Shown piece after piece: positions 1-64,000 of a stretch of DNA of 64,000 bases. A model generated the notes under the pieces. That model saw only the letters and a list, made by a program, of their open reading frames with translations. It was not told where the DNA came from and did no database searches. The stretch comes from an uncultured Granulosicoccaceae bacterium (GTDB lineage: Bacteria; Pseudomonadota; Gammaproteobacteria; Granulosicoccales; Granulosicoccaceae). The stretch is from the NCBI GenBank assembly GCA_937931165.1, contig CALHCI010000038.1, forward strand, positions 1 to 64,000. Reading direction: 5' to 3'. The position numbers and the translations under genes were made by a program. Position 1 is the first letter of the stretch; each line of letters begins with the position of its first letter.

Positions 1-222
1 GCAACCAGCGGTCCGGCAAACTGCTTCGGACTTGCACAAGGCAAGCTTGAGCAAGGCCTGCCAGCGGACCTTTGCCTGGTGGATGATGATGTTGACTGGG
101 AGTTTTCCCTGAAGACAATGAAAAGTCAGGGGAAAAACAGCCCATACCAGGGCTGGGCGTTTCAAGCCAGACCAGAGATGGTGTTTGTGAATGGCACTGC
201 GTTGAAACTCGATAGCCAGTGA
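1..222 (+). CDS. pyrC: Dihydroorotase-like amidohydrolase, C-terminal end only
   Basis: The window opens inside this gene; 73 codons in frame 1 run to a TGA at 220-222. The visible tail contains the spaced pattern ending K-N-S-P-Y-Q-G-W, then V-F-V-N-G, which is the usual last beta-strand region of dihydroorotases and related cyclic amidohydrolases (pyrimidine synthesis, ring closure of carbamoyl-aspartate). The metal-binding part lies outside the window, so I cannot tell whether this is an active PyrC or the inactive PyrX-type partner of aspartate transcarbamoylase. In Pseudomonas a pyrC-type gene lies close to pilT/pilU, which supports the call. It converges with pilU. Confidence 0.7.
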   Translation, partial: ATSGPANCFGLAQGKLEQGLPADLCLVDDDVDWEFSLKTMKSQGKNSPYQGWAFQARPEMVFVNGTALKLDSQ

Positions 223-243
223 AATGTGATGTCGCAAAATGCA

Positions 244-268
244 AAAGGCCGTCAATCTGACGGCCTTT
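244..268. terminator. Hairpin terminator between pyrC and pilU
   Basis: An 11-bp perfect stem (244-254 paired with 258-268) with a 3-base loop lies between two convergent genes. The stem begins with A residues and ends with T residues, so it can work on both strands as a shared terminator. Confidence 0.75.
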
Positions 269-295
269 GTACGAACACCTGAATTCCAGTTTTAT

Positions 296-1462
296 TTAGG
301 AAGCGAGCTTGTACGAATCGTCGTCTGCGTCTTTCAACTCAAGGCCGGAACTGTCTTCTTCATCGGCAAGACCCGCACCTGACTCGTCAAGCTTAACCCG
401 TAGTCTGAGATCATTCACAGAGTCTGCATTTCGCATACCTTCTTCCATGGTAACCTGCCCGGACTTAATCAGCTCAAAGATCGCCTCGTCAAACGTGATC
501 ATGCCTTGCTCGCGAGATTTTTTCACAAGCTCTTTCATCTCGTGAATTTCACCCTTCTTAATTAACTCACCCATCAGAGGAGAGTTAAGCAGAATTTCTA
601 CAGCAGCTCGTCTGCCATCACCACTCGGCGTGGCCAGCAGTCGTTGTGAGATAACCGCTTTCAGGTTAAGCGACAGATCAAGTAACAACTGATTGCGACG
701 CTCTTCCGGAAAGAAGTTAATGATCCGGTCCATCGCCTGATTGGTGTTATTAGCATGCAGCGTTGCCAGACAAAGGTGACCGGTTTCGGCAAAGGCGATG
801 GCGTGTTCCATCGTATGCTCATCACGGATCTCACCGATCAGGATCACATCCGGTGCCTGTCGCAGCGTATTTTTTAATGCGACTTCAAAACTCTCGGTAT
901 CAGTACCCACTTCCCGTTGCGTGACCAGACAACCCTTGTGCTTGTGCACAAATTCAACCGGATCCTCAATCGTAATAATGTGGCCTTTGCTGTTGGTATT
1001 TCTATAATCAATAAGCGCTGCCAGGCTGGTTGATTTACCGGAACCGGTACCACCGACAAAAATCACCAGACCACGAGTGGTCATGGCAACCTCTTTCAGC
1101 ACTTCAGGCAGATTGAGTTTTTCCAGTGACGGCACTTCAAAGCCAATGATTCGAATGACCATGCCGGCACTGCCGCGCTGTACAAAAGCGTTCACACGAA
1201 ATCGTGCAACATCAGGTACGCTGATGGCAAAGTTACACTCCCGCGTCGATTGAAACTCGGTTTGTTCCTTATCTTCCATCACCGAGCTTGCCAACGCCAT
1301 CGTTTGCTGAGGCGTGAGGTTTTTATCGGTGATTGGCGTTATTTTGCCGTGCAGCCGCATGCTTGGCGGTGCGCCGGCGGTAATAAACAAATCTGAACCA
1401 CCCTCTTCCTGCATCTTGGAGAGCAAGCCGTAGAGGTACTTTTTTGCCGAATCATTTTCCAC
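296..1462 (-). CDS. pilU: PilU, type IV pilus retraction ATPase partner
   Basis: 388-residue hexameric ATPase of the PilT/GspE family, acting at the cytoplasmic face of the type IV pilus machine to help PilT retract pili. Visible parts: N-terminal PAS-like half, Walker A (GGTGSGKST, about residues 137-145), Asp box (ITIEDPVEF), Walker B (LIGEIRD) and His box (LATLHANN). The length and the acidic C-terminal tail fit PilU rather than PilT (about 345 residues). The start is GTG; no in-frame ATG lies near it and the ribosome binding site is weak. It lies 36 bp after pilT on the same strand, so the two are probably one transcript. Confidence 0.93.
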   Translation of the reverse strand: MENDSAKKYLYGLLSKMQEEGGSDLFITAGAPPSMRLHGKITPITDKNLTPQQTMALASSVMEDKEQTEFQSTRECNFAISVPDVARFRVNAFVQRGSAGMVIRIIGFEVPSLEKLNLPEVLKEVAMTTRGLVIFVGGTGSGKSTSLAALIDYRNTNSKGHIITIEDPVEFVHKHKGCLVTQREVGTDTESFEVALKNTLRQAPDVILIGEIRDEHTMEHAIAFAETGHLCLATLHANNTNQAMDRIINFFPEERRNQLLLDLSLNLKAVISQRLLATPSGDGRRAAVEILLNSPLMGELIKKGEIHEMKELVKKSREQGMITFDEAIFELIKSGQVTMEEGMRNADSVNDLRLRVKLDESGAGLADEEDSSGLELKDADDDSYKLAS

Positions 1463-1498
1463 TGATATATCTCAAATGTTGGTTGCGATTTATAGTGA

Positions 1499-2536
1499 CT
1501 ACTTAAGCGTGTCTGGGTTGGCAGCTTTGCGACGCGCATCTTCGAGCGTTACTTTTCCCTTTGCCAGAAGTTCTTTCAGGTTCTGATCAAGCGTCTGCAT
1601 ACCTGCAGCCTGCCCGGTCTGAATAGCAGAATACATCTGCGCTACCTTGTCTTCACGAATCAGGTTTCTGATCGCAGGGGTTCCCATCATAATTTCATGT
1701 GCTGCAACACGACCGCCACCGACCTTTTTCAGCAGGGTTTGCGAGATGACTGCACGCAGTGATTCTGACAACATTGATCGCACCATGGGTTTTTCACCCG
1801 CCGGAAATACATCAATGATTCTGTCGATAGTCTTGGCAGCTGAACTGGTGTGCAACGTACCGAAAACCAGGTGACCGGTTTCTGCAGCAGTTAATGCAAG
1901 ACTGATGGTTTCCTGGTCTCGCATCTCACCAACCAGAATGGTATCGGGATCTTCACGCAACGCCGAACGAAGTGCTTCGTTAAAGCCGTGGGTATCACGA
2001 TGCACTTCGCGCTGGTTAACCAGACATTTTTTGCTTTGATGAACAAATTCGATCGGGTCTTCAATGGTCAGAATATGACCGAGTTCGGTTTCGTTCTTGT
2101 AGTCCATCATCGCTGCAAGCGTGGTCGACTTACCGGAGCCGGTTGGACCGGTCACCAGCACAATCCCGCGCGGGTACTCGGATATATCCTGAAATATCGG
2201 AGGTGCACCAATCTGCTCAAGCGTCAGCACTTCACTGGGAATGGTTCTGAATACCGCACCACAGCCGCGAGCATGGTTAAATGCGTTGACACGAAAGCGC
2301 GCCACTTCCGGCAGTTCGAATGAGAAATCCACTTCAAGCTTCTCTTCAAACTCTTTGCGCTGCTTGTCGTTCATGACGTCGTAGACCATCGACTGCACCA
2401 GCCCGGCATCGAGTTCTGGCACGTTTACGCGACGTATGTCACCATCTACCCGAATCATGGGCGGCAGCTCTGCCGATAAGTGCAGATCGGAAGCTCCGTT
2501 TTTCACGCTGAAGGTTAAAAGCTGTGAGATATCCAT
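1499..2536 (-). CDS. pilT: PilT, type IV pilus retraction ATPase
   Basis: 345-residue retraction motor of type IV pili, driving twitching and DNA uptake by depolymerising pilin. It has Walker A (GPTGSGKST, residues 130-138), Asp box (LTIEDPIEF), Walker B (LVGEMRD), the His box (FGTLHTSSA) and the AIRNLIRE motif near the C-terminus that is characteristic of PilT. I chose the ATG at 2536 over an in-frame TTG two codons upstream because it gives the standard length. It is first gene of pilT-pilU and is divergent from yggS. Confidence 0.95.
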   Translation of the reverse strand: MDISQLLTFSVKNGASDLHLSAELPPMIRVDGDIRRVNVPELDAGLVQSMVYDVMNDKQRKEFEEKLEVDFSFELPEVARFRVNAFNHARGCGAVFRTIPSEVLTLEQIGAPPIFQDISEYPRGIVLVTGPTGSGKSTTLAAMMDYKNETELGHILTIEDPIEFVHQSKKCLVNQREVHRDTHGFNEALRSALREDPDTILVGEMRDQETISLALTAAETGHLVFGTLHTSSAAKTIDRIIDVFPAGEKPMVRSMLSESLRAVISQTLLKKVGGGRVAAHEIMMGTPAIRNLIREDKVAQMYSAIQTGQAAGMQTLDQNLKELLAKGKVTLEDARRKAANPDTLK

Positions 2537-2684
2537 TAGCAATCCCGGTGTAAAATAAAGTTATTAGCGCCGCTTTGCTGCGGCGGTGCCTCTAGAGGCT
2601 AACGACCGAGATCTGAAATTAATTAATTACCGGCTAAACGCTGTGTTACCTGCATAGCGACCAGGTCACAACACACGCAAAAGT

Positions 2685-3362
2685 ATGATCAGCGACAACC
2701 TTGAACAGATCAGAGCAGATATTCACCGGCTCGAAGACGCGCACCAGCGCACAGCCGGCGACGTAACGCTACTGGCAGTCAGCAAGAAAAAACCCGTCGA
2801 AGATATTCGCCAGGCAATCGACGCAGGACAAACCTGTTTTGGCGAAAATTATGCCGATGAGGGAGTAGAGAAGATTACCGCCATTGCGAATGAATCTATC
2901 GACTGGCACTACATTGGTCATATCCAGTCCAACAAAACCCGGCTGATCGCGACCCACTACGACTGGGTACAAGGTGTCGAGCGGGCAAAGATACTGCAGC
3001 GACTGGCGCAACACCGGCCCGACCATCTGCCGCCGCTGAACATCTGTTTGCAGGTTAATATTGATGCCGAAGACAGCAAGTCCGGATGCTCACCTGAACA
3101 GTTAATGGAACTCGCCGCCCAGACTGACGGTAAGCCTGAAATTATATTGCGCGGGATTATGGCAATACCCGCACCGCAGACAGATTTAGCAGCACAGCGC
3201 GCTGCATTTGCACAGCTGGCCACACTGTATCGATCGCTGCAGGCCCGTTATCCGCAGGTAGACACGTTGTCTATGGGGATGTCCGGGGATATGGAAGCTG
3301 CCATTGCCGAAGGCGCCACCATGGTCAGAATTGGTACGGCAATATTCGGCAGTCGAGATTAG
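2685..3362 (+). CDS. yggS: YggS/PLPBP family pyridoxal-phosphate homeostasis protein
   Basis: 225-residue single-domain alanine-racemase-like TIM barrel that binds PLP without known catalysis and keeps vitamin B6 and amino-acid pools in balance. The PLP lysine is in AVSKKKP (Lys34). Other family marks are the H-x-I-G-x-x-Q-x-N-K segment, the S-M-G-M-S-x-D segment and the C-terminal R-I-G-T-A-I-F-G phosphate site. The gene is divergent from pilT, as in Pseudomonas, and begins the yggS-proC-yggT-metXW run, interrupted here by a transaldolase gene. Confidence 0.93.
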   Translation: MISDNLEQIRADIHRLEDAHQRTAGDVTLLAVSKKKPVEDIRQAIDAGQTCFGENYADEGVEKITAIANESIDWHYIGHIQSNKTRLIATHYDWVQGVERAKILQRLAQHRPDHLPPLNICLQVNIDAEDSKSGCSPEQLMELAAQTDGKPEIILRGIMAIPAPQTDLAAQRAAFAQLATLYRSLQARYPQVDTLSMGMSGDMEAAIAEGATMVRIGTAIFGSRD

Positions 3363-3535
3363 AAAGGCCATAATTGCCCATTACAAAGCCACGACCAACA
3401 GCCGGGATTACCCGCCTGGGTTTGAATTTACAGACGGCAACACAGATATACCCCTTTGTAGCCCGATTAACATCGGTACCACCTTCTACACTTTATCCGT
3501 ATCATCTGCACATTCTGATAACAGGAGCGTTTTTC

Positions 3536-4660
3536 ATGTCATCCAGCAATCCGTTGGTCGCCGCCGGAGCCGCCGGCCAGAGCCTGTGGCTCGATTACAT
3601 CCAGCGCAGCATGATTTCGAACGGGGATCTCGACAGCCTTATCTCGGACGACCAGATAAAAGGCATCACTTCAAACCCGTCGATCTTTGAAAACGCTATT
3701 GCCAACACCGATGAATACGACGAGCAGATTCGCCAAGTGCTGGCAGCCACACCGGGCGCATCGACAACCGAAATATTCAAGGCGCTGGCAATAAAAGACA
3801 TTAGCGATGCCGCAGACACCTTTCTTGCCACCTATCAGTCGAGTCGCGGTGACGACGGTATGGTGAGTCTTGAGGTATCTCCGACACTGGCGCATGACGC
3901 CGCCGCCACAGTGACCGAAGCCAGAGAACTGCACGCGGCGATAAACAAGCCGAATGTGATGATCAAGGTACCGGGCACTAAAGCCGGCGTTGAAGCCTTT
4001 GAAACGTTAACCGCCGATGGCATTAGCGTGAATGTAACGCTGCTGTTTTCAGTTGAGCGTTACAAAGAGATTGTTCAGGCCTACATCAATGGTCTTTCCA
4101 CGCGCCTGCAAAACGGCCAGGACATTAGCAAAGTGGCATCGGTAGCGAGCTTTTTCGTGAGCCGGGTCGATGTTGCCGTTGACGAAGCGCTGTCCGGTCA
4201 TGCCGACAAGAATGCAACCAAAGATCTGCTGGGCAATATAGCTATTGCCAATGCAAAGGTGGCATACGGTCATTACCAGAATATTTTCAACAGCCCGCAA
4301 TTTGAAAAGCTGGCGGCCAGCGGTGCCATGCCGCAACGCCTGCTATGGGCGAGTACCGCAACAAAAAACCCTGATTACAGTGATGTCTACTATGTCGAAG
4401 AGTTGATGGGACCGGACACCGTGAATACCGTCCCCCCTAAAACCATGGATGCCTTCCGCGATCACGGTGTAGTAGAAAACCGCCTGCAATCACCGGTGGC
4501 GCAGTCACAGTCGCAACTCGATCAGGTAGCCGCACTAGGCATTAACCTGAGCGCTATTACTGACAAACTGGAAGCAGACGGCATTGAGTCTTTTGCCACT
4601 GCATTCGAGCGAATGCTCAAAGCAATTGAAGAAAAATCTAATGCGATCAAGGCAGCTTAG
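3536..4660 (+). CDS. tal: Transaldolase
   Basis: 374-residue transaldolase of the pentose phosphate pathway, moving a dihydroxyacetone unit from sedoheptulose-7-phosphate to glyceraldehyde-3-phosphate. The Schiff-base lysine is in VMIKVPGT (Lys144); the N-terminal KGITSNPSIF and the SVNVTLLFS strand are family hallmarks. The open frame reaches 54 codons further upstream, but the ATG at 3536 follows an AGGAG with 8-base spacing and gives the normal N-terminus. The length fits the longer transaldolase class (about 370 residues) rather than the 317-residue TalB class. It lies between yggS and proC, where related genomes have no gene. Confidence 0.92.
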   Translation: MSSSNPLVAAGAAGQSLWLDYIQRSMISNGDLDSLISDDQIKGITSNPSIFENAIANTDEYDEQIRQVLAATPGASTTEIFKALAIKDISDAADTFLATYQSSRGDDGMVSLEVSPTLAHDAAATVTEARELHAAINKPNVMIKVPGTKAGVEAFETLTADGISVNVTLLFSVERYKEIVQAYINGLSTRLQNGQDISKVASVASFFVSRVDVAVDEALSGHADKNATKDLLGNIAIANAKVAYGHYQNIFNSPQFEKLAASGAMPQRLLWASTATKNPDYSDVYYVEELMGPDTVNTVPPKTMDAFRDHGVVENRLQSPVAQSQSQLDQVAALGINLSAITDKLEADGIESFATAFERMLKAIEEKSNAIKAA

Positions 4661-4738
4661 CCTTTAATTTGCAGCGTTTTTCCAAAACAACACCGAACGC
4701 ACAAGCTCAACACCGGCTGACAACGGATTCCAGATCTG

Positions 4739-5560
4739 ATGAAGATAACTTTTATCGGCGGCGGCAACATGGCCCGCAGCCTGATCGGCGGACTGATAGA
4801 AGCCGGCACCAAGCCGGGTGATATCACCGCGTCGGATCCAATGACCGAAACACTGCAGCAGCTGACCGCAGATTTCGGCATTAACACCGGTAGCGATAAC
4901 GATGCTGCGATCAGTGACGCCGATGTGGTGGTGCTTGCGATTAAACCGCAACAGATGCGTAACGTTGTCAGCGGCCTGAGCGGACAGTTTAGCGGCAAGC
5001 TGGTCATATCGGTGGCAGCCGGGGTATTACTTTCAGATATTGTCAGATGGAGCGGCCAGGCAGACACCGCCGTGGTGCGCTGCATGCCAAATACCCCTGC
5101 GCTGCTTGGTTGTGGCGCGACCGGCCTGTACGCCAACGAAGCCGTTCAACCCGGTCAAAAACAGCAGACTGAAGTCATTCTTGCGGCAGCGGGTATTAGC
5201 GCCTGGCTGGATACCGAGACACAGCTTGACGCTATTACCGCACTTTCAGGTTCAGGTCCGGCATATTTTTTTCAGTTAATTGAATCAATGATCAACAGCG
5301 CAGAAAAAATGGGCATATCCGAATCAATCGCCACGCAGTTTGCGATTCAAACTGCCCTGGGGGCGGCACGCATGGCCCATGAAGGTGACACTTCACCGGC
5401 GCAGCTGCGCCGCAACGTCACGTCACCAGCGGGCACAACAGAGGCCGCGATTAACAGTTTCGCTTCAGACGATTTCAACGCAATAGTTAACAGGGCAATG
5501 TTGGCGGCCGAAAACCGGGCACAGGAACTCGGTAAAGAACTGGGAGCAGATAATGGGTAA
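4739..5560 (+). CDS. proC: Pyrroline-5-carboxylate reductase
   Basis: 273-residue NAD(P)H-dependent reductase for the last step of proline synthesis. It begins with a Rossmann dinucleotide motif (FIGGGNMARSLIGGL), has VVLAIKPQ after the second beta-strand and the C-terminal ProC signature around SGSGPAYFF and RNVTSPAGTTEAA. The length is standard. The last 8 bp overlap the start of yggT, which suggests translational coupling. Confidence 0.95.
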   Translation: MKITFIGGGNMARSLIGGLIEAGTKPGDITASDPMTETLQQLTADFGINTGSDNDAAISDADVVVLAIKPQQMRNVVSGLSGQFSGKLVISVAAGVLLSDIVRWSGQADTAVVRCMPNTPALLGCGATGLYANEAVQPGQKQQTEVILAAAGISAWLDTETQLDAITALSGSGPAYFFQLIESMINSAEKMGISESIATQFAIQTALGAARMAHEGDTSPAQLRRNVTSPAGTTEAAINSFASDDFNAIVNRAMLAAENRAQELGKELGADNG

Positions 5561-6107
5561 TGCAGGCGCAGGATTTAATTTCCTGATCTCGACAATTTTC
5601 GATCTGTACGCTTTTGTTGTCATGCTGCGATTTTTAATGCAGCTTACTCGTGCGGACTACTACAACCCGGTGTCGCAGTTTGTTGTGAAGGCGACCGATC
5701 CGTTACTCAAACCACTCAGACGCTTTATTCCAAGCTTAGGCGGCTATGATATTGCCGCAGTGGTGCTATGTTTTCTGGTGTTGCTCATTAAATTTATTCT
5801 GCTTCAATCTATTGGCGGACTTGGGATCAGCATCGGCGGCAGTATTGTTGCGGCAATTTTTGGCGCTTCCCGTGAAGTCGGTTTGATCGGTGTAGTGTTC
5901 GATGTATTTTTCTTTTCAATTCTGGCCATGGTGATATTGAGCTGGGTAGCACCCGGTGGCAGTCCGATCTCAAGCCTGTTGCGAAGCATTACCTCCCCAA
6001 TCCTCACACCGATCCAGAAAGTGGTACCGCCGATGGGCGGATTTGATCTGTCGCCACTGGTGGCGTTAATCGGCATTCAATTTATCCGAATCGTACTGAA
6101 CGTGTAA
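5553..6107 (+). CDS. yggT: YggT family integral membrane protein
   Basis: 184-residue inner-membrane protein made of two YggT repeats. Each repeat has a hydrophobic hairpin and a short polar loop with the pattern D-P-L-L-K-P-L-R-R or S-P-I-L-T-P-I-Q-K followed by P-x-x-G-G-x-D. About four membrane segments are visible. The biochemical role is not settled; family members are linked to osmotic or ion stress and lie next to proC in many proteobacteria, as here. It starts inside the end of proC. Confidence 0.88.
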   Translation: MGNAGAGFNFLISTIFDLYAFVVMLRFLMQLTRADYYNPVSQFVVKATDPLLKPLRRFIPSLGGYDIAAVVLCFLVLLIKFILLQSIGGLGISIGGSIVAAIFGASREVGLIGVVFDVFFFSILAMVILSWVAPGGSPISSLLRSITSPILTPIQKVVPPMGGFDLSPLVALIGIQFIRIVLNV

Positions 6108-6212
6108 CCACAGCACATTCGAGTTCAATAGTCGTTAGAGTGGTAGCGCGGTGTGCCCGAATCGTACAAACTAGTCTGAGTACACGCCAAAGATTTCCTA
6201 TGACGACGCTCT

Positions 6213-7352
6213 ATGTCTGACAGCAACGACGATCAATCCATTGGAATCGTCACTCCGCAAACAGCCGTACTGAATTCGCCGCTGTTGCTGCAGTGCGGGC
6301 AGACACTGCCTCACCACGAGCTGGTTTATGAGACATACGGAGCGCTAAACGCAGATCGCAGCAATGCCATTCTGGTGTGCCACGCTCTGTCCGGGGACCA
6401 TCACGCCGCCGGCAAGCATCAACAGGACGATAAAAAATTCGGCTGGTGGGATAGCTGTATCGGGCCCGGCAAAGCCATAGACTCGGATCGCTATTTTATT
6501 GTCAGCTCCAATAACCTTGGCGGGTGTCGCGGCAGCTCCGGCCCCATGACCATCAATCCCGCAACCGGTGAGCCGTTCGGACCTGACTTTCCAATGGTTA
6601 CCTGCAAGGATTGGGTGCAAAGCCAGAAGATGTTAATGGAACATCTGGGCATTAGCCATTGGGCTGCAGTGGCGGGCGGCAGTCTTGGCGCAATGCAGGC
6701 GATGCAGTGGGCAATTGATTTCCCTGATCTGGTCGACCACATCCTGCTGGTGGCATCTGCAGCAAAATTAACCGCACAAAACACCGCGTTCAATGAAGTC
6801 GCACGTCAGGCAATTCGCACTGACCCGCACTTTTATGAAGGCCGCTACTACCGGCATAACAAAGTTCCGGAAAGAGGCTTGATGCTGGCGCGAATGCTCG
6901 GCCACATCACGTACCTTTCAGAAGACGCTATGAGTGAGAAATTCGGGCGGGAGCTACGCAGTGACAAGCTCAACTTCAACTATGGTGTGGAGTTTCAGGT
7001 AGAGAGCTATCTGCGCTATCAGGGTGCGAGTTTCGTCAACCGGTTTGATGCCAATACTTATTTGCTAATGACAAAAGCACTGGATTACTTCGACCCGGCA
7101 GCAGACTACGATAACGATCTGGTCGCCGCTTTCCAGCGGATTAAAGCAAAAGCGATGGTCATTTCGTTTACTTCAGACTGGCGCTTCTCAACACAGAGAT
7201 CCGAAGAAATTGTCGACGCAATGATGCTCGCAAACTGCAATGTGAGCTCGGCGATTATTGAAGCCAATCAGGGCCACGACTCTTTTCTGCTACCGATAGA
7301 AGATTATGTCATGAGCATTAAAAGCTGGTTAAACCATATAACGCTGCGATGA
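6213..7352 (+). CDS. metX: Homoserine O-acyltransferase MetX (probably succinyl type)
   Basis: 379-residue alpha/beta-hydrolase that acylates homoserine at the entry to methionine synthesis. The nucleophile is Ser157 in GGSLGAMQ, the acid is the Asp in FTSDWRF (about 320) and the base is the His in NQGHDSF (355). The oxyanion segment reads [11 protein letters not shown]. Its sequence closely resembles the Pseudomonas MetX enzymes reclassified as homoserine O-succinyltransferases, and the Arg in DWRF fits that class; the acyl donor is inference. It overlaps metW by 4 bp (ATGA). Confidence 0.93.
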
Positions 7353-7972
7353 CCACCAACGATCAAATCCCTACAGAACTGCGACAGGACCTGCGAATCA
7401 TTCAGGACTGGGTAGCTCCGGACAGCCGGATACTGGATCTGGCGTGTGGCGACGGTACGTTAATGACCACGCTGCGGGATAGAAAAAACACCAGCGGATA
7501 CGGCATGGAAATATCACCCGCCGACATCAACACCTGCCTTCGCAGAGGGTTAAATGTAATTCACCGCGATATCGAACTCGGATTGTCTGTTTTTGCCGAT
7601 AAAACCTTTGACTACGTATTAACCACTCACTCAATTCAAACGCTGAATAATCCGGCACTGGTACTGGAAGAGATGGTTCGGGTTGGAGTTCGAGGGATAG
7701 TCTCATTTCCGAATATGGGCTACTGGCGGGCACGCGCACATATCGCGTTTAAAGGCAAAATGCCGATCACCGAGTCGCTGCCCTTTCAATGGCACGACAC
7801 ACCGAATACTCACCTGTGCACACTCAAAGATTTCGAAAATCTGTGTAAAACACTGCAAATAAAGATAGAACGACGCGCCGCAGTCAACGACAATCACCGC
7901 AGAAACATCCCCGCTTTATGTCTTCCCAACTTGTTCAGTGAAACTGCGCTGTTCGAAATTTCTGCTCAATAA
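7349..7972 (+). CDS. metW: MetW methyltransferase-like protein
   Basis: 207-residue protein with a SAM-dependent methyltransferase fold: motif I is [11 protein letters not shown], followed by a Y-V-L-T-T-H-S-I-Q segment and the [11 protein letters not shown] box typical of MetW. MetW partners with MetX and is needed for full homoserine acyltransferase activity in several proteobacteria; its own methyl acceptor is unknown. The start overlaps the metX stop by 4 bp, so the pair is translated together. Confidence 0.92.
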
Positions 7973-8001
7973 CAGCGTTCATAACATTACAAAAACGCTG
8001 T
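7972..8001 (+). terminator. Possible terminator after metW
   Basis: An 8-bp stem (7972-7979 with 7994-8001) begins just after the metW stop and is followed by an AT-rich run without a clean T tract. The loop is 14 bases, so this is a weak call. Confidence 0.4.
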
Positions 8002-8291
8002 ATTTATAGGCAAATAACGCCCTCCAGGCAAAAAAACCCTATTTTAACCGTAAAAAAGCACATGACGGTGTTGGAATCTGCCAAAGATGCTGTATCATCG
8101 CCACGCGCTCAAGCGCTAACTATTATTATCAGTCAATCAGAAAACGGTAAAGATCCTGGCAAGCGGTAGTGCTGTTCGAAACGTGTTTTTCCGTAAGAAA
8201 TTAAACTGCAGATAAACCCGAAGCAAAGTACCGCCAATCAGCATTTTCAAGTTCAATGATTTCACGCTAATCAACTACAGGTGTCTACACA
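8002..8291 (+). other. Gene-free leader of the HU-like gene
   Basis: About 290 bp upstream of the lysine-rich HU gene without a convincing ORF on either strand. It presumably holds the promoter and a long 5' leader for a highly expressed nucleoid protein; I could not pick out one clear -35/-10 pair. Confidence 0.4.
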
Positions 8292-8717
8292 ATGGCGAAG
8301 AAAAAAGCGTCCGCTAAAAAAAAGAAGGTAATGGGTAAGAAGAAAAAAGTCGTTGCCAAAAAGAAGGTAATGGGTAAAAAGAAAAAAGCTTCTAAAAAAG
8401 CGGCTGCCTCCGGTAAAAAGCCACCAACCAAATCAGAGATCCTTAGCCACATTTCTGATGACACCGAGCTGAGCAAAAAAGAAGTAGCAGCGGTACTTGA
8501 GTCACTGACCACACTGATCAGCAAAAACATCGGCTCACGCGGTCCGGGTTATTTCAACCTGCCAGGCCTGATGAAAATCAAGGTCAACAAGAAGCCTGCA
8601 GTCAAAGCACGCAAGGGCATCAACCCTTTCACTGGCGAGGAAATGATGTTCAAAGCCAAGCCGGCACGCAAAGTGGTCAAAATTGCGCCACTGAAGTCAC
8701 TGAAAGAAATGGTCTAA
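8292..8717 (+). CDS. HU-family DNA-binding protein with lysine-rich N-terminal tail
   Basis: 141-residue basic protein. Residues 1-45 are almost wholly K/A/S/V/M/G with an internal repeat (KKKVMGKKKK occurs twice); residues 46-141 form an HU/IHF-like domain (KSEILSHIS, then NLPGLMKIKV, then GINPFTGEEMMFKAKPARK, which is the DNA-wrapping arm). It should bind and compact DNA in a histone-like way. The tail resembles eukaryotic H1-type tails and is absent from standard 90-residue HU. The repeated AAG/AAA codons look like the product of slippage. It is monocistronic, with a terminator at 8736. Confidence 0.87.
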   Translation: MAKKKASAKKKKVMGKKKKVVAKKKVMGKKKKASKKAAASGKKPPTKSEILSHISDDTELSKKEVAAVLESLTTLISKNIGSRGPGYFNLPGLMKIKVNKKPAVKARKGINPFTGEEMMFKAKPARKVVKIAPLKSLKEMV

Positions 8718-8735
8718 TACAGACCGTGTTCTGTG

Positions 8736-8758
8736 GTCGGGCAGCATTTTTGCCCGAC
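8736..8758 (+). terminator. Terminator after the HU-like gene
   Basis: An 8-bp G+C-rich stem (8736-8743 with 8751-8758) with a T-rich loop lies 18 bp after the stop codon; a T-rich stretch follows at 8763-8775. Confidence 0.6.
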
Positions 8759-8941
8759 TACAATTGTTGTTTTTCCCTCCACAAGCCGTTCTATCCATCC
8801 CGTCACCCGCAATACCGCCTGTAAAACCGGCCTTACAACCCCTGCCTAGTGAAATCGAGTGATCGAATCACTATGATGGTTGTCATATGTTTGTGTTTAC
8901 CCCTGAACACACTGGCAACTGATTAGTACGAGAAAAAGGTA

Positions 8942-9820
8942 ATGGCGAAATTAGCAGCTTGGGTAAGCCGGGCGCTTATCATTCTGATTGGCTACGTCGC
9001 GGCGATCATTGCGCTTCGTTACGTGCCAGTCGACGAACGCCCGGTCATGGCAAGCATCGACGTGCCACCAGAGGCAATTATCGAGGCGGTCGGCAGCCCT
9101 TCGATTGAGGAAATCTCCCGGGACGCAGCACAACAGCATATTTTCGGTCTGGCCGGCAGCAAACCAAAGCCGGTCATCGACAAAACACCCGTGGCGCAGG
9201 TAACCCGGCTTAATCTGTCGCTGATCGGCGTTTACTCGGCACAACCGATGGACCGGGCTATCGCTATAGTCAGCGCCAACGGCAAGCCCGAGGAAGTTTT
9301 CCGGATTGGTGACACTATTACCGGTAATGCACGTCTGCTGGAAGTACTGCCTACTGAAATAGTGATTGATAACGGTGGCAAGCGGGAAATCGTCAAACTG
9401 CCTGAGCAAGTCGCCTCCAGCGGCAGTACTGCCGGACTTGAAAATCTGCCGGGTGCCTCGGTCCAGAATCAGACTGCCGGGGTTCAAAACGGTGCGCCAA
9501 TCGAGTTGCCTGAATCACCCAAAGAAATCCGCGACACACTGGCCAGAAACCCTGCCATGCTGAATAAGCTGGTTAGCGCCGTCCCCTATCGCGAAAACGG
9601 GCGAATACTCGGTTACCGCCTGACACCAAAGCAAAGCGGCGGGCTGCTCGAAACCAACGGGATTCTACCCGGAGACGTTGTCACACGGGTCAACGGGATT
9701 GCACTGGCCAATCAGAAAAACGGCATTCGCGCGCTCAGAAAGCTGGTCAAAGCCACTTCGGTTGATTTAACTATACTGCGCGATGGCGTGGAGCTTCCGA
9801 TCAGTATCCCACTCGAATGA
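8942..9820 (+). CDS. gspC: Type II secretion protein GspC
   Basis: 292-residue inner-membrane component that links the type II secretion inner platform to the GspD secretin. One N-terminal membrane helix (residues about 8-27) is followed by a periplasmic HR domain (about 75-160: LNLSLIGVYSA, then FRIGDTI) and a C-terminal PDZ-like domain (about 205-290: GGLLETNGILPGDVVTRVNGIAL). Domain order and length are normal for PDZ-type GspC. It begins the C-D-E-F cluster, 101 bp before gspD. Confidence 0.9.
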   Translation: MAKLAAWVSRALIILIGYVAAIIALRYVPVDERPVMASIDVPPEAIIEAVGSPSIEEISRDAAQQHIFGLAGSKPKPVIDKTPVAQVTRLNLSLIGVYSAQPMDRAIAIVSANGKPEEVFRIGDTITGNARLLEVLPTEIVIDNGGKREIVKLPEQVASSGSTAGLENLPGASVQNQTAGVQNGAPIELPESPKEIRDTLARNPAMLNKLVSAVPYRENGRILGYRLTPKQSGGLLETNGILPGDVVTRVNGIALANQKNGIRALRKLVKATSVDLTILRDGVELPISIPLE

Positions 9821-9921
9821 GTGCATTAAAACCTTTACAACTTGGTTAATCTCATGCGTTAATATACTGATAACAAGAGACAATGCCCCCTTAAAAACAG
9901 CGCTAACTAACGAGTAAGACG

Positions 9922-12837
9922 TTGAAATATAATAATAATTTTCGTTGGAAAAAGACTGCGACCGGTGTTTCTACCGCACTGTACCTAATGTGCAACAACG
10001 CGTATGCACAAGATGTCGGGCCTGATAACACCTTTACCCTCAATCTGAAGAATACCGATATTCAGTCGCTGATTGCCACGGTCTCCAAACAGACCGGGCG
10101 AAACTTTGTCGTAGACCCACGCGTCAAGGCAAAAGTTACCGTAATCTCGACTGATCCGGTAAGTGCAGACGGACTGTACGAAGTATTTTTGTCGGTACTA
10201 CAGGTTCATGGCTATTCAGCGGTCCCTGCTGGTGACCTGATCAAAATTGTTCCGGATGTCACTGCCAAGCAGGGTCCGGTGCCGATTCTCGGCGACGACG
10301 AAGATTCCAGTGACCAACTGGTAACTCAGGTGGTTAAGGTCATTAACGTGCCAGCGGCACAGCTGGTGCCCATTTTACGTCCTATGGTGCCTCAGCAAGG
10401 GCATTTGGCTGCCTATGCTGCCACCAACTCTCTAATTATTACTGATCGATCGTCGAACATTCAGCGATTGACGGCGATCATTGATCGCATTGATGTACCG
10501 GACAACGAAGAAATTGAAGTCGTCAGGCTCAACCACGCCGCCGCCTCTGAAATTGTCGGCACCCTCACTTCACTGCAACGCAATAACCTTGGCGGGGCTC
10601 AGGGCCCGGGTGCAGTACAGCTGGTGGCCGATGAACGAACCAACAGCGTGCTGATCAGTGGTGATCGTGCAGCGAGAGTGCGCATCCGTGGACTGATTGC
10701 ACACCTGGACACACCAATTGAATCCGGTGGCAATACTCGCGTGGTGTATCTGAAGTACGCCAACGCTGAAGACATGGTGTCGATACTACAGGGCGTTTCT
10801 CAGGGACAGGCCAAGGTTGGCGCAACCACCGCAGATTCCCTTGGTGGTGTGACGACTCCACAGCCAACCGTGACTACTCCTGCCCAACAGGTCAACGCTC
10901 AGCAGAATCCTAATGCCGCCGCGGCTGCAGTTGCTGCACAAAACCTGGCTGCACAAAACCTGGCTGCACAAAATGCAGTGCGCGCCAGAAGCTCTACTGA
11001 CCTGGGCACATCCAACGTCGATATTCAGGCGGACGCTAACACCAATTCACTGATTATCACTGCTCCGGCAGATGAAATGCAGAACATTCTCGCGGTTATC
11101 AGACAACTGGATATCAGACGTGCACAGGTATTGGTGGAAGCCGTAATCGCCGAAATCAGTGAAGACAACACCCGTGAATTTGGCATTAACTTTTTAATTG
11201 ATGGCTCGGGCAAGGATGTTCCGGTTGGTTACTCCAACCTGGGTGGCGCCACTGAAGGTGCACTTGGGATTGCAGCTGCTGCACAAGGTGGCTCTTTGCC
11301 TTCATCACTTGGTTCAGGAATATCTCTGGCGCTGGGTCGATTTGGCAGCGGTGAAATCGATTTTGGTTTTCTGGTACGTGCCATTGCATCTGACGCTGAC
11401 AACAACATTCTGTCGACACCCAGTCTGATGACGCTGGACAATGAAGAGGCAGAAATTGTTGTTGGCTCTAACGTGCCTTTTGTGACCGGACAACAGCTCT
11501 CTGCAAACAATGACAATCCTTTCCAAACCATCGAGCGCCAGGATATTGGTCTGACGCTTAAGGTGAAGCCCCAGATTAACGAGGGCAACACGATCAAGAT
11601 GGTGCTGGAACAGGAAGTTTCAGATGTTAACACCACATCACTGACCGGCGCTGCTGACATTGTAACCAGCAAGCGCTCGATCAAAACGACGGTGCTGGTC
11701 GAAGACGGGCAAACCCTGGTACTTGGCGGGCTGATTGACGACAAGATTACTGACGTCGAAGAAAAGGTGCCGTTGCTTGGCGATATTCCGATACTTGGCA
11801 ATCTGTTCCGCTATCGCAGCACTCAGAAATCAAAGCAGAATCTGTTGATTTTTCTACACCCGGTGATTATGCGAGATAGCGAGACAGCCAGCCAGTACAG
11901 CAACTCAAAATATAATTTCCTGCGTTCACAACAAACGATTTACCGTCAGGAAAAAGATCGCGCACTGCAAAAAGAAAAGCCGTCACTGCCCGAGCTGAAG
12001 CTGTTTTTTGAAGGGCAGGAAATCGACAGCCCGCTTACAAGCTTCGAGAAACAGGATTCGGCTGCCAGCAAACTTGCACAAGCGATGGACGCTGAAGCGG
12101 CAAATCTGGCTGAAGATAATGCGGATCTTCCGATCGCAGAAAGTATCCCGGAGCTTCCACCTGAGCTTCCACCACTGACTGACGCTGAACGTTTAGCCAA
12201 GGTGATCGACAAACTGGCTGACGACAACGTTGTCGACCTAACCAAAGAAGAAGTCACCGGAAAGCTGCCGGAGACAACCGTCACCGCCGACGTTATTCCA
12301 TTGCAGACTTTTCCACCGAAACCGGTAGAGGCATTTAGCGCCGAAACAGCCCCTCAGGAGTCCATAGATCCAAGCCTTGTCTCAGGAGAAAGCGACCCGG
12401 CAGCGGATAACGCGAAAGGCGATCTGTTAAAAAATGCAATTAATGCCGGCGACGGATCTGCAGTGATCCTTGGCAAAAGCATCAAACCGATTGGCCGTAC
12501 CATTCAGGCGGCCATCGATGCGGACCATGACAGAACGTTAGTGGAAATTAGCGCTGTCTCGACCGGCAATACCAAACCGGTGCGCGTCTGGCCGCTGTTT
12601 CAGGATATTGAAGTGCAGGAAACCCCGCGCTTTGACCCGCTCAGCGACGACGCACCACCAGCGCAAATTGACAACAATCAGGTTGATCCGTGGTATGTAG
12701 ATGAACCTGGATTCTCCGACGGAGATGCCGCTAGTGACCCGGTCTACAGCAACAAAATAGATGAACAGGTGTCTATCACGTCGATTGTGGTCGTACGGGA
12801 AGACGGAACCGAATATAGTGAGCTTGAGTCAGAATAG
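9922..12837 (+). CDS. gspD: Type II secretion secretin GspD with long C-terminal tail
   Basis: Outer-membrane secretin, 971 residues. Only a TTG start is available: an in-frame TAA lies 18 bp upstream and no ATG follows before the signal peptide (residues 1-29, ending AYA). The N0 domain covers about 36-110, N1-N3 about 135-405 with a low-complexity A/Q insert (AAQNL repeats) near 340, and the secretin core about 405-660 ending VPLLGDIPILGNLFRY. The last 310 or so residues are acidic, proline-rich and have no domain I recognise; ordinary GspD has 40-60 residues there. A pilotin-binding S domain is not obvious. Confidence 0.93.
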   Translation: MKYNNNFRWKKTATGVSTALYLMCNNAYAQDVGPDNTFTLNLKNTDIQSLIATVSKQTGRNFVVDPRVKAKVTVISTDPVSADGLYEVFLSVLQVHGYSAVPAGDLIKIVPDVTAKQGPVPILGDDEDSSDQLVTQVVKVINVPAAQLVPILRPMVPQQGHLAAYAATNSLIITDRSSNIQRLTAIIDRIDVPDNEEIEVVRLNHAAASEIVGTLTSLQRNNLGGAQGPGAVQLVADERTNSVLISGDRAARVRIRGLIAHLDTPIESGGNTRVVYLKYANAEDMVSILQGVSQGQAKVGATTADSLGGVTTPQPTVTTPAQQVNAQQNPNAAAAAVAAQNLAAQNLAAQNAVRARSSTDLGTSNVDIQADANTNSLIITAPADEMQNILAVIRQLDIRRAQVLVEAVIAEISEDNTREFGINFLIDGSGKDVPVGYSNLGGATEGALGIAAAAQGGSLPSSLGSGISLALGRFGSGEIDFGFLVRAIASDADNNILSTPSLMTLDNEEAEIVVGSNVPFVTGQQLSANNDNPFQTIERQDIGLTLKVKPQINEGNTIKMVLEQEVSDVNTTSLTGAADIVTSKRSIKTTVLVEDGQTLVLGGLIDDKITDVEEKVPLLGDIPILGNLFRYRSTQKSKQNLLIFLHPVIMRDSETASQYSNSKYNFLRSQQTIYRQEKDRALQKEKPSLPELKLFFEGQEIDSPLTSFEKQDSAASKLAQAMDAEAANLAEDNADLPIAESIPELPPELPPLTDAERLAKVIDKLADDNVVDLTKEEVTGKLPETTVTADVIPLQTFPPKPVEAFSAETAPQESIDPSLVSGESDPAADNAKGDLLKNAINAGDGSAVILGKSIKPIGRTIQAAIDADHDRTLVEISAVSTGNTKPVRVWPLFQDIEVQETPRFDPLSDDAPPAQIDNNQVDPWYVDEPGFSDGDAASDPVYSNKIDEQVSITSIVVVREDGTEYSELESE

Positions 12838-12952
12838 TTAATCTGTTGCAATTTAGCGCTTTAACGGCACATTGATTGTACTTGCAGATTGCAATGACAC
12901 AATCACACGGCACTAACCCAGCGGCACTAGCTAAAGAGCAGACGTAACACTC

Positions 12953-14473
12953 ATGGCCTCTCAACCGATAGACACCATAGAAGATCAGCCGGAAGTCACC
13001 GCTCCGCGTCGTGCCAGCCTGCCCTATTCCTTTGCCAAACGGCATGGCGTGCTGATTGACGGATTTAACGAAGACACACCGACACTGGTCCACCGGCCGA
13101 ATGTGTCTAACGCATCGCTGCTGGAAGCTCGTCGCATTGCCGGCCGACCGGTCAATGCTCAGGCAGTGAGCGAAGATGAATTTGATCTCATGCTGACCCG
13201 CGCCTACGAGGGCGATACCGGCGATGCAATGAATATCATGGACGATTTCGGCGACGATCTGGATCTCGAACGGATGGCAGAATCGCTCGAGCCGGAAGAT
13301 TTGATGGAATCCCAGGACGATGCGCCAGTCATTAAGCTGATTAACGCCATGCTGACCGAGGCTATTCGCAAAGGCGCCTCTGATATTCACATCGAACCAT
13401 TCGAGAAACGACTTTCCGTGCGCTATCGGGTAGACGGTGTCATGAACAAACTGCTGGAGCCACCACAACAGGCTGCGGCACAGGTAATATCGCGCATCAA
13501 GGTAATGGCCAAGCTCGATATCGCAGAAAAACGCCTGCCTCAGGATGGCCGGATCTCATTGCGTGTTGCGGGTCGTCCGGTCGATGTTCGCGTGTCGACG
13601 CTGCCTTCAGGGCACGGTGAACGTGTGGTACTGAGACTCCTCGACAAACAGGCCGGCAGACTCGATCTGGAGCATCTGGGCATGTCCGATGAGTCCGCAG
13701 AGAACCTGGAAACGGTGCTAAAGATGCCGCACGGCATTATTCTGGTTACCGGCCCGACAGGCTCTGGTAAAACCACCAGTCTGTATGCAGCACTTACCCG
13801 CTTAAACAACGCGCGCAGCACTATTCTGACGGTGGAAGATCCGATTGAATATTATCTCGACGGCATCGGTCAGACGCAGGTAAATACCAAAGTCGATCTG
13901 ACCTTCGCCAGAGGCCTGCGTGCTATTCTGCGACAAGATCCGGATATCGTCATGGTCGGGGAAATCCGCGACCTTGAGACCGCCGAAATTGCCGTTCAGG
14001 CGAGTTTGACCGGTCACCTGGTGTTATCGACGCTCCACACAAACACGGCAATCGGCTCAGTGACCCGATTGCGAGATATGGGCGTCGAGCCTTTTCTGTT
14101 GTCTTCCAGTCTGGTCGGACTGGTTGCACAGCGGCTGGTAAGAATTCTTTGTACCGATTGCAAAACCCCGCACGAGCCGACACCGGCAGAGCGCAGAACA
14201 CTTGGTATCACTGATCAGGCGGCGGCAACGGTTTATCTGCCGCACGGCTGCAACCAGTGCAATCACAGCGGCTATGTCGGTCGTACCGGTATCTATGAAG
14301 TGGTACTGGTCGATGAAACCATGCGCAACATGATTCATGAAGGCAGTGCTGAACATGAAATAGAAACCTACGCCAGATCCCAGTATGCGGGCATCTCTCA
14401 AGATGGCATGCGTCTTGTGCTGGATGGAAAAACTTCACTCGAGGAAGTACTCAGAGTCACAAGAGAGATGTAA
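12953..14473 (+). CDS. gspE: Type II secretion ATPase GspE
   Basis: 506-residue cytoplasmic ATPase that powers pseudopilus assembly. An N1E-like region is followed by the CTE ATPase core: Walker A GPTGSGKT near residue 267, Asp box LTVEDPIEY, Walker B MVGEIRD and His box LSTLHTN. A four-cysteine zinc site (CTDC near 400 and CNQC near 433) is typical of GspE and PilB and absent from PilT. The last codon overlaps the gspF start by one base. The synteny with gspD and gspF decides for GspE over PilB. Confidence 0.94.
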   Translation: MASQPIDTIEDQPEVTAPRRASLPYSFAKRHGVLIDGFNEDTPTLVHRPNVSNASLLEARRIAGRPVNAQAVSEDEFDLMLTRAYEGDTGDAMNIMDDFGDDLDLERMAESLEPEDLMESQDDAPVIKLINAMLTEAIRKGASDIHIEPFEKRLSVRYRVDGVMNKLLEPPQQAAAQVISRIKVMAKLDIAEKRLPQDGRISLRVAGRPVDVRVSTLPSGHGERVVLRLLDKQAGRLDLEHLGMSDESAENLETVLKMPHGIILVTGPTGSGKTTSLYAALTRLNNARSTILTVEDPIEYYLDGIGQTQVNTKVDLTFARGLRAILRQDPDIVMVGEIRDLETAEIAVQASLTGHLVLSTLHTNTAIGSVTRLRDMGVEPFLLSSSLVGLVAQRLVRILCTDCKTPHEPTPAERRTLGITDQAAATVYLPHGCNQCNHSGYVGRTGIYEVVLVDETMRNMIHEGSAEHEIETYARSQYAGISQDGMRLVLDGKTSLEEVLRVTREM

Positions 14474-15687
14474 TGCCAGCGTTTGAATATGTTGCGGTCG
14501 ATCCTTCCGGCACGGAAAAAAAAGGCGTACTCGAAGGAGATAACGCCAGACAGATACGTCAACAACTCAGAGAACAGAAACTCACTCCACTCGATGTTTC
14601 TGAAGGCAGTGCCAAAGCCGGTAAAACCAAAACCAGCACCAAGTTTCGCGGTGCTATCAGTTCTAATGATCTGGCACTGATTACTCGACAGATTGCGACA
14701 CTTGCTTCGTCCGGCACACCGATAGAAGAAGCACTCGGTGCGGTTGCAAAACAAACTGAAAAACAGCGTATCAAGTCATTAATTCTGTCTGTCAGAGGCA
14801 GAGTGCTTGAGGGCAGAACACTTGCCAGCGCGCTGGGTGAGTACCCCAAAGTATTTCCTGAAATCTTTCAGGCAACCGTTGCTGCGGGTGAGCAGTCCGG
14901 CCATCTTGACTCAGTGCTTGAGAGACTCGCCGACTACACCGAAGACAAACAATCCACTAAAGCCATTATCAGTAAGGCGCTTTACTATCCGATTGGTCTG
15001 GTATGTATTGCATTTGGTATTGTGACTTTCCTGCTCGCTTATGTCGTGCCCAAGGTAGTGCAGGTGTTTGACAGCATGGGGCAGGAACTGCCGCTGTTAA
15101 CACGCATAATGATATCGCTGTCGGAGTTCGTAAAAGACTGGGGTCTAATTGTATTTATTGTGCTCGTCGCTTTATTTATATTGTGGCGGCGCATACTGCA
15201 GAATGAATCAATCAAGCTGCGCGTACATGCTTTCATGCTGAAGATCCCGCTGCTATCGAAAATTATTCGTGGCTCTAACGCCTCGCAGTTTGCACGAACG
15301 CTTAGCATTCTTGCAGCCTCCGGAGTACCAGTACTCGATGCACTGGGTATCGCTTCACTGGTACTCACCAATCGTCCAATGCGGGTTGCAGCAAAAAAGG
15401 CCGCCGGTGAAGTACGCGAAGGCAGTTCGCTCAGCAGAGCACTGGAAAGAACCCGTTACTTCCCTCCAATGATGCTGCATCTTATCGCCAGTGGCGAGGC
15501 GTCCGGTCGACTCGAATCAATGCTGGAAAAAGCCGCCACCCACCAGGAGCGTGAACTCAACTCGATACTGGCCGTTTTTTTGGCGCTGCTTGAGCCGCTG
15601 ATCATTTTGATTATGGCCGGCATGGTGATGTTAATCGTGCTCGCGATACTACTGCCAATTTTCGAGCTGAATCAACTGGTGGCCTAA
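14473..15687 (+). CDS. gspF: Type II secretion inner-membrane protein GspF
   Basis: 404-residue polytopic platform protein with two T2SSF domains (about residues 70-195 and 270-395), each ending in hydrophobic helices; three membrane segments are seen near 170-190, 220-240 and 375-398. The N-terminal MPAFEYVAVDPSG motif is a GspF/PilC hallmark. It starts on the last base of gspE. No gspG-N genes follow, so the pseudopilins and the rest of the machine must lie elsewhere. Confidence 0.93.
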   Translation: MPAFEYVAVDPSGTEKKGVLEGDNARQIRQQLREQKLTPLDVSEGSAKAGKTKTSTKFRGAISSNDLALITRQIATLASSGTPIEEALGAVAKQTEKQRIKSLILSVRGRVLEGRTLASALGEYPKVFPEIFQATVAAGEQSGHLDSVLERLADYTEDKQSTKAIISKALYYPIGLVCIAFGIVTFLLAYVVPKVVQVFDSMGQELPLLTRIMISLSEFVKDWGLIVFIVLVALFILWRRILQNESIKLRVHAFMLKIPLLSKIIRGSNASQFARTLSILAASGVPVLDALGIASLVLTNRPMRVAAKKAAGEVREGSSLSRALERTRYFPPMMLHLIASGEASGRLESMLEKAATHQERELNSILAVFLALLEPLIILIMAGMVMLIVLAILLPIFELNQLVA

Positions 15688-15701
15688 TACCCGGCCTAAC
15701 C

Positions 15702-15743
15702 GCTTGCTCTGGCCGCCTTGTCTGGCCGCCTTGCTCTGGCCGC
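15702..15743. repeat. Short tandem repeat after gspF
   Basis: Three head-to-tail units of 13-15 bp, consensus cttgctctggccgc (15702-15716, 15717-15729, 15730-15743), begin 15 bp after the gspF stop; a partial ggccg follows. It looks like slippage; no hairpin terminator is evident. Confidence 0.7.
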
Positions 15744-15987
15744 TCAATGGCCGTACCTCAGCGTAGAATTAACAGCGAGTTACATTGTTTTAGTCTAAAC
15801 CTATTACAGCACCGTTGTGTGCGGACAATATGGAGTAGATCCTGCACAGTGGTAACGTTAGACAGTGCCGGGCTATCTGTTTGTTAATACCGGTCTGGCA
15901 GGTTAACCATGCTCGTTGATATATACTATCTGCAGTATAAGAAAGCCGGCCTTTGAGTCTAAGACGAATAATTCGAGCCTGCACAGC

Positions 15988-17382
15988 ATGATGAACTTAC
16001 CAAGAAATGTTTGCCCGGCCCTGCCACTTCCAAACATGTTGACCAACTCGCTGGCCAGTACGCTTGTCGCGCTGTCACTGCTTGTCAGTGGGTGCAGCAG
16101 TGAAGGTATCGACCGTGTACCCGAAGAAGATCAGGTAGAGCGCGGTAATGTCAATTCTTCGGCAACCCGTGACTTTCCCAGCACCATCGGCACACAAGGC
16201 CCAAGCCGTTATGTATTGCTGAACAAGCTGAATTTTGAAGCCAGCCTGCCATCTATTATCAGCGTGTTGTTTCAGGCGTCCGACCAATACGGCAATGCAA
16301 TTTCCGGGTTACAGACTTCGGACTTTTCGGTCCTTGAAGACAACGAAGCAGTATCCGAAACGGAAACCTCATTGTCTATCGTGGCACACGAAGAACTGCC
16401 ATTCTCACTGAAAACAGTAATCATGGTCGATAACAGCAGCAGTATCCTGCCTGCCGATCTGGACAGAATAAAAGCCGCTCTTAAACCACTGGCTGTTGAC
16501 AGCAACGGTGATTCAAATCTATTGCCTCAACAGCAGATAGCACTCTATACATTCGACGATACCGTTACGCTGGTAAAAGACTTCTCTTCCAATGCTGACA
16601 GTCTGGCAGATGCCATTGACTCTATTCAGCCGGCTCAGGCGATCACACCCACCAACTTCTATGGCGCGTTAATCGAAGGTACCAGCCGGTGGGACGATCA
16701 CTTCGATCTCACCACTATCACACAAGGTACGCTCATCGTTATCACTGACGGAACAGACACCGCATCACGACATCGCTATCAGGAAGCGCTAAGTGCGGTA
16801 AAAGGAAAATCGGTATACACAATCGGTGTAGGCAACGAATTATCTCCTGATGTGATGACCGCTCTGGGCACTTCCGGCACTTTCGCGCTGCGAAACTTTG
16901 ATCAGCTGTCTGCCACGATGCAAACCGTTGCACAGGAAGTTCAAAACACGGCAAACAGCTTCTATTACCTGCATTACGCGTCTCCCAAAAGACGCGCTGA
17001 AGGATCAGAAAGCAACAGCAACCATCGTATCGAGCTGTCTGTGATCGATAATGCTAATCGCGGATCTTCGGGGAAAATAGTGGAATCGTTTAACTCTGCC
17101 GAATTCAGCAACGTCACTGCCGAGGTAATTATTGCCGGTCCGCAGGTGATGGAAATTCAGCAGGAGGCAACCTTTCGTGCAGTAACACGCTGGGGGCCCA
17201 CACCAGACACCGATTACCTGTGGGAACTGGCAAACGATACTTCAAGCTGTGTCATGGAACCCGTTACCGGCAACACGGTAAAGATCACCGGTTTGGCGGA
17301 GGGCGTTTGTACTTTATCTGCTCAAGACCAGTTTGCCGGTGGAGCGCGAAACTGGCTGGCAGTTACTGTGCTTAGCGACTAA
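15988..17382 (+). CDS. von Willebrand factor A domain lipoprotein
   Basis: 464-residue predicted lipoprotein. The signal peptide ends in a lipobox (LVSGC) about 36 residues from the chosen ATG; an ATG at 16036 is possible but gives an uncharged n-region, and the frame is open further upstream. A vWA domain covers about residues 125-320: the metal-binding MIDAS motif is DNSSS, with the downstream Thr in TPTNFYG and Asp in ITDGTD, so metal binding should be intact. A C-terminal Ig-like segment follows (about 380-460). The ligand is unknown. It lies 300 bp after gspF and could be a type II-related surface protein, but nothing proves that link. Confidence 0.82.
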   Translation: MMNLPRNVCPALPLPNMLTNSLASTLVALSLLVSGCSSEGIDRVPEEDQVERGNVNSSATRDFPSTIGTQGPSRYVLLNKLNFEASLPSIISVLFQASDQYGNAISGLQTSDFSVLEDNEAVSETETSLSIVAHEELPFSLKTVIMVDNSSSILPADLDRIKAALKPLAVDSNGDSNLLPQQQIALYTFDDTVTLVKDFSSNADSLADAIDSIQPAQAITPTNFYGALIEGTSRWDDHFDLTTITQGTLIVITDGTDTASRHRYQEALSAVKGKSVYTIGVGNELSPDVMTALGTSGTFALRNFDQLSATMQTVAQEVQNTANSFYYLHYASPKRRAEGSESNSNHRIELSVIDNANRGSSGKIVESFNSAEFSNVTAEVIIAGPQVMEIQQEATFRAVTRWGPTPDTDYLWELANDTSSCVMEPVTGNTVKITGLAEGVCTLSAQDQFAGGARNWLAVTVLSD

Positions 17383-17423
17383 CCGATCCCACAGACCTGC
17401 TGCAGGTCCGTGCGCCTTACTAC

Positions 17424-18080
17424 CTAGTTCTGTTTACCGATTACTTCGATAAAGCTGCGAATGTCAGCTGATGCTACTGACACCGAGTGGTTTTTGATTT
17501 TTACGTAGCTGTCACCGCTGACATAGGCTGCGAACCCGCGCAACATACCGGCCAGAACGTGCTTGCCCTCTTCACAACTGATCAGCCCGCCACCTGACTG
17601 CCCGGAATCGATAGGTGCTGTGGTGTGCAGCGCCCCGTCAGTTGCAGCACGCACTTTGAAAGAACCGGACGAAGTGGTTTTGGATTCAGCCCGGGGAAAC
17701 CCGACAGCCCAGACTTTCGCGCTGGTATCGAGATTCTGATGCCCAAGTTGAATCGGGCTTATTGAGCCGGTATCCACTTCCAGAACCGCAAGATCTTTGT
17801 CCCGGTCTATCAGGATCAGGTTGGCATGGTTGCGCTGGCCATCGATCAGTACATAGGACTGGAATTGCTCATCCAGTGCGTGCGCGGCAGTTAGTACTGT
17901 ACCGTTACCGACAACCACACCGCTGGCGTGACTGCCATCGTCACTCATGACCCGCACTACTGATTCGAGTGCATCCTGCTGCGGCCAGCCGCAGCTGTTA
18001 GCGCTCGCAGAGGCCTGCCAGGACAAGGCCGACCCTGCAATCAGTCCAACCAGTAGCTTTCTTATAATCATTCTCACCAT
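17424..18080 (-). CDS. Secreted trypsin-like serine protease
   Basis: 218-residue exported protease of the chymotrypsin fold. The signal peptide covers residues 1-26 (cleavage likely after ASA). The catalytic triad is visible: His67 in TAAHALD, Asp96 in RDKDLAVL and Ser162 in GQSGGGL. There is no PDZ domain, so this is not a DegP homologue. It is convergent with the vWA lipoprotein, with 41 bp between the stops. A second in-frame ATG lies three codons inside. It is a plausible periplasmic or type II-secreted enzyme; the substrate is unknown. Confidence 0.82.
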   Translation of the reverse strand: MVRMIIRKLLVGLIAGSALSWQASASANSCGWPQQDALESVVRVMSDDGSHASGVVVGNGTVLTAAHALDEQFQSYVLIDGQRNHANLILIDRDKDLAVLEVDTGSISPIQLGHQNLDTSAKVWAVGFPRAESKTTSSGSFKVRAATDGALHTTAPIDSGQSGGGLISCEEGKHVLAGMLRGFAAYVSGDSYVKIKNHSVSVASADIRSFIEVIGKQN

Positions 18081-18432
18081 CCACGTTTACCGCCAGCCAG
18101 CCTGAATCTGTACTGCTGCTGCCAGCTGTTCTCGACATGGCATTATGGTAATGAAAGAACTACGGTGAGGTCCACGTCTATTTGGATTTTTTTCCGCTGA
18201 TTGCCAGATAGTTGGAACCAGCCCGCATAAGTCATTGATTGGGGACCGGATCGATGATTTTGCGAACAACGACAAAAGACTGGTATATCCCACAGCACAC
18301 GCTCGCCACCCCATTAGCTACGCTGTTGAGCGAAAATTCTGTTATGGCTATTGAGCCGTGTATTGGTCAGCCTGACACGGACTCAGGAATCTGTTGACGC
18401 AACAGGCACCACATCACGACAAAAAAAGCAGG

Positions 18433-18750
18433 TCAGCGGTTACCGATGTTGTCGCCTTCATCTTCTTCGTATTCGTCGTCGGGTATACCCTCTTCAACGT
18501 ATTCGTCCTCAGCGTCCAGCTCGTCTTCAGCGTCTAACGCATCCAGCAGCTCTACCTCCGCTGCCTGCCAGCCTTTTTCGCTTTTGACTTGAAGGTAACT
18601 GACTTCCTGTCCTTCACGAAGATTCTTGAAACCATCGACCAATATCGCACGATAGTGCACAAAGACATCTTCGCCTTCCGGACTGAGGATAAATCCATAT
18701 CCCTTCTCGGTGTTGAACCATTTAACGGTTCCCTGTTTTCGATTACTCAA
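18433..18750 (-). CDS. Cold-shock domain protein with acidic C-terminal tail
   Basis: 105-residue protein. Residues 1-70 form a CspA-type OB fold with RNP1 (KGYGFI) and RNP2 (VFVHY), which binds single-stranded RNA or DNA. Residues about 71-105 are strongly acidic (runs of D and E), unlike standard 70-residue Csp proteins. The tail may mimic nucleic acid and tune binding, but that is inference. It is monocistronic, with a long gene-free region upstream. Confidence 0.9.
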
Positions 18751-19050
18751 ATCTGACTACCTTGCCTGTTACTTGGATTTTCGACTGGATAAACAGGTTA
18801 GAGTTCCACTTCGGAGTCTCCTTTCCCTGTACCGATTAATCTACAACCGACAACTATATTGTGGCACGGCTTTGATAATTCAAACTCACCGCGTGGCATT
18901 TTCATCACCAGAGGTTAATTTAGAAAATTATCTCAATTGAGTTTGCAATACTCTCAATGGGGTACGTCAGGTTGAAGGATAAGCCATCTGACCTGCTCTA
19001 GGCAAATTACGCTGAGTTGTTCAAGCACTCCACTCCATGCTTAATGCGCC
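18751..19050 (-). other. Gene-free leader region of the cold-shock gene
   Basis: About 300 bp upstream of the cold-shock gene without a supported ORF. Cold-shock mRNAs often have long structured leaders, so this is where such control would be; I see no single decisive hairpin or promoter. Confidence 0.3.
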
Positions 19051-19389
19051 TTAACGAAAGGGTATTACTCTGGTTTCCTGACGCATCTTTTTTACAAGCG
19101 TATGCAACGCCTGCTTTCTTAAACCGCCTTCCTGTATTTCCAGCCAGCAGATTCGGCAATTGGGATCATTACTCAACGCTACCGATTGTTGGCGACTGGA
19201 ACTGCGAAGTGTGCTCGCCAGATTAGCGGTTTCAAACGCATCAAACACCTGGTCAGATTCCTCAGAATACAATATGCCGATACCGGCAATCGCAGGTGCC
19301 CGCCGCTTGTTTATCAATGGCATAGAAGGCAACCAGGCGACTTCAATGTCCTGATAGTTTATGTATGAATTAAGTGCTTGTGATTCCAT
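19051..19389 (-). CDS. Hypothetical protein, 112 residues
   Basis: An ORF on the minus strand with an ATG start; a GGAGG lies 14 bases upstream, which is further than usual. The product is soluble, mildly basic at the C-terminus and has no signal peptide or membrane segment; two close cysteines (CRIC) lie near residue 79. I recognise no family. It is the best coding candidate in the 980-bp stretch between the cold-shock gene and the MFS gene, but it may be chance. Confidence 0.3.
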   Translation of the reverse strand: MESQALNSYINYQDIEVAWLPSMPLINKRRAPAIAGIGILYSEESDQVFDAFETANLASTLRSSSRQQSVALSNDPNCRICWLEIQEGGLRKQALHTLVKKMRQETRVIPFR

Positions 19390-19727
19390 TAATTAAGATC
19401 TCGCCTCCAGTTACCGCCGCTATGATAAAGGCTCAACATGACGACACAAGCAGACGCGAGGAGCTATGAAATCTATTCACAATCAACAATTTCGGAAATA
19501 CCTTTGTAATAAGCGACAGAGGTAACTGGCGCAGTCTTTGTAGGCAAATTTACAACAACAACCAATCGCACGTTGGCGATATACAAACCCAACAGATTTC
19601 TCATCACGGCCATAGCAAACGTATCTCAGTTGTAAGCAAATTCTGCATTGCCCAATACAGTAAAAACACTGTAAAACACCCACCACAGTCGACCGACTCA
19701 ATACTTCTGCATTAGGCAGGTTTTACT
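19390..19727. other. Intergenic region before the first MFS gene
   Basis: About 340 bp with only short, cysteine-rich chance frames. It presumably holds the promoter of the MFS gene at 19728. Nothing else is seen. Confidence 0.35.
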
Positions 19728-20969
19728 ATGTTTCTTGTTCTCAAGAACTCCTGGGCATTGATGCTCGGCATGCTGCTGCTTATGTTAGGCAATGGACTTC
19801 AGGGCACCTTGCTGGGCGTGAGGGGCTCTATTGAAAATATCAGTCCTGAATGGCTTGGCTATGTCATGTCCGGCTACTTTGTCGGATTCCTTGCCAGCTC
19901 AAAGCTCACACCGCATCTGCTTAAACGCGTCGGTCACGTTCGAGTTTTCGCCGCACTCGGTTCTGTAGTCTCAGCAGCGTTTATTCTTTTTCCGGTCTGG
20001 GTCGATCCATGGTTCTGGATGATCTTGCGAATCATTGTCGGATTTTGTTTTTGTGGGATTTACATTGTTGCCGAAAGCTGGCTGAACGACTCATCAGATA
20101 ATGAAACCCGTGGTCAGGCTCTATCGATGTATCTGATGGTACAGATGGCAGGCATTGTTTCGGGCCAGTTACTGCTCAACATTGCAGACCCGAGTGGCTA
20201 CGAGTTGTTTGTGTTAATTACTGTACTGGTCTCAATATCATTTGCCCCCATCCTGCTATCGTCTTCCAGAGCGCCGATGTTTGAATTGTCCCGGCCCATG
20301 TCTCTAAAGGAGTTGATCGTTGCCTCACCACTCGCTTGCTTCGGTATGGTTATGTTGGGCGGTGTATTTGCAGCGCTCTTTGGTATGGCGGCAATCTATG
20401 CGAACCAGCGCGGGCTTTCTATTGCACAGACTTCCTACTTTGTTACTGCCATATACTGCGGCGGACTGGTACTGCAGTACCCGATAGGCTGGCTTTCAGA
20501 TCGAATGGATCGCAGAATACTGATTATTTTAACTGCGGGTATTTGCGCACTGACGTGCTTGTTTGCAGTGATGATCAAGGGTGCATTTATCTCACTACTA
20601 GTTGTTGCGTTTATCGTCGGTGGCACCACTAATCCGCTTTACTCGCTACTGATTGCGTACACCAATGACTTTCTCGACACCGATCAAATGGCTGCAGCCT
20701 CAGCCGGCATGCTGTTTATCAATGGCATTGGGGCGATGAGCGGGCCAATCGTTGTCGGATTTTTAATGACCCGGGTGGGATCTTCCTCATTCTTTGTTTT
20801 TATAGCGGTATTGATGAGCCTGGTTTGCGTTTACGGTATCTACCGCATGAGCCAGCGCGCTACCATCAATGTGGAAGATACAGCGCCCTATCTGCCAATT
20901 ACCAGCCGAACATCCCAGGTTGCTACTGAAATTGCTGTAGAAATCTCGGACGAGGAAACCGATCAATAG
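19728..20969 (+). CDS. MFS transporter, YcaD-like
   Basis: 413-residue major facilitator with about twelve hydrophobic segments in two halves. The A-motif-like loop reads GYFVGFLASSKL then R-V-G-H-V-R; a second one reads GWLSDRMDRR in the middle of the protein. The AESWLND segment of the N-terminal half is typical of YcaD-type proteins. The substrate is unknown. The C-terminal 45 residues are cytoplasmic and acidic. Confidence 0.83.
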   Translation: MFLVLKNSWALMLGMLLLMLGNGLQGTLLGVRGSIENISPEWLGYVMSGYFVGFLASSKLTPHLLKRVGHVRVFAALGSVVSAAFILFPVWVDPWFWMILRIIVGFCFCGIYIVAESWLNDSSDNETRGQALSMYLMVQMAGIVSGQLLLNIADPSGYELFVLITVLVSISFAPILLSSSRAPMFELSRPMSLKELIVASPLACFGMVMLGGVFAALFGMAAIYANQRGLSIAQTSYFVTAIYCGGLVLQYPIGWLSDRMDRRILIILTAGICALTCLFAVMIKGAFISLLVVAFIVGGTTNPLYSLLIAYTNDFLDTDQMAAASAGMLFINGIGAMSGPIVVGFLMTRVGSSSFFVFIAVLMSLVCVYGIYRMSQRATINVEDTAPYLPITSRTSQVATEIAVEISDEETDQ

Positions 20970-21043
20970 CGCTCCCTTGCCAGCTCAATGATTGCAAACT
21001 GGCTTTAAATGTGCGAGAACAGAAACTCCATTGGCAACATAAA

Positions 21044-21055
21044 AAGGAGGTGATC
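21044..21055 (+). promoter_or_regulatory. Full-length Shine-Dalgarno site deciding a TTG start
   Basis: The 12 bases aaggaggtgatc are the complete complement of the 3' end of 16S rRNA. The site ends directly before the TTG at 21056, placing GGAGG five bases from the start codon, and so argues for that TTG over the GTG at 21011. Confidence 0.85.
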
Positions 21056-21280
21056 TTGAAATCTATACTCACGATCGCAACGGGTTTCCTGATTTTAGGC
21101 TCAAGTCAACTCATCGCTTGTCCATTAATGGACGGCAAACAAAAGGTGACCGAACTAGACCTGCACGACCAATCACAACAATCTTTGGTTGAAAACGATC
21201 AGGAAAACATCGACATCGAAATGATCGATCCCGCTCTCCTTGCAAAACTGTTGCTGGAGAAACAGGAAGAGATCAACTAG
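21056..21280 (+). CDS. Small predicted lipoprotein, 74 residues
   Basis: Starts at TTG behind a perfect Shine-Dalgarno site. The first 22 residues (MKSILTIATGFLILGSSQLI, then AC) form a signal peptide ending in a good lipobox (LIAC), so the mature part would be a 51-residue acidic lipoprotein with an EN/DQ-rich middle and a helical end (LLAKLLLEKQEEI). I recognise no family. A strong terminator follows 24 bp after the stop, so this looks like a well-expressed single gene. Confidence 0.72.
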   Translation: MKSILTIATGFLILGSSQLIACPLMDGKQKVTELDLHDQSQQSLVENDQENIDIEMIDPALLAKLLLEKQEEIN

Positions 21281-21303
21281 TCGTACCCTAAGCGAAAAGA
21301 GTG

Positions 21304-21334
21304 CACCCGGTTCAAACTGAACCGGGTGTTTTTT
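21304..21334 (+). terminator. Strong intrinsic terminator
   Basis: An 11-bp perfect stem (21304-21314 with 21318-21328), 3-base loop and six Ts right after it. It ends the small lipoprotein transcript. Confidence 0.92.
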
Positions 21335-21550
21335 GGCCCCAACACACCTCGCTTTACCAACTAGTCGGCATACAGCAGACACACCGCACATTCCCAACCA
21401 GCACCCCCCCCCTACCCCTGTCTCCCGGTACATGCTTTGCAACAGCGTCTGTTGCAATAGACCATCCTGTTTGTAGCCACGATTTGTAACTTCCGTATTA
21501 CCTTCGCTGGCCGATGGCACTGGCATGTTTCCAACGGCCTGGAGATCCAC

Positions 21551-22033
21551 ATGATTTCAACACGTTACCTTTCGCATACTTTATGTTCAGTCTTCGTTGT
21601 TGTTACTTTGTCTGCCTGCGAAAGCGACAGCGAATCGATGGTCGTTAACGATGCGCCGGACAATACGATTATGCAGAACGACATCACTCAGTCAGACACT
21701 GATGGCGATGGCGTCAGCAATGCCGATGAAGGCACGGGGGATATTGATGGAGACGGCATTCCAAACTATCTCGACCTGGACAGCGACGGTGATTTCATTT
21801 CAGATGCGCATGAATACAATCACCCTTGTGCAGAAAAATTCTCTGAAGTCAAAGCACAGTCGGGTGACCCTGATTTGCAACGGGAGTTTCCCGAGCTAAA
21901 CGAACGGGTACCGCTGGTTGTCACAGAATACTGGTACGAGCCGGAAGCCACTATAGTCCGCTTTACCTCTATGGAAACAGAAGACTTTTGCACGGTAGTA
22001 GTCGAAGATAATTCTGTTGTCTGGAACAACTAA
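21551..22033 (+). CDS. Lipoprotein with thrombospondin type 3-like calcium repeats
   Basis: 160-residue predicted lipoprotein; the lipobox is LSAC at about residue 23. Residues about 45-85 contain acidic D-x-D-G-D-G repeats ([38 protein letters not shown]) that bind calcium in thrombospondin type 3 and OmpA-type proteins. Three cysteines remain in the mature part after the lipid anchor. The C-terminal 60 residues form no domain I know. Its role is probably structural or adhesive at the cell surface. Confidence 0.78.
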
Positions 22034-22142
22034 TACGGTCGCATCGGTCTGACAGCAAACCAGCGCAAAGTTGGTTTAATAATCAACGCGACACGGCAAC
22101 GAGTACGCTACAGTAGCTCTACTTCAATGAGAGACCTGTGCA

Positions 22143-23321
22143 TTGCCCGCTACCCTCTATTTACTGACTGCATGTCAGGCTTTCATGTTTATCTGTTCTT
22201 CACTGCTGATTACCGTTTCAGCACTGATAGGACTCGAACTGGCAACCAATAAAGCCCTCGCGACCCTGCCATTGGCCATTCAGTTTATTGCGGTGATGTG
22301 CACCAGTGTGCCAGCCTCTCTGGCAATGGGGACGTGGGGACGCAAAGCAGGCTTTCTCGCAGCGGGCCTGATTGGCATATTGGGCGCCTGCCTGGCGTTG
22401 ATCGCAATCTACCAACACTCTTTCTGGTTGTTTTGCGCAGCGACTTTCTGCTTTGGTTCGTTTAGCGCTTTTGGTAATTACTATCGATTTACCGCACCCG
22501 AAATTGTCCCGGAAGACAAAAAAAGCGTCGCGATATCGTGGGTGATGGCAGGGGGTGTCGTGGCGGCTTTTATAGGCCCGAACCTCGCCAACTGGAGTCA
22601 ACATCTGTTGGAGGTATCGATTTACGCAGGTGCCTTTATCATTGCTATCGGTGTGTATCTGGCTTCGATGCTGACAGTCAGTTTTATGCAACTTCCACCA
22701 CCGGACAGCAAAGCGTCAGACCGAACAAACGGCCGATCGCTCCGTGCCATCGTGAGCCAGCCGGTGTTCATTGTCGCTGTGGTTTGCGCCACCATCGGCT
22801 ATGGCGTAATGAACCTGCTAATGACCGCCACACCACTTGCTATGCACCACAATGACATGCAGCTCGGAGACACTGCCTTTGTTATTCAATGGCACGTAGT
22901 CGCGATGTTTGCCCCTTCCTTTGTGACGGGCCATCTAATCAGAAAACTTGGTATTCGCAACATACTGCTGAGTGGCGCTGTCATGTGCGGGTTGTGTGTC
23001 ATCACCAACTTACTCGGCCAGACAATCTGGCATTTCTGGCTCGCACTGATCCTGCTCGGGATTGGCTGGAACTTCCTGTTTGTCGGTGGCACAACTCTGT
23101 TGACGGACAGTTACCAGCCAGCAGAAAAATCACGTACCCAGGCGCTTAACGATTTTATCGTGTTTAGCACAGTGTCAGTCACGGCGTTGTCGTCCGGCAC
23201 CATCCATCATCACTTTGGCTGGACAACTGTTAACCTGTGCGTGGTGCCGTTTCTTATTATTGTGGCCCTTTGTATCATTGTGCTACAGCGACCAGCCGCC
23301 TCCGTTCCTGCCACCGGCTGA
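22143..23321 (+). CDS. MFS transporter
   Basis: 392-residue major facilitator with about twelve membrane segments. The loop 2-3 signature is degenerate (AMGTWGRKAGFLA); the second half begins at about residue 200 after a hydrophilic linker. The start is TTG: a TGA lies in frame 13 bp upstream and no ATG precedes the first membrane helix. Substrate unknown; it resembles the general drug/sugar-type MFS_1 group. Confidence 0.8.
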   Translation: MPATLYLLTACQAFMFICSSLLITVSALIGLELATNKALATLPLAIQFIAVMCTSVPASLAMGTWGRKAGFLAAGLIGILGACLALIAIYQHSFWLFCAATFCFGSFSAFGNYYRFTAPEIVPEDKKSVAISWVMAGGVVAAFIGPNLANWSQHLLEVSIYAGAFIIAIGVYLASMLTVSFMQLPPPDSKASDRTNGRSLRAIVSQPVFIVAVVCATIGYGVMNLLMTATPLAMHHNDMQLGDTAFVIQWHVVAMFAPSFVTGHLIRKLGIRNILLSGAVMCGLCVITNLLGQTIWHFWLALILLGIGWNFLFVGGTTLLTDSYQPAEKSRTQALNDFIVFSTVSVTALSSGTIHHHFGWTTVNLCVVPFLIIVALCIIVLQRPAASVPATG

Positions 23322-23464
23322 CAACCATACGGTAAGATCTGATCTGATTTTCTGGCTGTATTACCGGTAAACTTTACCCCGACCAGAGAAAATATTTCAT
23401 CCATTGCAATCAAATCCCCCCTCATTAATCGTATATAGATACAGCAATCAAAAAAGGAACGGGA

Positions 23465-23617
23465 ATGATTCGAGCGAACCCGGCTGAAAACCCCGAACTG
23501 GCCTTTGTGAAGATGTTAAAGCATTACCCTATACGCACACCGGCTAACCAAAAAACATGCACAGTAGCGATCACTGTACTCCCGGATTTCAACAATAATT
23601 ACCGACAAATACCATGA
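23465..23617 (+). CDS. Small ORF translationally coupled to the SCO1-like gene
   Basis: A 50-residue ORF with ATG at 23465, preceded by AAGGA with 6-base spacing. Its TGA overlaps the ATG of the SCO1-like gene (ATGA arrangement), which is the geometry of translational coupling. The product has one cysteine, is mildly basic and shows no signal peptide or known motif. It may be a leader peptide or a real small protein; conservation has not been tested. Confidence 0.42.
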   Translation: MIRANPAENPELAFVKMLKHYPIRTPANQKTCTVAITVLPDFNNNYRQIP

Positions 23618-24231
23618 ATAAAATACTACCAATTATGCTGGCCGCGATTGCTCTGACCGCAGGGCTTTGGTTTGCGCGCCAACAAAACACGACAACGCAA
23701 ATGGAGATATCCGGTTTTGCGTTTCCGTCTCCAAAACAACTGGCAGATATTGAACTTATTGATCAAAACAGCCAGCCATTCAATGAAGATCTGTTTAAAG
23801 ACAAATGGACTTTTATCTACGTGGGTTACACATTTTGTCCCGATGCCTGCCCAATGACTCTGACCATTCTTGATCAGCTCTATAAGAAGCTTGCCGATGG
23901 CGATCAGCTGAGGGATGACGTTGCCATGATGCTGGTGTCAATTGATCCGCATCGCGACACACCGGAAAGGCTCAATTCATATGTCGCGCACTTTAACGAC
24001 AGTTTTGTCGGCGCAACCGGTGAACCCGCCAAGCTGAAGTCATTTGCCAATCAGGTCAGCGCTATTTACTCTGTCCCCGATGATAAAAGTGACCCGAACT
24101 ACCTCGTTGATCACTCTTCGTCTATCATACTGATCGATCCGAATGCAGCGGTACATGCGATTTTCACTCCACCACAACAGGCGGAAGATCTTGCAAAAGA
24201 CTTCGCTGTTATTCGCGACCGTCACTCCTGA
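23614..24231 (+). CDS. SCO1/SenC family copper chaperone
   Basis: 205-residue periplasmic protein anchored by an N-terminal helix (residues 3-21). It has the thioredoxin-like SCO fold with the copper ligands C-x-x-x-C in TFCPDACP and the distal His in VDHSSS. Members load copper on cytochrome c oxidase CuA or act in thiol redox. No oxidase genes are nearby. The start overlaps the stop of a 50-codon ORF. Confidence 0.9.
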   Translation: MNKILPIMLAAIALTAGLWFARQQNTTTQMEISGFAFPSPKQLADIELIDQNSQPFNEDLFKDKWTFIYVGYTFCPDACPMTLTILDQLYKKLADGDQLRDDVAMMLVSIDPHRDTPERLNSYVAHFNDSFVGATGEPAKLKSFANQVSAIYSVPDDKSDPNYLVDHSSSIILIDPNAAVHAIFTPPQQAEDLAKDFAVIRDRHS

Positions 24232-24255
24232 TAATTTGCTGATGAAATACTGAAA

Positions 24256-25455
24256 ATGAAAATCACTGACCTCACTACCTTTGTTGTTGGCAACCCTCCC
24301 CCACACAAAGGTGGCAGGTATTTCATTTTTGTAAAGCTGACCACTGATACCGGCATTACCGGTATCGGTGAAGTGTATAACGCAACCTTTTCGCCGCACG
24401 TCATCAAACACATGATTGATGACATTTTCACCTCCCACATAGAAGGTACCGATCCATTTCGTATTGAAACGCTTTGGCGAAACGTGTATGCCCGTGGTTA
24501 TTCATCAAGGCCGGACATCACATTAGTCGGTGTATTAAGCGGGCTTGAAATGGCGCTGTGGGATATCAACGGTAAAGCGCTGGATAAGCCCGTCTACGAA
24601 CTGCTTGGCGGGAAAGTACATGAGAAATTGCGGTCCTATACCTATCTGTACCCGGCCGACGACGGTGATGCCAATAGCGCAGACCCGGTGTACTCAGACC
24701 CGCAGGTTGCTGCCGAACGTGCCGTCCATTATGTATCACAGGGCTTCACTGCCGTGAAGTTCGATCCGGCCGGCGCTTACACCACCTATGACCCGCACCA
24801 GCCGGAACTGGAATCGATTCAACGCTCACAAAAATTCGTCGAAACTATTCGAGCAGCCGTTGGCAACAAGGCAGACCTGCTGTTCGGCACGCATGGTCAG
24901 TTCACCCCGGCTGGTGCAATCCGAATGGCAAAGGCTCTGGAAGCCAGCGATCCGCTATGGTTCGAAGAACCTGTGCCACCCGAAATGCCAGAGCAGATGG
25001 CACGCGTTGCACAGCAGACTTCCATCCCGGTTGCCACCGGTGAAAGACTCACTACCAAGTATGAATTCGCCAGAGTTTTGCAGTGTGGTGCTGCAGCTAT
25101 TCTGCAACCGGCGCTCGGCCGGGTCGGTGGTTTGCTCGAAGGTAAGAAGATTGCCAGCATGGCTGAAACTCACTACGCACAGTTAGCACCGCATTTGTAT
25201 TGTGGACCGGTAGAAGCCGCAGCCAATATTCAGCTTGCCGCCTGTACCCCGAACTTTTTGATCCTGGAAAGTATTGAAACATGGACCGGATTTCATCGCG
25301 ACCTGCTGCAAGGCCCGATCAACTGGCAGGATGGTTACGTCATTCCGCCAACCACCCCCGGACTTGGCATTGAACTCAATGAGGAGGTTGCCCGCAGCCA
25401 CCCCTATAACGATCAGCAATTACATATTGAACCCGCCACAACCCCCATCACCTGA
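24256..25455 (+). CDS. Enolase-superfamily enzyme (mandelate racemase group)
   Basis: 399-residue enzyme with an N-terminal capping domain (1-125) and a TIM barrel. Residues aligned with the superfamily active site: VKFDP on strand 2, GTHGQF on strand 3, WFEEPV (Glu) on strand 4, TGERL (Glu) on strand 5 and a His in APHLYCG. The nearest pattern I know is that of sugar acid dehydratases such as galactonate dehydratase, but the first metal-ligand Asp of D-x-H seems replaced by Gly (G-T-H). The reaction is therefore not assignable; a sugar acid dehydratase or cycloisomerase is likely. It lies 25 bp after the SCO1-like gene. Confidence 0.83.
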   Translation: MKITDLTTFVVGNPPPHKGGRYFIFVKLTTDTGITGIGEVYNATFSPHVIKHMIDDIFTSHIEGTDPFRIETLWRNVYARGYSSRPDITLVGVLSGLEMALWDINGKALDKPVYELLGGKVHEKLRSYTYLYPADDGDANSADPVYSDPQVAAERAVHYVSQGFTAVKFDPAGAYTTYDPHQPELESIQRSQKFVETIRAAVGNKADLLFGTHGQFTPAGAIRMAKALEASDPLWFEEPVPPEMPEQMARVAQQTSIPVATGERLTTKYEFARVLQCGAAAILQPALGRVGGLLEGKKIASMAETHYAQLAPHLYCGPVEAAANIQLAACTPNFLILESIETWTGFHRDLLQGPINWQDGYVIPPTTPGLGIELNEEVARSHPYNDQQLHIEPATTPIT

Positions 25456-25704
25456 CTCTGTACATCGTTACCAACTTGCATGAAGAAATTAGAAAAAAAT
25501 AAGGAAATTCGCGTCACGACCTAAACTTCAATTAGAGCGAACCTTTAAAAACTTCCGCTACACATCAGCAGGTTGTCAATCGTTCAAATTCGCATACTAC
25601 TGTAAAGGCATACATAAAAATAAATTAAATAGCTACATGTACAGCAAGCCTGCACCGAAACCCTGATTATTCAAACCAAAGAAACAGATAGCGAGGAATC
25701 TACC
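25456..25704. other. AT-rich gene-free region before the pilY1 remnant
   Basis: About 250 bp of AT-rich DNA without a supported ORF. It would be the former upstream region of the deleted pilY1 paralogue and may hold its promoter; no clear motif stands out. Confidence 0.35.
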
Positions 25705-25807
25705 ATGAAGTACAAATTGTGACTTCTCAGGCGCAAACAAGGCTATGGAACACGACGGACGCACTCTGACTGAGTGGGTTTACTGGTCTGAGTACCCAAA
25801 TTTCTAG
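25705..25807 (+). pseudogene. Deletion remnant of a second pilY1
   Basis: Codons from 25727 to the TAG at 25805-25807 read S-G-A-N then K-A-M-E then HDGRTLTEWVYWSEYPNF. This matches the last 27 residues of the intact PilY1 at 26103-30809 at 18 of 27 positions, including the final nine VYWSEYPNF. Just upstream, ATG at 25705 behind a gagg starts MKYKL and then hits TGA, out of frame with the tail. The simplest reading is a pilY1-like gene reduced by an internal deletion to its start region and its end. Confidence 0.85.
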
Positions 25808-25859
25808 CAAATCCGGCCGTAACATAAAGTGAGGCTAGAAAACCACTAATTAACGTTTT

Positions 25860-25890
25860 AGGGCGATCGAACCCGACGGCAGATCGCCCT
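25860..25890 (+). terminator. Hairpin after the pilY1 remnant
   Basis: A 9-bp perfect stem (25860-25868 with 25882-25890) and 13-base loop, 52 bp after the remnant stop. There is no T tract, so it may be the old terminator of the lost gene or a regulatory hairpin upstream of the intact pilY1. Confidence 0.45.
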
Positions 25891-26102
25891 TCACCCGAGC
25901 CTGACAAGGCACCATAAATAACTCGACCTGTCGCGAAATCGGGACAATACACCGACCGTAATGTGAAATAACCCTGAAAAATCAACCTTTACACTTGCAT
26001 TGTAACTAAAGATTTCGCTGCAACGACCTCTATATAGCCGGAACTAAAAGGATGTACCGGTAGACCCACGGACCGCCGCGGGTCGATTCATAAGAGGCCA
26101 AC
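25891..26102 (+). other. Upstream region of pilY1
   Basis: About 210 bp between the hairpin and the pilY1 start; it must hold the pilY1 promoter. AGAGG lies 7 bases upstream of the ATG. No other feature is evident. Confidence 0.4.
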
Positions 26103-29100
26103 ATGCTCGAACAGATATCAAAGCTTCGCTGTATCGGATACTTTTTTATCCTGACACTTTTGTGCGGCAATCCGTTGTGGGCGGATGATACAGAAATATT
26201 CTTCAGTCGAGCCAGCTCAGCAGACATTCAACCCAATGTGTTGTTCATACTCGACGGATCCGGCTCAATGTCCTGGTACGATTGTGCCAATGGCTCAGTC
26301 AGATCAAGTTCCTGTGACGACGGCACCCCTAACGGTACTACTACGCGCCTCGCACGCCTGAAGGACTCACTAAAAACAGTCCTCAACAACACCAGCAATA
26401 TCAATGTCGGACTAATGCGTTTTAGTCACTCTAGTAGTGGAGGACGTATTACGTATCCGATTAGAAATATTGATCAGCAGATGTGTAACGGGGTGCCATG
26501 CAGCGATGATTCTACATTCACAGCCCAGTCACGCAGCCGGGCCAGTGAGGATGACGCCGCTGAACTCGCTAACGGAGACGTCAACATTTCAGAATCGACC
26601 ATTGCTCTAACCACGCGAGTGGCCGCTTCAACGAAACCTGTTAGCTATGAATACTTCGAAGGTAACTGGAACAAACTGCCCGACTTCAACACATTGACCC
26701 CGGTTGAGACAGGCACAATAGACAACTTCAGCATAGATCCCGCAACCGCGAATAACCATTTCGGTTTCAGACAACAAGCCACGCTGGAAATTACTACTGC
26801 TGGCGAGTACACATTCTACACTCGCTCAGATGATGGCAGTCAACTGTTTATTAATGACCAGATGATCGTCGACAACGACGACTTGCACGGTATGCGAGAA
26901 CGTAGTGGAAAGATTACGCTCCAGCCTGGTGAATACCCGATTATTGTTACCTACTTTGAAAAAACCGGTGGCGCCGGTTTGGAAGTAATGTGGGAGGGTC
27001 CGAATTTTTCAAAACGTAGCATAGATTCATTCGTGACACCTGCGGCTGGAGAAAACGCCTGGGTTGGATTGCGTTTCCCGGATCTTCAAATTCCACAGGG
27101 GGCAACAATCACCGATGCACGTCTGGATGTCTCCTCTGCAAGCGATAGTTTATCAACAACAAATCTGGTGATTCACGCAGAAGATACCGAGAACTCAGCG
27201 CCGTTTGCCGGTGATACCAACAATATTAGCCAACGCAACCGTAGCTACACATCCGTCAACTGGAATGCTATTCCCGAGTGGGATGACGACGGAAACTACG
27301 AGACGCCAGACCTGTCCAGCCTTTTACAATTAGTCGTTAATAAACCGGGATGGTGCGGCGGTAACGCTATGGGTTTAATTATCAAAGGTTCCGGTGAACG
27401 ACTTATTGATGCCTACGATGGTGGTTCTGGTACATCCCCCAAATTAAGGGTCTCTTATACGCTCGATAATATTCCCGCTACCGGGGGCTGCACCACAAGC
27501 ACATTCGTCACCCGAATCGCTGACCCGAAAGATGATGCAACAGAGCTGATCTACGATAATAACAGTTATGGTACCGGTCTCAACTATGCAGTCGCACCTG
27601 TAGCCAAAGCAACGTATCAGAGCTATGGATATGTGTCCGGGTTTAGATTCCGGGAAATCAACGTGCCGAAAGATGCTGAAATAGTAGACGCGACTCTGTC
27701 GCTAACCACCAAAAATTATGGCTGGTACTCCAGTTATCCATCATTAACACTCACTGCACACGATGATGCCAATCCGGCCAGCCTGCAAGCTCGCACAAAT
27801 AATCTGACTGGCAGACCAAGAACATCTTCAGTCAGTTGGGACAACATAACTTCAGACTCTGATGTCGAGGTAACCAGCCCGTCGGTAAAGGACATCGTTC
27901 AGGATTTGGTAGAAAAAAGTGATTGGGCTATAGGTAACCCGATGGTGTTCCTGCTTGAAGAGGATGGCAGTGGTGGACACAATTTCCTAAGCTATGACGG
28001 TGCTCCTTCAAAAGCCGCACAATTGAAAATCACATTCAAAAGCAATATTCAAAATACGCTGGACACTATCACCGGCCCGGTTACTGATGTCCGGTCCGAA
28101 ATCATTGCAGAAATTGACTCAATGGTGGCAAACCACGGAACACCGACCGTTGGTGCTATGCTGGAAGCAAGACGATACTTCGCCGGCGACCAGGTTAAAT
28201 ATGGATTGAATCGCTACGCAAATTATACAAGTACAAGCTCCACAGGAAGATACTCAAGGGTGTCTACACCGGATTCCTATACCGGAGGTACTGTTGTTCG
28301 AGATGCCAGCTGCAACATCAATGCACCTGATGGAAGGTACTGTGCTTCCGAACACATTACCGGCTCACCGACTTATATCTCACCTTTTACCCACGAGTGT
28401 CAGAGCAACCACATTGTTCTGCTGACGGACGGCGAGCCTAATGCTGATTCCACAGCGGCTAGTGAAGTGATGGCGCTCACTGGTGGCGGATGTGTAGATG
28501 AACCAGGCGGTTATGGTACCTGCGGTGAAGAAATTGCCAGCTACCTGAGCAATTACGATCAACATAGCCATAGCGGTGATCAAACTATCACCACGCATAC
28601 CATTGGTTTCAATTTCACAACACAGTGGTTAAAGGATGTAGCCAGCGAGGGTGGTGGTGGTTATTACACTGCAGATACTGCCTCACAGCTAAGTGCCGCA
28701 CTGGCCAATATTATCGACTCTGTGCAGGATGACGGCACTACGTTTGTCGCACCTGGAGCAACGGTTGATCACTTTTCAAAAATATCGCATCGCAACGATA
28801 TTTACCTGGCGCTGTTCCAGCCCAAGTCAGGTCCACGCTGGGTAGGCAATCTGAAACGCTACGACTTTTCAGGTAAACCGGCAGTATTGCACGATGCCAA
28901 TGACAACCCGGCCATTGATCCAGAAACCGGACAGTTTTACAACGAGGCCAAAAGTATCTGGTCCGCCACTGCAGATGGTAATCACGTACCCGCAGGTGGT
29001 GCCGCCAGCAGATTGGTGCCGGGTGATCGGAAGCTTTATACCTATACAGGAACTTCATCCTATTTGACGGCAGATTCTAATAAATTTGACGAATCGAACG

Positions 29101-30809
29101 ATGATATCACCGCTGCTGATCTGGGCCTGTCACTGAACGATGAAGACGAAAGAGAAGCATTGCTTGAGTGGGCCCGCGGTTATGACATTGCTGACGAGGA
29201 CGCAGACTCGCAAACCTCTGACTCGCGATACTACCTGGGCGATCCATTGCATTCAAAGCCCGTCATCGTGACCTATGGTGGTACGACCGCAGAACCGGAT
29301 TCACTTATTTTCTTTGGCACCAATGAGGGTTTTTTACACGCCATTAACACGGATACAGGCGATGAAGAGTTCGCGTTTATTCCGACCGAGTTACTACCGA
29401 ACCTGAAACCACAGTTCGAAAATTCACCCAGTGCCAATAAGGTCTATGGGATTGATGGTGCGTTGTCTCTTTGGAAAAAAGATATCAACAAAAACGGATC
29501 TGTCGATGGTGATGATCATGTCTATCTCTACACAGGCATGCGAAGAGGTGGCAACAGCTATTACTCGCTGGATGTGACCGATAAAGAATCTCCAGAATTT
29601 AAATGGCAGATTGACGGAGGCCCCGGTGGTACAGACGGTTTCTCTGAACTGGCGCAAACCTGGTCTCAGATGGTTCCAGCCACCATTAAATACGGCACCA
29701 CTACCAAGAAGGTTGTTATTTTCGGTGGAGGCTACGACGTATCGCAGGACGACAAGTTAACGCGCTCCGAAGACTCGGTAGGTCGTGCGATCTATATCGT
29801 CGATGCATCATCAGGCAGCCTGTTGTGGAGTGGTGGTGCAGGAGACGGTGACGAAACCGTAAAGTTCGAAGAGATGATTTACAGCATGCCTGCTACACCA
29901 AAGATTATTGATATCGATGGAGATGGCGCTGTAGAACAGATATACATCGGTGATATGGGCGGCAGAGTCTGGCGCTTCGACATCGATGTAACTTCTGATG
30001 ATCTCGATATCACCGGTGGCATTATCGCTGATCTTGGACAAGACGGTGTACTGGCCGATGCCCGACGTTTTTACCACACGCCGGATATCTCACTTTCGCG
30101 TCACAATGGTGAACTACTCGTGAATATTGCGATAGGTTCCGGTTTCCAGGCGCATCCACTAGACACTGCAATCGAAGACAGATTTTATCTGCTTCGATAT
30201 CCATACGAATTTGAAGGCAATGACAAATACGGCATGTTTGATGACAGCGTCACCGCTTCAGCCACTGGACTGCTGACCAACTCATCAGGTTATCGACCCA
30301 TCACTGAAAGTGACTTGTTCGACGCGACTGACAATATTATTGGTGATGGTACCGGTGAGCAAATCAAAGCAGCAAGGCAACAATTGGCAAATGCCGAAGG
30401 CTGGTTTATCAAGATGGAGCAAAGCGGTGAAAAAATTCTTGGCTCGTCGGTCACTTTTGACAATACCGTGATGTTTGCGAGTTATATACCCGACGGCACG
30501 ATATCCGGTTGTTCACCCCAGATAGGCAGCGGCGTGTTCTGGGCAGTTAGTCTGTGGGATGCGACACCGACAGAAGAATTCGATGACGACGAGTCAAAGC
30601 TCAGCAAAACTGATCGCAACAAACCCATTCCGGGCGCAGGCTTGCCGCCACCGCCGCAAACACTGATTCTGCAAACCACTGACGACGAAGAGGATCCGGT
30701 TCCGGGTGACGTACAGATCGTCACGGTGTCAGGTGGCAACACACTGTTGACGCATGACGGTCGAGCGCTAATCGAAAGAGTGTACTGGTCAGAGTATCCT
30801 AACTTTTAG
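26103..30809 (+). CDS. pilY1: PilY1-type pilus tip adhesin / assembly protein
   Basis: 1568-residue exported protein; signal peptide residues 1-27. A vWA domain starts with the MIDAS motif DGSGS (about 51) but is interrupted: residues about 160-655 hold a PA14-like sugar-binding module (about 170-305) and two related beta-sandwich modules (about 310-455 and 495-650, each with NAWVGLRF- or YVSGFRF-type starts). The vWA resumes with TPTVGAML (about 680) and LLTDGEPN (about 775). A C-terminal PilC/PilY1 beta-propeller (about 885-1500) contains a calcium loop D-I-N-K-N-G-S-V-D-G-D-D near 1127 and DIDGDGAV near 1275. PilY1 promotes pilus extension, adhesion and surface sensing. Minor pilin genes, the usual neighbours, are absent here. 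Confidence 0.93.
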   Translation: MLEQISKLRCIGYFFILTLLCGNPLWADDTEIFFSRASSADIQPNVLFILDGSGSMSWYDCANGSVRSSSCDDGTPNGTTTRLARLKDSLKTVLNNTSNINVGLMRFSHSSSGGRITYPIRNIDQQMCNGVPCSDDSTFTAQSRSRASEDDAAELANGDVNISESTIALTTRVAASTKPVSYEYFEGNWNKLPDFNTLTPVETGTIDNFSIDPATANNHFGFRQQATLEITTAGEYTFYTRSDDGSQLFINDQMIVDNDDLHGMRERSGKITLQPGEYPIIVTYFEKTGGAGLEVMWEGPNFSKRSIDSFVTPAAGENAWVGLRFPDLQIPQGATITDARLDVSSASDSLSTTNLVIHAEDTENSAPFAGDTNNISQRNRSYTSVNWNAIPEWDDDGNYETPDLSSLLQLVVNKPGWCGGNAMGLIIKGSGERLIDAYDGGSGTSPKLRVSYTLDNIPATGGCTTSTFVTRIADPKDDATELIYDNNSYGTGLNYAVAPVAKATYQSYGYVSGFRFREINVPKDAEIVDATLSLTTKNYGWYSSYPSLTLTAHDDANPASLQARTNNLTGRPRTSSVSWDNITSDSDVEVTSPSVKDIVQDLVEKSDWAIGNPMVFLLEEDGSGGHNFLSYDGAPSKAAQLKITFKSNIQNTLDTITGPVTDVRSEIIAEIDSMVANHGTPTVGAMLEARRYFAGDQVKYGLNRYANYTSTSSTGRYSRVSTPDSYTGGTVVRDASCNINAPDGRYCASEHITGSPTYISPFTHECQSNHIVLLTDGEPNADSTAASEVMALTGGGCVDEPGGYGTCGEEIASYLSNYDQHSHSGDQTITTHTIGFNFTTQWLKDVASEGGGGYYTADTASQLSAALANIIDSVQDDGTTFVAPGATVDHFSKISHRNDIYLALFQPKSGPRWVGNLKRYDFSGKPAVLHDANDNPAIDPETGQFYNEAKSIWSATADGNHVPAGGAASRLVPGDRKLYTYTGTSSYLTADSNKFDESNDDITAADLGLSLNDEDEREALLEWARGYDIADEDADSQTSDSRYYLGDPLHSKPVIVTYGGTTAEPDSLIFFGTNEGFLHAINTDTGDEEFAFIPTELLPNLKPQFENSPSANKVYGIDGALSLWKKDINKNGSVDGDDHVYLYTGMRRGGNSYYSLDVTDKESPEFKWQIDGGPGGTDGFSELAQTWSQMVPATIKYGTTTKKVVIFGGGYDVSQDDKLTRSEDSVGRAIYIVDASSGSLLWSGGAGDGDETVKFEEMIYSMPATPKIIDIDGDGAVEQIYIGDMGGRVWRFDIDVTSDDLDITGGIIADLGQDGVLADARRFYHTPDISLSRHNGELLVNIAIGSGFQAHPLDTAIEDRFYLLRYPYEFEGNDKYGMFDDSVTASATGLLTNSSGYRPITESDLFDATDNIIGDGTGEQIKAARQQLANAEGWFIKMEQSGEKILGSSVTFDNTVMFASYIPDGTISGCSPQIGSGVFWAVSLWDATPTEEFDDDESKLSKTDRNKPIPGAGLPPPPQTLILQTTDDEEDPVPGDVQIVTVSGGNTLLTHDGRALIERVYWSEYPNF

Positions 30810-31404
30810 TCACACTCTGCTGAAACGAAGAAAGCAACGCCGCACCATCGGCCGGAGTAACCGGACTGATGGTGCGGCTTTCAGGGTTAACACAAATTGC
30901 CTGCAATTCGTCCGGCTGCATACTGGCGATTCCCTTGTAGTAGCTGATCTGTAACTCATCACCTCCACCTGCCTGCATCGATTGCAACTGCGACTGACTC
31001 CAGGCGAATCGCCGCGATCCACCAGCACCGTTGATTTTGTAAAGTGGCGGCTGAATAACAAATAGCCGCTGTTGTTCGAGTAAGGCTGGATAATGCAGAC
31101 TGAAAAACATCATCAATAACGTTCTGGCATGGATGCCGTCGGCATCCGCATCACAAAGCAGTAATACACGCGCATAGCGTATTTTAGTATCAGTGATTTC
31201 AATCGCTTTCTGCAGCGATTGAATATGCGGATTTTTAAATATTCTGGTTTTGTTTGAAGGTCGTGCAGGATTTGGAATCTTACCCTGCATTGCAATAACC
31301 GCCTGAGTCCGTCTGTTTCTTATCTGACGAAGCGCGTTCCCCGCATCCCGACCCTCGACGACAAATATTTCACCGTGACCAGGCTCATCGCATTCCAGCA
31401 ACAT
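30799..31404 (-). CDS. Stand-alone TOPRIM protein (GyrB/ParE C-terminal half)
   Basis: 201-residue protein matching only the TOPRIM and tail region of type IIA topoisomerase B subunits. The TOPRIM glutamate is in FVVEGRDAG and the metal-binding acids in LLLCDADADG; downstream are PPLYKI and SYYKGIASMQPDEL then NPESRT, all standard GyrB landmarks. The ATPase and transducer domains are absent, and the ATG falls just before the TOPRIM, so this is an isolated module and not a recent break. It could act with a GyrA/ParC subunit, as an inhibitor, or as a nuclease; function unknown. It overlaps the pilY1 stop by 11 bp tail to tail and lies 41 bp after the ProQ gene. Confidence 0.85.
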   Translation of the reverse strand: MLLECDEPGHGEIFVVEGRDAGNALRQIRNRRTQAVIAMQGKIPNPARPSNKTRIFKNPHIQSLQKAIEITDTKIRYARVLLLCDADADGIHARTLLMMFFSLHYPALLEQQRLFVIQPPLYKINGAGGSRRFAWSQSQLQSMQAGGGDELQISYYKGIASMQPDELQAICVNPESRTISPVTPADGAALLSSFQQSVTKS

Positions 31405-31445
31405 AGTGCTCTGCTGCGCTACTATCAGGCACGAACAACCACTAC

Positions 31446-31979
31446 TTAACTTGCGAGTTCTACTTCAGTTGTTGAAGGTTCTACGACTCTGCGGCGACGC
31501 TGTTTATATCGAATAACAGGCACACTACCAGAGGCCTTGCCGGGCGAATCCTCAACTGGCCGGCTATTCAAACGTCTTGATGGCGCGGCAGGTGCCTTGG
31601 CGCGGCGCGCGGCTCGCTCGGCTTGTTTCTTCGCTTTACGTGCACGTTGCGCTTCTTTCTGCTTTGCACGCAATACTTCCCGTGCCCACTTGCGATGTTC
31701 CGCATTGATGGGTTCGACTTGCTCTCCGTTAAGATCAAACCGGTGGGAATACTTTAGCATTCCATACAGATATCCATGACTCGACATATGCCGTTTGAGC
31801 GCTTCGTCGAGCGCGCGCCGTGACAGATCAGGGTTATCTGAACGGTAGTTTAATATCTCTTTGTGTATATCAAGCGTTAATGGCTTGCGATCAGGACCGG
31901 CATTAAATACCGCCGGCCAACGCTGAATCAGCCATTCCTGTACACCTTTAACCTTTTTTGCAGACCACTTCTTATTCAT
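31446..31979 (-). CDS. ProQ/FinO-family RNA chaperone
   Basis: 177-residue RNA-binding protein. Residues about 10-100 match the FinO/ProQ domain (WPAVFNAG, PLTLDIHKEIL, YLYGMLKYSHRFDLNG). Residues 105-177 are a basic, coiled, alanine-rich tail without the Tudor-like domain of E. coli ProQ, closer to the shorter ProQ-like proteins. Such proteins bind structured small RNAs and mRNA 3' ends. It is followed on the same strand by the TOPRIM gene. Confidence 0.88.
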   Translation of the reverse strand: MNKKWSAKKVKGVQEWLIQRWPAVFNAGPDRKPLTLDIHKEILNYRSDNPDLSRRALDEALKRHMSSHGYLYGMLKYSHRFDLNGEQVEPINAEHRKWAREVLRAKQKEAQRARKAKKQAERAARRAKAPAAPSRRLNSRPVEDSPGKASGSVPVIRYKQRRRRVVEPSTTEVELAS

Positions 31980-32374
31980 AACCTTTCCGATAAGTACGCT
32001 CCAGATACGTACCCGTCGACGCTCTCGTGCGGAGTAGAGTTAACATTTTGATTCTCCTCACTATACAGCGCAGAATGGGATCACATTGCAAAACAATGTC
32101 GATCTAAAACCAAATTGCGCTTTTACACGGGTTAACGAGATTTCGTTCTTCCCAGCGCGACGCGGATTCTAACTGTAGACTACCTAAATAAATAGTCCAG
32201 AGTTTCCTGTAACCGTCGTCGGCTTGTAGTTTAATGCGCCATGCATGCGCACACGCGACAGCTTTCACAATTGTAAAGATTTCTTCGCATAAATTAGCAA
32301 CGATGTGTAGCAAGGCACTCACTAATCAACTTGGTTCGGTTAGTGTTTCGGCCCCGCTAAACCGCAGATTTATT
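31980..32374. other. Divergent spacer between the ProQ-family and DUF882 genes
   Basis: About 395 bp between two divergent genes, presumably with promoters for both. A 72-codon minus-strand frame (32104-32322) and a 47-codon extension of the DUF882 frame are open here but have no ribosome binding site or family match. Confidence 0.4.
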
Positions 32375-32926
32375 ATGCGACGCATTTCCCGATTCAACCA
32401 ACAACGACGCGACTTATTGCTCGGCGCACTTGCCGGTAGCATGGTGCCATTAAGCCACGCCATAGCCAACACAACCAGCTATCCTGAACTAAGACTGAAA
32501 CTCTATAATCTGCATACCACAGAAAAGATTGATACGGTGTTCTGGCAAGAAGGTGAATTCAACCTGGACGCGCTGGCGGACTTAAACCATCTGCTTAGAG
32601 ATCATCGTACAGGTGAAGCAAAAAGCATCGATCCGAAATTGTTCTCTGTACTTTATCTCCTCAATAAGAAAGTTAGCAACGACAATGCTATCAGTGTGAT
32701 CTCCGGTTACCGCTCAGCAGAGACTAATCGCAAGCTCGCCAAACAAAACTCCGGTGTCGCCTCGAACAGTTACCATATTAAAGGCCGGGCAATAGATATT
32801 CGAATTCCTGGACGTGATACAAAAGAACTGCGCGAGGCTGGTCTCAGGTTACGTGTCGGCGGTGTCGGATACTATGCACGTTCAAACTTTGCACATTTCG
32901 ATACCGGCCCGTTTAGAACCTGGTAA
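32375..32926 (+). CDS. DUF882/YcbK family Tat-exported peptidase (MepK-like)
   Basis: 183-residue protein. The start at 32375 places a twin-arginine signal (MRRISRF then RRDLLLGALAG) at the N-terminus. The peptidase M15-like fold keeps the zinc ligands: His and Asp in SYHIKGRAIDIR and His in AHFDTGP, with the SGYRSAETN segment before. E. coli MepK cleaves meso-DAP crosslinks in peptidoglycan; the same role in wall growth is likely. The frame is open 47 codons further upstream but the Tat signal fixes the start. Confidence 0.88.
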   Translation: MRRISRFNQQRRDLLLGALAGSMVPLSHAIANTTSYPELRLKLYNLHTTEKIDTVFWQEGEFNLDALADLNHLLRDHRTGEAKSIDPKLFSVLYLLNKKVSNDNAISVISGYRSAETNRKLAKQNSGVASNSYHIKGRAIDIRIPGRDTKELREAGLRLRVGGVGYYARSNFAHFDTGPFRTW

Positions 32927-32932
32927 CGCGTT

Positions 32933-34225
32933 TTATATCAATGATGTCAGCAACAATAGTGGTATTGCTGCAAAAAACATCACTGCAACATAAGGCCAGT
33001 TCCACATTGCCCCTTTCCAGCTATTGATACCATACCTGCCCTGAAAGACGAGATGGGTACCGGACAAGGGGCTTGCGCTTGTGCCAAGGCTCCAGGCAAA
33101 TAAATACGTCACAGCAAGTAGATGAACATCAGGATTCATCGTCAACAACAACGGGGATAAACCGGCCACCGTTACCACAGGATGTATTCCCACAATTCCG
33201 GCAATGATCATCAACGCCAACAACAATGTCGCCTGCAGCGGTCCAAAACTGATTGCCGGTAACAACCAGTTACTGCTGCCAAGATAACTGGCAAGCCCCT
33301 GCGCCAATACACCAGCCACCAGAAACAACAGCAACTCGCTCCCCATACGGGGCAGCTGGTTGTTAACATGTTGCTTTAACACAGTCAGTCCCCGGGTGCG
33401 TAAGGTAATCAACAACACACTAATCGTAAGCATAAGCGCGCCCAGCGATATACAAGTCAGGATTGACCACTGCGGCAACAACGTGGTTAAGCTGATAACC
33501 AGTACTGAAAGCGCAAGCGGCACCCACAAACTGGTGAACTGAACCGGGCAACCATGAAAGCGCAACACCTCATCACGATTAAACCACCAGGCCTGAGCAA
33601 CTACCACAGCAAAACCAATAACCGCAAACGGAAAACAGATCATCATCACACGACCCAGACTAAATTCCGGCACGTAAAGCAACACTGCAGCCATACCACC
33701 GAAAAAAGGTGACCAGGCAGAACAACCGGAAAAAATGCGGGTAAACGAACTTGATGCAAGCTTGCCCAGTCGGTTCTCGGCATACAACCTGTCGGCAAAA
33801 AAAATCGGCGCAGATATATTGATCACTGAGCCAAAAACACTTAAACCGAATAACGTTTTAAAAAAAGCTGATGCTCCAACCGGTGTTGATTGTGTCGATT
33901 GACCGGATAACGCAATCAAGCGCAGAAACCCAACCGAGGCAATCATTGCTACCAGTGCTGCATTTTTACTGACAGCAGAGATAATGTCGATTTGCGAGCC
34001 AGTACGCCACGCCAGCGCTAACAGACATAATCCAGCGACGCCAATGACACCAGCCTGAAGCTGTTGAAAGCGGTTAACACGAATGACTAAAAGCGCCGCT
34101 GCTACCCAACTGCAAACTCCCGCCAGCAAGTAAAATCCGCCGCGCAGGGATTCACCGGCAATGTCACTGAGCAGGCTCGCACACGTCATCAGCAACAACA
34201 GCAAACCCGCAGCTTTATCTCTCAT
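32933..34225 (-). CDS. Multi-pass permease of the ion-transporter (IT) type
   Basis: 430-residue membrane protein with about eleven to twelve hydrophobic segments and two halves separated by a charged loop near residue 280. The pattern (GSVINISAPIFFADR in the first half, SLGTSASPLSGTHLVFQGRYG in the second) resembles DcuC/NhaD/ArsB-like permeases of the IT superfamily. I cannot name a substrate. It is convergent with the DUF882 gene, with 6 bp between stops. Confidence 0.7.
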   Translation of the reverse strand: MRDKAAGLLLLLMTCASLLSDIAGESLRGGFYLLAGVCSWVAAALLVIRVNRFQQLQAGVIGVAGLCLLALAWRTGSQIDIISAVSKNAALVAMIASVGFLRLIALSGQSTQSTPVGASAFFKTLFGLSVFGSVINISAPIFFADRLYAENRLGKLASSSFTRIFSGCSAWSPFFGGMAAVLLYVPEFSLGRVMMICFPFAVIGFAVVVAQAWWFNRDEVLRFHGCPVQFTSLWVPLALSVLVISLTTLLPQWSILTCISLGALMLTISVLLITLRTRGLTVLKQHVNNQLPRMGSELLLFLVAGVLAQGLASYLGSSNWLLPAISFGPLQATLLLALMIIAGIVGIHPVVTVAGLSPLLLTMNPDVHLLAVTYLFAWSLGTSASPLSGTHLVFQGRYGINSWKGAMWNWPYVAVMFFAAIPLLLLTSLI

Positions 34226-34376
34226 AGCGAGCCAGCCACGATGTTGCTCAGGTTATGCATTCCCAATCAGCACAACACGGCCAATACAACTCGACCAGTA
34301 CAAACCGGGGAGTACAACCCGGGGAATAGCTCTTGCCAACTGTCCATAGCCAGTGAACTGAACGGTGATAGCTGCT

Positions 34377-35087
34377 TCACCCCGGCTGTTTATAGCCGGT
34401 TTTGATAGACTGATATTCTTCTACCAGCGCGGTCATGACTTCTTCCTCATAAGGGCGCAGCCCACCCAACACCATCTGCTTCTGACCGGTACCGATTTGC
34501 ACATCCGCAGCCTTAATTGCAAAGTTAAGATTGACGGTTGCCTTCTTACCTTCACTGATGAGATCAGCACCTGAGAATTCCAGGGTTACATCGGTGCCCG
34601 GCAGCGACTCCATCGACAACTGCATGTTCCGATAAATCACCAGTGGTCGCGCCGGATTGATCATCACTTTGTGCTGCCGCATAAGATCGACCAGCAAATA
34701 CGGAAACGTCTGACCGGAAAACTGCACATAAGCCTGCGTCAGGCCACTAACCAGAGACGCATCGGTTGAAGGCTGCCCGGCACTGATCACAGTCAGGTAT
34801 TCACGATTGCTGTCGTCAGATAATACGGTTTTATCACCAGACGCCTGTTCGGTAAGTCGAACACCGGAGTCCACCATATTCTGAAAATCGAAATGCATCG
34901 ACTCAAACACACCATGACGGTGTAAAAAAACCGCGAACAACAGATCTCCGGGCACACAAAAACGTCTGGCGTCCGGATCGTGCAGAGGATTAAAGTCCCC
35001 CGCGACAGACTTGGCAAAGTCACTGGACTGTTGTCGGGAGAACTCAATTCCACCGTCAGATTCCTGAAAGTAGCTTTCAAGCTTCAA
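34377..35087 (-). CDS. DUF3581 family protein
   Basis: 236-residue soluble protein with the DUF3581 signature near the N-terminus (FAKSVAGDFNPLHDPDARRFCVPGDLL), reminiscent of hot-dog fold MaoC-type hydratases by the D-F-N-P-x-H element. Function is unknown; it is common in marine Gammaproteobacteria. The start is TTG with GAGGGTG six bases upstream. Confidence 0.8.
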   Translation of the reverse strand: MKLESYFQESDGGIEFSRQQSSDFAKSVAGDFNPLHDPDARRFCVPGDLLFAVFLHRHGVFESMHFDFQNMVDSGVRLTEQASGDKTVLSDDSNREYLTVISAGQPSTDASLVSGLTQAYVQFSGQTFPYLLVDLMRQHKVMINPARPLVIYRNMQLSMESLPGTDVTLEFSGADLISEGKKATVNLNFAIKAADVQIGTGQKQMVLGGLRPYEEEVMTALVEEYQSIKTGYKQPG

Positions 35088-35277
35088 TATTTCACCCTCG
35101 GTCGTATAAACAAAACATCAATATTACTGTACCTGCCGGTTTGGTTCATCGAAATCATCAACCTGCAAAATCTCTGATAATCACCCGATAACAGGCTATA
35201 CCAATAAAAATTCAGACATTTGTTAGAATATCGTGATGCGGTATTCAGCCGATAGGTTAGTATTTGCCGTGTAAATC

Positions 35278-35294
35278 AAGAGGATTCTGTCATC
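35278..35294 (+). promoter_or_regulatory. Ribosome binding site before an apparent ATC start
   Basis: AAGAGGA (35278-35284) lies seven bases before ATC at 35292. In frame between the stop TAG at 35253-35255 and GTG at 35346 there is no ATG, GTG or TTG, yet the receiver domain is coded from 35301. The site therefore points to ATC as the start codon. Confidence 0.6.
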
Positions 35295-35993
35295 TCACAG
35301 CGTAAAATACTTCTGGTCGAAGACGACCCGGATCTCGCCGAACTGGTGAGCCTGCAATTGCAGGACATCATGTGCGAGTGTGTACACATCAGTAACGGTC
35401 GTGAGGCGCTCGAGCGCGCCACAGAAGATCAGTTCGACATGCTGATTCTGGACATCATGCTGCCCGAGGTCGACGGTCTCGAGATCTGCCGGACCGTCAG
35501 AGGCACTAACCCGCATATACCCATATTAATGCTCACCGCAAAGTCATCAGAGATTGATCGTGTACTCGGCCTCGAACTGGGTGCTGACGACTACATGACC
35601 AAGCCGTTCAGCACCCTTGAGCTGGTAGCACGGGTAAAGGCACTGTTGCGTCGTGCGCGTATCTCTGAAGAAAACACAGATACCGAAAAAAATATTCAGT
35701 TTAAAGCGCTAAACATTGACATAGACAATCGCCGCGTCTTTATTAACGAAGAAGAAGTCGAGCTCACCCCCAAAGAGTTTGATCTGCTGCACTACTTCGC
35801 GATCAATCCGGGTCGTGTATTTTCACGCATGCAGTTACTCGACAAAGTATGGGGTTATAGTTACGAAGGCTATCACCACACGGTCAACTCCCACATCAAC
35901 CGACTCCGAACTAAAGTAGAAAAAAACCCGCAAGAGCCGGAGTATATTCTGACCCGGTGGGGTGTCGGCTACGAATTCGCAAAACGCGACTGA
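35292..35993 (+). CDS. OmpR-family response regulator with non-canonical start
   Basis: 233 residues if it starts at ATC 35292, the normal family length. Receiver: acidic pocket VEDDPDL, phospho-acceptor Asp54 in LILDIMLP, Thr/Lys in LTAKS and MTKPF. C-terminal winged helix (about 130-230) with LTPKEFDLL and the RWGVGYEF wing. The first standard start, GTG 35346, would remove beta-strand 1 and the acidic pocket. It is followed 10 bp later by its histidine kinase. Target genes are unknown. Confidence 0.88.
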   Translation: MSQRKILLVEDDPDLAELVSLQLQDIMCECVHISNGREALERATEDQFDMLILDIMLPEVDGLEICRTVRGTNPHIPILMLTAKSSEIDRVLGLELGADDYMTKPFSTLELVARVKALLRRARISEENTDTEKNIQFKALNIDIDNRRVFINEEEVELTPKEFDLLHYFAINPGRVFSRMQLLDKVWGYSYEGYHHTVNSHINRLRTKVEKNPQEPEYILTRWGVGYEFAKRD

Positions 35994-36003
35994 CGGATCC
36001 GGC

Positions 36004-37503
36004 ATGCTGTCTTTACGATCACTGTACGCAAAGCTCGCACTCACCCTGATTCTGCTGCTGTTCGTCACTGCCATTGTTTACTCAGCTATTTCGTATTCAC
36101 TGACACGTCAGGGAATCATGGGTGAGCTACAAAGAGAAAACGCTGACATTGCAGCCAATCTGGCTGCAGAAATTCCGCAAACCGTTGGTGGCGAGCTAGA
36201 CAGACAGTACACCGAACAGCTATTTCGATTGATGAAAATTGTCAATCCGGATGTGCAGCTTTATCTGTTAGACCCCAAAGGAAATATCAGCCACACTGCT
36301 TCGATAATCAACACCGAACTGGTTACCCGCAGTGTTAATCTTGAACCACTACAGCAGTTTCTTGATGGCAACCGATCTTTTCCATTGTTCGCTGACGACC
36401 CTCAGTCTGACAGTGAACCGGTGACTTTTTCCGTCGCAAGCCTTGCCGCCGGTGACAAACCACTGGGTTATTTGTATGTCACATTGCGCGGTGCAGAACA
36501 CGAGACTTATAACAGCGGCCGCCCTACCGATCTGATCTCAACCATTGGTATCTATGCGCTGATCGGCAGCTTGCTGGTGTCGCTGCTGGCCGGCTTGTTT
36601 ATCTTTCGCAGAATCACCTCACGCTTGCAAACGCTCAGTTGTCTGATCGACGACTTTCAGCAATCAGGTTACAGACAGTCGCAAAACTATCGCAATGCTG
36701 CAGCGGATTCCGGCAACGATGAGATATCGCGTCTTGGGCATAGCTATGACGCCATGGCCGGTCGCATTACCGAACAGTTTGATCTGCTGCAGGAGCAAGA
36801 CCAAAGCCGCCGCTCTTTTATAGCGAATATCTCGCATGATCTGCGCACCCCGCTGACTGCAACACAAGGCTACCTTGAAATGTTGTTGCATAAATACGAT
36901 GCGCTGAACGACGAACAAAGACAGAAGTATTTGAACGTCTCGCTTAAACACAGCAAACGGCTACAAAACCTGATATCCGATCTGTTTGAACTGGCCAAAC
37001 TCGATGACCGCGCCGAGCAACTCAACAGTGAGCTCTTCTCACTGAACGATATTGTCAGCGATGTGATTCAGGGCTACCAGCCACAGGCAAACAGCAAAAA
37101 TATTGACCTTAAGTACCAGACAGATGAGTCACGACTGCTGGTCAGAGGTGATCTCGCCATGATGGATCGAGCTGTCAGCAACTTGCTGGGCAACGCACTG
37201 CAATACACGCAGGAAGGCGGCTATATCAAAGTCAACGTGGCTGTATCGGGCACTGATAAAGTCTCGTTTGTGATTGAAGACAACGGCCCGGGCATCGACC
37301 CCGCGCAAATCGAAAACATATTCAAACGCTTCCATCGCGCCGACAACCAACACAATGAAGGCTCTAACGCCGGACTCGGGCTTGCTATCACACAGAGGAT
37401 AGTCGGTCTGCACGGCGGCAGCCTGACGGTAGAAAACACCGGCAACGGAACGCGCTTCAGCTTTGAATTGCCGAAAGCCAGTGACGAACGCAAAGCCGCT
37501 TAG
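36004..37503 (+). CDS. Sensor histidine kinase
   Basis: 499-residue inner-membrane kinase paired with the response regulator just upstream. Membrane helices at about 8-32 and 178-200 flank a periplasmic domain of about 145 residues; a HAMP linker (about 200-262) leads to HisKA with His278 in ISHDLRTP and an ATPase domain with N box (NLLGNALQYT), DNGPGI, and GLGLAI. I chose ATG 36004, since the frame upstream runs into the regulator. The periplasmic domain has no family I can name. Confidence 0.92.
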   Translation: MLSLRSLYAKLALTLILLLFVTAIVYSAISYSLTRQGIMGELQRENADIAANLAAEIPQTVGGELDRQYTEQLFRLMKIVNPDVQLYLLDPKGNISHTASIINTELVTRSVNLEPLQQFLDGNRSFPLFADDPQSDSEPVTFSVASLAAGDKPLGYLYVTLRGAEHETYNSGRPTDLISTIGIYALIGSLLVSLLAGLFIFRRITSRLQTLSCLIDDFQQSGYRQSQNYRNAAADSGNDEISRLGHSYDAMAGRITEQFDLLQEQDQSRRSFIANISHDLRTPLTATQGYLEMLLHKYDALNDEQRQKYLNVSLKHSKRLQNLISDLFELAKLDDRAEQLNSELFSLNDIVSDVIQGYQPQANSKNIDLKYQTDESRLLVRGDLAMMDRAVSNLLGNALQYTQEGGYIKVNVAVSGTDKVSFVIEDNGPGIDPAQIENIFKRFHRADNQHNEGSNAGLGLAITQRIVGLHGGSLTVENTGNGTRFSFELPKASDERKAA

Positions 37504-37527
37504 CAGTATAAAAACGTTTTGAAATAA

Positions 37528-37578
37528 ATGGTGGCCAGGGACGGAATCGAACCGCCGACACGGGGATTTTCAGTCCCC
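37528..37578. repeat. Island boundary: displaced 51-bp 3' part of tRNA-Phe
   Basis: Identical over 51 bp to 41607-41657, the 3' part of the intact tRNA-Phe gene (anticodon arm through CCA, plus one flanking base). Same orientation as the intact copy. This is the attachment-site copy at the far end of an integrated element. Confidence 0.95.
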
Positions 37579-37588
37579 ATAAACATAG

Positions 37589-38353
37589 AAGCGCTACAAC
37601 GACCGGATCGACGAAAGCCCGACTGGTTCACCCGTCCGCGCAAACCTGGAACTGCGTTACTTGTTAGCCGTCCTGCAAGATGCGCACAAGACTGACCCGG
37701 CGACATACCCAAACAATCCCGCCAGCCAGTTCAAATCAAAGAAGCGGAAGAAAAACGCGGTACGCAAAGGCCGACTAACACCTGGGGGTATGCCCAAATT
37801 GGCCGGCGCCATCACCAGGAAGAATCTGCGCGCACAGAACTTTCTGTGGTGGTGCCTATATTCAGGGAACCGTGTCGGCGAAGTCATGAGTATTCGACGT
37901 GCCGATGTGAACCTGAAAAAAGGTATCTACCTGTTGCGGGACATCAAGACATCGGACCGTGATGGCGAGGTCGTTGAGATGCCGCTATCGAATCAGCTTA
38001 GAGGAATCGTCAAATCTCAGATCGATCACGACGTTGACAGCGTTTTCCTGTTTCCAAAACTGGATGGCAAGAAGCAAACCGGCTTACCAAACAGTTACCA
38101 CCGCGACCTCGATTACAGTTTCCACGATTACCGAAAACTGTTTCGCAGTGTAGCCGATGGTCTCGACATCAGCCGGATCATTGCTATGCGGCTGGTAAAT
38201 CACCGCAGCGGCGAAGACGTTGACAGCGGCTATATTGTCGATGACATGGCGCGTTTGCAGCGTGGCGCGCAGATGGTGGCCGATGCCATAGACACCCTAG
38301 CAGGCAAGAGTGCCGAGAATGTTATTCCTGCTTTAAAGGTTGTGTCAGCATGA
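37589..38353 (+). pseudogene. Tyrosine integrase, 5'-truncated
   Basis: Coding similarity begins at 37589, ten bases inside the attachment repeat, right after an in-frame TAG at 37586-37588, and runs 254 codons to the TGA at 38351. Core-binding residues are seen first (R-A-N-L-E-L-R-Y-L-L-A-V-L). The catalytic domain keeps Arg in SGNRVGEVM, HDYR (His-x-x-Arg), the later His in VNHRSG and Tyr in DSGYI. The N-terminal arm-binding domain (about 100 or more residues) is missing. A TTG at 37661 could still start a 230-residue catalytic fragment. It resembles phage-type tRNA-targeting integrases. Confidence 0.82.
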
Positions 38354-38588
38354 GCGCAAAGATCGGATCATCGCTACGCGTGATCATGGTAAATCGCTCG
38401 AAGTGGCTGCTCTGTACTCCATACAACAGAGCGCCGACGATGAATTCGATCTAACTGACCTGCAAATTATCCGCAAAGCATTGCAGGGCGTTGATCTCTT
38501 GAACCCGCACAAACCCACTTTGAAGAAAGCGATTGTTGACGCATTGGACGTAGGGAAAAAAGTCAAAAGCGATAAGAAAAAAAGCTAG
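38340..38588 (+). CDS. Small island protein, 82 residues
   Basis: ORF starting at a TTG inside the last codons of the integrase gene. The second half (FDLTDLQIIRKALQGVDL, then LKKAIVDALDVGKK) is a regular amphipathic helix pattern ending in a lysine tail. I know no family. The overlap with the integrase end suggests a shared transcript; the exact start is unsure. Confidence 0.45.
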   Translation: MCQHERKDRIIATRDHGKSLEVAALYSIQQSADDEFDLTDLQIIRKALQGVDLLNPHKPTLKKAIVDALDVGKKVKSDKKKS

Positions 38589-38611
38589 CGAAAAAGCACT
38601 ATGACATTTGT

Positions 38612-38797
38612 ATGGACAGGATGAAGGGACTATCGCAGCCGGAGGTCGCCGAAAAGTACCATGTAGAAGTCAGACAGGTACAAAAGATTGAGAAAAAGCT
38701 CATGCCGCAGCTACGCGACAGACTCGAGCGGTCCGACTACTCGAAACACATTCTCGATGATATTGCATCGGTCAATCGCATAAAGAATCTGAAGTAA
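38612..38797 (+). CDS. Small helix-turn-helix-like island protein, 61 residues
   Basis: Starts at ATG 38612 (a second ATG at 38621). The middle (LSQPEVAEKYHVEVRQVQKIEKK) has the spacing of a sigma region 4-like helix-turn-helix. Charged and probably DNA-binding; a regulator of the island is a reasonable guess. Confidence 0.45.
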   Translation: MDRMKGLSQPEVAEKYHVEVRQVQKIEKKLMPQLRDRLERSDYSKHILDDIASVNRIKNLK

Positions 38798-38895
38798 ACC
38801 CGCCCTAGTTTTCGATTTTTCGCAAAAAAGAGGTCGTCACGCAGCAGCGATCTTAATTTCTACATTGTGCGCTTGGTTACAACAGAGCCACAGCG

Positions 38896-39117
38896 ATGAC
38901 AACAAAATCCATAGTAGTAAATGGCGTCGAGTACATCACAGAAGCCGAGACCGCTGCGATGATCGGCAAGAGCCAGCATACCCTGCGCACAGCACGCTGC
39001 CGTCCCGAGCGTCACTCTGCTGAATTACAGTCACTTCAGTGGAAAAAAATTTTAGGGCGTATCTATTACGCGAAAGCTGAGGCAGCGGCTCTATCGCAGG
39101 CGGAGGTAAATACGTGA
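38896..39117 (+). CDS. Excisionase/AlpA-like DNA-binding protein
   Basis: 73 residues. YITEAETAAMIGKSQHTLRTAR is a winged helix-turn-helix start as in Xis and AlpA-type proteins, and a short wing with W-K-K-I-L-G-R-I-Y-Y follows. Such proteins direct excision or control of integrative elements. The stop overlaps the next ORF start (GTGA). Confidence 0.6.
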   Translation: MTTKSIVVNGVEYITEAETAAMIGKSQHTLRTARCRPERHSAELQSLQWKKILGRIYYAKAEAAALSQAEVNT

Positions 39118-39371
39118 GCGGCCATCGAGCAGCCACATCTTCAGCACCGGAACTGTGGTCGACATACCAAACGATTAGCGCACCGCAGCTAACTGATAAC
39201 TACAAACTCGAACCATTTTTTGCCAGGCAGACCCCCGCTGGTGACATGGCGCAGGGGCTGATTGATAACTTATGCAGACCGACCTGTAATTTGCTGGCGA
39301 TAAGAAATGACGGCAAGCACCGTTATTTGCACTTTGCACCCGGTTTGTGGAGGTCAACATGCACCCTGTAA
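39114..39371 (+). CDS. Hypothetical island protein, 85 residues
   Basis: Starts at GTG 39114, overlapping the stop of the Xis-like gene by four bases, with a ribosome binding site GGAGG at 39102-39106. The product is soluble with three cysteines near the C-terminus. No family recognised. Confidence 0.42.
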   Translation: MSGHRAATSSAPELWSTYQTISAPQLTDNYKLEPFFARQTPAGDMAQGLIDNLCRPTCNLLAIRNDGKHRYLHFAPGLWRSTCTL

Positions 39372-39654
39372 CTGTTACATCGACGCCACAGTCTGCTTGG
39401 TCGCTGAGACCGTATTGAGTGGCTTGGCTATTGCGGCTCGATCAGGAAATGACACGTATGTCGTTGCAGCACTGCTGCCCGAAAACATTCCTGATGTGCT
39501 CACGCTAATACGCAAATGGTGGCATGTAGACGTCTATGCCGCGCCAGACACAGACACCGCACCCGCACCACCAGACACGGAGATCATACGGCCACCCACT
39601 GGACTCACCTGGCTGGATCTGCACCTGCAGGGAGAGCCGACATGGCCGGCGTAA
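39307..39654 (+). CDS. Hypothetical island protein, up to 115 residues
   Basis: The frame opens with an ATG inside the previous ORF. Residues about 30-78 look coding (ETVLSGLAIAARSGNDTYVV and LIRKWWHVDVY); a proline-rich stretch follows. The start is uncertain. Its stop overlaps the next ORF start at 39642. Confidence 0.4.
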   Translation: MTASTVICTLHPVCGGQHAPCNCYIDATVCLVAETVLSGLAIAARSGNDTYVVAALLPENIPDVLTLIRKWWHVDVYAAPDTDTAPAPPDTEIIRPPTGLTWLDLHLQGEPTWPA

Positions 39655-39866
39655 TGCCAAAACAATCTGTCCGAGGAGCAGCGGATACGCCACCGAATTG
39701 GATTAAGTCACCACTGCCCCACGAGGACATGCCACGGCCATACCCAGTCGATGCGGCAATTCTGTCACGCAGAAAACACTGGACGAGTTCGGGGCGTCGC
39801 TTGGCATGTCTGGTGACAAATTATAAACCCGGTGGGCGTGGTTGCTGGCGCTGTGCTTGTCGCTGA
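39642..39866 (+). CDS. Hypothetical island protein, possibly frameshifted
   Basis: ATG 39642 follows GGGAG with 8-base spacing, so translation here is likely. The N-terminal half (PKQSVRGAADTPPNWIKS) looks coding. Near 39757 the frame seems to move: another frame reads NSVTQKTLDEFGASLGMSGDKL and then stops at TAA 39824. This looks like a frameshifted gene, but the original frame is also open to 39866. Confidence 0.4.
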   Translation: MAGVMPKQSVRGAADTPPNWIKSPLPHEDMPRPYPVDAAILSRRKHWTSSGRRLACLVTNYKPGGRGCWRCACR

Positions 39867-40003
39867 TCGTGATGGCGTTGCAAGTCGGGCTCGGAACGCT
39901 AAGCGATGGCCGGCTGGCCGAAAAGCACGAGGGCGATATTACGGCTACCGCACCGGAGTTGCCGACCGCAAAAAAGTCGCGCGGCCTGTCGTTGGTCACA
40001 TGA
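39842..40003 (+). CDS. Small single-pass membrane protein
   Basis: From TTG 39842 the frame codes a strong hydrophobic helix (LLALCLSLIVMALQVGLGTL) and an acidic/polar tail, 53 residues. Its TGA overlaps the next ATG (ATGA at 40000). The same frame upstream is the end of the frameshifted 39642 gene, so this may be the C-terminal part of one broken gene. It overlaps the 39642 frame. Confidence 0.35.
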   Translation: MLALCLSLIVMALQVGLGTLSDGRLAEKHEGDITATAPELPTAKKSRGLSLVT

Positions 40004-40344
40004 CCCGGCAGGCCAGCCCGTTACTGGATCGAAGTTTGAAGGCGAAACAGGCCAGTTTCACCGGAGGCACTGAAGCCACCGGAGGCACTTTTGCAAAATT
40101 AGTTTCCGCAGAAAAACCTGATCGGGTACCTGGGCGCAAACGTTCGGCTACGTTTCAGCGCAAGTACGCCGCAGCAGTGAAAGCAATTGAAGCGGGCTCC
40201 ATTGCGCCAGAGGTAAAGCCGGTGAGCTCGCACGTGCAATGCTCCACCAGGACGGCATCGTCGATACTTGCAAAGGCATGTGATTGTGATGACCGTTTCA
40301 GCCGGGACACCCGTGGTCGGGTTCGGTTTATGGCTGTGGCTTGA
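40000..40344 (+). CDS. Hypothetical basic island protein, 114 residues
   Basis: ATG at 40000 overlaps the stop of the preceding membrane ORF. The product is rich in K, R and A; residues about 50-95 (FQRKYAAAVKAIEAGSIAP, then CSTRTASSILAKA) have a helix-turn-helix flavour. A short direct repeat gives TGGTEATGGT near residue 27. No family recognised. Confidence 0.4.
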   Translation: MTRQASPLLDRSLKAKQASFTGGTEATGGTFAKLVSAEKPDRVPGRKRSATFQRKYAAAVKAIEAGSIAPEVKPVSSHVQCSTRTASSILAKACDCDDRFSRDTRGRVRFMAVA

Positions 40345-40431
40345 TGAATTATGCGTCACGGATGACGCGCCTGATTTGCGACTTTATAAAGTTTATGATG
40401 GAGTGGCGCAAATCAGTACAGAATTATCGAC

Positions 40432-41319
40432 ATGACCAAAAAAGCAGTGCCAGGAACATACCACCAATTACCGCTTTTCGAAATCGAGAGCTCAAACTTA
40501 GAAAAACAAAGCGCGCTATCGCACGCACCTCCAATAAGTAACAGCGATTTTGGAAAATACATCGTTTACGTGGATGAAAGTGGCGATCACAGTCTTCAAA
40601 GTATAGACAGCAATTATCCAGTATTTGTTTTAGCGTTTTGCGTAGTCCACAAGCGCCACTACAGCGAAGCAATCGTACCAATAGTTGAAAAATTCAAATT
40701 CAATCATTTCGGCCATGACCAAGTCATCTTGCATGAGCGGGACATTCGAAAGCAAACCGGCGCATTTCAAAAGCTAATCGGCGGAACCAAGAATGAGGAC
40801 TTTACTGCTGAACTGTCTGAGATTATGCGGTCAAGCAATTTTATCTTAATTTCTACTGTTATCGACAAGCGGGCCATGTCGAGGAGAGAAGGGGTTGAAG
40901 GTAATGCTTATCACATAGCACTCGGACATTGTATGGAAACACTCTATGACTTCCTTACTGAAAAAGGCGAACAAGATAATAAAACACACGTGGTAGTTGA
41001 GTGCCGAGGCAGAAAAGAAGACGCAGAACTGGAATTAGAATTTCGTCGCGTCTGTGATGGTGAAAATCGACTTGGCAAAAACCTACCGTTCGATATATTG
41101 TTTTCAGACAAAAAAGCGATGTCTACCGGCTTGCAGTTAGCAGATCTAGTCGCCAGGCCAATAGGCATGACCATATCGCAACCAAGTCATAGCAACCGTG
41201 CTTTTGAAATCCTAAAGGAAAAATTCTACTGTGATCAAGGGAGAGAAGGCGCAGGAACAGGTTACGAAGGCGTGGGCCTGAAAATTTTCCCTACCCCAAA
41301 AAGCGAAAAACCCCGGTGA
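40432..41319 (+). CDS. DUF3800 domain protein
   Basis: 295 residues. Family marks: YVDESGDH near residue 46, the HERDI region near 102, a middle segment with V-V-V-E-C-R-G-R and the C-terminal LQLADLVA with its Asp. The D-E-S-G start and late Asp resemble the acid set of RNase H-fold nucleases, but the activity has not been shown to my knowledge. DUF3800 genes occur often in mobile islands. Here it is the last gene before the attachment site, the usual cargo position. An imperfect hairpin overlaps the stop (41311-41330). Codon use is more AT-rich than neighbours. Confidence 0.85.
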   Translation: MTKKAVPGTYHQLPLFEIESSNLEKQSALSHAPPISNSDFGKYIVYVDESGDHSLQSIDSNYPVFVLAFCVVHKRHYSEAIVPIVEKFKFNHFGHDQVILHERDIRKQTGAFQKLIGGTKNEDFTAELSEIMRSSNFILISTVIDKRAMSRREGVEGNAYHIALGHCMETLYDFLTEKGEQDNKTHVVVECRGRKEDAELELEFRRVCDGENRLGKNLPFDILFSDKKAMSTGLQLADLVARPIGMTISQPSHSNRAFEILKEKFYCDQGREGAGTGYEGVGLKIFPTPKSEKPR

Positions 41320-41606
41320 AGCCACCGAGGTATTAACGCCGACCGGGAATCCCCAATCCATTTATATAGTAGTCTGTTACCGAAAACGGTATCTGTCAAT
41401 AGTACTAACAGCTAAGTAAACCAATCAATTTTCGGTCCAAGACACGAAAACTATCACAGATCACTTACGGCATTGGACAAATATTCTTTAACAGAGTTTC
41501 CCACCGATTTGCGCTTGAGCGTCCCCTACGCGTCCCTTGAAGAAAAAATCAAAGTCTCAGACATAAGTGCAAAATGAGAATATTACTACATAACTAGGGG
41601 TTTTCG
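41320..41606. other. Island end, gene-free
   Basis: About 290 bp between the DUF3800 stop and the attachment repeat, without an ORF. AT-rich in places; it may hold recombinase arm sites. Confidence 0.4.
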
Positions 41607-41657
41607 ATGGTGGCCAGGGACGGAATCGAACCGCCGACACGGGGATTTTCAGTCCCC
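41607..41657. repeat. Island boundary: 51-bp repeat within intact tRNA-Phe
   Basis: The second copy of the 51-bp attachment repeat, forming the 3' part of the functional tRNA gene. In the usual mechanism this part was brought by the element and restores the tRNA. Confidence 0.95.
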
Positions 41658-41683
41658 TGCTCTACCGACTGAGCTACCTGGCC
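41608..41683 (-). tRNA. tRNA-Phe (GAA)
   Basis: 76 nt on the minus strand with encoded CCA. The acceptor arms pair (GGCCAGG with CCTGGCC), the D arm has AGCTCAGTCGGTAGAGC, the anticodon loop is CTGAAAA with GAA, and the T arm has GGTTCGATTCC. It serves as insertion target of the neighbouring island and remains intact. Confidence 0.97.
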
Positions 41684-41738
41684 ATCTGGATGGTGTTACC
41701 ACGAAGAGGTAGGATCGCGGCTAACCCGCGAGCCGTGT

Positions 41739-41767
41739 ATTAGACCTATAGCGGGCTCTTGAGTCAA
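41739..41767 (-). promoter_or_regulatory. Sigma-70 promoter of tRNA-Phe
   Basis: Read on the minus strand: TTGACT (41762-41767), a 17-base spacer and TCTAAT (41739-41744), about 55 bp before the tRNA 5' end. Both boxes differ from consensus by one base. Confidence 0.72.
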
Positions 41768-41794
41768 GCCCGTCTCACACCACATTGCGAGCAA

Positions 41795-42067
41795 TCAGTC
41801 GTTTTGTGGCACAAACCCTTCGGGCATGGCTGAGCCTTCACCAAAGAAGTATTTTTCCATCTCTTCTTCAAGGAATTTTCGTGCCTTCGGATCGACCGGG
41901 GTCAGGCGATATTCGTTGATCAGCATGGTCTGATGTCCCATCCAGCCCTGCCATGCCTCTTTAGACACGTTTTGATAGATCCGCTTGCCCAGATCCCCGG
42001 GGTAGGTAGGTCGATCAAGGCCGTCTGCTTCGCGGCCCAGTTTTACGCAATTGACCGTTCTGGCCAT
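41795..42067 (-). CDS. yggX: YggX iron-trafficking / oxidative-protection protein
   Basis: 90-residue small acidic protein starting [10 protein letters not shown] with the conserved cysteine at position 7, then G-L-D-x-P-x-x-P-G-x-L-G and [18 protein letters not shown]. It protects iron-sulfur clusters from oxidants. It follows mutY as in Pseudomonas and enterobacteria, which makes sense because MutY carries a [4Fe-4S] cluster. Confidence 0.95.
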
Positions 42068-42115
42068 AGTTATACTCCAGCTAGTGTTGTTCGGGATGAT
42101 ACCAAGTCAGCCGCT

Positions 42116-43195
42116 TCAGTTCGATGCAACCGCTGCTTTTCGCAACTGGGTGAGCAGCCGGTCGACCGGTGCGGGAATACCACCAATGTCGTCGGTACCG
42201 GCAAACCATCGGCCATCGCGCTCTTTAATCATGGAGGGTCGGGCTGCCGTCTTCAAGGCAACATGAATGGGATGCACGGTGAGTTGAAAGTGCGTAAAGG
42301 TGTGCTGAAAACTTTCCCAGTGGGTGACCTTAGACGGCACCTGTGCCTCGATATAGCCTGTGGCAGATGCCAGTTCGTCAAATTGAATAAAGCTCCACAA
42401 CCCGCCCCAGATCCCGCTCGGCGGCCGGCGTTGCATCAGCACCCGGCCCTTTTTATCCTGCACGATCACCATCCAGGTCTCACGCGACGGCTTCGCCTTC
42501 CTGGGTTTTTTATGCGGCCATTGTGTCGGGTTGCCGGAAGCCAGGGCCTGACAACTGTCACTGACCGGGCAGCACGAGCATTCCGGCGAGCTGCGCGTAC
42601 ACAGGGTGGCCCCCAGATCCATCATGGCCTGATTGTAGGCACCGGTGCGATCCTTAGGCGTCACTGCAGAAGTCAGTTGCCATAGATATTTTTCAACCGC
42701 TGATTGTCCGTACCAGCCATCGACCGTGTGGTGTCGGCACAGTACACGTTTCACGTTGCCGTCGAGTATCGGTTCACTCTGCCCGAACGCAAGACTCAAA
42801 ATCGCACCGGCCGTCGAACGTCCAATGCCCGGTAATGCCACCAGACCATCCAGTGTCGATGGCATTTCACCATCACATTCCTGAATCACAGTAATGGCCG
42901 CTTTGTGCAGGTTTCTGCCTCGCGCGTAATACCCGAGTCCGGACCAGTGGTTGAGCACTTCATCCTGTGTCGCCGCAGCAAGCGCACGGATGTCCGGAAA
43001 GCTTTTCATAAACCGCTCATAGTACGGTATGACGGTGGTCACCTGCGTCTGCTGCAGCATGATTTCAGACACCCACACACGGTACGGTGTCGGGTTCTGT
43101 TGCCATGGCAGATGTTTGCGGCCATGCTGATCAAACCACTGCAGAACCGATTGTGAGAATCGACGGGCTTGTTTTGTGGAAGGAATTGAACTCAT
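42116..43195 (-). CDS. mutY: Adenine DNA glycosylase MutY
   Basis: 359-residue base-excision enzyme that removes adenine mispaired with 8-oxoguanine. Catalytic Glu in SEIMLQQTQV, helix-hairpin-helix ALPGIGRSTAGAI followed by the catalytic Asp in ILDGNVKRV, and the iron-sulfur ligands C-x6-C-x2-C-x5-C at about 193-209. The C-terminal NUDIX-like domain (about 230-350) recognises 8-oxoG. It starts 6 bp after asmA stops. Confidence 0.95.
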   Translation of the reverse strand: MSSIPSTKQARRFSQSVLQWFDQHGRKHLPWQQNPTPYRVWVSEIMLQQTQVTTVIPYYERFMKSFPDIRALAAATQDEVLNHWSGLGYYARGRNLHKAAITVIQECDGEMPSTLDGLVALPGIGRSTAGAILSLAFGQSEPILDGNVKRVLCRHHTVDGWYGQSAVEKYLWQLTSAVTPKDRTGAYNQAMMDLGATLCTRSSPECSCCPVSDSCQALASGNPTQWPHKKPRKAKPSRETWMVIVQDKKGRVLMQRRPPSGIWGGLWSFIQFDELASATGYIEAQVPSKVTHWESFQHTFTHFQLTVHPIHVALKTAARPSMIKERDGRWFAGTDDIGGIPAPVDRLLTQLRKAAVASN

Positions 43196-43201
43196 TAACG
43201 G

Positions 43202-45724
43202 CTATTTTTCCAGCAGATTGGAAATGCCTTTCTCAATGGTTTGCTGCAACGTTTCCTCGAGCTTTTCCTTGTTATCCTCAAGTTGTTGTTCGAGCACCTG
43301 CTGCTGTCTTTCCACCTCGTCGATGACGACTTCTTTTTTCTCCTGCAGTAGCGCTTCAGCCTCGGCCTGTTGCTCTTGCAATTTGTCCTTTAACGCTTGC
43401 TCCTGTGCTTTCAGTACCGCCTGTGTTTTTTCTTTTTGCGCTTCAAGCAATGCATCTTTTTGTTGTTGAAGCAGACTGGCTAGATCAGATCGCAATGCGT
43501 TAATGAGCGTACCGGTAAAATCAACCGACAGATCACTGAATGAACCTTTAACAGGCACCGGCAGCGACAATCCGTCAAGGGCTGCCATCTCTTCACCGCC
43601 CTGACCCTCAGTGTTGGCGGTAATTAATACGGTAGCCAGATAATCGACTTGCTGTGCAGGCAGATTGACTGAACCACGTCCGGTCATGCGCAACAGGGGT
43701 GACTTGAAAGACAAATCTTCACTCAACAACACCCCTTCATTGATTTCAGCAGAAACGCTTAGCTCACTGAAATCGGTTTTTTGTTCTGACTCCTGTGCAG
43801 TGAAGTCGGCACCTGCAACAAGCGCACTGGCGCGACGAACCTCACGACCAATGTTGATGCCGTTTATCGCACCATCAGTAAATCGCAATGAGAGCGCTCC
43901 ATTGGCCTGCTGCAACCATTGATCAACACTGACACCCCGGGTAAGCATATCGAGGTTAAGAATGCCACTGCCGCTTATCGGTGCCTCGGACTTTAAGTAG
44001 TCTGCCAGCAAAGGCGCAGATTGCACCGCACTAACATTTGAAGTCACGGTGAGTAAGGGCTCTTCTGTATTCAGATCCATCGTAACGCTACCGAACACAC
44101 TACCCTCATAGAGTGACGCGCGTGCTTCGGTTATCTCAAATTTCCGTGCTTCAGTACGCACCGGAATCACCATATCGCTTAACGTCACGCCGGAATAAAT
44201 CAGACGATCAACACGTAACTCTCCGTTGATACTCAGATCACGAAGTATCTCCACCGGCAACGCCGTGTTGTCTACAGTCGCACTGTTGCTGGTTGCGACC
44301 TGCGCCTGGTTAAGATCCGTCTCAGGTAGATAACGATCGACGTCGAGCTCAGTGCCATGGAGTTCAAACACCAGTGGCGGGACCGTGCTGTGGATATCGG
44401 TAAGCTCAACATGACCCGTTAGATCAAAACCATCAACAGTGAGCCGTAAATCATTGAGCGTCAGAATTTGTCCTGACTGACGCACCGCCATTGAGAGACT
44501 GGCACTCTGCAAAGCCAGCGGATCTGCAGCAACCACACCGAAAGATGCCATCCATGGTGCGGGGTTGAATACGTTGCTACTCAGCTGACCACTGAGTACC
44601 GCCGACTGCGCCAGGTTAGATACCTGCATATCTCCGGTCAGTTGAATATCACCCACTGATACACCAAGCCGGTTAACCAGTAATTGCTCTTCCGATTGCT
44701 GGAACTCCAGATAAAAGGCGCTGTTTTCAAGCAGGCTTTGATCAAACGCCTTTGGTAATTTAATACCGGCATCGTTCAACACAGCACCGGCATCGAATGC
44801 TGTACTGGTCAGGTTACCAAACAGATTCAGGGCTTCCATAAACCCGGTACCGTGAATTTCACCGGACACAGGCACACCGGCCACTGTGGCAGACATTTCT
44901 GTCAGGTCGAACGTCTGCGCTTTCAGGTTAACCAATAAGTCTCCACTCACTGCCGCATCAAATTGCTGCAGCGGCAACTGACTACCACTGCTTGCGGTGT
45001 TGAGATTGAGCCCTGTTAATGTATAGCTATTGGTGGCCAGATCTAGCGCCAGTGCACCAGAGGCTTCAACGCTGCTGGAGAATCCCAGGTGTTGGCTGGC
45101 GACGCGGAAGCCCGCGGTAAAGTCAAACGGCTGTGCCAGCTGAATGGCATCAGTGGTCAGGTTAAGTTGTTCAACGGTGATGTCATTTCCGTTTTTGTCA
45201 TCCTGCCAGCGCACACTGGAATCAGTAACCACAATACCGCCGACTGACAGCGCCGCTGCCAGCGGTGCGCCAGCCTCTACCGCCTGAAGAACATCTTCCT
45301 CTGCAGTTTCGGTTTCCACTACGGTGGTGGTGTCCAGTAAATCTTCCCAGTTGGCTACCCCGTCAGCGTTGACATGAAGATTAAGCTGCAGTCCGTGCAA
45401 CTCAATGACATCAACGTTGAGCTCTCCGGCAATCAGCGGCAACAACTCCAGTTTGACATCACTGGCGCGAACCTGCGCAAACGGGCTGTCGTCAAAGCCT
45501 TCGGCATTGGCCAGCGCTACATCGTTGAGTTGCAATCCAATCCACGGGAAAAAGCTTAAGTTAATATCACCGCCAAAATTCAGTTGTCGACCGGTTTTGT
45601 CGAATACCGCCTGCTGAATTTTATCTTTGTAGAGGTTGACGTCGAGGTTGCTGACAAACAATACCGCCAACACAACCACCAACACCATGACCGCGACCAC
45701 GCCCAACAACAAACGTTTGATCAT
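43202..45724 (-). CDS. asmA: AsmA family protein
   Basis: 840-residue inner-membrane anchored periplasmic protein. One N-terminal helix (5-28) is followed by the AsmA N-terminal domain, a long beta-rich groove region typical of bridge-like lipid carriers, the conserved AsmA C-terminal domain (about 600-740) and a coiled-coil tail rich in Q, E and K (about 755-840). Family members influence outer-membrane assembly and phospholipid transport. First gene of asmA-mutY-yggX. Confidence 0.9.
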   Translation of the reverse strand: MIKRLLLGVVAVMVLVVVLAVLFVSNLDVNLYKDKIQQAVFDKTGRQLNFGGDINLSFFPWIGLQLNDVALANAEGFDDSPFAQVRASDVKLELLPLIAGELNVDVIELHGLQLNLHVNADGVANWEDLLDTTTVVETETAEEDVLQAVEAGAPLAAALSVGGIVVTDSSVRWQDDKNGNDITVEQLNLTTDAIQLAQPFDFTAGFRVASQHLGFSSSVEASGALALDLATNSYTLTGLNLNTASSGSQLPLQQFDAAVSGDLLVNLKAQTFDLTEMSATVAGVPVSGEIHGTGFMEALNLFGNLTSTAFDAGAVLNDAGIKLPKAFDQSLLENSAFYLEFQQSEEQLLVNRLGVSVGDIQLTGDMQVSNLAQSAVLSGQLSSNVFNPAPWMASFGVVAADPLALQSASLSMAVRQSGQILTLNDLRLTVDGFDLTGHVELTDIHSTVPPLVFELHGTELDVDRYLPETDLNQAQVATSNSATVDNTALPVEILRDLSINGELRVDRLIYSGVTLSDMVIPVRTEARKFEITEARASLYEGSVFGSVTMDLNTEEPLLTVTSNVSAVQSAPLLADYLKSEAPISGSGILNLDMLTRGVSVDQWLQQANGALSLRFTDGAINGINIGREVRRASALVAGADFTAQESEQKTDFSELSVSAEINEGVLLSEDLSFKSPLLRMTGRGSVNLPAQQVDYLATVLITANTEGQGGEEMAALDGLSLPVPVKGSFSDLSVDFTGTLINALRSDLASLLQQQKDALLEAQKEKTQAVLKAQEQALKDKLQEQQAEAEALLQEKKEVVIDEVERQQQVLEQQLEDNKEKLEETLQQTIEKGISNLLEK

Positions 45725-46200
45725 AGTGTGTCAGGAACAGGCGCCGACTGTGCAGAGAAATCCGGCACATTAGCGCGATGATAAAAGTTGTGGTTAACCG
45801 AATTCACTTGTATTTATTGACCAGTCTGTCTGACAGCATTGTTCGCAGGAAAGGCCTGATTTTCAGCACCTGTATTAACCGACCCCGGACATCTGTGCTC
45901 CGGTAAAATCTCGTGGTGTACACTGCGCCGAAAGCTTTAAAAGGCTGTCCGGGAATGACGGTCGTCACGACGCAGAGATATTTTGAGTCAGATTATTCGA
46001 TCAATTACGGACAATATTTTTTTATTCGCCAAAGTTGATCGGAAAAACTGGCCAAAATACCGCGTCCGCAGCACATCATCCCGGACAGCCCTCAGGCCCC
46101 GGGACATGCGTGATTTTCGGTTGTTGCACTATTGTGCAACAGCGCGCTGCCAGTTAAAACCATCACGTATAAATAATAGTGAATAATTGCGCGACCGATG
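45725..46200. other. Gene-free region with a long inverted repeat
   Basis: 476 bp between asmA and moaC without a supported ORF. A perfect 12-bp inverted repeat (45943-45954, ggctgtccggga, with 46079-46090) brackets about 125 bp; related ccgg-type words recur near 45880 and 46098. An 8-bp stem with a 4-base loop lies at 46123-46142. It may be the asmA promoter region with an RNA structure, or a small repeat element. Confidence 0.5.
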
Positions 46201-46683
46201 TCACTGATTTTCGGCAATCCAGTGCCCGCTCTTACCACCGGACTTTTCAATCAGCCGAACCCCTTCCATGCACATACCCCGATCCACCGCCTTACACATA
46301 TCGTAAATGGTCAGCAATGCCACCTGCACGGCGGTTAGTGCTTCCATTTCGACACCGGTTTGCGAGCGGGTTTCGGTACGCGCCTGGCAAGTCACCACGG
46401 CGGCTTCTTCATCGATGCTAAAGTCAACTTCGACGTGGGTCAGGCCGATCGGATGGCACAGAGGAATTAAATCGCTGGTACGTTTAGAGGCCATGATCCC
46501 GGCAATTCTGGCAATGCCCAGCACATCCCCCTTGCGATGGTTGCCCTGCACAATCATCGCAAGCGTCTCGTTGCGCATGCTGATATCACCGCGGGCAACC
46601 GCCACCCGATGGGTGACCTGTTTGTCGCCAACATCGACCATGTGTGCGTTGCCCTGCTGATCGAAATGAGTAAGTTCCGACAT
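46201..46683 (-). CDS. moaC: Cyclic pyranopterin monophosphate synthase MoaC
   Basis: 160-residue enzyme of molybdopterin synthesis that makes cPMP after MoaA. The N-terminal [17 protein letters not shown], the [12 protein letters not shown] active-site segment and the [21 protein letters not shown] helix are diagnostic. ATG 46683 has AGAGG seven bases upstream; the frame is open far beyond it but has no support there. Divergent from moaDE, with 93 bp between. Confidence 0.95.
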
Positions 46684-46776
46684 GTTCTGCCTCTGTAAAC
46701 ACGGCCGTTGCACATTTTCCACCTTGCCGCACCGCCGGCGATTTGCACCCGGTGTTGTGGCAGGCATAATGGAGCC

Positions 46777-47016
46777 ATGACTGTTAACGTTAAATTTTTT
46801 GCCAGTATGCGCGAAACACTGGGGCAAAGTGAACTCCGGATCGACATCGACACCGACACCGAACAAACGGTAGCCGGCGTGTGGGCGCAGGTAGCTGGCG
46901 AGAAGCCTATGCCGGACAACACGGTTTGTGCGGTTAATCATACCCAGGCCACACCGGAGAGCGTGGTCAAAGATGGTGATGAAGTGGCGTTTTTTCCACC
47001 AGTCACCGGAGGCTAA
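46777..47016 (+). CDS. moaD: Molybdopterin synthase small subunit MoaD
   Basis: 79-residue ubiquitin-like sulfur carrier ending in the required Gly-Gly (FPPVTGG). It is adenylated and thiocarboxylated at the last glycine and donates sulfur to cPMP within the MoaD-MoaE complex. ATG 46777 gives the normal length. moaE begins 3 bp after the stop. Confidence 0.93.
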
Positions 47017-47019
47017 GGC

Positions 47020-47466
47020 ATGGCTGTGATCATATGCGAAGCCGCATTTGACCCGTGGCAGGCGGTACAGAACCATCAGAACAGTCAATTGGCAGACGGC
47101 CAGTACGGTGCTACCGCCACCTTTGTCGGCACTATGCGGGACTTCAATGAAGGCGACGATGTCTGCGCGATGACACTTGAGCACTACCCGGGTATGACGG
47201 AAGCCCAGCTGGAACAAATCATCGATGAAGCAAAGAATAGCTGGCCGTTGCAGGATGCATTAGTGGTGCACCGTGTTGGAGAGATTCTGCCCGGCGAACC
47301 GATTGTGCTGGTGGCCTGCTGGTCGGCACACAGAGCAGCTGCTTTTGATGCCTGCCGGTTTCTGATGGAAGCGCTGAAATCACGCGCACCATTCTGGAAG
47401 AAAGAAACGCTGACGGACAACAGCCAGCGCTGGGTAGAAAAAAATACTGACGGTTACTCGCACTAA
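47020..47466 (+). CDS. moaE: Molybdopterin synthase large subunit MoaE
   Basis: 148-residue catalytic subunit that adds two sulfurs to cPMP. Landmarks: [34 protein letters not shown] and the active-site lysines in APFWKKE. It overlaps nothing and follows moaD by 3 bp. Convergent with the Do-type protease gene. Confidence 0.95.
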
Positions 47467-47481
47467 CTGCACAAACAGAAA

Positions 47482-48894
47482 CTACCTGATCACCACAGAC
47501 TGCGAAAAGTTGCCGCGTTGTATTTCCAGAACGCTGGCATCACCTCGTGTGCTGGCCGCGTTGATCATCTCTTCAACGGTTTCCACAGCGATCTGATTCA
47601 CGGATAGCACAATGTCACCGGCCTCAATACCGTACTGTGCCATATTGCTCTGTCGCTCAACACGTGAAACCACCACATAGCGGCGCCCGCGCCGCGACAC
47701 AGCGTTTTCAAACACGGCGCCATCAAGGTGCGATGCCATCTCTTCGCCACGCACCAGTATGTCGTCTGACTCACCCACCTTAATATCAGTTTGATACAGC
47801 GTTTTGTCGCGGTAAAACTGCACAATAATCTGATCACCCACCTGCAGCAGACCAATCGCATTGCGCACATCGTTAACGCTTTCCACGCGCCGCGAACCCA
47901 CTTGCGTAATCACATCGCCACGCAGCAACCCGGCCTGGTCGGCGGGGGAATCGCTTTCGACTCCGGAAATCACCACGCCGCGCTTGACCCCGAATATCTC
48001 CTGCAGATCATCATCGAGCTCCTGCAACGAAATACCCAGCTTGCCGCGTCGCACCTCACCGCCTTCAACCAGCTGCTGCATCAGGCTGTGCGCCATGTTG
48101 GATGGAATCGCAAACCCGATCCCGACATTACCCCCGGCCGGCCCGACAATCGCGGTATTGATGCCGATAAGTTCACCGCGCAGATTGACCAGTGCGCCAC
48201 CGGAATTGCCCGGGTTAATAGAGGCATCGGTCTGAATGAAGTCTTCGATTTCTTCAATACCCAGCCCGCTGCGGCCAAGCGCTGACACAATACCCGAGGT
48301 AACTGTTTGACCAAGCCCGAACGGATTGCCAATCGCCACCACAAAATCACCAACACGCAAAACATCGGAGTCTGCCCAGCGCAAGGCAGTGATATCTTCA
48401 GCTTCAATCCGAATAACCGCAACATCGGCATCCGGGTCCTGGCCGATAATTTCGGCTTCAAACTCCCGGCCATCGGATAGCGTCACCAATACTTCTTCTG
48501 CATCTTCAATAACGTGGTGATTGGTGATCACCAGCCCCTGCTCTGTATCGACGATAACGCCCGAACCCAGACTCTGCGTAGGGCGCCGTTGCGCACGCTG
48601 CGGAAAATCAAAAAACTGCCGGAAAAACGGATCATCGAACAACGGGTTACTGCGCACCGGCACCGATCCGCGCGTTGAAATATTGACCACCGCAGGTGTG
48701 GTTTTTTCAAGCATGGGCGCGAGACTTGGCAACGGCTCGCCATCAACCACACCGGGCAGACCCCCGGCGTGCAGAAGACGTACGCTGCAGGTTGCCAGCA
48801 ATAACAGGCACACAAACACCCGGAAAAGATGACACCTGTCGTACGTGTTTGTTTTGCTTTGAAAAAACGAATCTATGACACAGGGTTTCAACAT
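47482..48894 (-). CDS. Do-type periplasmic serine protease (DegP/DegQ-like)
   Basis: 470 residues with an N-terminal export signal (hydrophobic core about 26-36). The protease domain has His127, Asp157 and Ser231 (NHHVIE, DADVAVIRI, GNSGGALV), and two PDZ domains follow (about 275-370 and 385-470). This is the standard DegQ layout: quality control of unfolded envelope proteins. Long N-terminus has alternative starts, but none is better supported. Confidence 0.93.
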   Translation of the reverse strand: MLKPCVIDSFFQSKTNTYDRCHLFRVFVCLLLLATCSVRLLHAGGLPGVVDGEPLPSLAPMLEKTTPAVVNISTRGSVPVRSNPLFDDPFFRQFFDFPQRAQRRPTQSLGSGVIVDTEQGLVITNHHVIEDAEEVLVTLSDGREFEAEIIGQDPDADVAVIRIEAEDITALRWADSDVLRVGDFVVAIGNPFGLGQTVTSGIVSALGRSGLGIEEIEDFIQTDASINPGNSGGALVNLRGELIGINTAIVGPAGGNVGIGFAIPSNMAHSLMQQLVEGGEVRRGKLGISLQELDDDLQEIFGVKRGVVISGVESDSPADQAGLLRGDVITQVGSRRVESVNDVRNAIGLLQVGDQIIVQFYRDKTLYQTDIKVGESDDILVRGEEMASHLDGAVFENAVSRRGRRYVVVSRVERQSNMAQYGIEAGDIVLSVNQIAVETVEEMINAASTRGDASVLEIQRGNFSQSVVIR

Positions 48895-49041
48895 CGACTA
48901 TCAGTATATATTTGTACGCAAAACGTAAATCATAACCCAGCACGCGTGCGATTCAAGAGAGGTCCGGTCAGGTGGGTTTGGCCTTGTCCGTCCCTTACCG
49001 CCACAGGCATTGCCGCTGTTGATTTCCAATGCCCACTAGTA

Positions 49042-50583
49042 TCAGGCTGCGTTTGATCCGTCAGCAGCATTAACTACTTGCGTAAGGTAAGTACGCAGCT
49101 TGGTGACTTCAGCATCATTAAGCCGCAGCCCTTTTTTCGACCGCCGCCATAACACATCTTCTGCAGACTGTGCCCATTCGTGCTGAACCAGATAGTCTAC
49201 CTCCACCTGATAGAGCTGCGGTCCAAAGCGCGTGCCCATGTCTTCAGCGCCGGAACACTGCGTTAACAGTGTATTGATTTTAGTGCCATAGTTACGCACA
49301 TAGTCGTACAGCAGTGCTTCGTCCAGCCACGGATATTGAGTTCGCATGGAATCCAGATAGGTGTCGAAATCTGCATTAGGCATATCGCCACCGGGAAGCG
49401 GCGCATCTTTAGTCCAGTCTTTTTTTACAATCGGCAAGTGCTCAGACAACATGTTCAGCGCATCGTCAGCGAGTTTTCGATACGTGGTAATTTTTCCACC
49501 ATAAACCGACAGCACCGGAGCACCTTTGCGCGTGTCATAGTCGAGCTTGTAGTCACGCGTGACTTTAGAGGCGTTGGAAGATGCATCATCATACAACGGC
49601 CGGACTCCGGAATAACTCCATACCACCTCGTTGACATCAACAGGTTTGTCAAAGTACTCACTGGCAGCCGCACAGATATATTCAATCTCTGATGCATCGA
49701 TCTGCACCGCACCGGGCTCATCCCCCACTTCCATATCAGTGGTACCCAGCAACGTATAGTCCTGCTCGTATGGCACTGCAAAGATAATGCGGTTGTCGGC
49801 ATTTTGAAAAATATACGTGTACGGATGATCAAAAAGCTTTGGCACGACGATGTGGCTGCCTTTTACCAAACGGGTGGCGTAGCGCGCATCATGCTCTTTG
49901 TCGAGATCAAGTGTTTTCTCAACCCACGGACCAGACGCGTTGACGACAACTCTGGCAGTCACTGAGGATGCATGATTGTTGTTTTTGTCGTTCAGGTGAA
50001 TGGTCCAGTAGCCATCGTGGCGCACCAGATCGGTGACTTCGGTTCTTACCCTGACATCGCAGCCACGCTGTGCAGCATCCATGGCATTTAACACCACCAG
50101 ACGCGCATCCTGTACCCAGCAATCCGAGTACTCAAACCCGTGGGTAAATTCTGTTTTTAACGGCTCGCCAGACGGATGCACTTTCAGATTAACCGAATGC
50201 GACTTCGGCAGTAATTTACGGCCGCCAATATGATCGTAGAGAAATAGACCAAGACGAATCAGCCAGCGTGGTCGCAGTGACCGATGGTGCGGCAATATAA
50301 ATCTCAGCGGCCAGATAATATGCGGTGCCGCAGTGAGCAGAACCTCACGCTCCTGCAACGCGTGTCGCACCAGCATAAAGTCATAGTGTTCGAGATAACG
50401 CAGTCCGCCGTGAATTAATTTGGTACTGGCAGACGAGGTGTGCTCGGCCAGATCATCTTTCTCGGCCAGCAGGACGGATAACCCGCGGCCTGCAGCATCG
50501 CGGGCAATACCCGCGCCGTTGATTCCACCACCAACAACAACTACGTCATAGTCGTATTCAGCGGCGGGCGATAAATCAGTCAT
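49042..50583 (-). CDS. glpD: Aerobic glycerol-3-phosphate dehydrogenase GlpD
   Basis: 513-residue FAD flavoprotein that oxidises glycerol-3-phosphate to DHAP and feeds electrons to quinone at the inner membrane. FAD-binding GGGINGAGIARDAAGRG near residue 17, KLIHGGLRYLE and the C-terminal helical DAO_C domain are visible. It is last in the glycerol operon, 159 bp after glpV. Confidence 0.95.
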   Translation of the reverse strand: MTDLSPAAEYDYDVVVVGGGINGAGIARDAAGRGLSVLLAEKDDLAEHTSSASTKLIHGGLRYLEHYDFMLVRHALQEREVLLTAAPHIIWPLRFILPHHRSLRPRWLIRLGLFLYDHIGGRKLLPKSHSVNLKVHPSGEPLKTEFTHGFEYSDCWVQDARLVVLNAMDAAQRGCDVRVRTEVTDLVRHDGYWTIHLNDKNNNHASSVTARVVVNASGPWVEKTLDLDKEHDARYATRLVKGSHIVVPKLFDHPYTYIFQNADNRIIFAVPYEQDYTLLGTTDMEVGDEPGAVQIDASEIEYICAAASEYFDKPVDVNEVVWSYSGVRPLYDDASSNASKVTRDYKLDYDTRKGAPVLSVYGGKITTYRKLADDALNMLSEHLPIVKKDWTKDAPLPGGDMPNADFDTYLDSMRTQYPWLDEALLYDYVRNYGTKINTLLTQCSGAEDMGTRFGPQLYQVEVDYLVQHEWAQSAEDVLWRRSKKGLRLNDAEVTKLRTYLTQVVNAADGSNAA

Positions 50584-50742
50584 GTTGTCAACATTACCCG
50601 TAGTTTCAGACAGCTTTATACGGAAAGTGAGAGCGGTTGGGCCACCGTTAACGGCGACCCAACGGCTTATTCAGCGGTACACAAGAAGCTCAGACCAAGC
50701 AAGGTCCGAGCCTCTAACCGTCACGCTGTTTTGCGCATTACC

Positions 50743-52476
50743 TTACTGAGCCCATTGCTTGATCAGCTCATCATAGGCAATGGTTTCACCCTGTGGCTTT
50801 TCATTGTCGAGTTTGGCCTTCGCACCGCCTTTACCAAGCCATTCAGAAGCATCTTTAGGCTCGTTCAGGCGAGGACCACAACCACCGTATACATTGGCGC
50901 CTTCATCAGCGGCCTGCATACGCGACATGACCAGATCCATTTCTTCGGCAAGTCGATCCATTGCCTGTTGCGGGGTAAACGCACCGGAGTTAACGTCACC
51001 GATTTGCTGCCACCAGATCTGCGCCAGCTTCGGATAGTCAGGCACGTTAATACCGGTTGGAGACCAGCGCACACGGTCAGGTGATCGATAGAACTCAACC
51101 AGCCCGCCAAGCTTCGATGCTCTTTCAGAGAATGACTCATGATTCACTGAGGAGTCGCGAATAAAAGTCAGACCCACATGACTCTTTTTTACGTCCACTG
51201 TTTTAGATACAGCGAACTGCGCATAGAGCCAGGCCGCCTTGGCACGATCTGTAGGCGTAGACTTGAGAATGGTCCACGAGCCAACATCCTGATAACCGAC
51301 TTTCTGACCTTCTTCCCAGTACGGTCCATGCGGTGATGGTGCCATACGCCATAACGGATTGCCCTCGTCATCAACGGTATTGTTACCATCTGCTTTGGGC
51401 GCCACCATCGATGCAGTAAACGCGGTATACCAGAAAATCTGTTGCGCTACGTTACCCTGACTAAGCGCAGGCAATGACTGATAGAAGTCATAACTTGCAG
51501 CACCCGGAGGCGCATAGTTACGCAACCATTCATCCCATTTGCGAATCGCGTATACAGCCGCCGGACCGTTGGCTCCGCCACCACGGGTTACCGAAGCACC
51601 GGATGGGTTACAAGAACCGGCTTCCATGCGGATACCCCATTCATCAATTGGAATACCGTTAGGCTCACCTGGGCTGCCGGCACCCGCCATGGATAACCAC
51701 GCATCTGTCATGCGCCAACCAAGATCAGGTGCGCGCTTACCGTAATCCATGTGACCATAGATATCGACACCGTCGATGTTCTTAACATCGTTTGAGAAAA
51801 ACTCGGCAATGTCTTCATACGCAGACCAGTTAACCGGCACACCCAGGTCGTAGCCATACTTTTCTTTAAAGGCTGCCTGTAAGTCTTCACGGTCAAACCA
51901 GTCTTTACGGAACCAGTACAGGTTGGCGAACTGCTGATCGGGTAGCTGGTAAAGATCACCATCAGGACCGGTCGTAAACTGCGTGCCCATAAAGTCTTCA
52001 AGATCAAGCGTTGGCAGCGTGACATCTTTACCTTCACCAGCCATCCAGTCAGTCAGATTGACCGCCAGCTGCAGCCGCGAGTGCGTTCCGATAAGATCCG
52101 AGTCGTTAACGTAGGCATCGTAGAGGTTACGACCTGTCTGCATTTGCGTTTGCACAGCCTGCACGACTTCACCTTCACCAAGAATCTGGTGATTAACCTT
52201 AATACCGGTGATCTCTTCAAAGGCTTTGGTCAGTGTTTGTGACTCATAGGTATGTGTGGGAATACCTTCAGATAGCACGTTAACTTCCATGCCTTTAAAC
52301 GGTTCGGCCGCTTTGATAAACCATTCCATTTCGGCCATCTGCTCATCTTTGCTGATGGCTGCCGGCTGAAATTCATCATTGACCCACTTTTCGGCTGCCG
52401 CCATATCTGCAAGCACTTGCCCCGTCGAGGCAGTGAGTGCAGCCGCCACAAAGGTGGCTAACAATTGTCGTTTCAT
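50743..52476 (-). CDS. glpV: Glycerol ABC transporter substrate-binding protein GlpV
   Basis: 577-residue periplasmic binding protein with a signal peptide ending at VLA (residue 23). Extracellular solute-binding family 1 in overall pattern and unusually large, as are the rhizobial GlpV proteins (glycerol ABC system GlpSTPQUV). Gene order with two ABC ATPases, two permeases, a DUF2160 protein and glpD makes glycerol the likely substrate. The start follows GAGAGGA. Confidence 0.88.
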   Translation of the reverse strand: MKRQLLATFVAAALTASTGQVLADMAAAEKWVNDEFQPAAISKDEQMAEMEWFIKAAEPFKGMEVNVLSEGIPTHTYESQTLTKAFEEITGIKVNHQILGEGEVVQAVQTQMQTGRNLYDAYVNDSDLIGTHSRLQLAVNLTDWMAGEGKDVTLPTLDLEDFMGTQFTTGPDGDLYQLPDQQFANLYWFRKDWFDREDLQAAFKEKYGYDLGVPVNWSAYEDIAEFFSNDVKNIDGVDIYGHMDYGKRAPDLGWRMTDAWLSMAGAGSPGEPNGIPIDEWGIRMEAGSCNPSGASVTRGGGANGPAAVYAIRKWDEWLRNYAPPGAASYDFYQSLPALSQGNVAQQIFWYTAFTASMVAPKADGNNTVDDEGNPLWRMAPSPHGPYWEEGQKVGYQDVGSWTILKSTPTDRAKAAWLYAQFAVSKTVDVKKSHVGLTFIRDSSVNHESFSERASKLGGLVEFYRSPDRVRWSPTGINVPDYPKLAQIWWQQIGDVNSGAFTPQQAMDRLAEEMDLVMSRMQAADEGANVYGGCGPRLNEPKDASEWLGKGGAKAKLDNEKPQGETIAYDELIKQWAQ

Positions 52477-52588
52477 AGAGCTTTTCCTCTCCCGTTAATA
52501 TTGTGCTTGTGTAGATCGCAGATCACTAATCACCATGCCAAGCATTATGATGACGCGATTTAACACCGTGCGATGCACGGATACATTT

Positions 52589-52873
52589 TTACACCCACCG
52601 GAATACAGCGAGTGCAAAAAAAGCCGCTACAACCGACCCCCACCACAGTGGCAGATCAGTAAGTCCGAGCCATGCAACATGAATGTATGCACTGCCCAGT
52701 AAAGAAATAAACAGTCTGTCACCGCGTGTGGTATCCAGACCCAGCACACCCACACGCGGGCTGCCACCGGGTTTAAGTACCTCCCAGACAAACATGGTAA
52801 TCAGACAGACCGCAATAAAGATAAAAAACGCACCGGTCTGCCAGGTCCACGCCATCCACGCCAGTGGCTTCAT
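52589..52873 (-). CDS. glpU: GlpU, small membrane protein (DUF2160)
   Basis: 94 residues with three hydrophobic segments (about 12-32, 53-70 and 73-91). ATG 52873 has GGGAGG seven bases upstream; the frame opens further up but without support. The MAWTWQTGAFF start and the GLDTTRGDRLFISLLGSA loop are typical of the DUF2160 proteins found between glpQ and glpV in rhizobial glycerol operons. Function within the transporter is unknown. Confidence 0.85.
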   Translation of the reverse strand: MKPLAWMAWTWQTGAFFIFIAVCLITMFVWEVLKPGGSPRVGVLGLDTTRGDRLFISLLGSAYIHVAWLGLTDLPLWWGSVVAAFFALAVFRWV

Positions 52874-52886
52874 GATGTTGCCTCCC

Positions 52887-53687
52887 TCATACCCTGCCGA
52901 GCGCGAAGCCCTTGGCAATATGTTTCCGAACAAACCAGATCACAATGACACCCGGGATCAGAGTAAGTGCACCCGCTGCTGCTAACAGACCCAGTTCATA
53001 GCCCGCAGTTGATGCAGTGCGAGTCATCACGGCAACAATGGGTTTGGCCGCGACCGACGTGAGATTTTTCGCCAGCAGCATTTCAACCCAGCTGAACATA
53101 AAGCAAAAGAACGCGGTAACCCCAATACCGGCAGCAATAAGTGGCATAAAGATTTTGATAAAAAATCGTGGAAACGAATAACCGTCAATATAGGCGGTTT
53201 CATCTACTTCACGAGGTACGCCGGACATAAACCCTTCGAGTATCCATACCGCTAGCGGTACATTAAACAGACAGTGCGCAAGTGCCACGGCAAATGGCGT
53301 ATCAAAAAGATTCAACGCTGAATAAAGCTCGACAAAAGGCAGCACGAACACCGCTGGCGGTGCCATACGATTAGACAACAACCAGAAAAATAAATGCTTA
53401 TCACCCAGAAAACGATAGCGTGAAAAAGCATAGGCTGCCGGCAACGCCAAAGACACCGAGATCACCGTGTTCATTAACACATAAGTTAATGAATTAATGT
53501 AACCGTTGTACCAGGTAGAGTCGGTAAAAATGGTTTTGTAACTGGCTAGCGTAAATTCCTGCGGATACCAGCTGAAGCCACCGAGTATTTCATTGGTGGT
53601 TTTAAAACTCATGTTAAGCAGCCAGTAGATTGGCAGCATCAGAAACAGGATGTATACAAAGACCAGCGCTATCTTTGCCCCCCTCAT
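52887..53687 (-). CDS. glpQ: Glycerol ABC transporter permease GlpQ
   Basis: 266-residue inner-membrane permease of the MalG type with six membrane helices. The EAA loop that contacts the ATPases reads EVDETAYIDGYSFPRFFIKI near residue 170. ATG 53687 follows AGGAG and overlaps the glpP stop by four bases (ATGA), fixing the start over an upstream one. Confidence 0.88.
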   Translation of the reverse strand: MRGAKIALVFVYILFLMLPIYWLLNMSFKTTNEILGGFSWYPQEFTLASYKTIFTDSTWYNGYINSLTYVLMNTVISVSLALPAAYAFSRYRFLGDKHLFFWLLSNRMAPPAVFVLPFVELYSALNLFDTPFAVALAHCLFNVPLAVWILEGFMSGVPREVDETAYIDGYSFPRFFIKIFMPLIAAGIGVTAFFCFMFSWVEMLLAKNLTSVAAKPIVAVMTRTASTAGYELGLLAAAGALTLIPGVIVIWFVRKHIAKGFALGRV

Positions 53688-54550
53688 GATTCTTCTCCTC
53701 GCATCATGGCGGTGTAAAACACCCAACACACCAGCAACGTCATCAGGAAGTACAGAATGCTCATGGCGGCAGCAATACCGAGATTAAATTCACCAATCGC
53801 CGCTTTTACCAGATCGATCGACAGGAAAGTTGTTGAATTACCCGGGCCTCCACCGGTTAGCACGAAGGGCTCGGTGTACACCATGAAGGAATCCATAAAC
53901 CGCAACAGCAAGGCGATTATTAACACCCGTTTCATTTTAGGCAGTTGAATATACCGAAACACGGCAAATGAACTGGCACCATCGATTTTCGCTGCCTGAT
54001 AATACGCATCAGGTATTGACGATAACCCCGCATACGCCAACAACACCACCAGTGATGTCCAGTGCCATACATCCATTAACACCACGGTCATCCATGCAGA
54101 CACCGGTTGCTGTGTGTAGTTGTAATCGAAGCCCAGCCAGTTAAGGCCGTAACCCAGCAAACCGATATCCGGCAACGCAAAAATATTCCACATCGCACCA
54201 ACCACGTTCCATGGAATAAGTAACGGCAACGCCATCAGCACCAGACACACTGATACCCACGGACCTTTGCGCGGCATCGCCAGTGCGACCAGCACACCCA
54301 GTGGAATTTCAATGGCTAAAATAATGGCGGTGTAGAGGAATTGCCTGCCCAGCGCTCCATGAAAACGCGGTGACGATAAAACATCTTTGTACCACTTGGT
54401 GCCTTCAAAAAAGAACACACCGGGGCTGAAAGTATCCTGCACCGAGTAGTTCACCACAGTCATCAGCGGGATAATGGCGTTAAGGGCCACAATCAACAGC
54501 ACCGGCAATACCAGGAACCACGCTTTTTGATTGACCGTTTTAGTAATCAT
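53684..54550 (-). CDS. glpP: Glycerol ABC transporter permease GlpP
   Basis: 288-residue permease of the MalF/UgpA type with about six helices. The EAA loop reads IPDAYYQAAKIDGASSFAVF near residue 180. It overlaps glpT by 11 bp and glpQ by 4 bp, so the importer genes are tightly coupled. Confidence 0.88.
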   Translation of the reverse strand: MITKTVNQKAWFLVLPVLLIVALNAIIPLMTVVNYSVQDTFSPGVFFFEGTKWYKDVLSSPRFHGALGRQFLYTAIILAIEIPLGVLVALAMPRKGPWVSVCLVLMALPLLIPWNVVGAMWNIFALPDIGLLGYGLNWLGFDYNYTQQPVSAWMTVVLMDVWHWTSLVVLLAYAGLSSIPDAYYQAAKIDGASSFAVFRYIQLPKMKRVLIIALLLRFMDSFMVYTEPFVLTGGGPGNSTTFLSIDLVKAAIGEFNLGIAAAMSILYFLMTLLVCWVFYTAMMRGEES

Positions 54551-55649
54551 GGCGCATTCCCTGACCGGCTACGGTTGCATCAAGCCGATGATCATCAGCG
54601 TAAATGCCACAACGCCGTGTATCGAACACCACGCGGTGATCGGTTGATGACAGCACCTGCCCCTCCGGCACAATGATATTCATTGCATAACCGGCTAACT
54701 GTACCTTGGCAATGCGATGGCGGCCGACGTTGTCTATGGACTCTATAGAAACAGGCACACCGCCTTCATCACCGCTGGCAAAGCGAACAAACTCAGGGCG
54801 CACCCCCAGCTCAAGGCGCGCACCCGGTGGTGCATGATACCCGGCGTCCAGCGTAATCGTATGGCCGGCAACCACCGCCGTGTTGCCATTCACTTCGCAA
54901 GGCAGAATATTCATTCCCGGTGAACCGATAAAGTAACCAACGAACGTATGATCCGGCCGTTCGAAGAGTTCTTCCGGCGTGCCAATCTGCACGACTTCCC
55001 CTTCGTACATCACCACCACTTTATCTGCAAAGGTCAGCGCTTCGGTTTGATCGTGCGTGACATAAATCATGGTGTGCGCAAACCGCTGATGAAGTTCTTT
55101 TAACTTGGTTCTGAGCTGCCACTTCATGTGCGGGTCAATGACGGTCAGCGGTTCATCAAACAAAATGGCGTTAACATCGTAGCGCACCAGACCACGACCC
55201 AGAGATATCTTTTGTTTTTCATCTGCGGTCAGTCGCTGCGCACGACGATTGGCTTTGGCACTGAGCTCAAGCGTGTCGAGCATTTCATCGACACGCTTGC
55301 GGATTTCACTGCGATCAACGCCACGATTGGCCAATGGAAATTCAAGATTTTGCGCTACCGTCATGGTGTCGTAGATCACCGGAAACTGAAACACCTGTGC
55401 AATGTTTCTTTCTTCCGGCGTTTTTCTGGTGACGTCTTCACCGTCAAACAGAATGCGTCCGCGTGATGGCACCAGCAACCCCGAAATAATATTTAGCAGG
55501 GTGGTCTTACCGCAGCCGGAGGGGCCAAGCAACGCATAGGCACCACCATCGTCCCACAGGTAATCCATTTCTTTTAACGCAAAGTCTTCAGCAGTTGCAG
55601 GATTGGGGTAATACGAGTGGGCAAGCTGATCGAGTTTTATCTGAGCCAC
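54540..55649 (-). CDS. glpT: Glycerol ABC transporter ATP-binding protein GlpT
   Basis: 369-residue ATPase with a regulatory TOBE-like C-terminal domain (about 240-365). Walker A GPSGCGKT and Walker B ILFDEPLTVID with the switch His in YVTHDQTEA are intact. The signature motif, normally LSGGQ, is LTADEKQ. The Q loop is QFPVIYDTMTV. It pairs with GlpS as a heterodimer in the rhizobial system. It starts 3 bp after glpS stops. Confidence 0.88.
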   Translation of the reverse strand: MAQIKLDQLAHSYYPNPATAEDFALKEMDYLWDDGGAYALLGPSGCGKTTLLNIISGLLVPSRGRILFDGEDVTRKTPEERNIAQVFQFPVIYDTMTVAQNLEFPLANRGVDRSEIRKRVDEMLDTLELSAKANRRAQRLTADEKQKISLGRGLVRYDVNAILFDEPLTVIDPHMKWQLRTKLKELHQRFAHTMIYVTHDQTEALTFADKVVVMYEGEVVQIGTPEELFERPDHTFVGYFIGSPGMNILPCEVNGNTAVVAGHTITLDAGYHAPPGARLELGVRPEFVRFASGDEGGVPVSIESIDNVGRHRIAKVQLAGYAMNIIVPEGQVLSSTDHRVVFDTRRCGIYADDHRLDATVAGQGMRHDY

Positions 55650-55652
55650 TGC

Positions 55653-56741
55653 TTATCTCCCGTCCATCGCAAAAGACGGCACACGCGCTAACAATTCACC
55701 GGCATCAAACAAATACAGACTGTCCGGGTTTAGATAGATCGCAATAGATTGTCCGGGCTCAACACGGTGTACACCGTGCGTTAACACGACCCATCGATTG
55801 CCTGCAACATCGACATGGATAAAAGTTTCAGACCCGGTGATTTCACTGGTACCCACCGTGGCCTGCAGCGCTACTGTGTGTTGATCGGTGGGTTGCAGCG
55901 CCAGATGGTGTGGTCGTACCGCCGCGGTGTAGTGACCATCGGCGAGCGCAGTTATCGTTTCACTGACTTCACCGAAAGAACGGCCGTTAAAGTCCAGTTG
56001 CCGCGCTTGCACAGACACGGACGCCAGGTTAAACGGCGGATCGGAAAATGTTTGTGCCGTGCGCAAATCACAGGGTCTGCTGTAGATCTCGATGGTGTCA
56101 TCAAACTGCGTTACCCGCCCTTCATGCAACGTGACTGTGCGACCACCAAGCAGCAATGCTTCCTGAGGTTCGGTAGTGGCATACACCAATATGGCGCCGG
56201 TTTCAGCAAATATGCGTGGCAACTCAACGCGTAACTCTTCTCGCAGTTTATAGTCAAGATTGGCCAGTGGCTCGTCGAGTAACACCAGCTCCGCGCCTTT
56301 GACCAATGCGCGTGCGATTGCCGTACGTTGTTGCTGTCCGCCAGAGAGGTGTAATGGTGTGCGCTCGAGATAGGGTTCGAGTTTTAGCAGACTGGCAGCC
56401 TCTCTGACTTTCCGGTCGAGCTCGTCTCCCTGTACTTTAGCCAGGCGCATGGGTGAGGCGATATTTTCGTATACGGTAAGACCCGGATAATTAATAAACT
56501 GCTGATAGACCATCGCAACGTTGCGTTCCCGCACTGACACTCCCGCCACGCTCACGCCATCCATTTTGATATCACCGGAAGTCGGCTTATCGAGCCCGGC
56601 CATCAGGCGCATCAGCGTGGTTTTGCCGGCAAGCGTTGGACCGAGCAGCACATTCAGCGACCCGCGTTGAAATTGCAGCGAGATATCCGCCATATGATCT
56701 TCGCGGCCCACTCGCTTGCCCACGTTGATTAGCTCAAGCAT
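55653..56741 (-). CDS. glpS: Glycerol ABC transporter ATP-binding protein GlpS
   Basis: 362-residue ATPase from ATG 56741 (MLELINVGKRVG), which matches the usual GlpS start; the frame also allows a GTG at 56792 and ATGs between. Walker A is GPTLAGKT, the signature LSGGQQQ is intact, Walker B is LVLLDEPLANLD. The switch histidine position reads YATTEPQEA, so His of the H-loop is replaced by Thr. With the degenerate GlpT signature this gives an asymmetric pair of sites. C-terminal TOBE region about 240-360. Confidence 0.86.
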   Translation of the reverse strand: MLELINVGKRVGREDHMADISLQFQRGSLNVLLGPTLAGKTTLMRLMAGLDKPTSGDIKMDGVSVAGVSVRERNVAMVYQQFINYPGLTVYENIASPMRLAKVQGDELDRKVREAASLLKLEPYLERTPLHLSGGQQQRTAIARALVKGAELVLLDEPLANLDYKLREELRVELPRIFAETGAILVYATTEPQEALLLGGRTVTLHEGRVTQFDDTIEIYSRPCDLRTAQTFSDPPFNLASVSVQARQLDFNGRSFGEVSETITALADGHYTAAVRPHHLALQPTDQHTVALQATVGTSEITGSETFIHVDVAGNRWVVLTHGVHRVEPGQSIAIYLNPDSLYLFDAGELLARVPSFAMDGR

Positions 56742-56904
56742 AGGCAGACCGGGCATGGGCACACCAGGTGACATGCAAAGTGCCGAACACACACCGTTGC
56801 CACCCCCCGTTCACGAGTGTTTTCACGCAACGGTGCTTCCTCTTGGTGTTTGCACTGTTTCCTCCGAGTGGTCTTTCAGGTTCTTTTCAACACTACATGA
56901 CAAG

Positions 56905-56915
56905 AAAAACGAAAG
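56905..56915. promoter_or_regulatory. Putative GlpR half-site before glpS
   Basis: aaaaacgaaag matches the aaacgaaa words found upstream of glpR/glpK. It lies 44 bp after the glpR stop and about 160 bp before the glpS start on the minus strand, where an operon promoter would be expected. Confidence 0.5.
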
Positions 56916-56958
56916 TCAATGGAAATCACCGCTTAAAATGACTGGCGTAGCACCAAAG

Positions 56959-57723
56959 TCATGGCTGATCGGTTTCGATTGTTCGAATATCGAAACCCGC
57001 CAGAAGCTGCTGAAATTCTTTATTGGGACAACGGTCGGTAACAAAGGAGTGTATTTGCGAGATATGACCAATACGAACCGGTGCACTGCGCTCGTGTTTG
57101 GTTGAGTCGGCGGCGAGTATCACATGGCGGGCGTTCGATAGGATGGCCTGCGATACTTTCACTTCTCGATAATCAAAATCCAGTAGTGCCCCTTCACCAT
57201 CAATGGCCGATGAACCGATGACCGCAAAATCAACTTTAAACTGACTGATAAAGTCTACGGCAGCTTCACCGACAATACCGCCATCACCCGACCGTACCTC
57301 ACCACAGGCGATAATGACCTGATTCTGGCTGTAAGGGCGCATGAGTGAAGCAACATTGATGTTGTTAGTGATCACCATCAGCCGTTGATGATTTAGCAGT
57401 GCCTGCGCCACCGCCTCAGTGGTGGTACCAATGTTGACAAATAGTGACGCATTGTCCGGTATCAGATCAGCAACCGCCTGACCAATGGCCTGCTTGTGAT
57501 CACTGGCAAGCATGCGGCGCGCTTCATAACTCATGTTTTCCACACTCGATGCCAGGCGCGCACCGCCATGGGTACGGCTAAGCAGCCGGTCGTCACACAG
57601 ACGATTGAGATCTTTTCTGATTGATTGTGGTGTCACGCCGAAACGCTTCACCAGATCATCTACCGCTACCTGTCCTTTCTCGCGGGCAATGTCGAGTATC
57701 TGTTGCTGACGGGGGGTAGTCAC
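56959..57723 (-). CDS. glpR: GlpR, DeoR-family repressor of glycerol genes
   Basis: 254 residues. N-terminal DeoR helix-turn-helix (about 5-55: VAVDDLVKRFGVTPQSIRKDLNRL, then THGGA) and a C-terminal sugar-phosphate isomerase-like sensor domain with NIGTTTEA, which in GlpR binds glycerol-3-phosphate and releases DNA. The start is GTG with a weak ribosome binding site. It is divergent from glpK and upstream of the ABC operon on its own strand. Confidence 0.92.
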   Translation of the reverse strand: MTTPRQQQILDIAREKGQVAVDDLVKRFGVTPQSIRKDLNRLCDDRLLSRTHGGARLASSVENMSYEARRMLASDHKQAIGQAVADLIPDNASLFVNIGTTTEAVAQALLNHQRLMVITNNINVASLMRPYSQNQVIIACGEVRSGDGGIVGEAAVDFISQFKVDFAVIGSSAIDGEGALLDFDYREVKVSQAILSNARHVILAADSTKHERSAPVRIGHISQIHSFVTDRCPNKEFQQLLAGFDIRTIETDQP

Positions 57724-57736
57724 ACTGTGTGTCCGG

Positions 57737-57782
57737 GTTTCGTTTGATCAAATTTTTACACAAACGAAACCAAAAACGAAAC
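57737..57782. promoter_or_regulatory. Putative GlpR operators between glpR and glpK
   Basis: A perfect 10-bp inverted repeat, gtttcgtttg (57737-57746) and caaacgaaac (57761-57770), followed by a third half-site aaaacgaaac (57774-57782 region). DeoR-type repressors bind such repeated words. The position covers the glpR start region and would control both genes. Confidence 0.7.
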
Positions 57783-57973
57783 ACTAATCTTTTTGCACCT
57801 GCGGCAACCACCGGGCGGATCGCAGTAAAGATTGTCCAACACCACGTCAGCACACCGGTCGAACAGGTGACAAGCCGGGCACAAATACTTAGAGTAACCG
57901 GCTTTACGCTTATCCGTTCGGCTGACGCAGACCGAATCGATCTTTCAATCACAAAGCTACGGTGGAATAACAC

Positions 57974-59467
57974 ATGGCAGATCCGCTTATACTCAGTATC
58001 GATCAAGGCACCACCAGCTCGCGCGCCATTCTGTTCGCCAAAGACGGCAGCTCTGTGTTTACTGCGCAGCAGGAATTTACCCAGCACTTCCCGAACCCGG
58101 GCTGGGTTGAGCACGACCCGGAGGAAATCTGGCAAACGACCCTTGATGTCTGCAGACAGGCAGTTGCTGCTGCCAGTGACAAAGGCGTCGACATTGCCGC
58201 TGCCGGCATTACCAACCAGCGCGAAACCACCGTGATCTGGGATCGTAAAACCGGCAAGGCCATCCACAATGCGATTGTCTGGCAGGACAGACGTACCGCC
58301 ACCTTTTGTAACGAGCTTAAAGAATCCGGTTACGAAGCCACCTTTACGGCAAAAACAGGGTTACTGCTGGACCCGTATTTTTCTGCCACTAAAATCCGCT
58401 GGCTGCTCGATAACGTGGAAGGTGCTCGAGCCGCTGCGGAAAACGGCGACTTGTTATTCGGCACCATCGACAGCTTCTTGTTGTGGCGATTTACCAAAGG
58501 TGCGGTGCATGCCACCGATGCCACCAACGCATCACGCACACTGGCGTTTAATATCCACACTCGAGAGTGGGATGATGAACTGCTGACCATACTTGGTATT
58601 CCGCGCGGCATGTTGCCGCAGGTGCAAGACAGCAGCGGTGAATTCGGCACCATAGACAGTGAACTACTGGCGGGCGACATCACTATCTGTGGCATTGCCG
58701 GGGATCAGCAGGCCGCCACCTTCGGACAAGTCTGTCTTGAACCCGGCACCATCAAAAGCACTTATGGCACGGGTTGTTTTGTGCTGCTGAATACCGGTAC
58801 CGAAGCGGTCGCTTCCGACAATAAGCTGCTTACCACCATTGGCTATCAGCTTAACGATCAACCCACATACGCTATTGAAGGCTCTATCTTTGTAGCAGGT
58901 GCTGCGGTGCAATGGCTGCGGGACGGACTCGGTTTAATAAAAAGTGCTGAAGAAACCGAAGGCATGGCAGAAGCACTCGATTCAAACCGTGGTGTCTACG
59001 TGGTACCCGCATTCACCGGACTTGGCGCGCCATACTGGGATCCGGAAGCACGTGGTGCGATTTTCGGTATTACCCGTGATACCGGGGTGAAAGAACTGGT
59101 GCGGGCAACCCTTGAATCTGTCGCCTTTCAAACCTACGACTTGTTTAAAGCGATGTCAGATGATGGCGTAACGCCCACCAAAGTACGGGTGGACGGCGGT
59201 ATGGTACAGAACAACTGGCTTTGTCAGTTTTTAGCTAACGTGTTGAACATTCCGGTACAGCGGCCGGTACAAACTGAAACCACGGCACTTGGTGCGGCCT
59301 ATCTGGCAGGCCTGCATTGCGGTATCTATAAGAGCCCGGAAGATCTTGCCAGTAACTGGCAACTGGACAGAGAGTTCACACCAAACATCGATGCAGCACA
59401 ACGCGATGCGATGTTAGCGGACTGGGAAAAAGCCGTTGCTGGCGTAAAACGTCAAACTGAAGTTTAA
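57974..59467 (+). CDS. glpK: Glycerol kinase GlpK
   Basis: 497-residue FGGY-family kinase that makes glycerol-3-phosphate from glycerol and [13 protein letters not shown] at the N-terminus, [23 protein letters not shown], the [19 protein letters not shown]-type core (here [14 protein letters not shown]) and [10 protein letters not shown] are all present. Standard length. Convergent with the DUF938 gene, overlapping it by 4 bp at the stops. Confidence 0.96.
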
Positions 59468-60054
59468 CGACGCCACAGTAGTATCCGGTTATTAGATGGC
59501 ATAGCTTTATCGTCAATGAAGTCGAGCCCGGCATCTAAAGCAATAGTGTCGAGCTCGGCTTTGTCGCGAATACCCATATGCGCTGCCTGCTGTTGCAGCA
59601 TCTCGTTAAAATTTCGATTGCCATCCGAGGTGTGCTTGCCGCCATAACTAAATGGCCCGTACAGCGCAAAACTGGCACCGGTATGCAGACTTGCAGAGAC
59701 CAGTTCAAACATCGCTTTTACTTCCGCCAGGCTCATGATGTGGGCGGTATTAGCAGAATAGGCTAAATCGTACTGTCTATTAAGCGAGACTTTATCAGCA
59801 ACATCGATTTCAATCGGCGGCAGTATATTACTGCAAGGGGATGCTTCGATGTACTGCTGTATCGCCGTCAGATTCTCTGATCGATCAGTCGGCTGCCACT
59901 GCAGGTTCGGAAACCTTTCCGCCAGATAGACGGCGTGCTGACCGGTACCACTTCCAATCTCAAGCACAGTGGTAACACTATTTAATACGTCAGTTAACGC
60001 ATCACCGATAGCAGTTTTGTTGCGATCTGCAGATGCTGAAAATGGCAGACTCAC
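59464..60054 (-). CDS. DUF938 SAM-dependent methyltransferase-like protein
   Basis: 196 residues with a class I methyltransferase motif I ([16 protein letters not shown]) and the DUF938 marks [22 protein letters not shown] and LYGPFSYGG. The substrate is unknown. It begins 6 bp after the HtrA-type protease gene on the same strand. Confidence 0.88.
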
Positions 60055-60060
60055 GATGAA

Positions 60061-61554
60061 TTACTCAGGCACCGGCAGCGCAATAAAAAGCGGATCACCA
60101 TTGCGATATAACAACACCGCAACCGATTTGCCCTGTTCACTTTCTTCAATAAGCTTTGAAAATTGTGCCGGCGATGATACTGATTCGCTGCCGACGCTGG
60201 TAATAACATCACCCACAACAATCCCTGCTACCGCTGCGACGCCATCGGCATCGACACTGGTCACGGTGACACCGCCGTCAATCCCTAACTTTGCGCGCAG
60301 GACAACATCTACTGCCTCAACGATAACCCCGATCGCCCGATTAACGACCGGCCCGGCGTCCATGGTATTGCGCTCTTCGGCGAGCTCTTCGATCATCACA
60401 TCAATAGTGATCTGCTCGCGCTCGCGCAACAGCGTCACTGCAGCGTTTTCATTAACGATGGCGCTGCCGACCATTGGCGGAAGATCTGCAGAAAGCGATA
60501 TTGCGTCACCATTAAACTCAAGAATCACATCACCGGCGCGAATACCGGCCAGTGCCGCCGGACCACCCTCGGTCACACTGGCGACCAGTGCACCGGCAGG
60601 TTTGTCGAGACCAAAAGACTCAGCCAGCGCCTGATTGACATCCTGAATCGTTACACCCAGCCAACCGCGACTGACATACCCTTTGTCGAGCAACTGCGCA
60701 GTAACAGATTTGACCATATTGGCCGGTATGGCAAACGACAATCCCATATAACCACCGGAGCGTGAAAATATCTGTGAGTTCACGCCAATGACATTGCCAT
60801 CAAGATCAAACAGCGGACCACCGGAGTTACCCGGGTTCACCGCCACATCAGTCTGGATAAAAGGCACGTAACTGTCATTCGGCAGACTGCGCGCCAACGC
60901 CGAGACAATGCCCTGGGTGGCGGTATATTCAAAGCCGAACGGTGAACCGATAGCCAGCACCCACTGGCCGACCTTGAGTTTTTTGGAATCTCCGAGCTCA
61001 AGCATCGGCAGACCGGTAGCCTCAACCTTAAGCACAGCCAGATCGGTACGCTGATCAGCGCCGATCAGGGTCGCATCAAACTGTCGCTGATCCGGCAGAC
61101 CCACCAGAATGCTCTCGGCATTTTGAATAACATGCGCGTTGGTCACGATATAACCATCTTCACTGACAATGAAACCGGAACCAAATCCGCCGGCATCGGG
61201 TCCCTGCGCCGGTGGTCTGCCGCCAGGCTGGTCCGGCAGTTCTTCAAAGAAGCGTCGGAAGAACTCAGGCATCTCCTCTTCATTAAGATTTGGCAAGCTA
61301 TCAGTGAGTGTTGAACCAGTTGGTTTTGCAGTCACAGTGACTTTCACCACTGCAGCGCCCTTTTCCGCTACAAGCCGCTTAAAATCTGGCAAATCTATGG
61401 CGCTCACAGGCATCGAAGCCGTTGCAAACGCGCAGATAACGCTCAGAAAAACAACGGCAAAAATGCGCCGGAAGGTCTCGGAAGCGATGGCAGCAAACGC
61501 TGCAATGTGGGATGATTGCACACTACTCTGCGGGGCACTGAAATTTACGGTCAT
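60061..61554 (-). CDS. HtrA/MucD-type periplasmic serine protease
   Basis: 497 residues from ATG 61554, which has AGGAG six bases upstream. Export signal is late (hydrophobic about 32-48, cleavage near SAI). Catalytic His141, Asp171 and Ser244 (NAHVIQ, RTDLAVLK, GNSGGPLF); two PDZ domains at about 290-385 and 400-495. It is divergent from a response regulator/kinase pair, a layout that fits envelope-stress control; that link is inference. It is clearly distinct from the Do-type protease at 47482. Confidence 0.92.
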   Translation of the reverse strand: MTVNFSAPQSSVQSSHIAAFAAIASETFRRIFAVVFLSVICAFATASMPVSAIDLPDFKRLVAEKGAAVVKVTVTAKPTGSTLTDSLPNLNEEEMPEFFRRFFEELPDQPGGRPPAQGPDAGGFGSGFIVSEDGYIVTNAHVIQNAESILVGLPDQRQFDATLIGADQRTDLAVLKVEATGLPMLELGDSKKLKVGQWVLAIGSPFGFEYTATQGIVSALARSLPNDSYVPFIQTDVAVNPGNSGGPLFDLDGNVIGVNSQIFSRSGGYMGLSFAIPANMVKSVTAQLLDKGYVSRGWLGVTIQDVNQALAESFGLDKPAGALVASVTEGGPAALAGIRAGDVILEFNGDAISLSADLPPMVGSAIVNENAAVTLLREREQITIDVMIEELAEERNTMDAGPVVNRAIGVIVEAVDVVLRAKLGIDGGVTVTSVDADGVAAVAGIVVGDVITSVGSESVSSPAQFSKLIEESEQGKSVAVLLYRNGDPLFIALPVPE

Positions 61555-61752
61555 TTCGAGCTCCTGCTCAAAGGGTAAAGGGAATCGCCGGGGTAAAAAG
61601 CCTGCCGCAACAGGTAACACACTCTGGCAGTTAACTTATCTATGGCGTGACTTGGCTGCCGATCATTTGGGCTGCCGCCACTCCATACATACAAGGTTTT
61701 AGCCGACGCCGGTTGTACGGTGTCGATCACCGCTTCAGTACGAGTTTAATAC

Positions 61753-62427
61753 ATGCGCATACTACTAGTTGAAGATGATATGGAGGCGGCGGGTTATCTC
61801 GTCAAGGGTTTAAACGAGATCGGCCACGCTGTAGATCACGCAGACGACGGCGAGTCAGGGCTGAGCTACGCAAAAACCAACGCGTACGATGCCATGGTTA
61901 TCGACCGGATGATGCCACGAAAAGACGGCATATCAATGATTGAAGACCTGCGGCGCGGCGGTGATAACACGCCCGTGCTGATCCTGAGCGCCCTCGACGA
62001 CGTCGACGAACGCGTGACCGGACTCCGTGCAGGTGGCGACGACTACCTGACCAAGCCCTACTCACTGTCAGAGCTTCATGCACGCCTGCAGGCGCTGTCG
62101 CGTCGGGCACAGCCGGAAAACGCAGTCACCACCTTGCGTGTCGCAGACCTGACGCTGGACCTGCTAAAACACAAAGTTACTCGCGCTGGTGCCAACATTA
62201 ATTTGCAGCCTCGCGAATTCCGTTTGCTCGAATATTTAATGCGTCATGCCGGGCAGGTTGTTACCCGCAGCATGTTGCTGGAAAACGTGTGGGACTACCA
62301 CTTTGATCCGCAGACCAACGTTATCGATGTGCAGATCAGCCGTCTGCGCAGCAAAATCGACAAAGATTTTGAACAGCCGTTACTGCACACCGTTCGTGGT
62401 GCCGGATACAAACTGGTAGAAGGCTGA
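61753..62427 (+). CDS. OmpR-family response regulator
   Basis: 224 residues: receiver with VEDDMEA pocket, Asp51 in VIDRMMP and Lys in LTKPYS, then a winged-helix DNA-binding domain (LQPREFRLLEYLM, TVRGAGYKL). It resembles the QseB/CzcR group. It faces away from the HtrA-type gene and is followed by a kinase after a 141-bp spacer with a strong hairpin. Confidence 0.93.
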   Translation: MRILLVEDDMEAAGYLVKGLNEIGHAVDHADDGESGLSYAKTNAYDAMVIDRMMPRKDGISMIEDLRRGGDNTPVLILSALDDVDERVTGLRAGGDDYLTKPYSLSELHARLQALSRRAQPENAVTTLRVADLTLDLLKHKVTRAGANINLQPREFRLLEYLMRHAGQVVTRSMLLENVWDYHFDPQTNVIDVQISRLRSKIDKDFEQPLLHTVRGAGYKLVEG

Positions 62428-62453
62428 CCCTTCAACCGTGCAGTTATTACGAA

Positions 62454-62480
62454 AATGTGGCCCGCGATCCGGGCCACATT
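62454..62480 (+). terminator. Strong hairpin between regulator and kinase genes
   Basis: An 11-bp perfect stem (62454-62464 with 62470-62480) with 5-base loop, followed by gctttata rather than a full T tract. It may be a leaky terminator or mRNA stabiliser that sets the regulator-to-kinase ratio. Confidence 0.65.
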
Positions 62481-62568
62481 GCTTTATAGTCCTGGTAACT
62501 CCGTGACTTCAGGTCTTTATGTCCGCGAACAACCCGGGCAACGCCGCTTGCAGAAGATTCGCTAACTC

Positions 62569-63969
62569 ATGAATATCCGCCTGTTCAGCACCACAGCGTT
62601 TCGTCTGACCATTATTTATGCAGCACTGTTCAGCCTGTTTTCGGCAGTGACACTCGGCTTTATCTATTGGTCCCTGCGCGATGAAATAGAATCCCAGATC
62701 GACGCCAGACTCAGGCTCGAAACCGACTTCCTGGTCAATCTGTACAACACCGGGGCGCTCACCGAGCTGATTGACGCGATTCAGCAGCGCAATCAGGCAG
62801 ATACCTACGGCCGCTTTTACTACCTGGAAAGCGAAGGCAGCGAGATCACTGACGGCAGCGAGCAGGAGTGGCCGCTGCATATCAAATCCGTGCGTACTCA
62901 CAGCACCATGCCGATGGGCGAGGTGGTCGACTTACCGGCAGACAGCCCCAGAACACTGCTACCAGTGCGCGTTGCGCAAACACAGTTTTCAGACGGCTTA
63001 AAACTGACCATAGGTCACGAGATCAGTGATGAGAAAGCACTGCTGGACTACACCTTTGCGCTGGTCGTCGGTGCAACCATCATTACACTGATATTCGCGG
63101 TGCTCGGCGGTATTTGGATGAGCTTAAGCGTGCTGAAGCGTATTGCGTCAGTGAATAAAACCGCCGGTGAAATCATGAACGGTGCATTCTCACGCCGTAT
63201 CCCGGTCACCGAAAGACGCGATGAATTTGATGCTATTGCGGTAAAGATTAATCAGATGCTTACCCGAATTGAAGATCTGATGGTAAGCATGCAACAGGTT
63301 ACCAACAATGTTGCGCACGATCTGCGCAGTCCGCTAACCCGCCTGCGCAACCGCCTTGAAGTTACGTTGCTCGAAGATCGCAGTGACGACGAATATCGCA
63401 ACACGATAGAGTCATCTATCTCTGAGGCCGATGGCATGATCCACACGTTCAACGCCATGCTCAGTATTGCGCGTCTCGAAGCAGGGCTGGATAAAACAGA
63501 ATGGGAATATGTGCATATGGGCGATCTGGCGTCGGAGCTTGCCGAACTCTATAGCGCAGTGTCCGAAGAAGCAGACCTGCACTTTGAAGAACGCATCATG
63601 AGTAATCCGATTTTCTACGGCAACCGACACTTGCTGGCGCAAGCTATCACAAACCTGCTCGACAACGCCATCAAATACACCCGTGTTAACGGACTGGTTG
63701 GCCTGTACGTCAATGGCGATGACAATGAATTCACCATCACGATCAGAGACAACGGGCCGGGTATTCCACGTCATGAACGGGACCGGGTGCTGCAACGTTT
63801 TGTCAGACTCGAAAACGAACGAAAATCACCCGGCAACGGACTGGGTCTAAGCCTGGTGCAGGCCGTTGCGCGTATGCATGGCGCAGAACTCAGACTCACC
63901 GATAACCACCCGGGACTCATCGCAACGCTCGGTTTCAGAGGTCGTGCTATCAATCAGGCCGCGGCCTGA
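62569..63969 (+). CDS. Sensor histidine kinase
   Basis: 466 residues. Membrane helices at about 12-33 and 160-184, a periplasmic domain of about 125 residues, HAMP (about 185-235), HisKA with His250 in VAHDLRSPL and an ATPase domain with NLLDNAIKYT, DNGPGI and GNGLGLSLV. Partner of the regulator at 61753. The periplasmic part is not a PAS or Cache domain I can identify. The stop lies 31 bp before the window end. Confidence 0.93.
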   Translation: MNIRLFSTTAFRLTIIYAALFSLFSAVTLGFIYWSLRDEIESQIDARLRLETDFLVNLYNTGALTELIDAIQQRNQADTYGRFYYLESEGSEITDGSEQEWPLHIKSVRTHSTMPMGEVVDLPADSPRTLLPVRVAQTQFSDGLKLTIGHEISDEKALLDYTFALVVGATIITLIFAVLGGIWMSLSVLKRIASVNKTAGEIMNGAFSRRIPVTERRDEFDAIAVKINQMLTRIEDLMVSMQQVTNNVAHDLRSPLTRLRNRLEVTLLEDRSDDEYRNTIESSISEADGMIHTFNAMLSIARLEAGLDKTEWEYVHMGDLASELAELYSAVSEEADLHFEERIMSNPIFYGNRHLLAQAITNLLDNAIKYTRVNGLVGLYVNGDDNEFTITIRDNGPGIPRHERDRVLQRFVRLENERKSPGNGLGLSLVQAVARMHGAELRLTDNHPGLIATLGFRGRAINQAAA

Positions 63970-64000
63970 TAACAAAAGACTAACCGGCTCAATTAATCAC

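Follow-up and report, generated by a model that had tools for sequence, protein, structure and literature searches.

Within the window (the whole stretch of 64,000 nucleotides of DNA that was analysed), an intact pilY1-like gene is located between a gene of the mandelate racemase/enolase superfamily and a convergent gene encoding a stand-alone TOPRIM protein (Table 1). The PF05567 beta-propeller of the pilY1 product is matched with an E value of 5e-12, and the match passes the curated cut-off. Proteins of the PilY1/PilC family are tip adhesins of type IV pili, and some occur as two paralogues in one genome (pilC1/pilC2 in Neisseria). Ahead of the intact pilY1 by 295 bp, and on the same strand, there is a second, far shorter sequence related to the 3' end of the gene, which is called the relic below.

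Table 1 Features of the pilY1 locus, numbered from the first nucleotide of the window
Feature	Position	Strand	Evidence
Mandelate racemase/enolase-superfamily gene, intact, upstream neighbour	24256..25455	+	Pfam; 75-89% identical in relatives
AT-rich spacer, racemase stop to relic	25456..25648	no strand	Shuffle-level scores; composition; no match in 15 genomes
pilY1 3'-end relic, about the last 53 codons, at least two frameshifts	25649..25807	+	nhmmer E = 1e-20 and codon-level alignment
Relic block 1, ETLIIQT (intact gene: QTLILQT)	25657..25677	+	Codon-level alignment and blastn match, same place in the G009 gene
Relic block 2, EVQIVT (intact gene: DVQIVT), one frame shifted, overlaps ATG 25705	25707..25724	+	Alignment
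Relic block 3, SGANKAMEHDGRTLTEWVYWSEYPNF and stop, shifted again (one base short ahead of the block)	25727..25807	+	tblastn, tail profile, alignment
9-bp hairpin 3' of the relic, no T run, weak terminator candidate	25860..25890	+	Fold z = -2.5; not called by terminator scan
Intact pilY1-like gene, 1568 aa (VWA-like, PA14, PilY1 beta-propeller)	26103..30809	+	Pfam T4P_PilY1 5e-12, PA14 1e-14
Convergent stand-alone TOPRIM protein gene, end overlaps the pilY1 end	30799..31404	-	Pfam and comparison with relatives

Several features of the neighbouring sequences were recorded as well. In the intact PilY1, a PA14 domain is inserted at about residues 173-316 (26620-27050), and the orthologues of the related genomes G009, G001 and G013 are without PA14 at this place. 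One PilY1 of G003 carries an F5/8 type C domain in place of PA14, and the occurrence of PA14 and F5/8 type C in different PilY1 proteins indicates that lectin-like modules are exchanged in the family. Upstream of pilY1, the sequence ACCTCTATATAGCC (26020-26045) is common to G009 and nearly so to G001, and represents a candidate conserved promoter element; a sigma-70 scan called no site at these positions. At the opposite end (30799-30880), the pilY1 and TOPRIM genes converge so closely that their stop regions overlap, and an inverted repeat that lies within the 3' end of the TOPRIM gene and is conserved in G009 may act as the pilY1 terminator. The TOPRIM protein (201 aa) consists of TOPRIM and the C-terminal part of GyrB/ParE alone, has no ATPase part, and keeps VEGxxA and DADADG. 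Of the 14 genus genomes, all but G002 (13) carry its gene as a short open frame, which adjoins the ProQ gene wherever the locus was inspected; the protein is 32-53% identical between relatives, compared with mostly 50-90% for the neighbours.

Extent and reading frames of the relic

A repeat of the last 27 residues of PilY1, lying upstream of the intact gene, had been described from the letters of the DNA before any database search (hereafter the sequence-only reading), and it was recovered exactly as claimed. The two copies (FSGANKAMEHDGRTLTEWVYWSEYPNF versus VSGGNTLLTHDGRALIERVYWSEYPNF) match at 18 of 27 positions with the final nine residues identical, and their ungapped BLOSUM62 score is 101, against 22 for the next best position in the six frames of the whole window. 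The same repeat was found by tblastn against the whole genome (E = 2e-4) and with a profile of pilY1 tails (E = 5e-9). The match is longer than the 81 bp reported, however: an nhmmer DNA profile built from seven related pilY1 3' ends aligned to 159 bp (25649-25807, E = 1e-20), of which the additional part had been missed because it is out of frame.

Further alignment showed that the relic follows the last ~53 codons of pilY1 in order, spread across three reading frames. Its three blocks fall in three successive frames, which requires at least two frameshifts; in the third block, residues SGAN...YPNF (25727-25804) align with SGGN...YPNF of the intact pilY1. The nonapeptide that ends this block is conserved across the PilY1 family itself, and the relic encodes no domain of the family. 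What is left is a contiguous piece amounting to about 3% of pilY1 at its 3' end.

An ATG at 25705, with a ribosome binding site and five codons (MKYKL), had been read as the beginning of the lost copy, still in place. This ATG falls inside the 3' homology and overlaps EVQIVT out of frame, so it is a product of chance and no remnant of a gene start. The proposed joint of an internal deletion was not found either: the contiguous 3' end alone is visible, and the preceding 193 bp match no pilY1 promoter or 5' end, with shuffle-level scores when 25456-25648 was compared with the promoter and 5' end of the pilY1 genes of the window, G009 and G001. A similarity comparison of the 3' flank of the relic likewise gave nothing above shuffles.

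Homology to the coding end of pilY1, a disrupted frame and a coding ancestor are all found in the 159-bp element, which is well supported as an ordinary frameshifted pseudogene relic, the 3' end of a second, diverged pilY1.

An origin as an assembly artefact was dismissed, because the relic departs from the intact tail by 32% across the 39 aligned codons, lies mid-contig, and has conserved synteny on either side.

Codon positions and kinship of the relic

The relic and the intact gene were compared over 39 alignable codons, and were found to differ at 7 first, 5 second and 26 third positions (26 of 38 differences at the third). Where the intact gene and the G009 orthologue agree, the relic has changed at 12 of 21 third positions and at 8 of 72 first and second positions (Fisher p = 4e-5); where G001 agrees too, the corresponding counts are 4 of 9 and 3 of 54 (p = 0.006). 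Such a third-position bias indicates that most of the divergence built up while the lost copy was still coding and under constraint, and that its frame was broken afterwards. Judged from these codon positions, the lost copy is shown to have been a gene that must have worked for much of the time since it separated from the present pilY1.

At the amino acid level, the closest sequence to the relic is the intact gene (72% identity), followed by the orthologues of G009 (67%) and G001 (54%). Distance trees place it with the intact gene and G009, at bootstrap values of 66% (DNA) and 75% (protein) over 39 codons; the relic groups weakly with these two genes, the values being low because it is short. 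The divergence between the copies had also been taken to mean that the pair was old, but it gives no age for such a pair, since a copy acquired from a different lineage would have been divergent from the outset.

pilY1 at this locus and elsewhere in the genus

The gene order SCO-like, racemase-family, pilY1, convergent TOPRIM and ProQ is conserved, and 11 related genomes hold the locus, which was not found in G002. A single pilY1 is present in six of them (G001, G007, G009, G010, G011 and G013); the racemase gene is absent from G010, G011 and G013, and the pilY1 of G009 is split by a contig break. The other five (G004, G005, G006, G008 and G012) have no pilY1 between the racemase and TOPRIM genes, and G003 has the TOPRIM-ProQ side without a neighbouring pilY1. 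With one copy in six relatives and none in five, pilY1 is gained and lost at this locus. None of the 11 genomes carries the relic, the two adjacent pilY1 genes anticipated for relatives, or the short element as a free ORF at the locus. The observation that the sequence-only reading had named as an argument against a deleted paralogue therefore did not turn up either. The gap between the racemase gene and pilY1 is 647 bp in the window versus 193 bp in G009, the nearest relative, and the ~450 bp in excess comprise the relic and its flanks. When these ~450 bp were searched in 15 genomes, just pilY1 parts and chance-level matches were obtained.

Tandem genes are present at other sites. Two adjacent pilY1 genes, encoding 1229 and 1057 aa, occur in G003 (contig C11), and adjacent pilY1 matches were also detected in G026 and G018, so pairs are apparently present in the family. 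At the site of the G003 pair, G006 (C195; L168:7089-7475) holds an orphan pilY1 3' tail of 129 codons, which is 64% identical to the second pilY1 of G003 and shares its downstream neighbours with G003 at 73-76% identity. Taken together, the G003 pair and the G006 tail show that the genus includes pilY1 genes standing in tandem as well as a pilY1 reduced to its 3' end. Another orphan tail, of 127 codons, was found in the window's own genome (G000, C98; L169:3968-4348), with 64% identity to the pilY1 on contig C122 of the same genome. Three isolated internal pilY1 tails were counted in the 14 genus genomes, and the profile search of these genomes returned no isolated 5' pieces, of which very short ones would escape it. 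That pilY1 is exchanged or lost by a route sparing the 3' end, with tails marking past adhesin swaps, is decidedly improbable; three cases are too few for a claim of bias.

Origin of the relic and turnover of pilus-tip genes

We consider, with a probability of about 0.7, that a second pilY1, oriented like the present one, once stood between it and the racemase gene and decayed to a dead, functionless fragment, likely through the collapse of a tandem pair. Given the tandem pair of G003 and the tail of G006 at such a site, the deletion of a second pilY1 is well supported, and the tandem position is likely, as the simplest reading of where the relic lies. The sequence-only reading had proposed a collapsed tandem pilY1, and the part that stands is a second, diverged pilY1 of which a 3' remnant survives, with the codon bias and the G003 and G006 precedents behind it. 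Against a collapsed pair, neither a 5' part of the lost copy nor a second promoter is recognisable in 25456-25648, and the tandem pairs known from the genus have no counterpart at this locus in the 11 relatives. On the favoured reading, a tandem pair would have arisen when pilY1 was duplicated or a related pilY1 was taken up, and its second copy stayed working while diverging from the present gene, as the codon-position bias shows. This copy would then have lost all but its last ~160 bp, presumably by deletion, and the remaining tail would have gained the frameshifts that are seen in it, by which time the pair would have shrunk back to one pilY1 beside a relic probably without a function of its own.

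Alternatively, a short 3' piece of a related pilY1, derived from a different locus or from foreign DNA, may have been inserted together with its flanks, no complete second gene ever having been there. This would fit the ~450 extra bp, made up of the relic and of flanks without a match elsewhere, as well as the absence of a pair at this locus from every relative, and the orphan tail on C98 of the same genome suggests that pilY1 tails may move or survive alone. Such an arrival is nevertheless unlikely, as it needs a 3' fragment to have landed by chance only 295 bp ahead of a pilY1 from its own orthologue group and facing the same way, and the G006 tail shows that tails can remain in place at a pilY1 site. 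A partial duplication of the present gene's own tail, dead from birth, would explain why the present gene and the G009 orthologue are the nearest sequences, but it should have changed evenly over codon positions; given the strong third-position bias of the relic, this origin deserves almost no credence.

A retained function was also weighed, either as a small ORF of 20 residues (MEHDGRTLTEWVYWSEYPNF, from 25748) or as a segment that regulates pilY1 or donates sequence to it by recombination. The last block is open and its final nonapeptide is identical to that of the intact gene, yet this nonapeptide is conserved in the PilY1 family anyway, the element has at least two frameshifts, and it is absent from 11 of 11 related genomes with the locus, so that no conservation of a small ORF is seen. 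Homologous recombination needs identity longer than 8 bp, and the longest exact match between the relic and the intact 3' end is 8 bp, which makes the suggested role as a recombination partner very unlikely; a function of any of these kinds is very improbable.

Among known systems, the truncated pseudogenes that remain after one copy of a bacterial gene pair is lost are alike in being a contiguous, frameshifted end beside an intact paralogue and in being absent from relatives, and no essential difference from them was seen, the relic keeping just ~3% at the 3' end. Its source, the PilY1/PilC tip adhesin family (PF05567), has several paralogues per genome and tandem pairs in the genus (G003). 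Orphan 3' ends of CDI/Rhs toxins are intact alternative modules that are recruited by recombination via shared core sequence. They resemble the relic as 3' fragments near a full gene, whereas the relic is frameshifted, lies upstream and matches the intact 3' end without a break for no more than 8 bases. The portion of the literature reached by our search held nothing relevant.

The relic is ordinary genome decay within a fast-turning gene family, whose members these marine bacteria often acquire, carry in pairs and lose. Alone, it records that one copy of an adhesin gene was lost. Combined with the presence and absence of pilY1 among relatives, the G003 pair and the G006 tail, the relic points to pilus-tip genes that turn over rapidly in uncultured Granulosicoccaceae-like bacteria, and relics of this kind could serve to trace the turnover from genome to genome.
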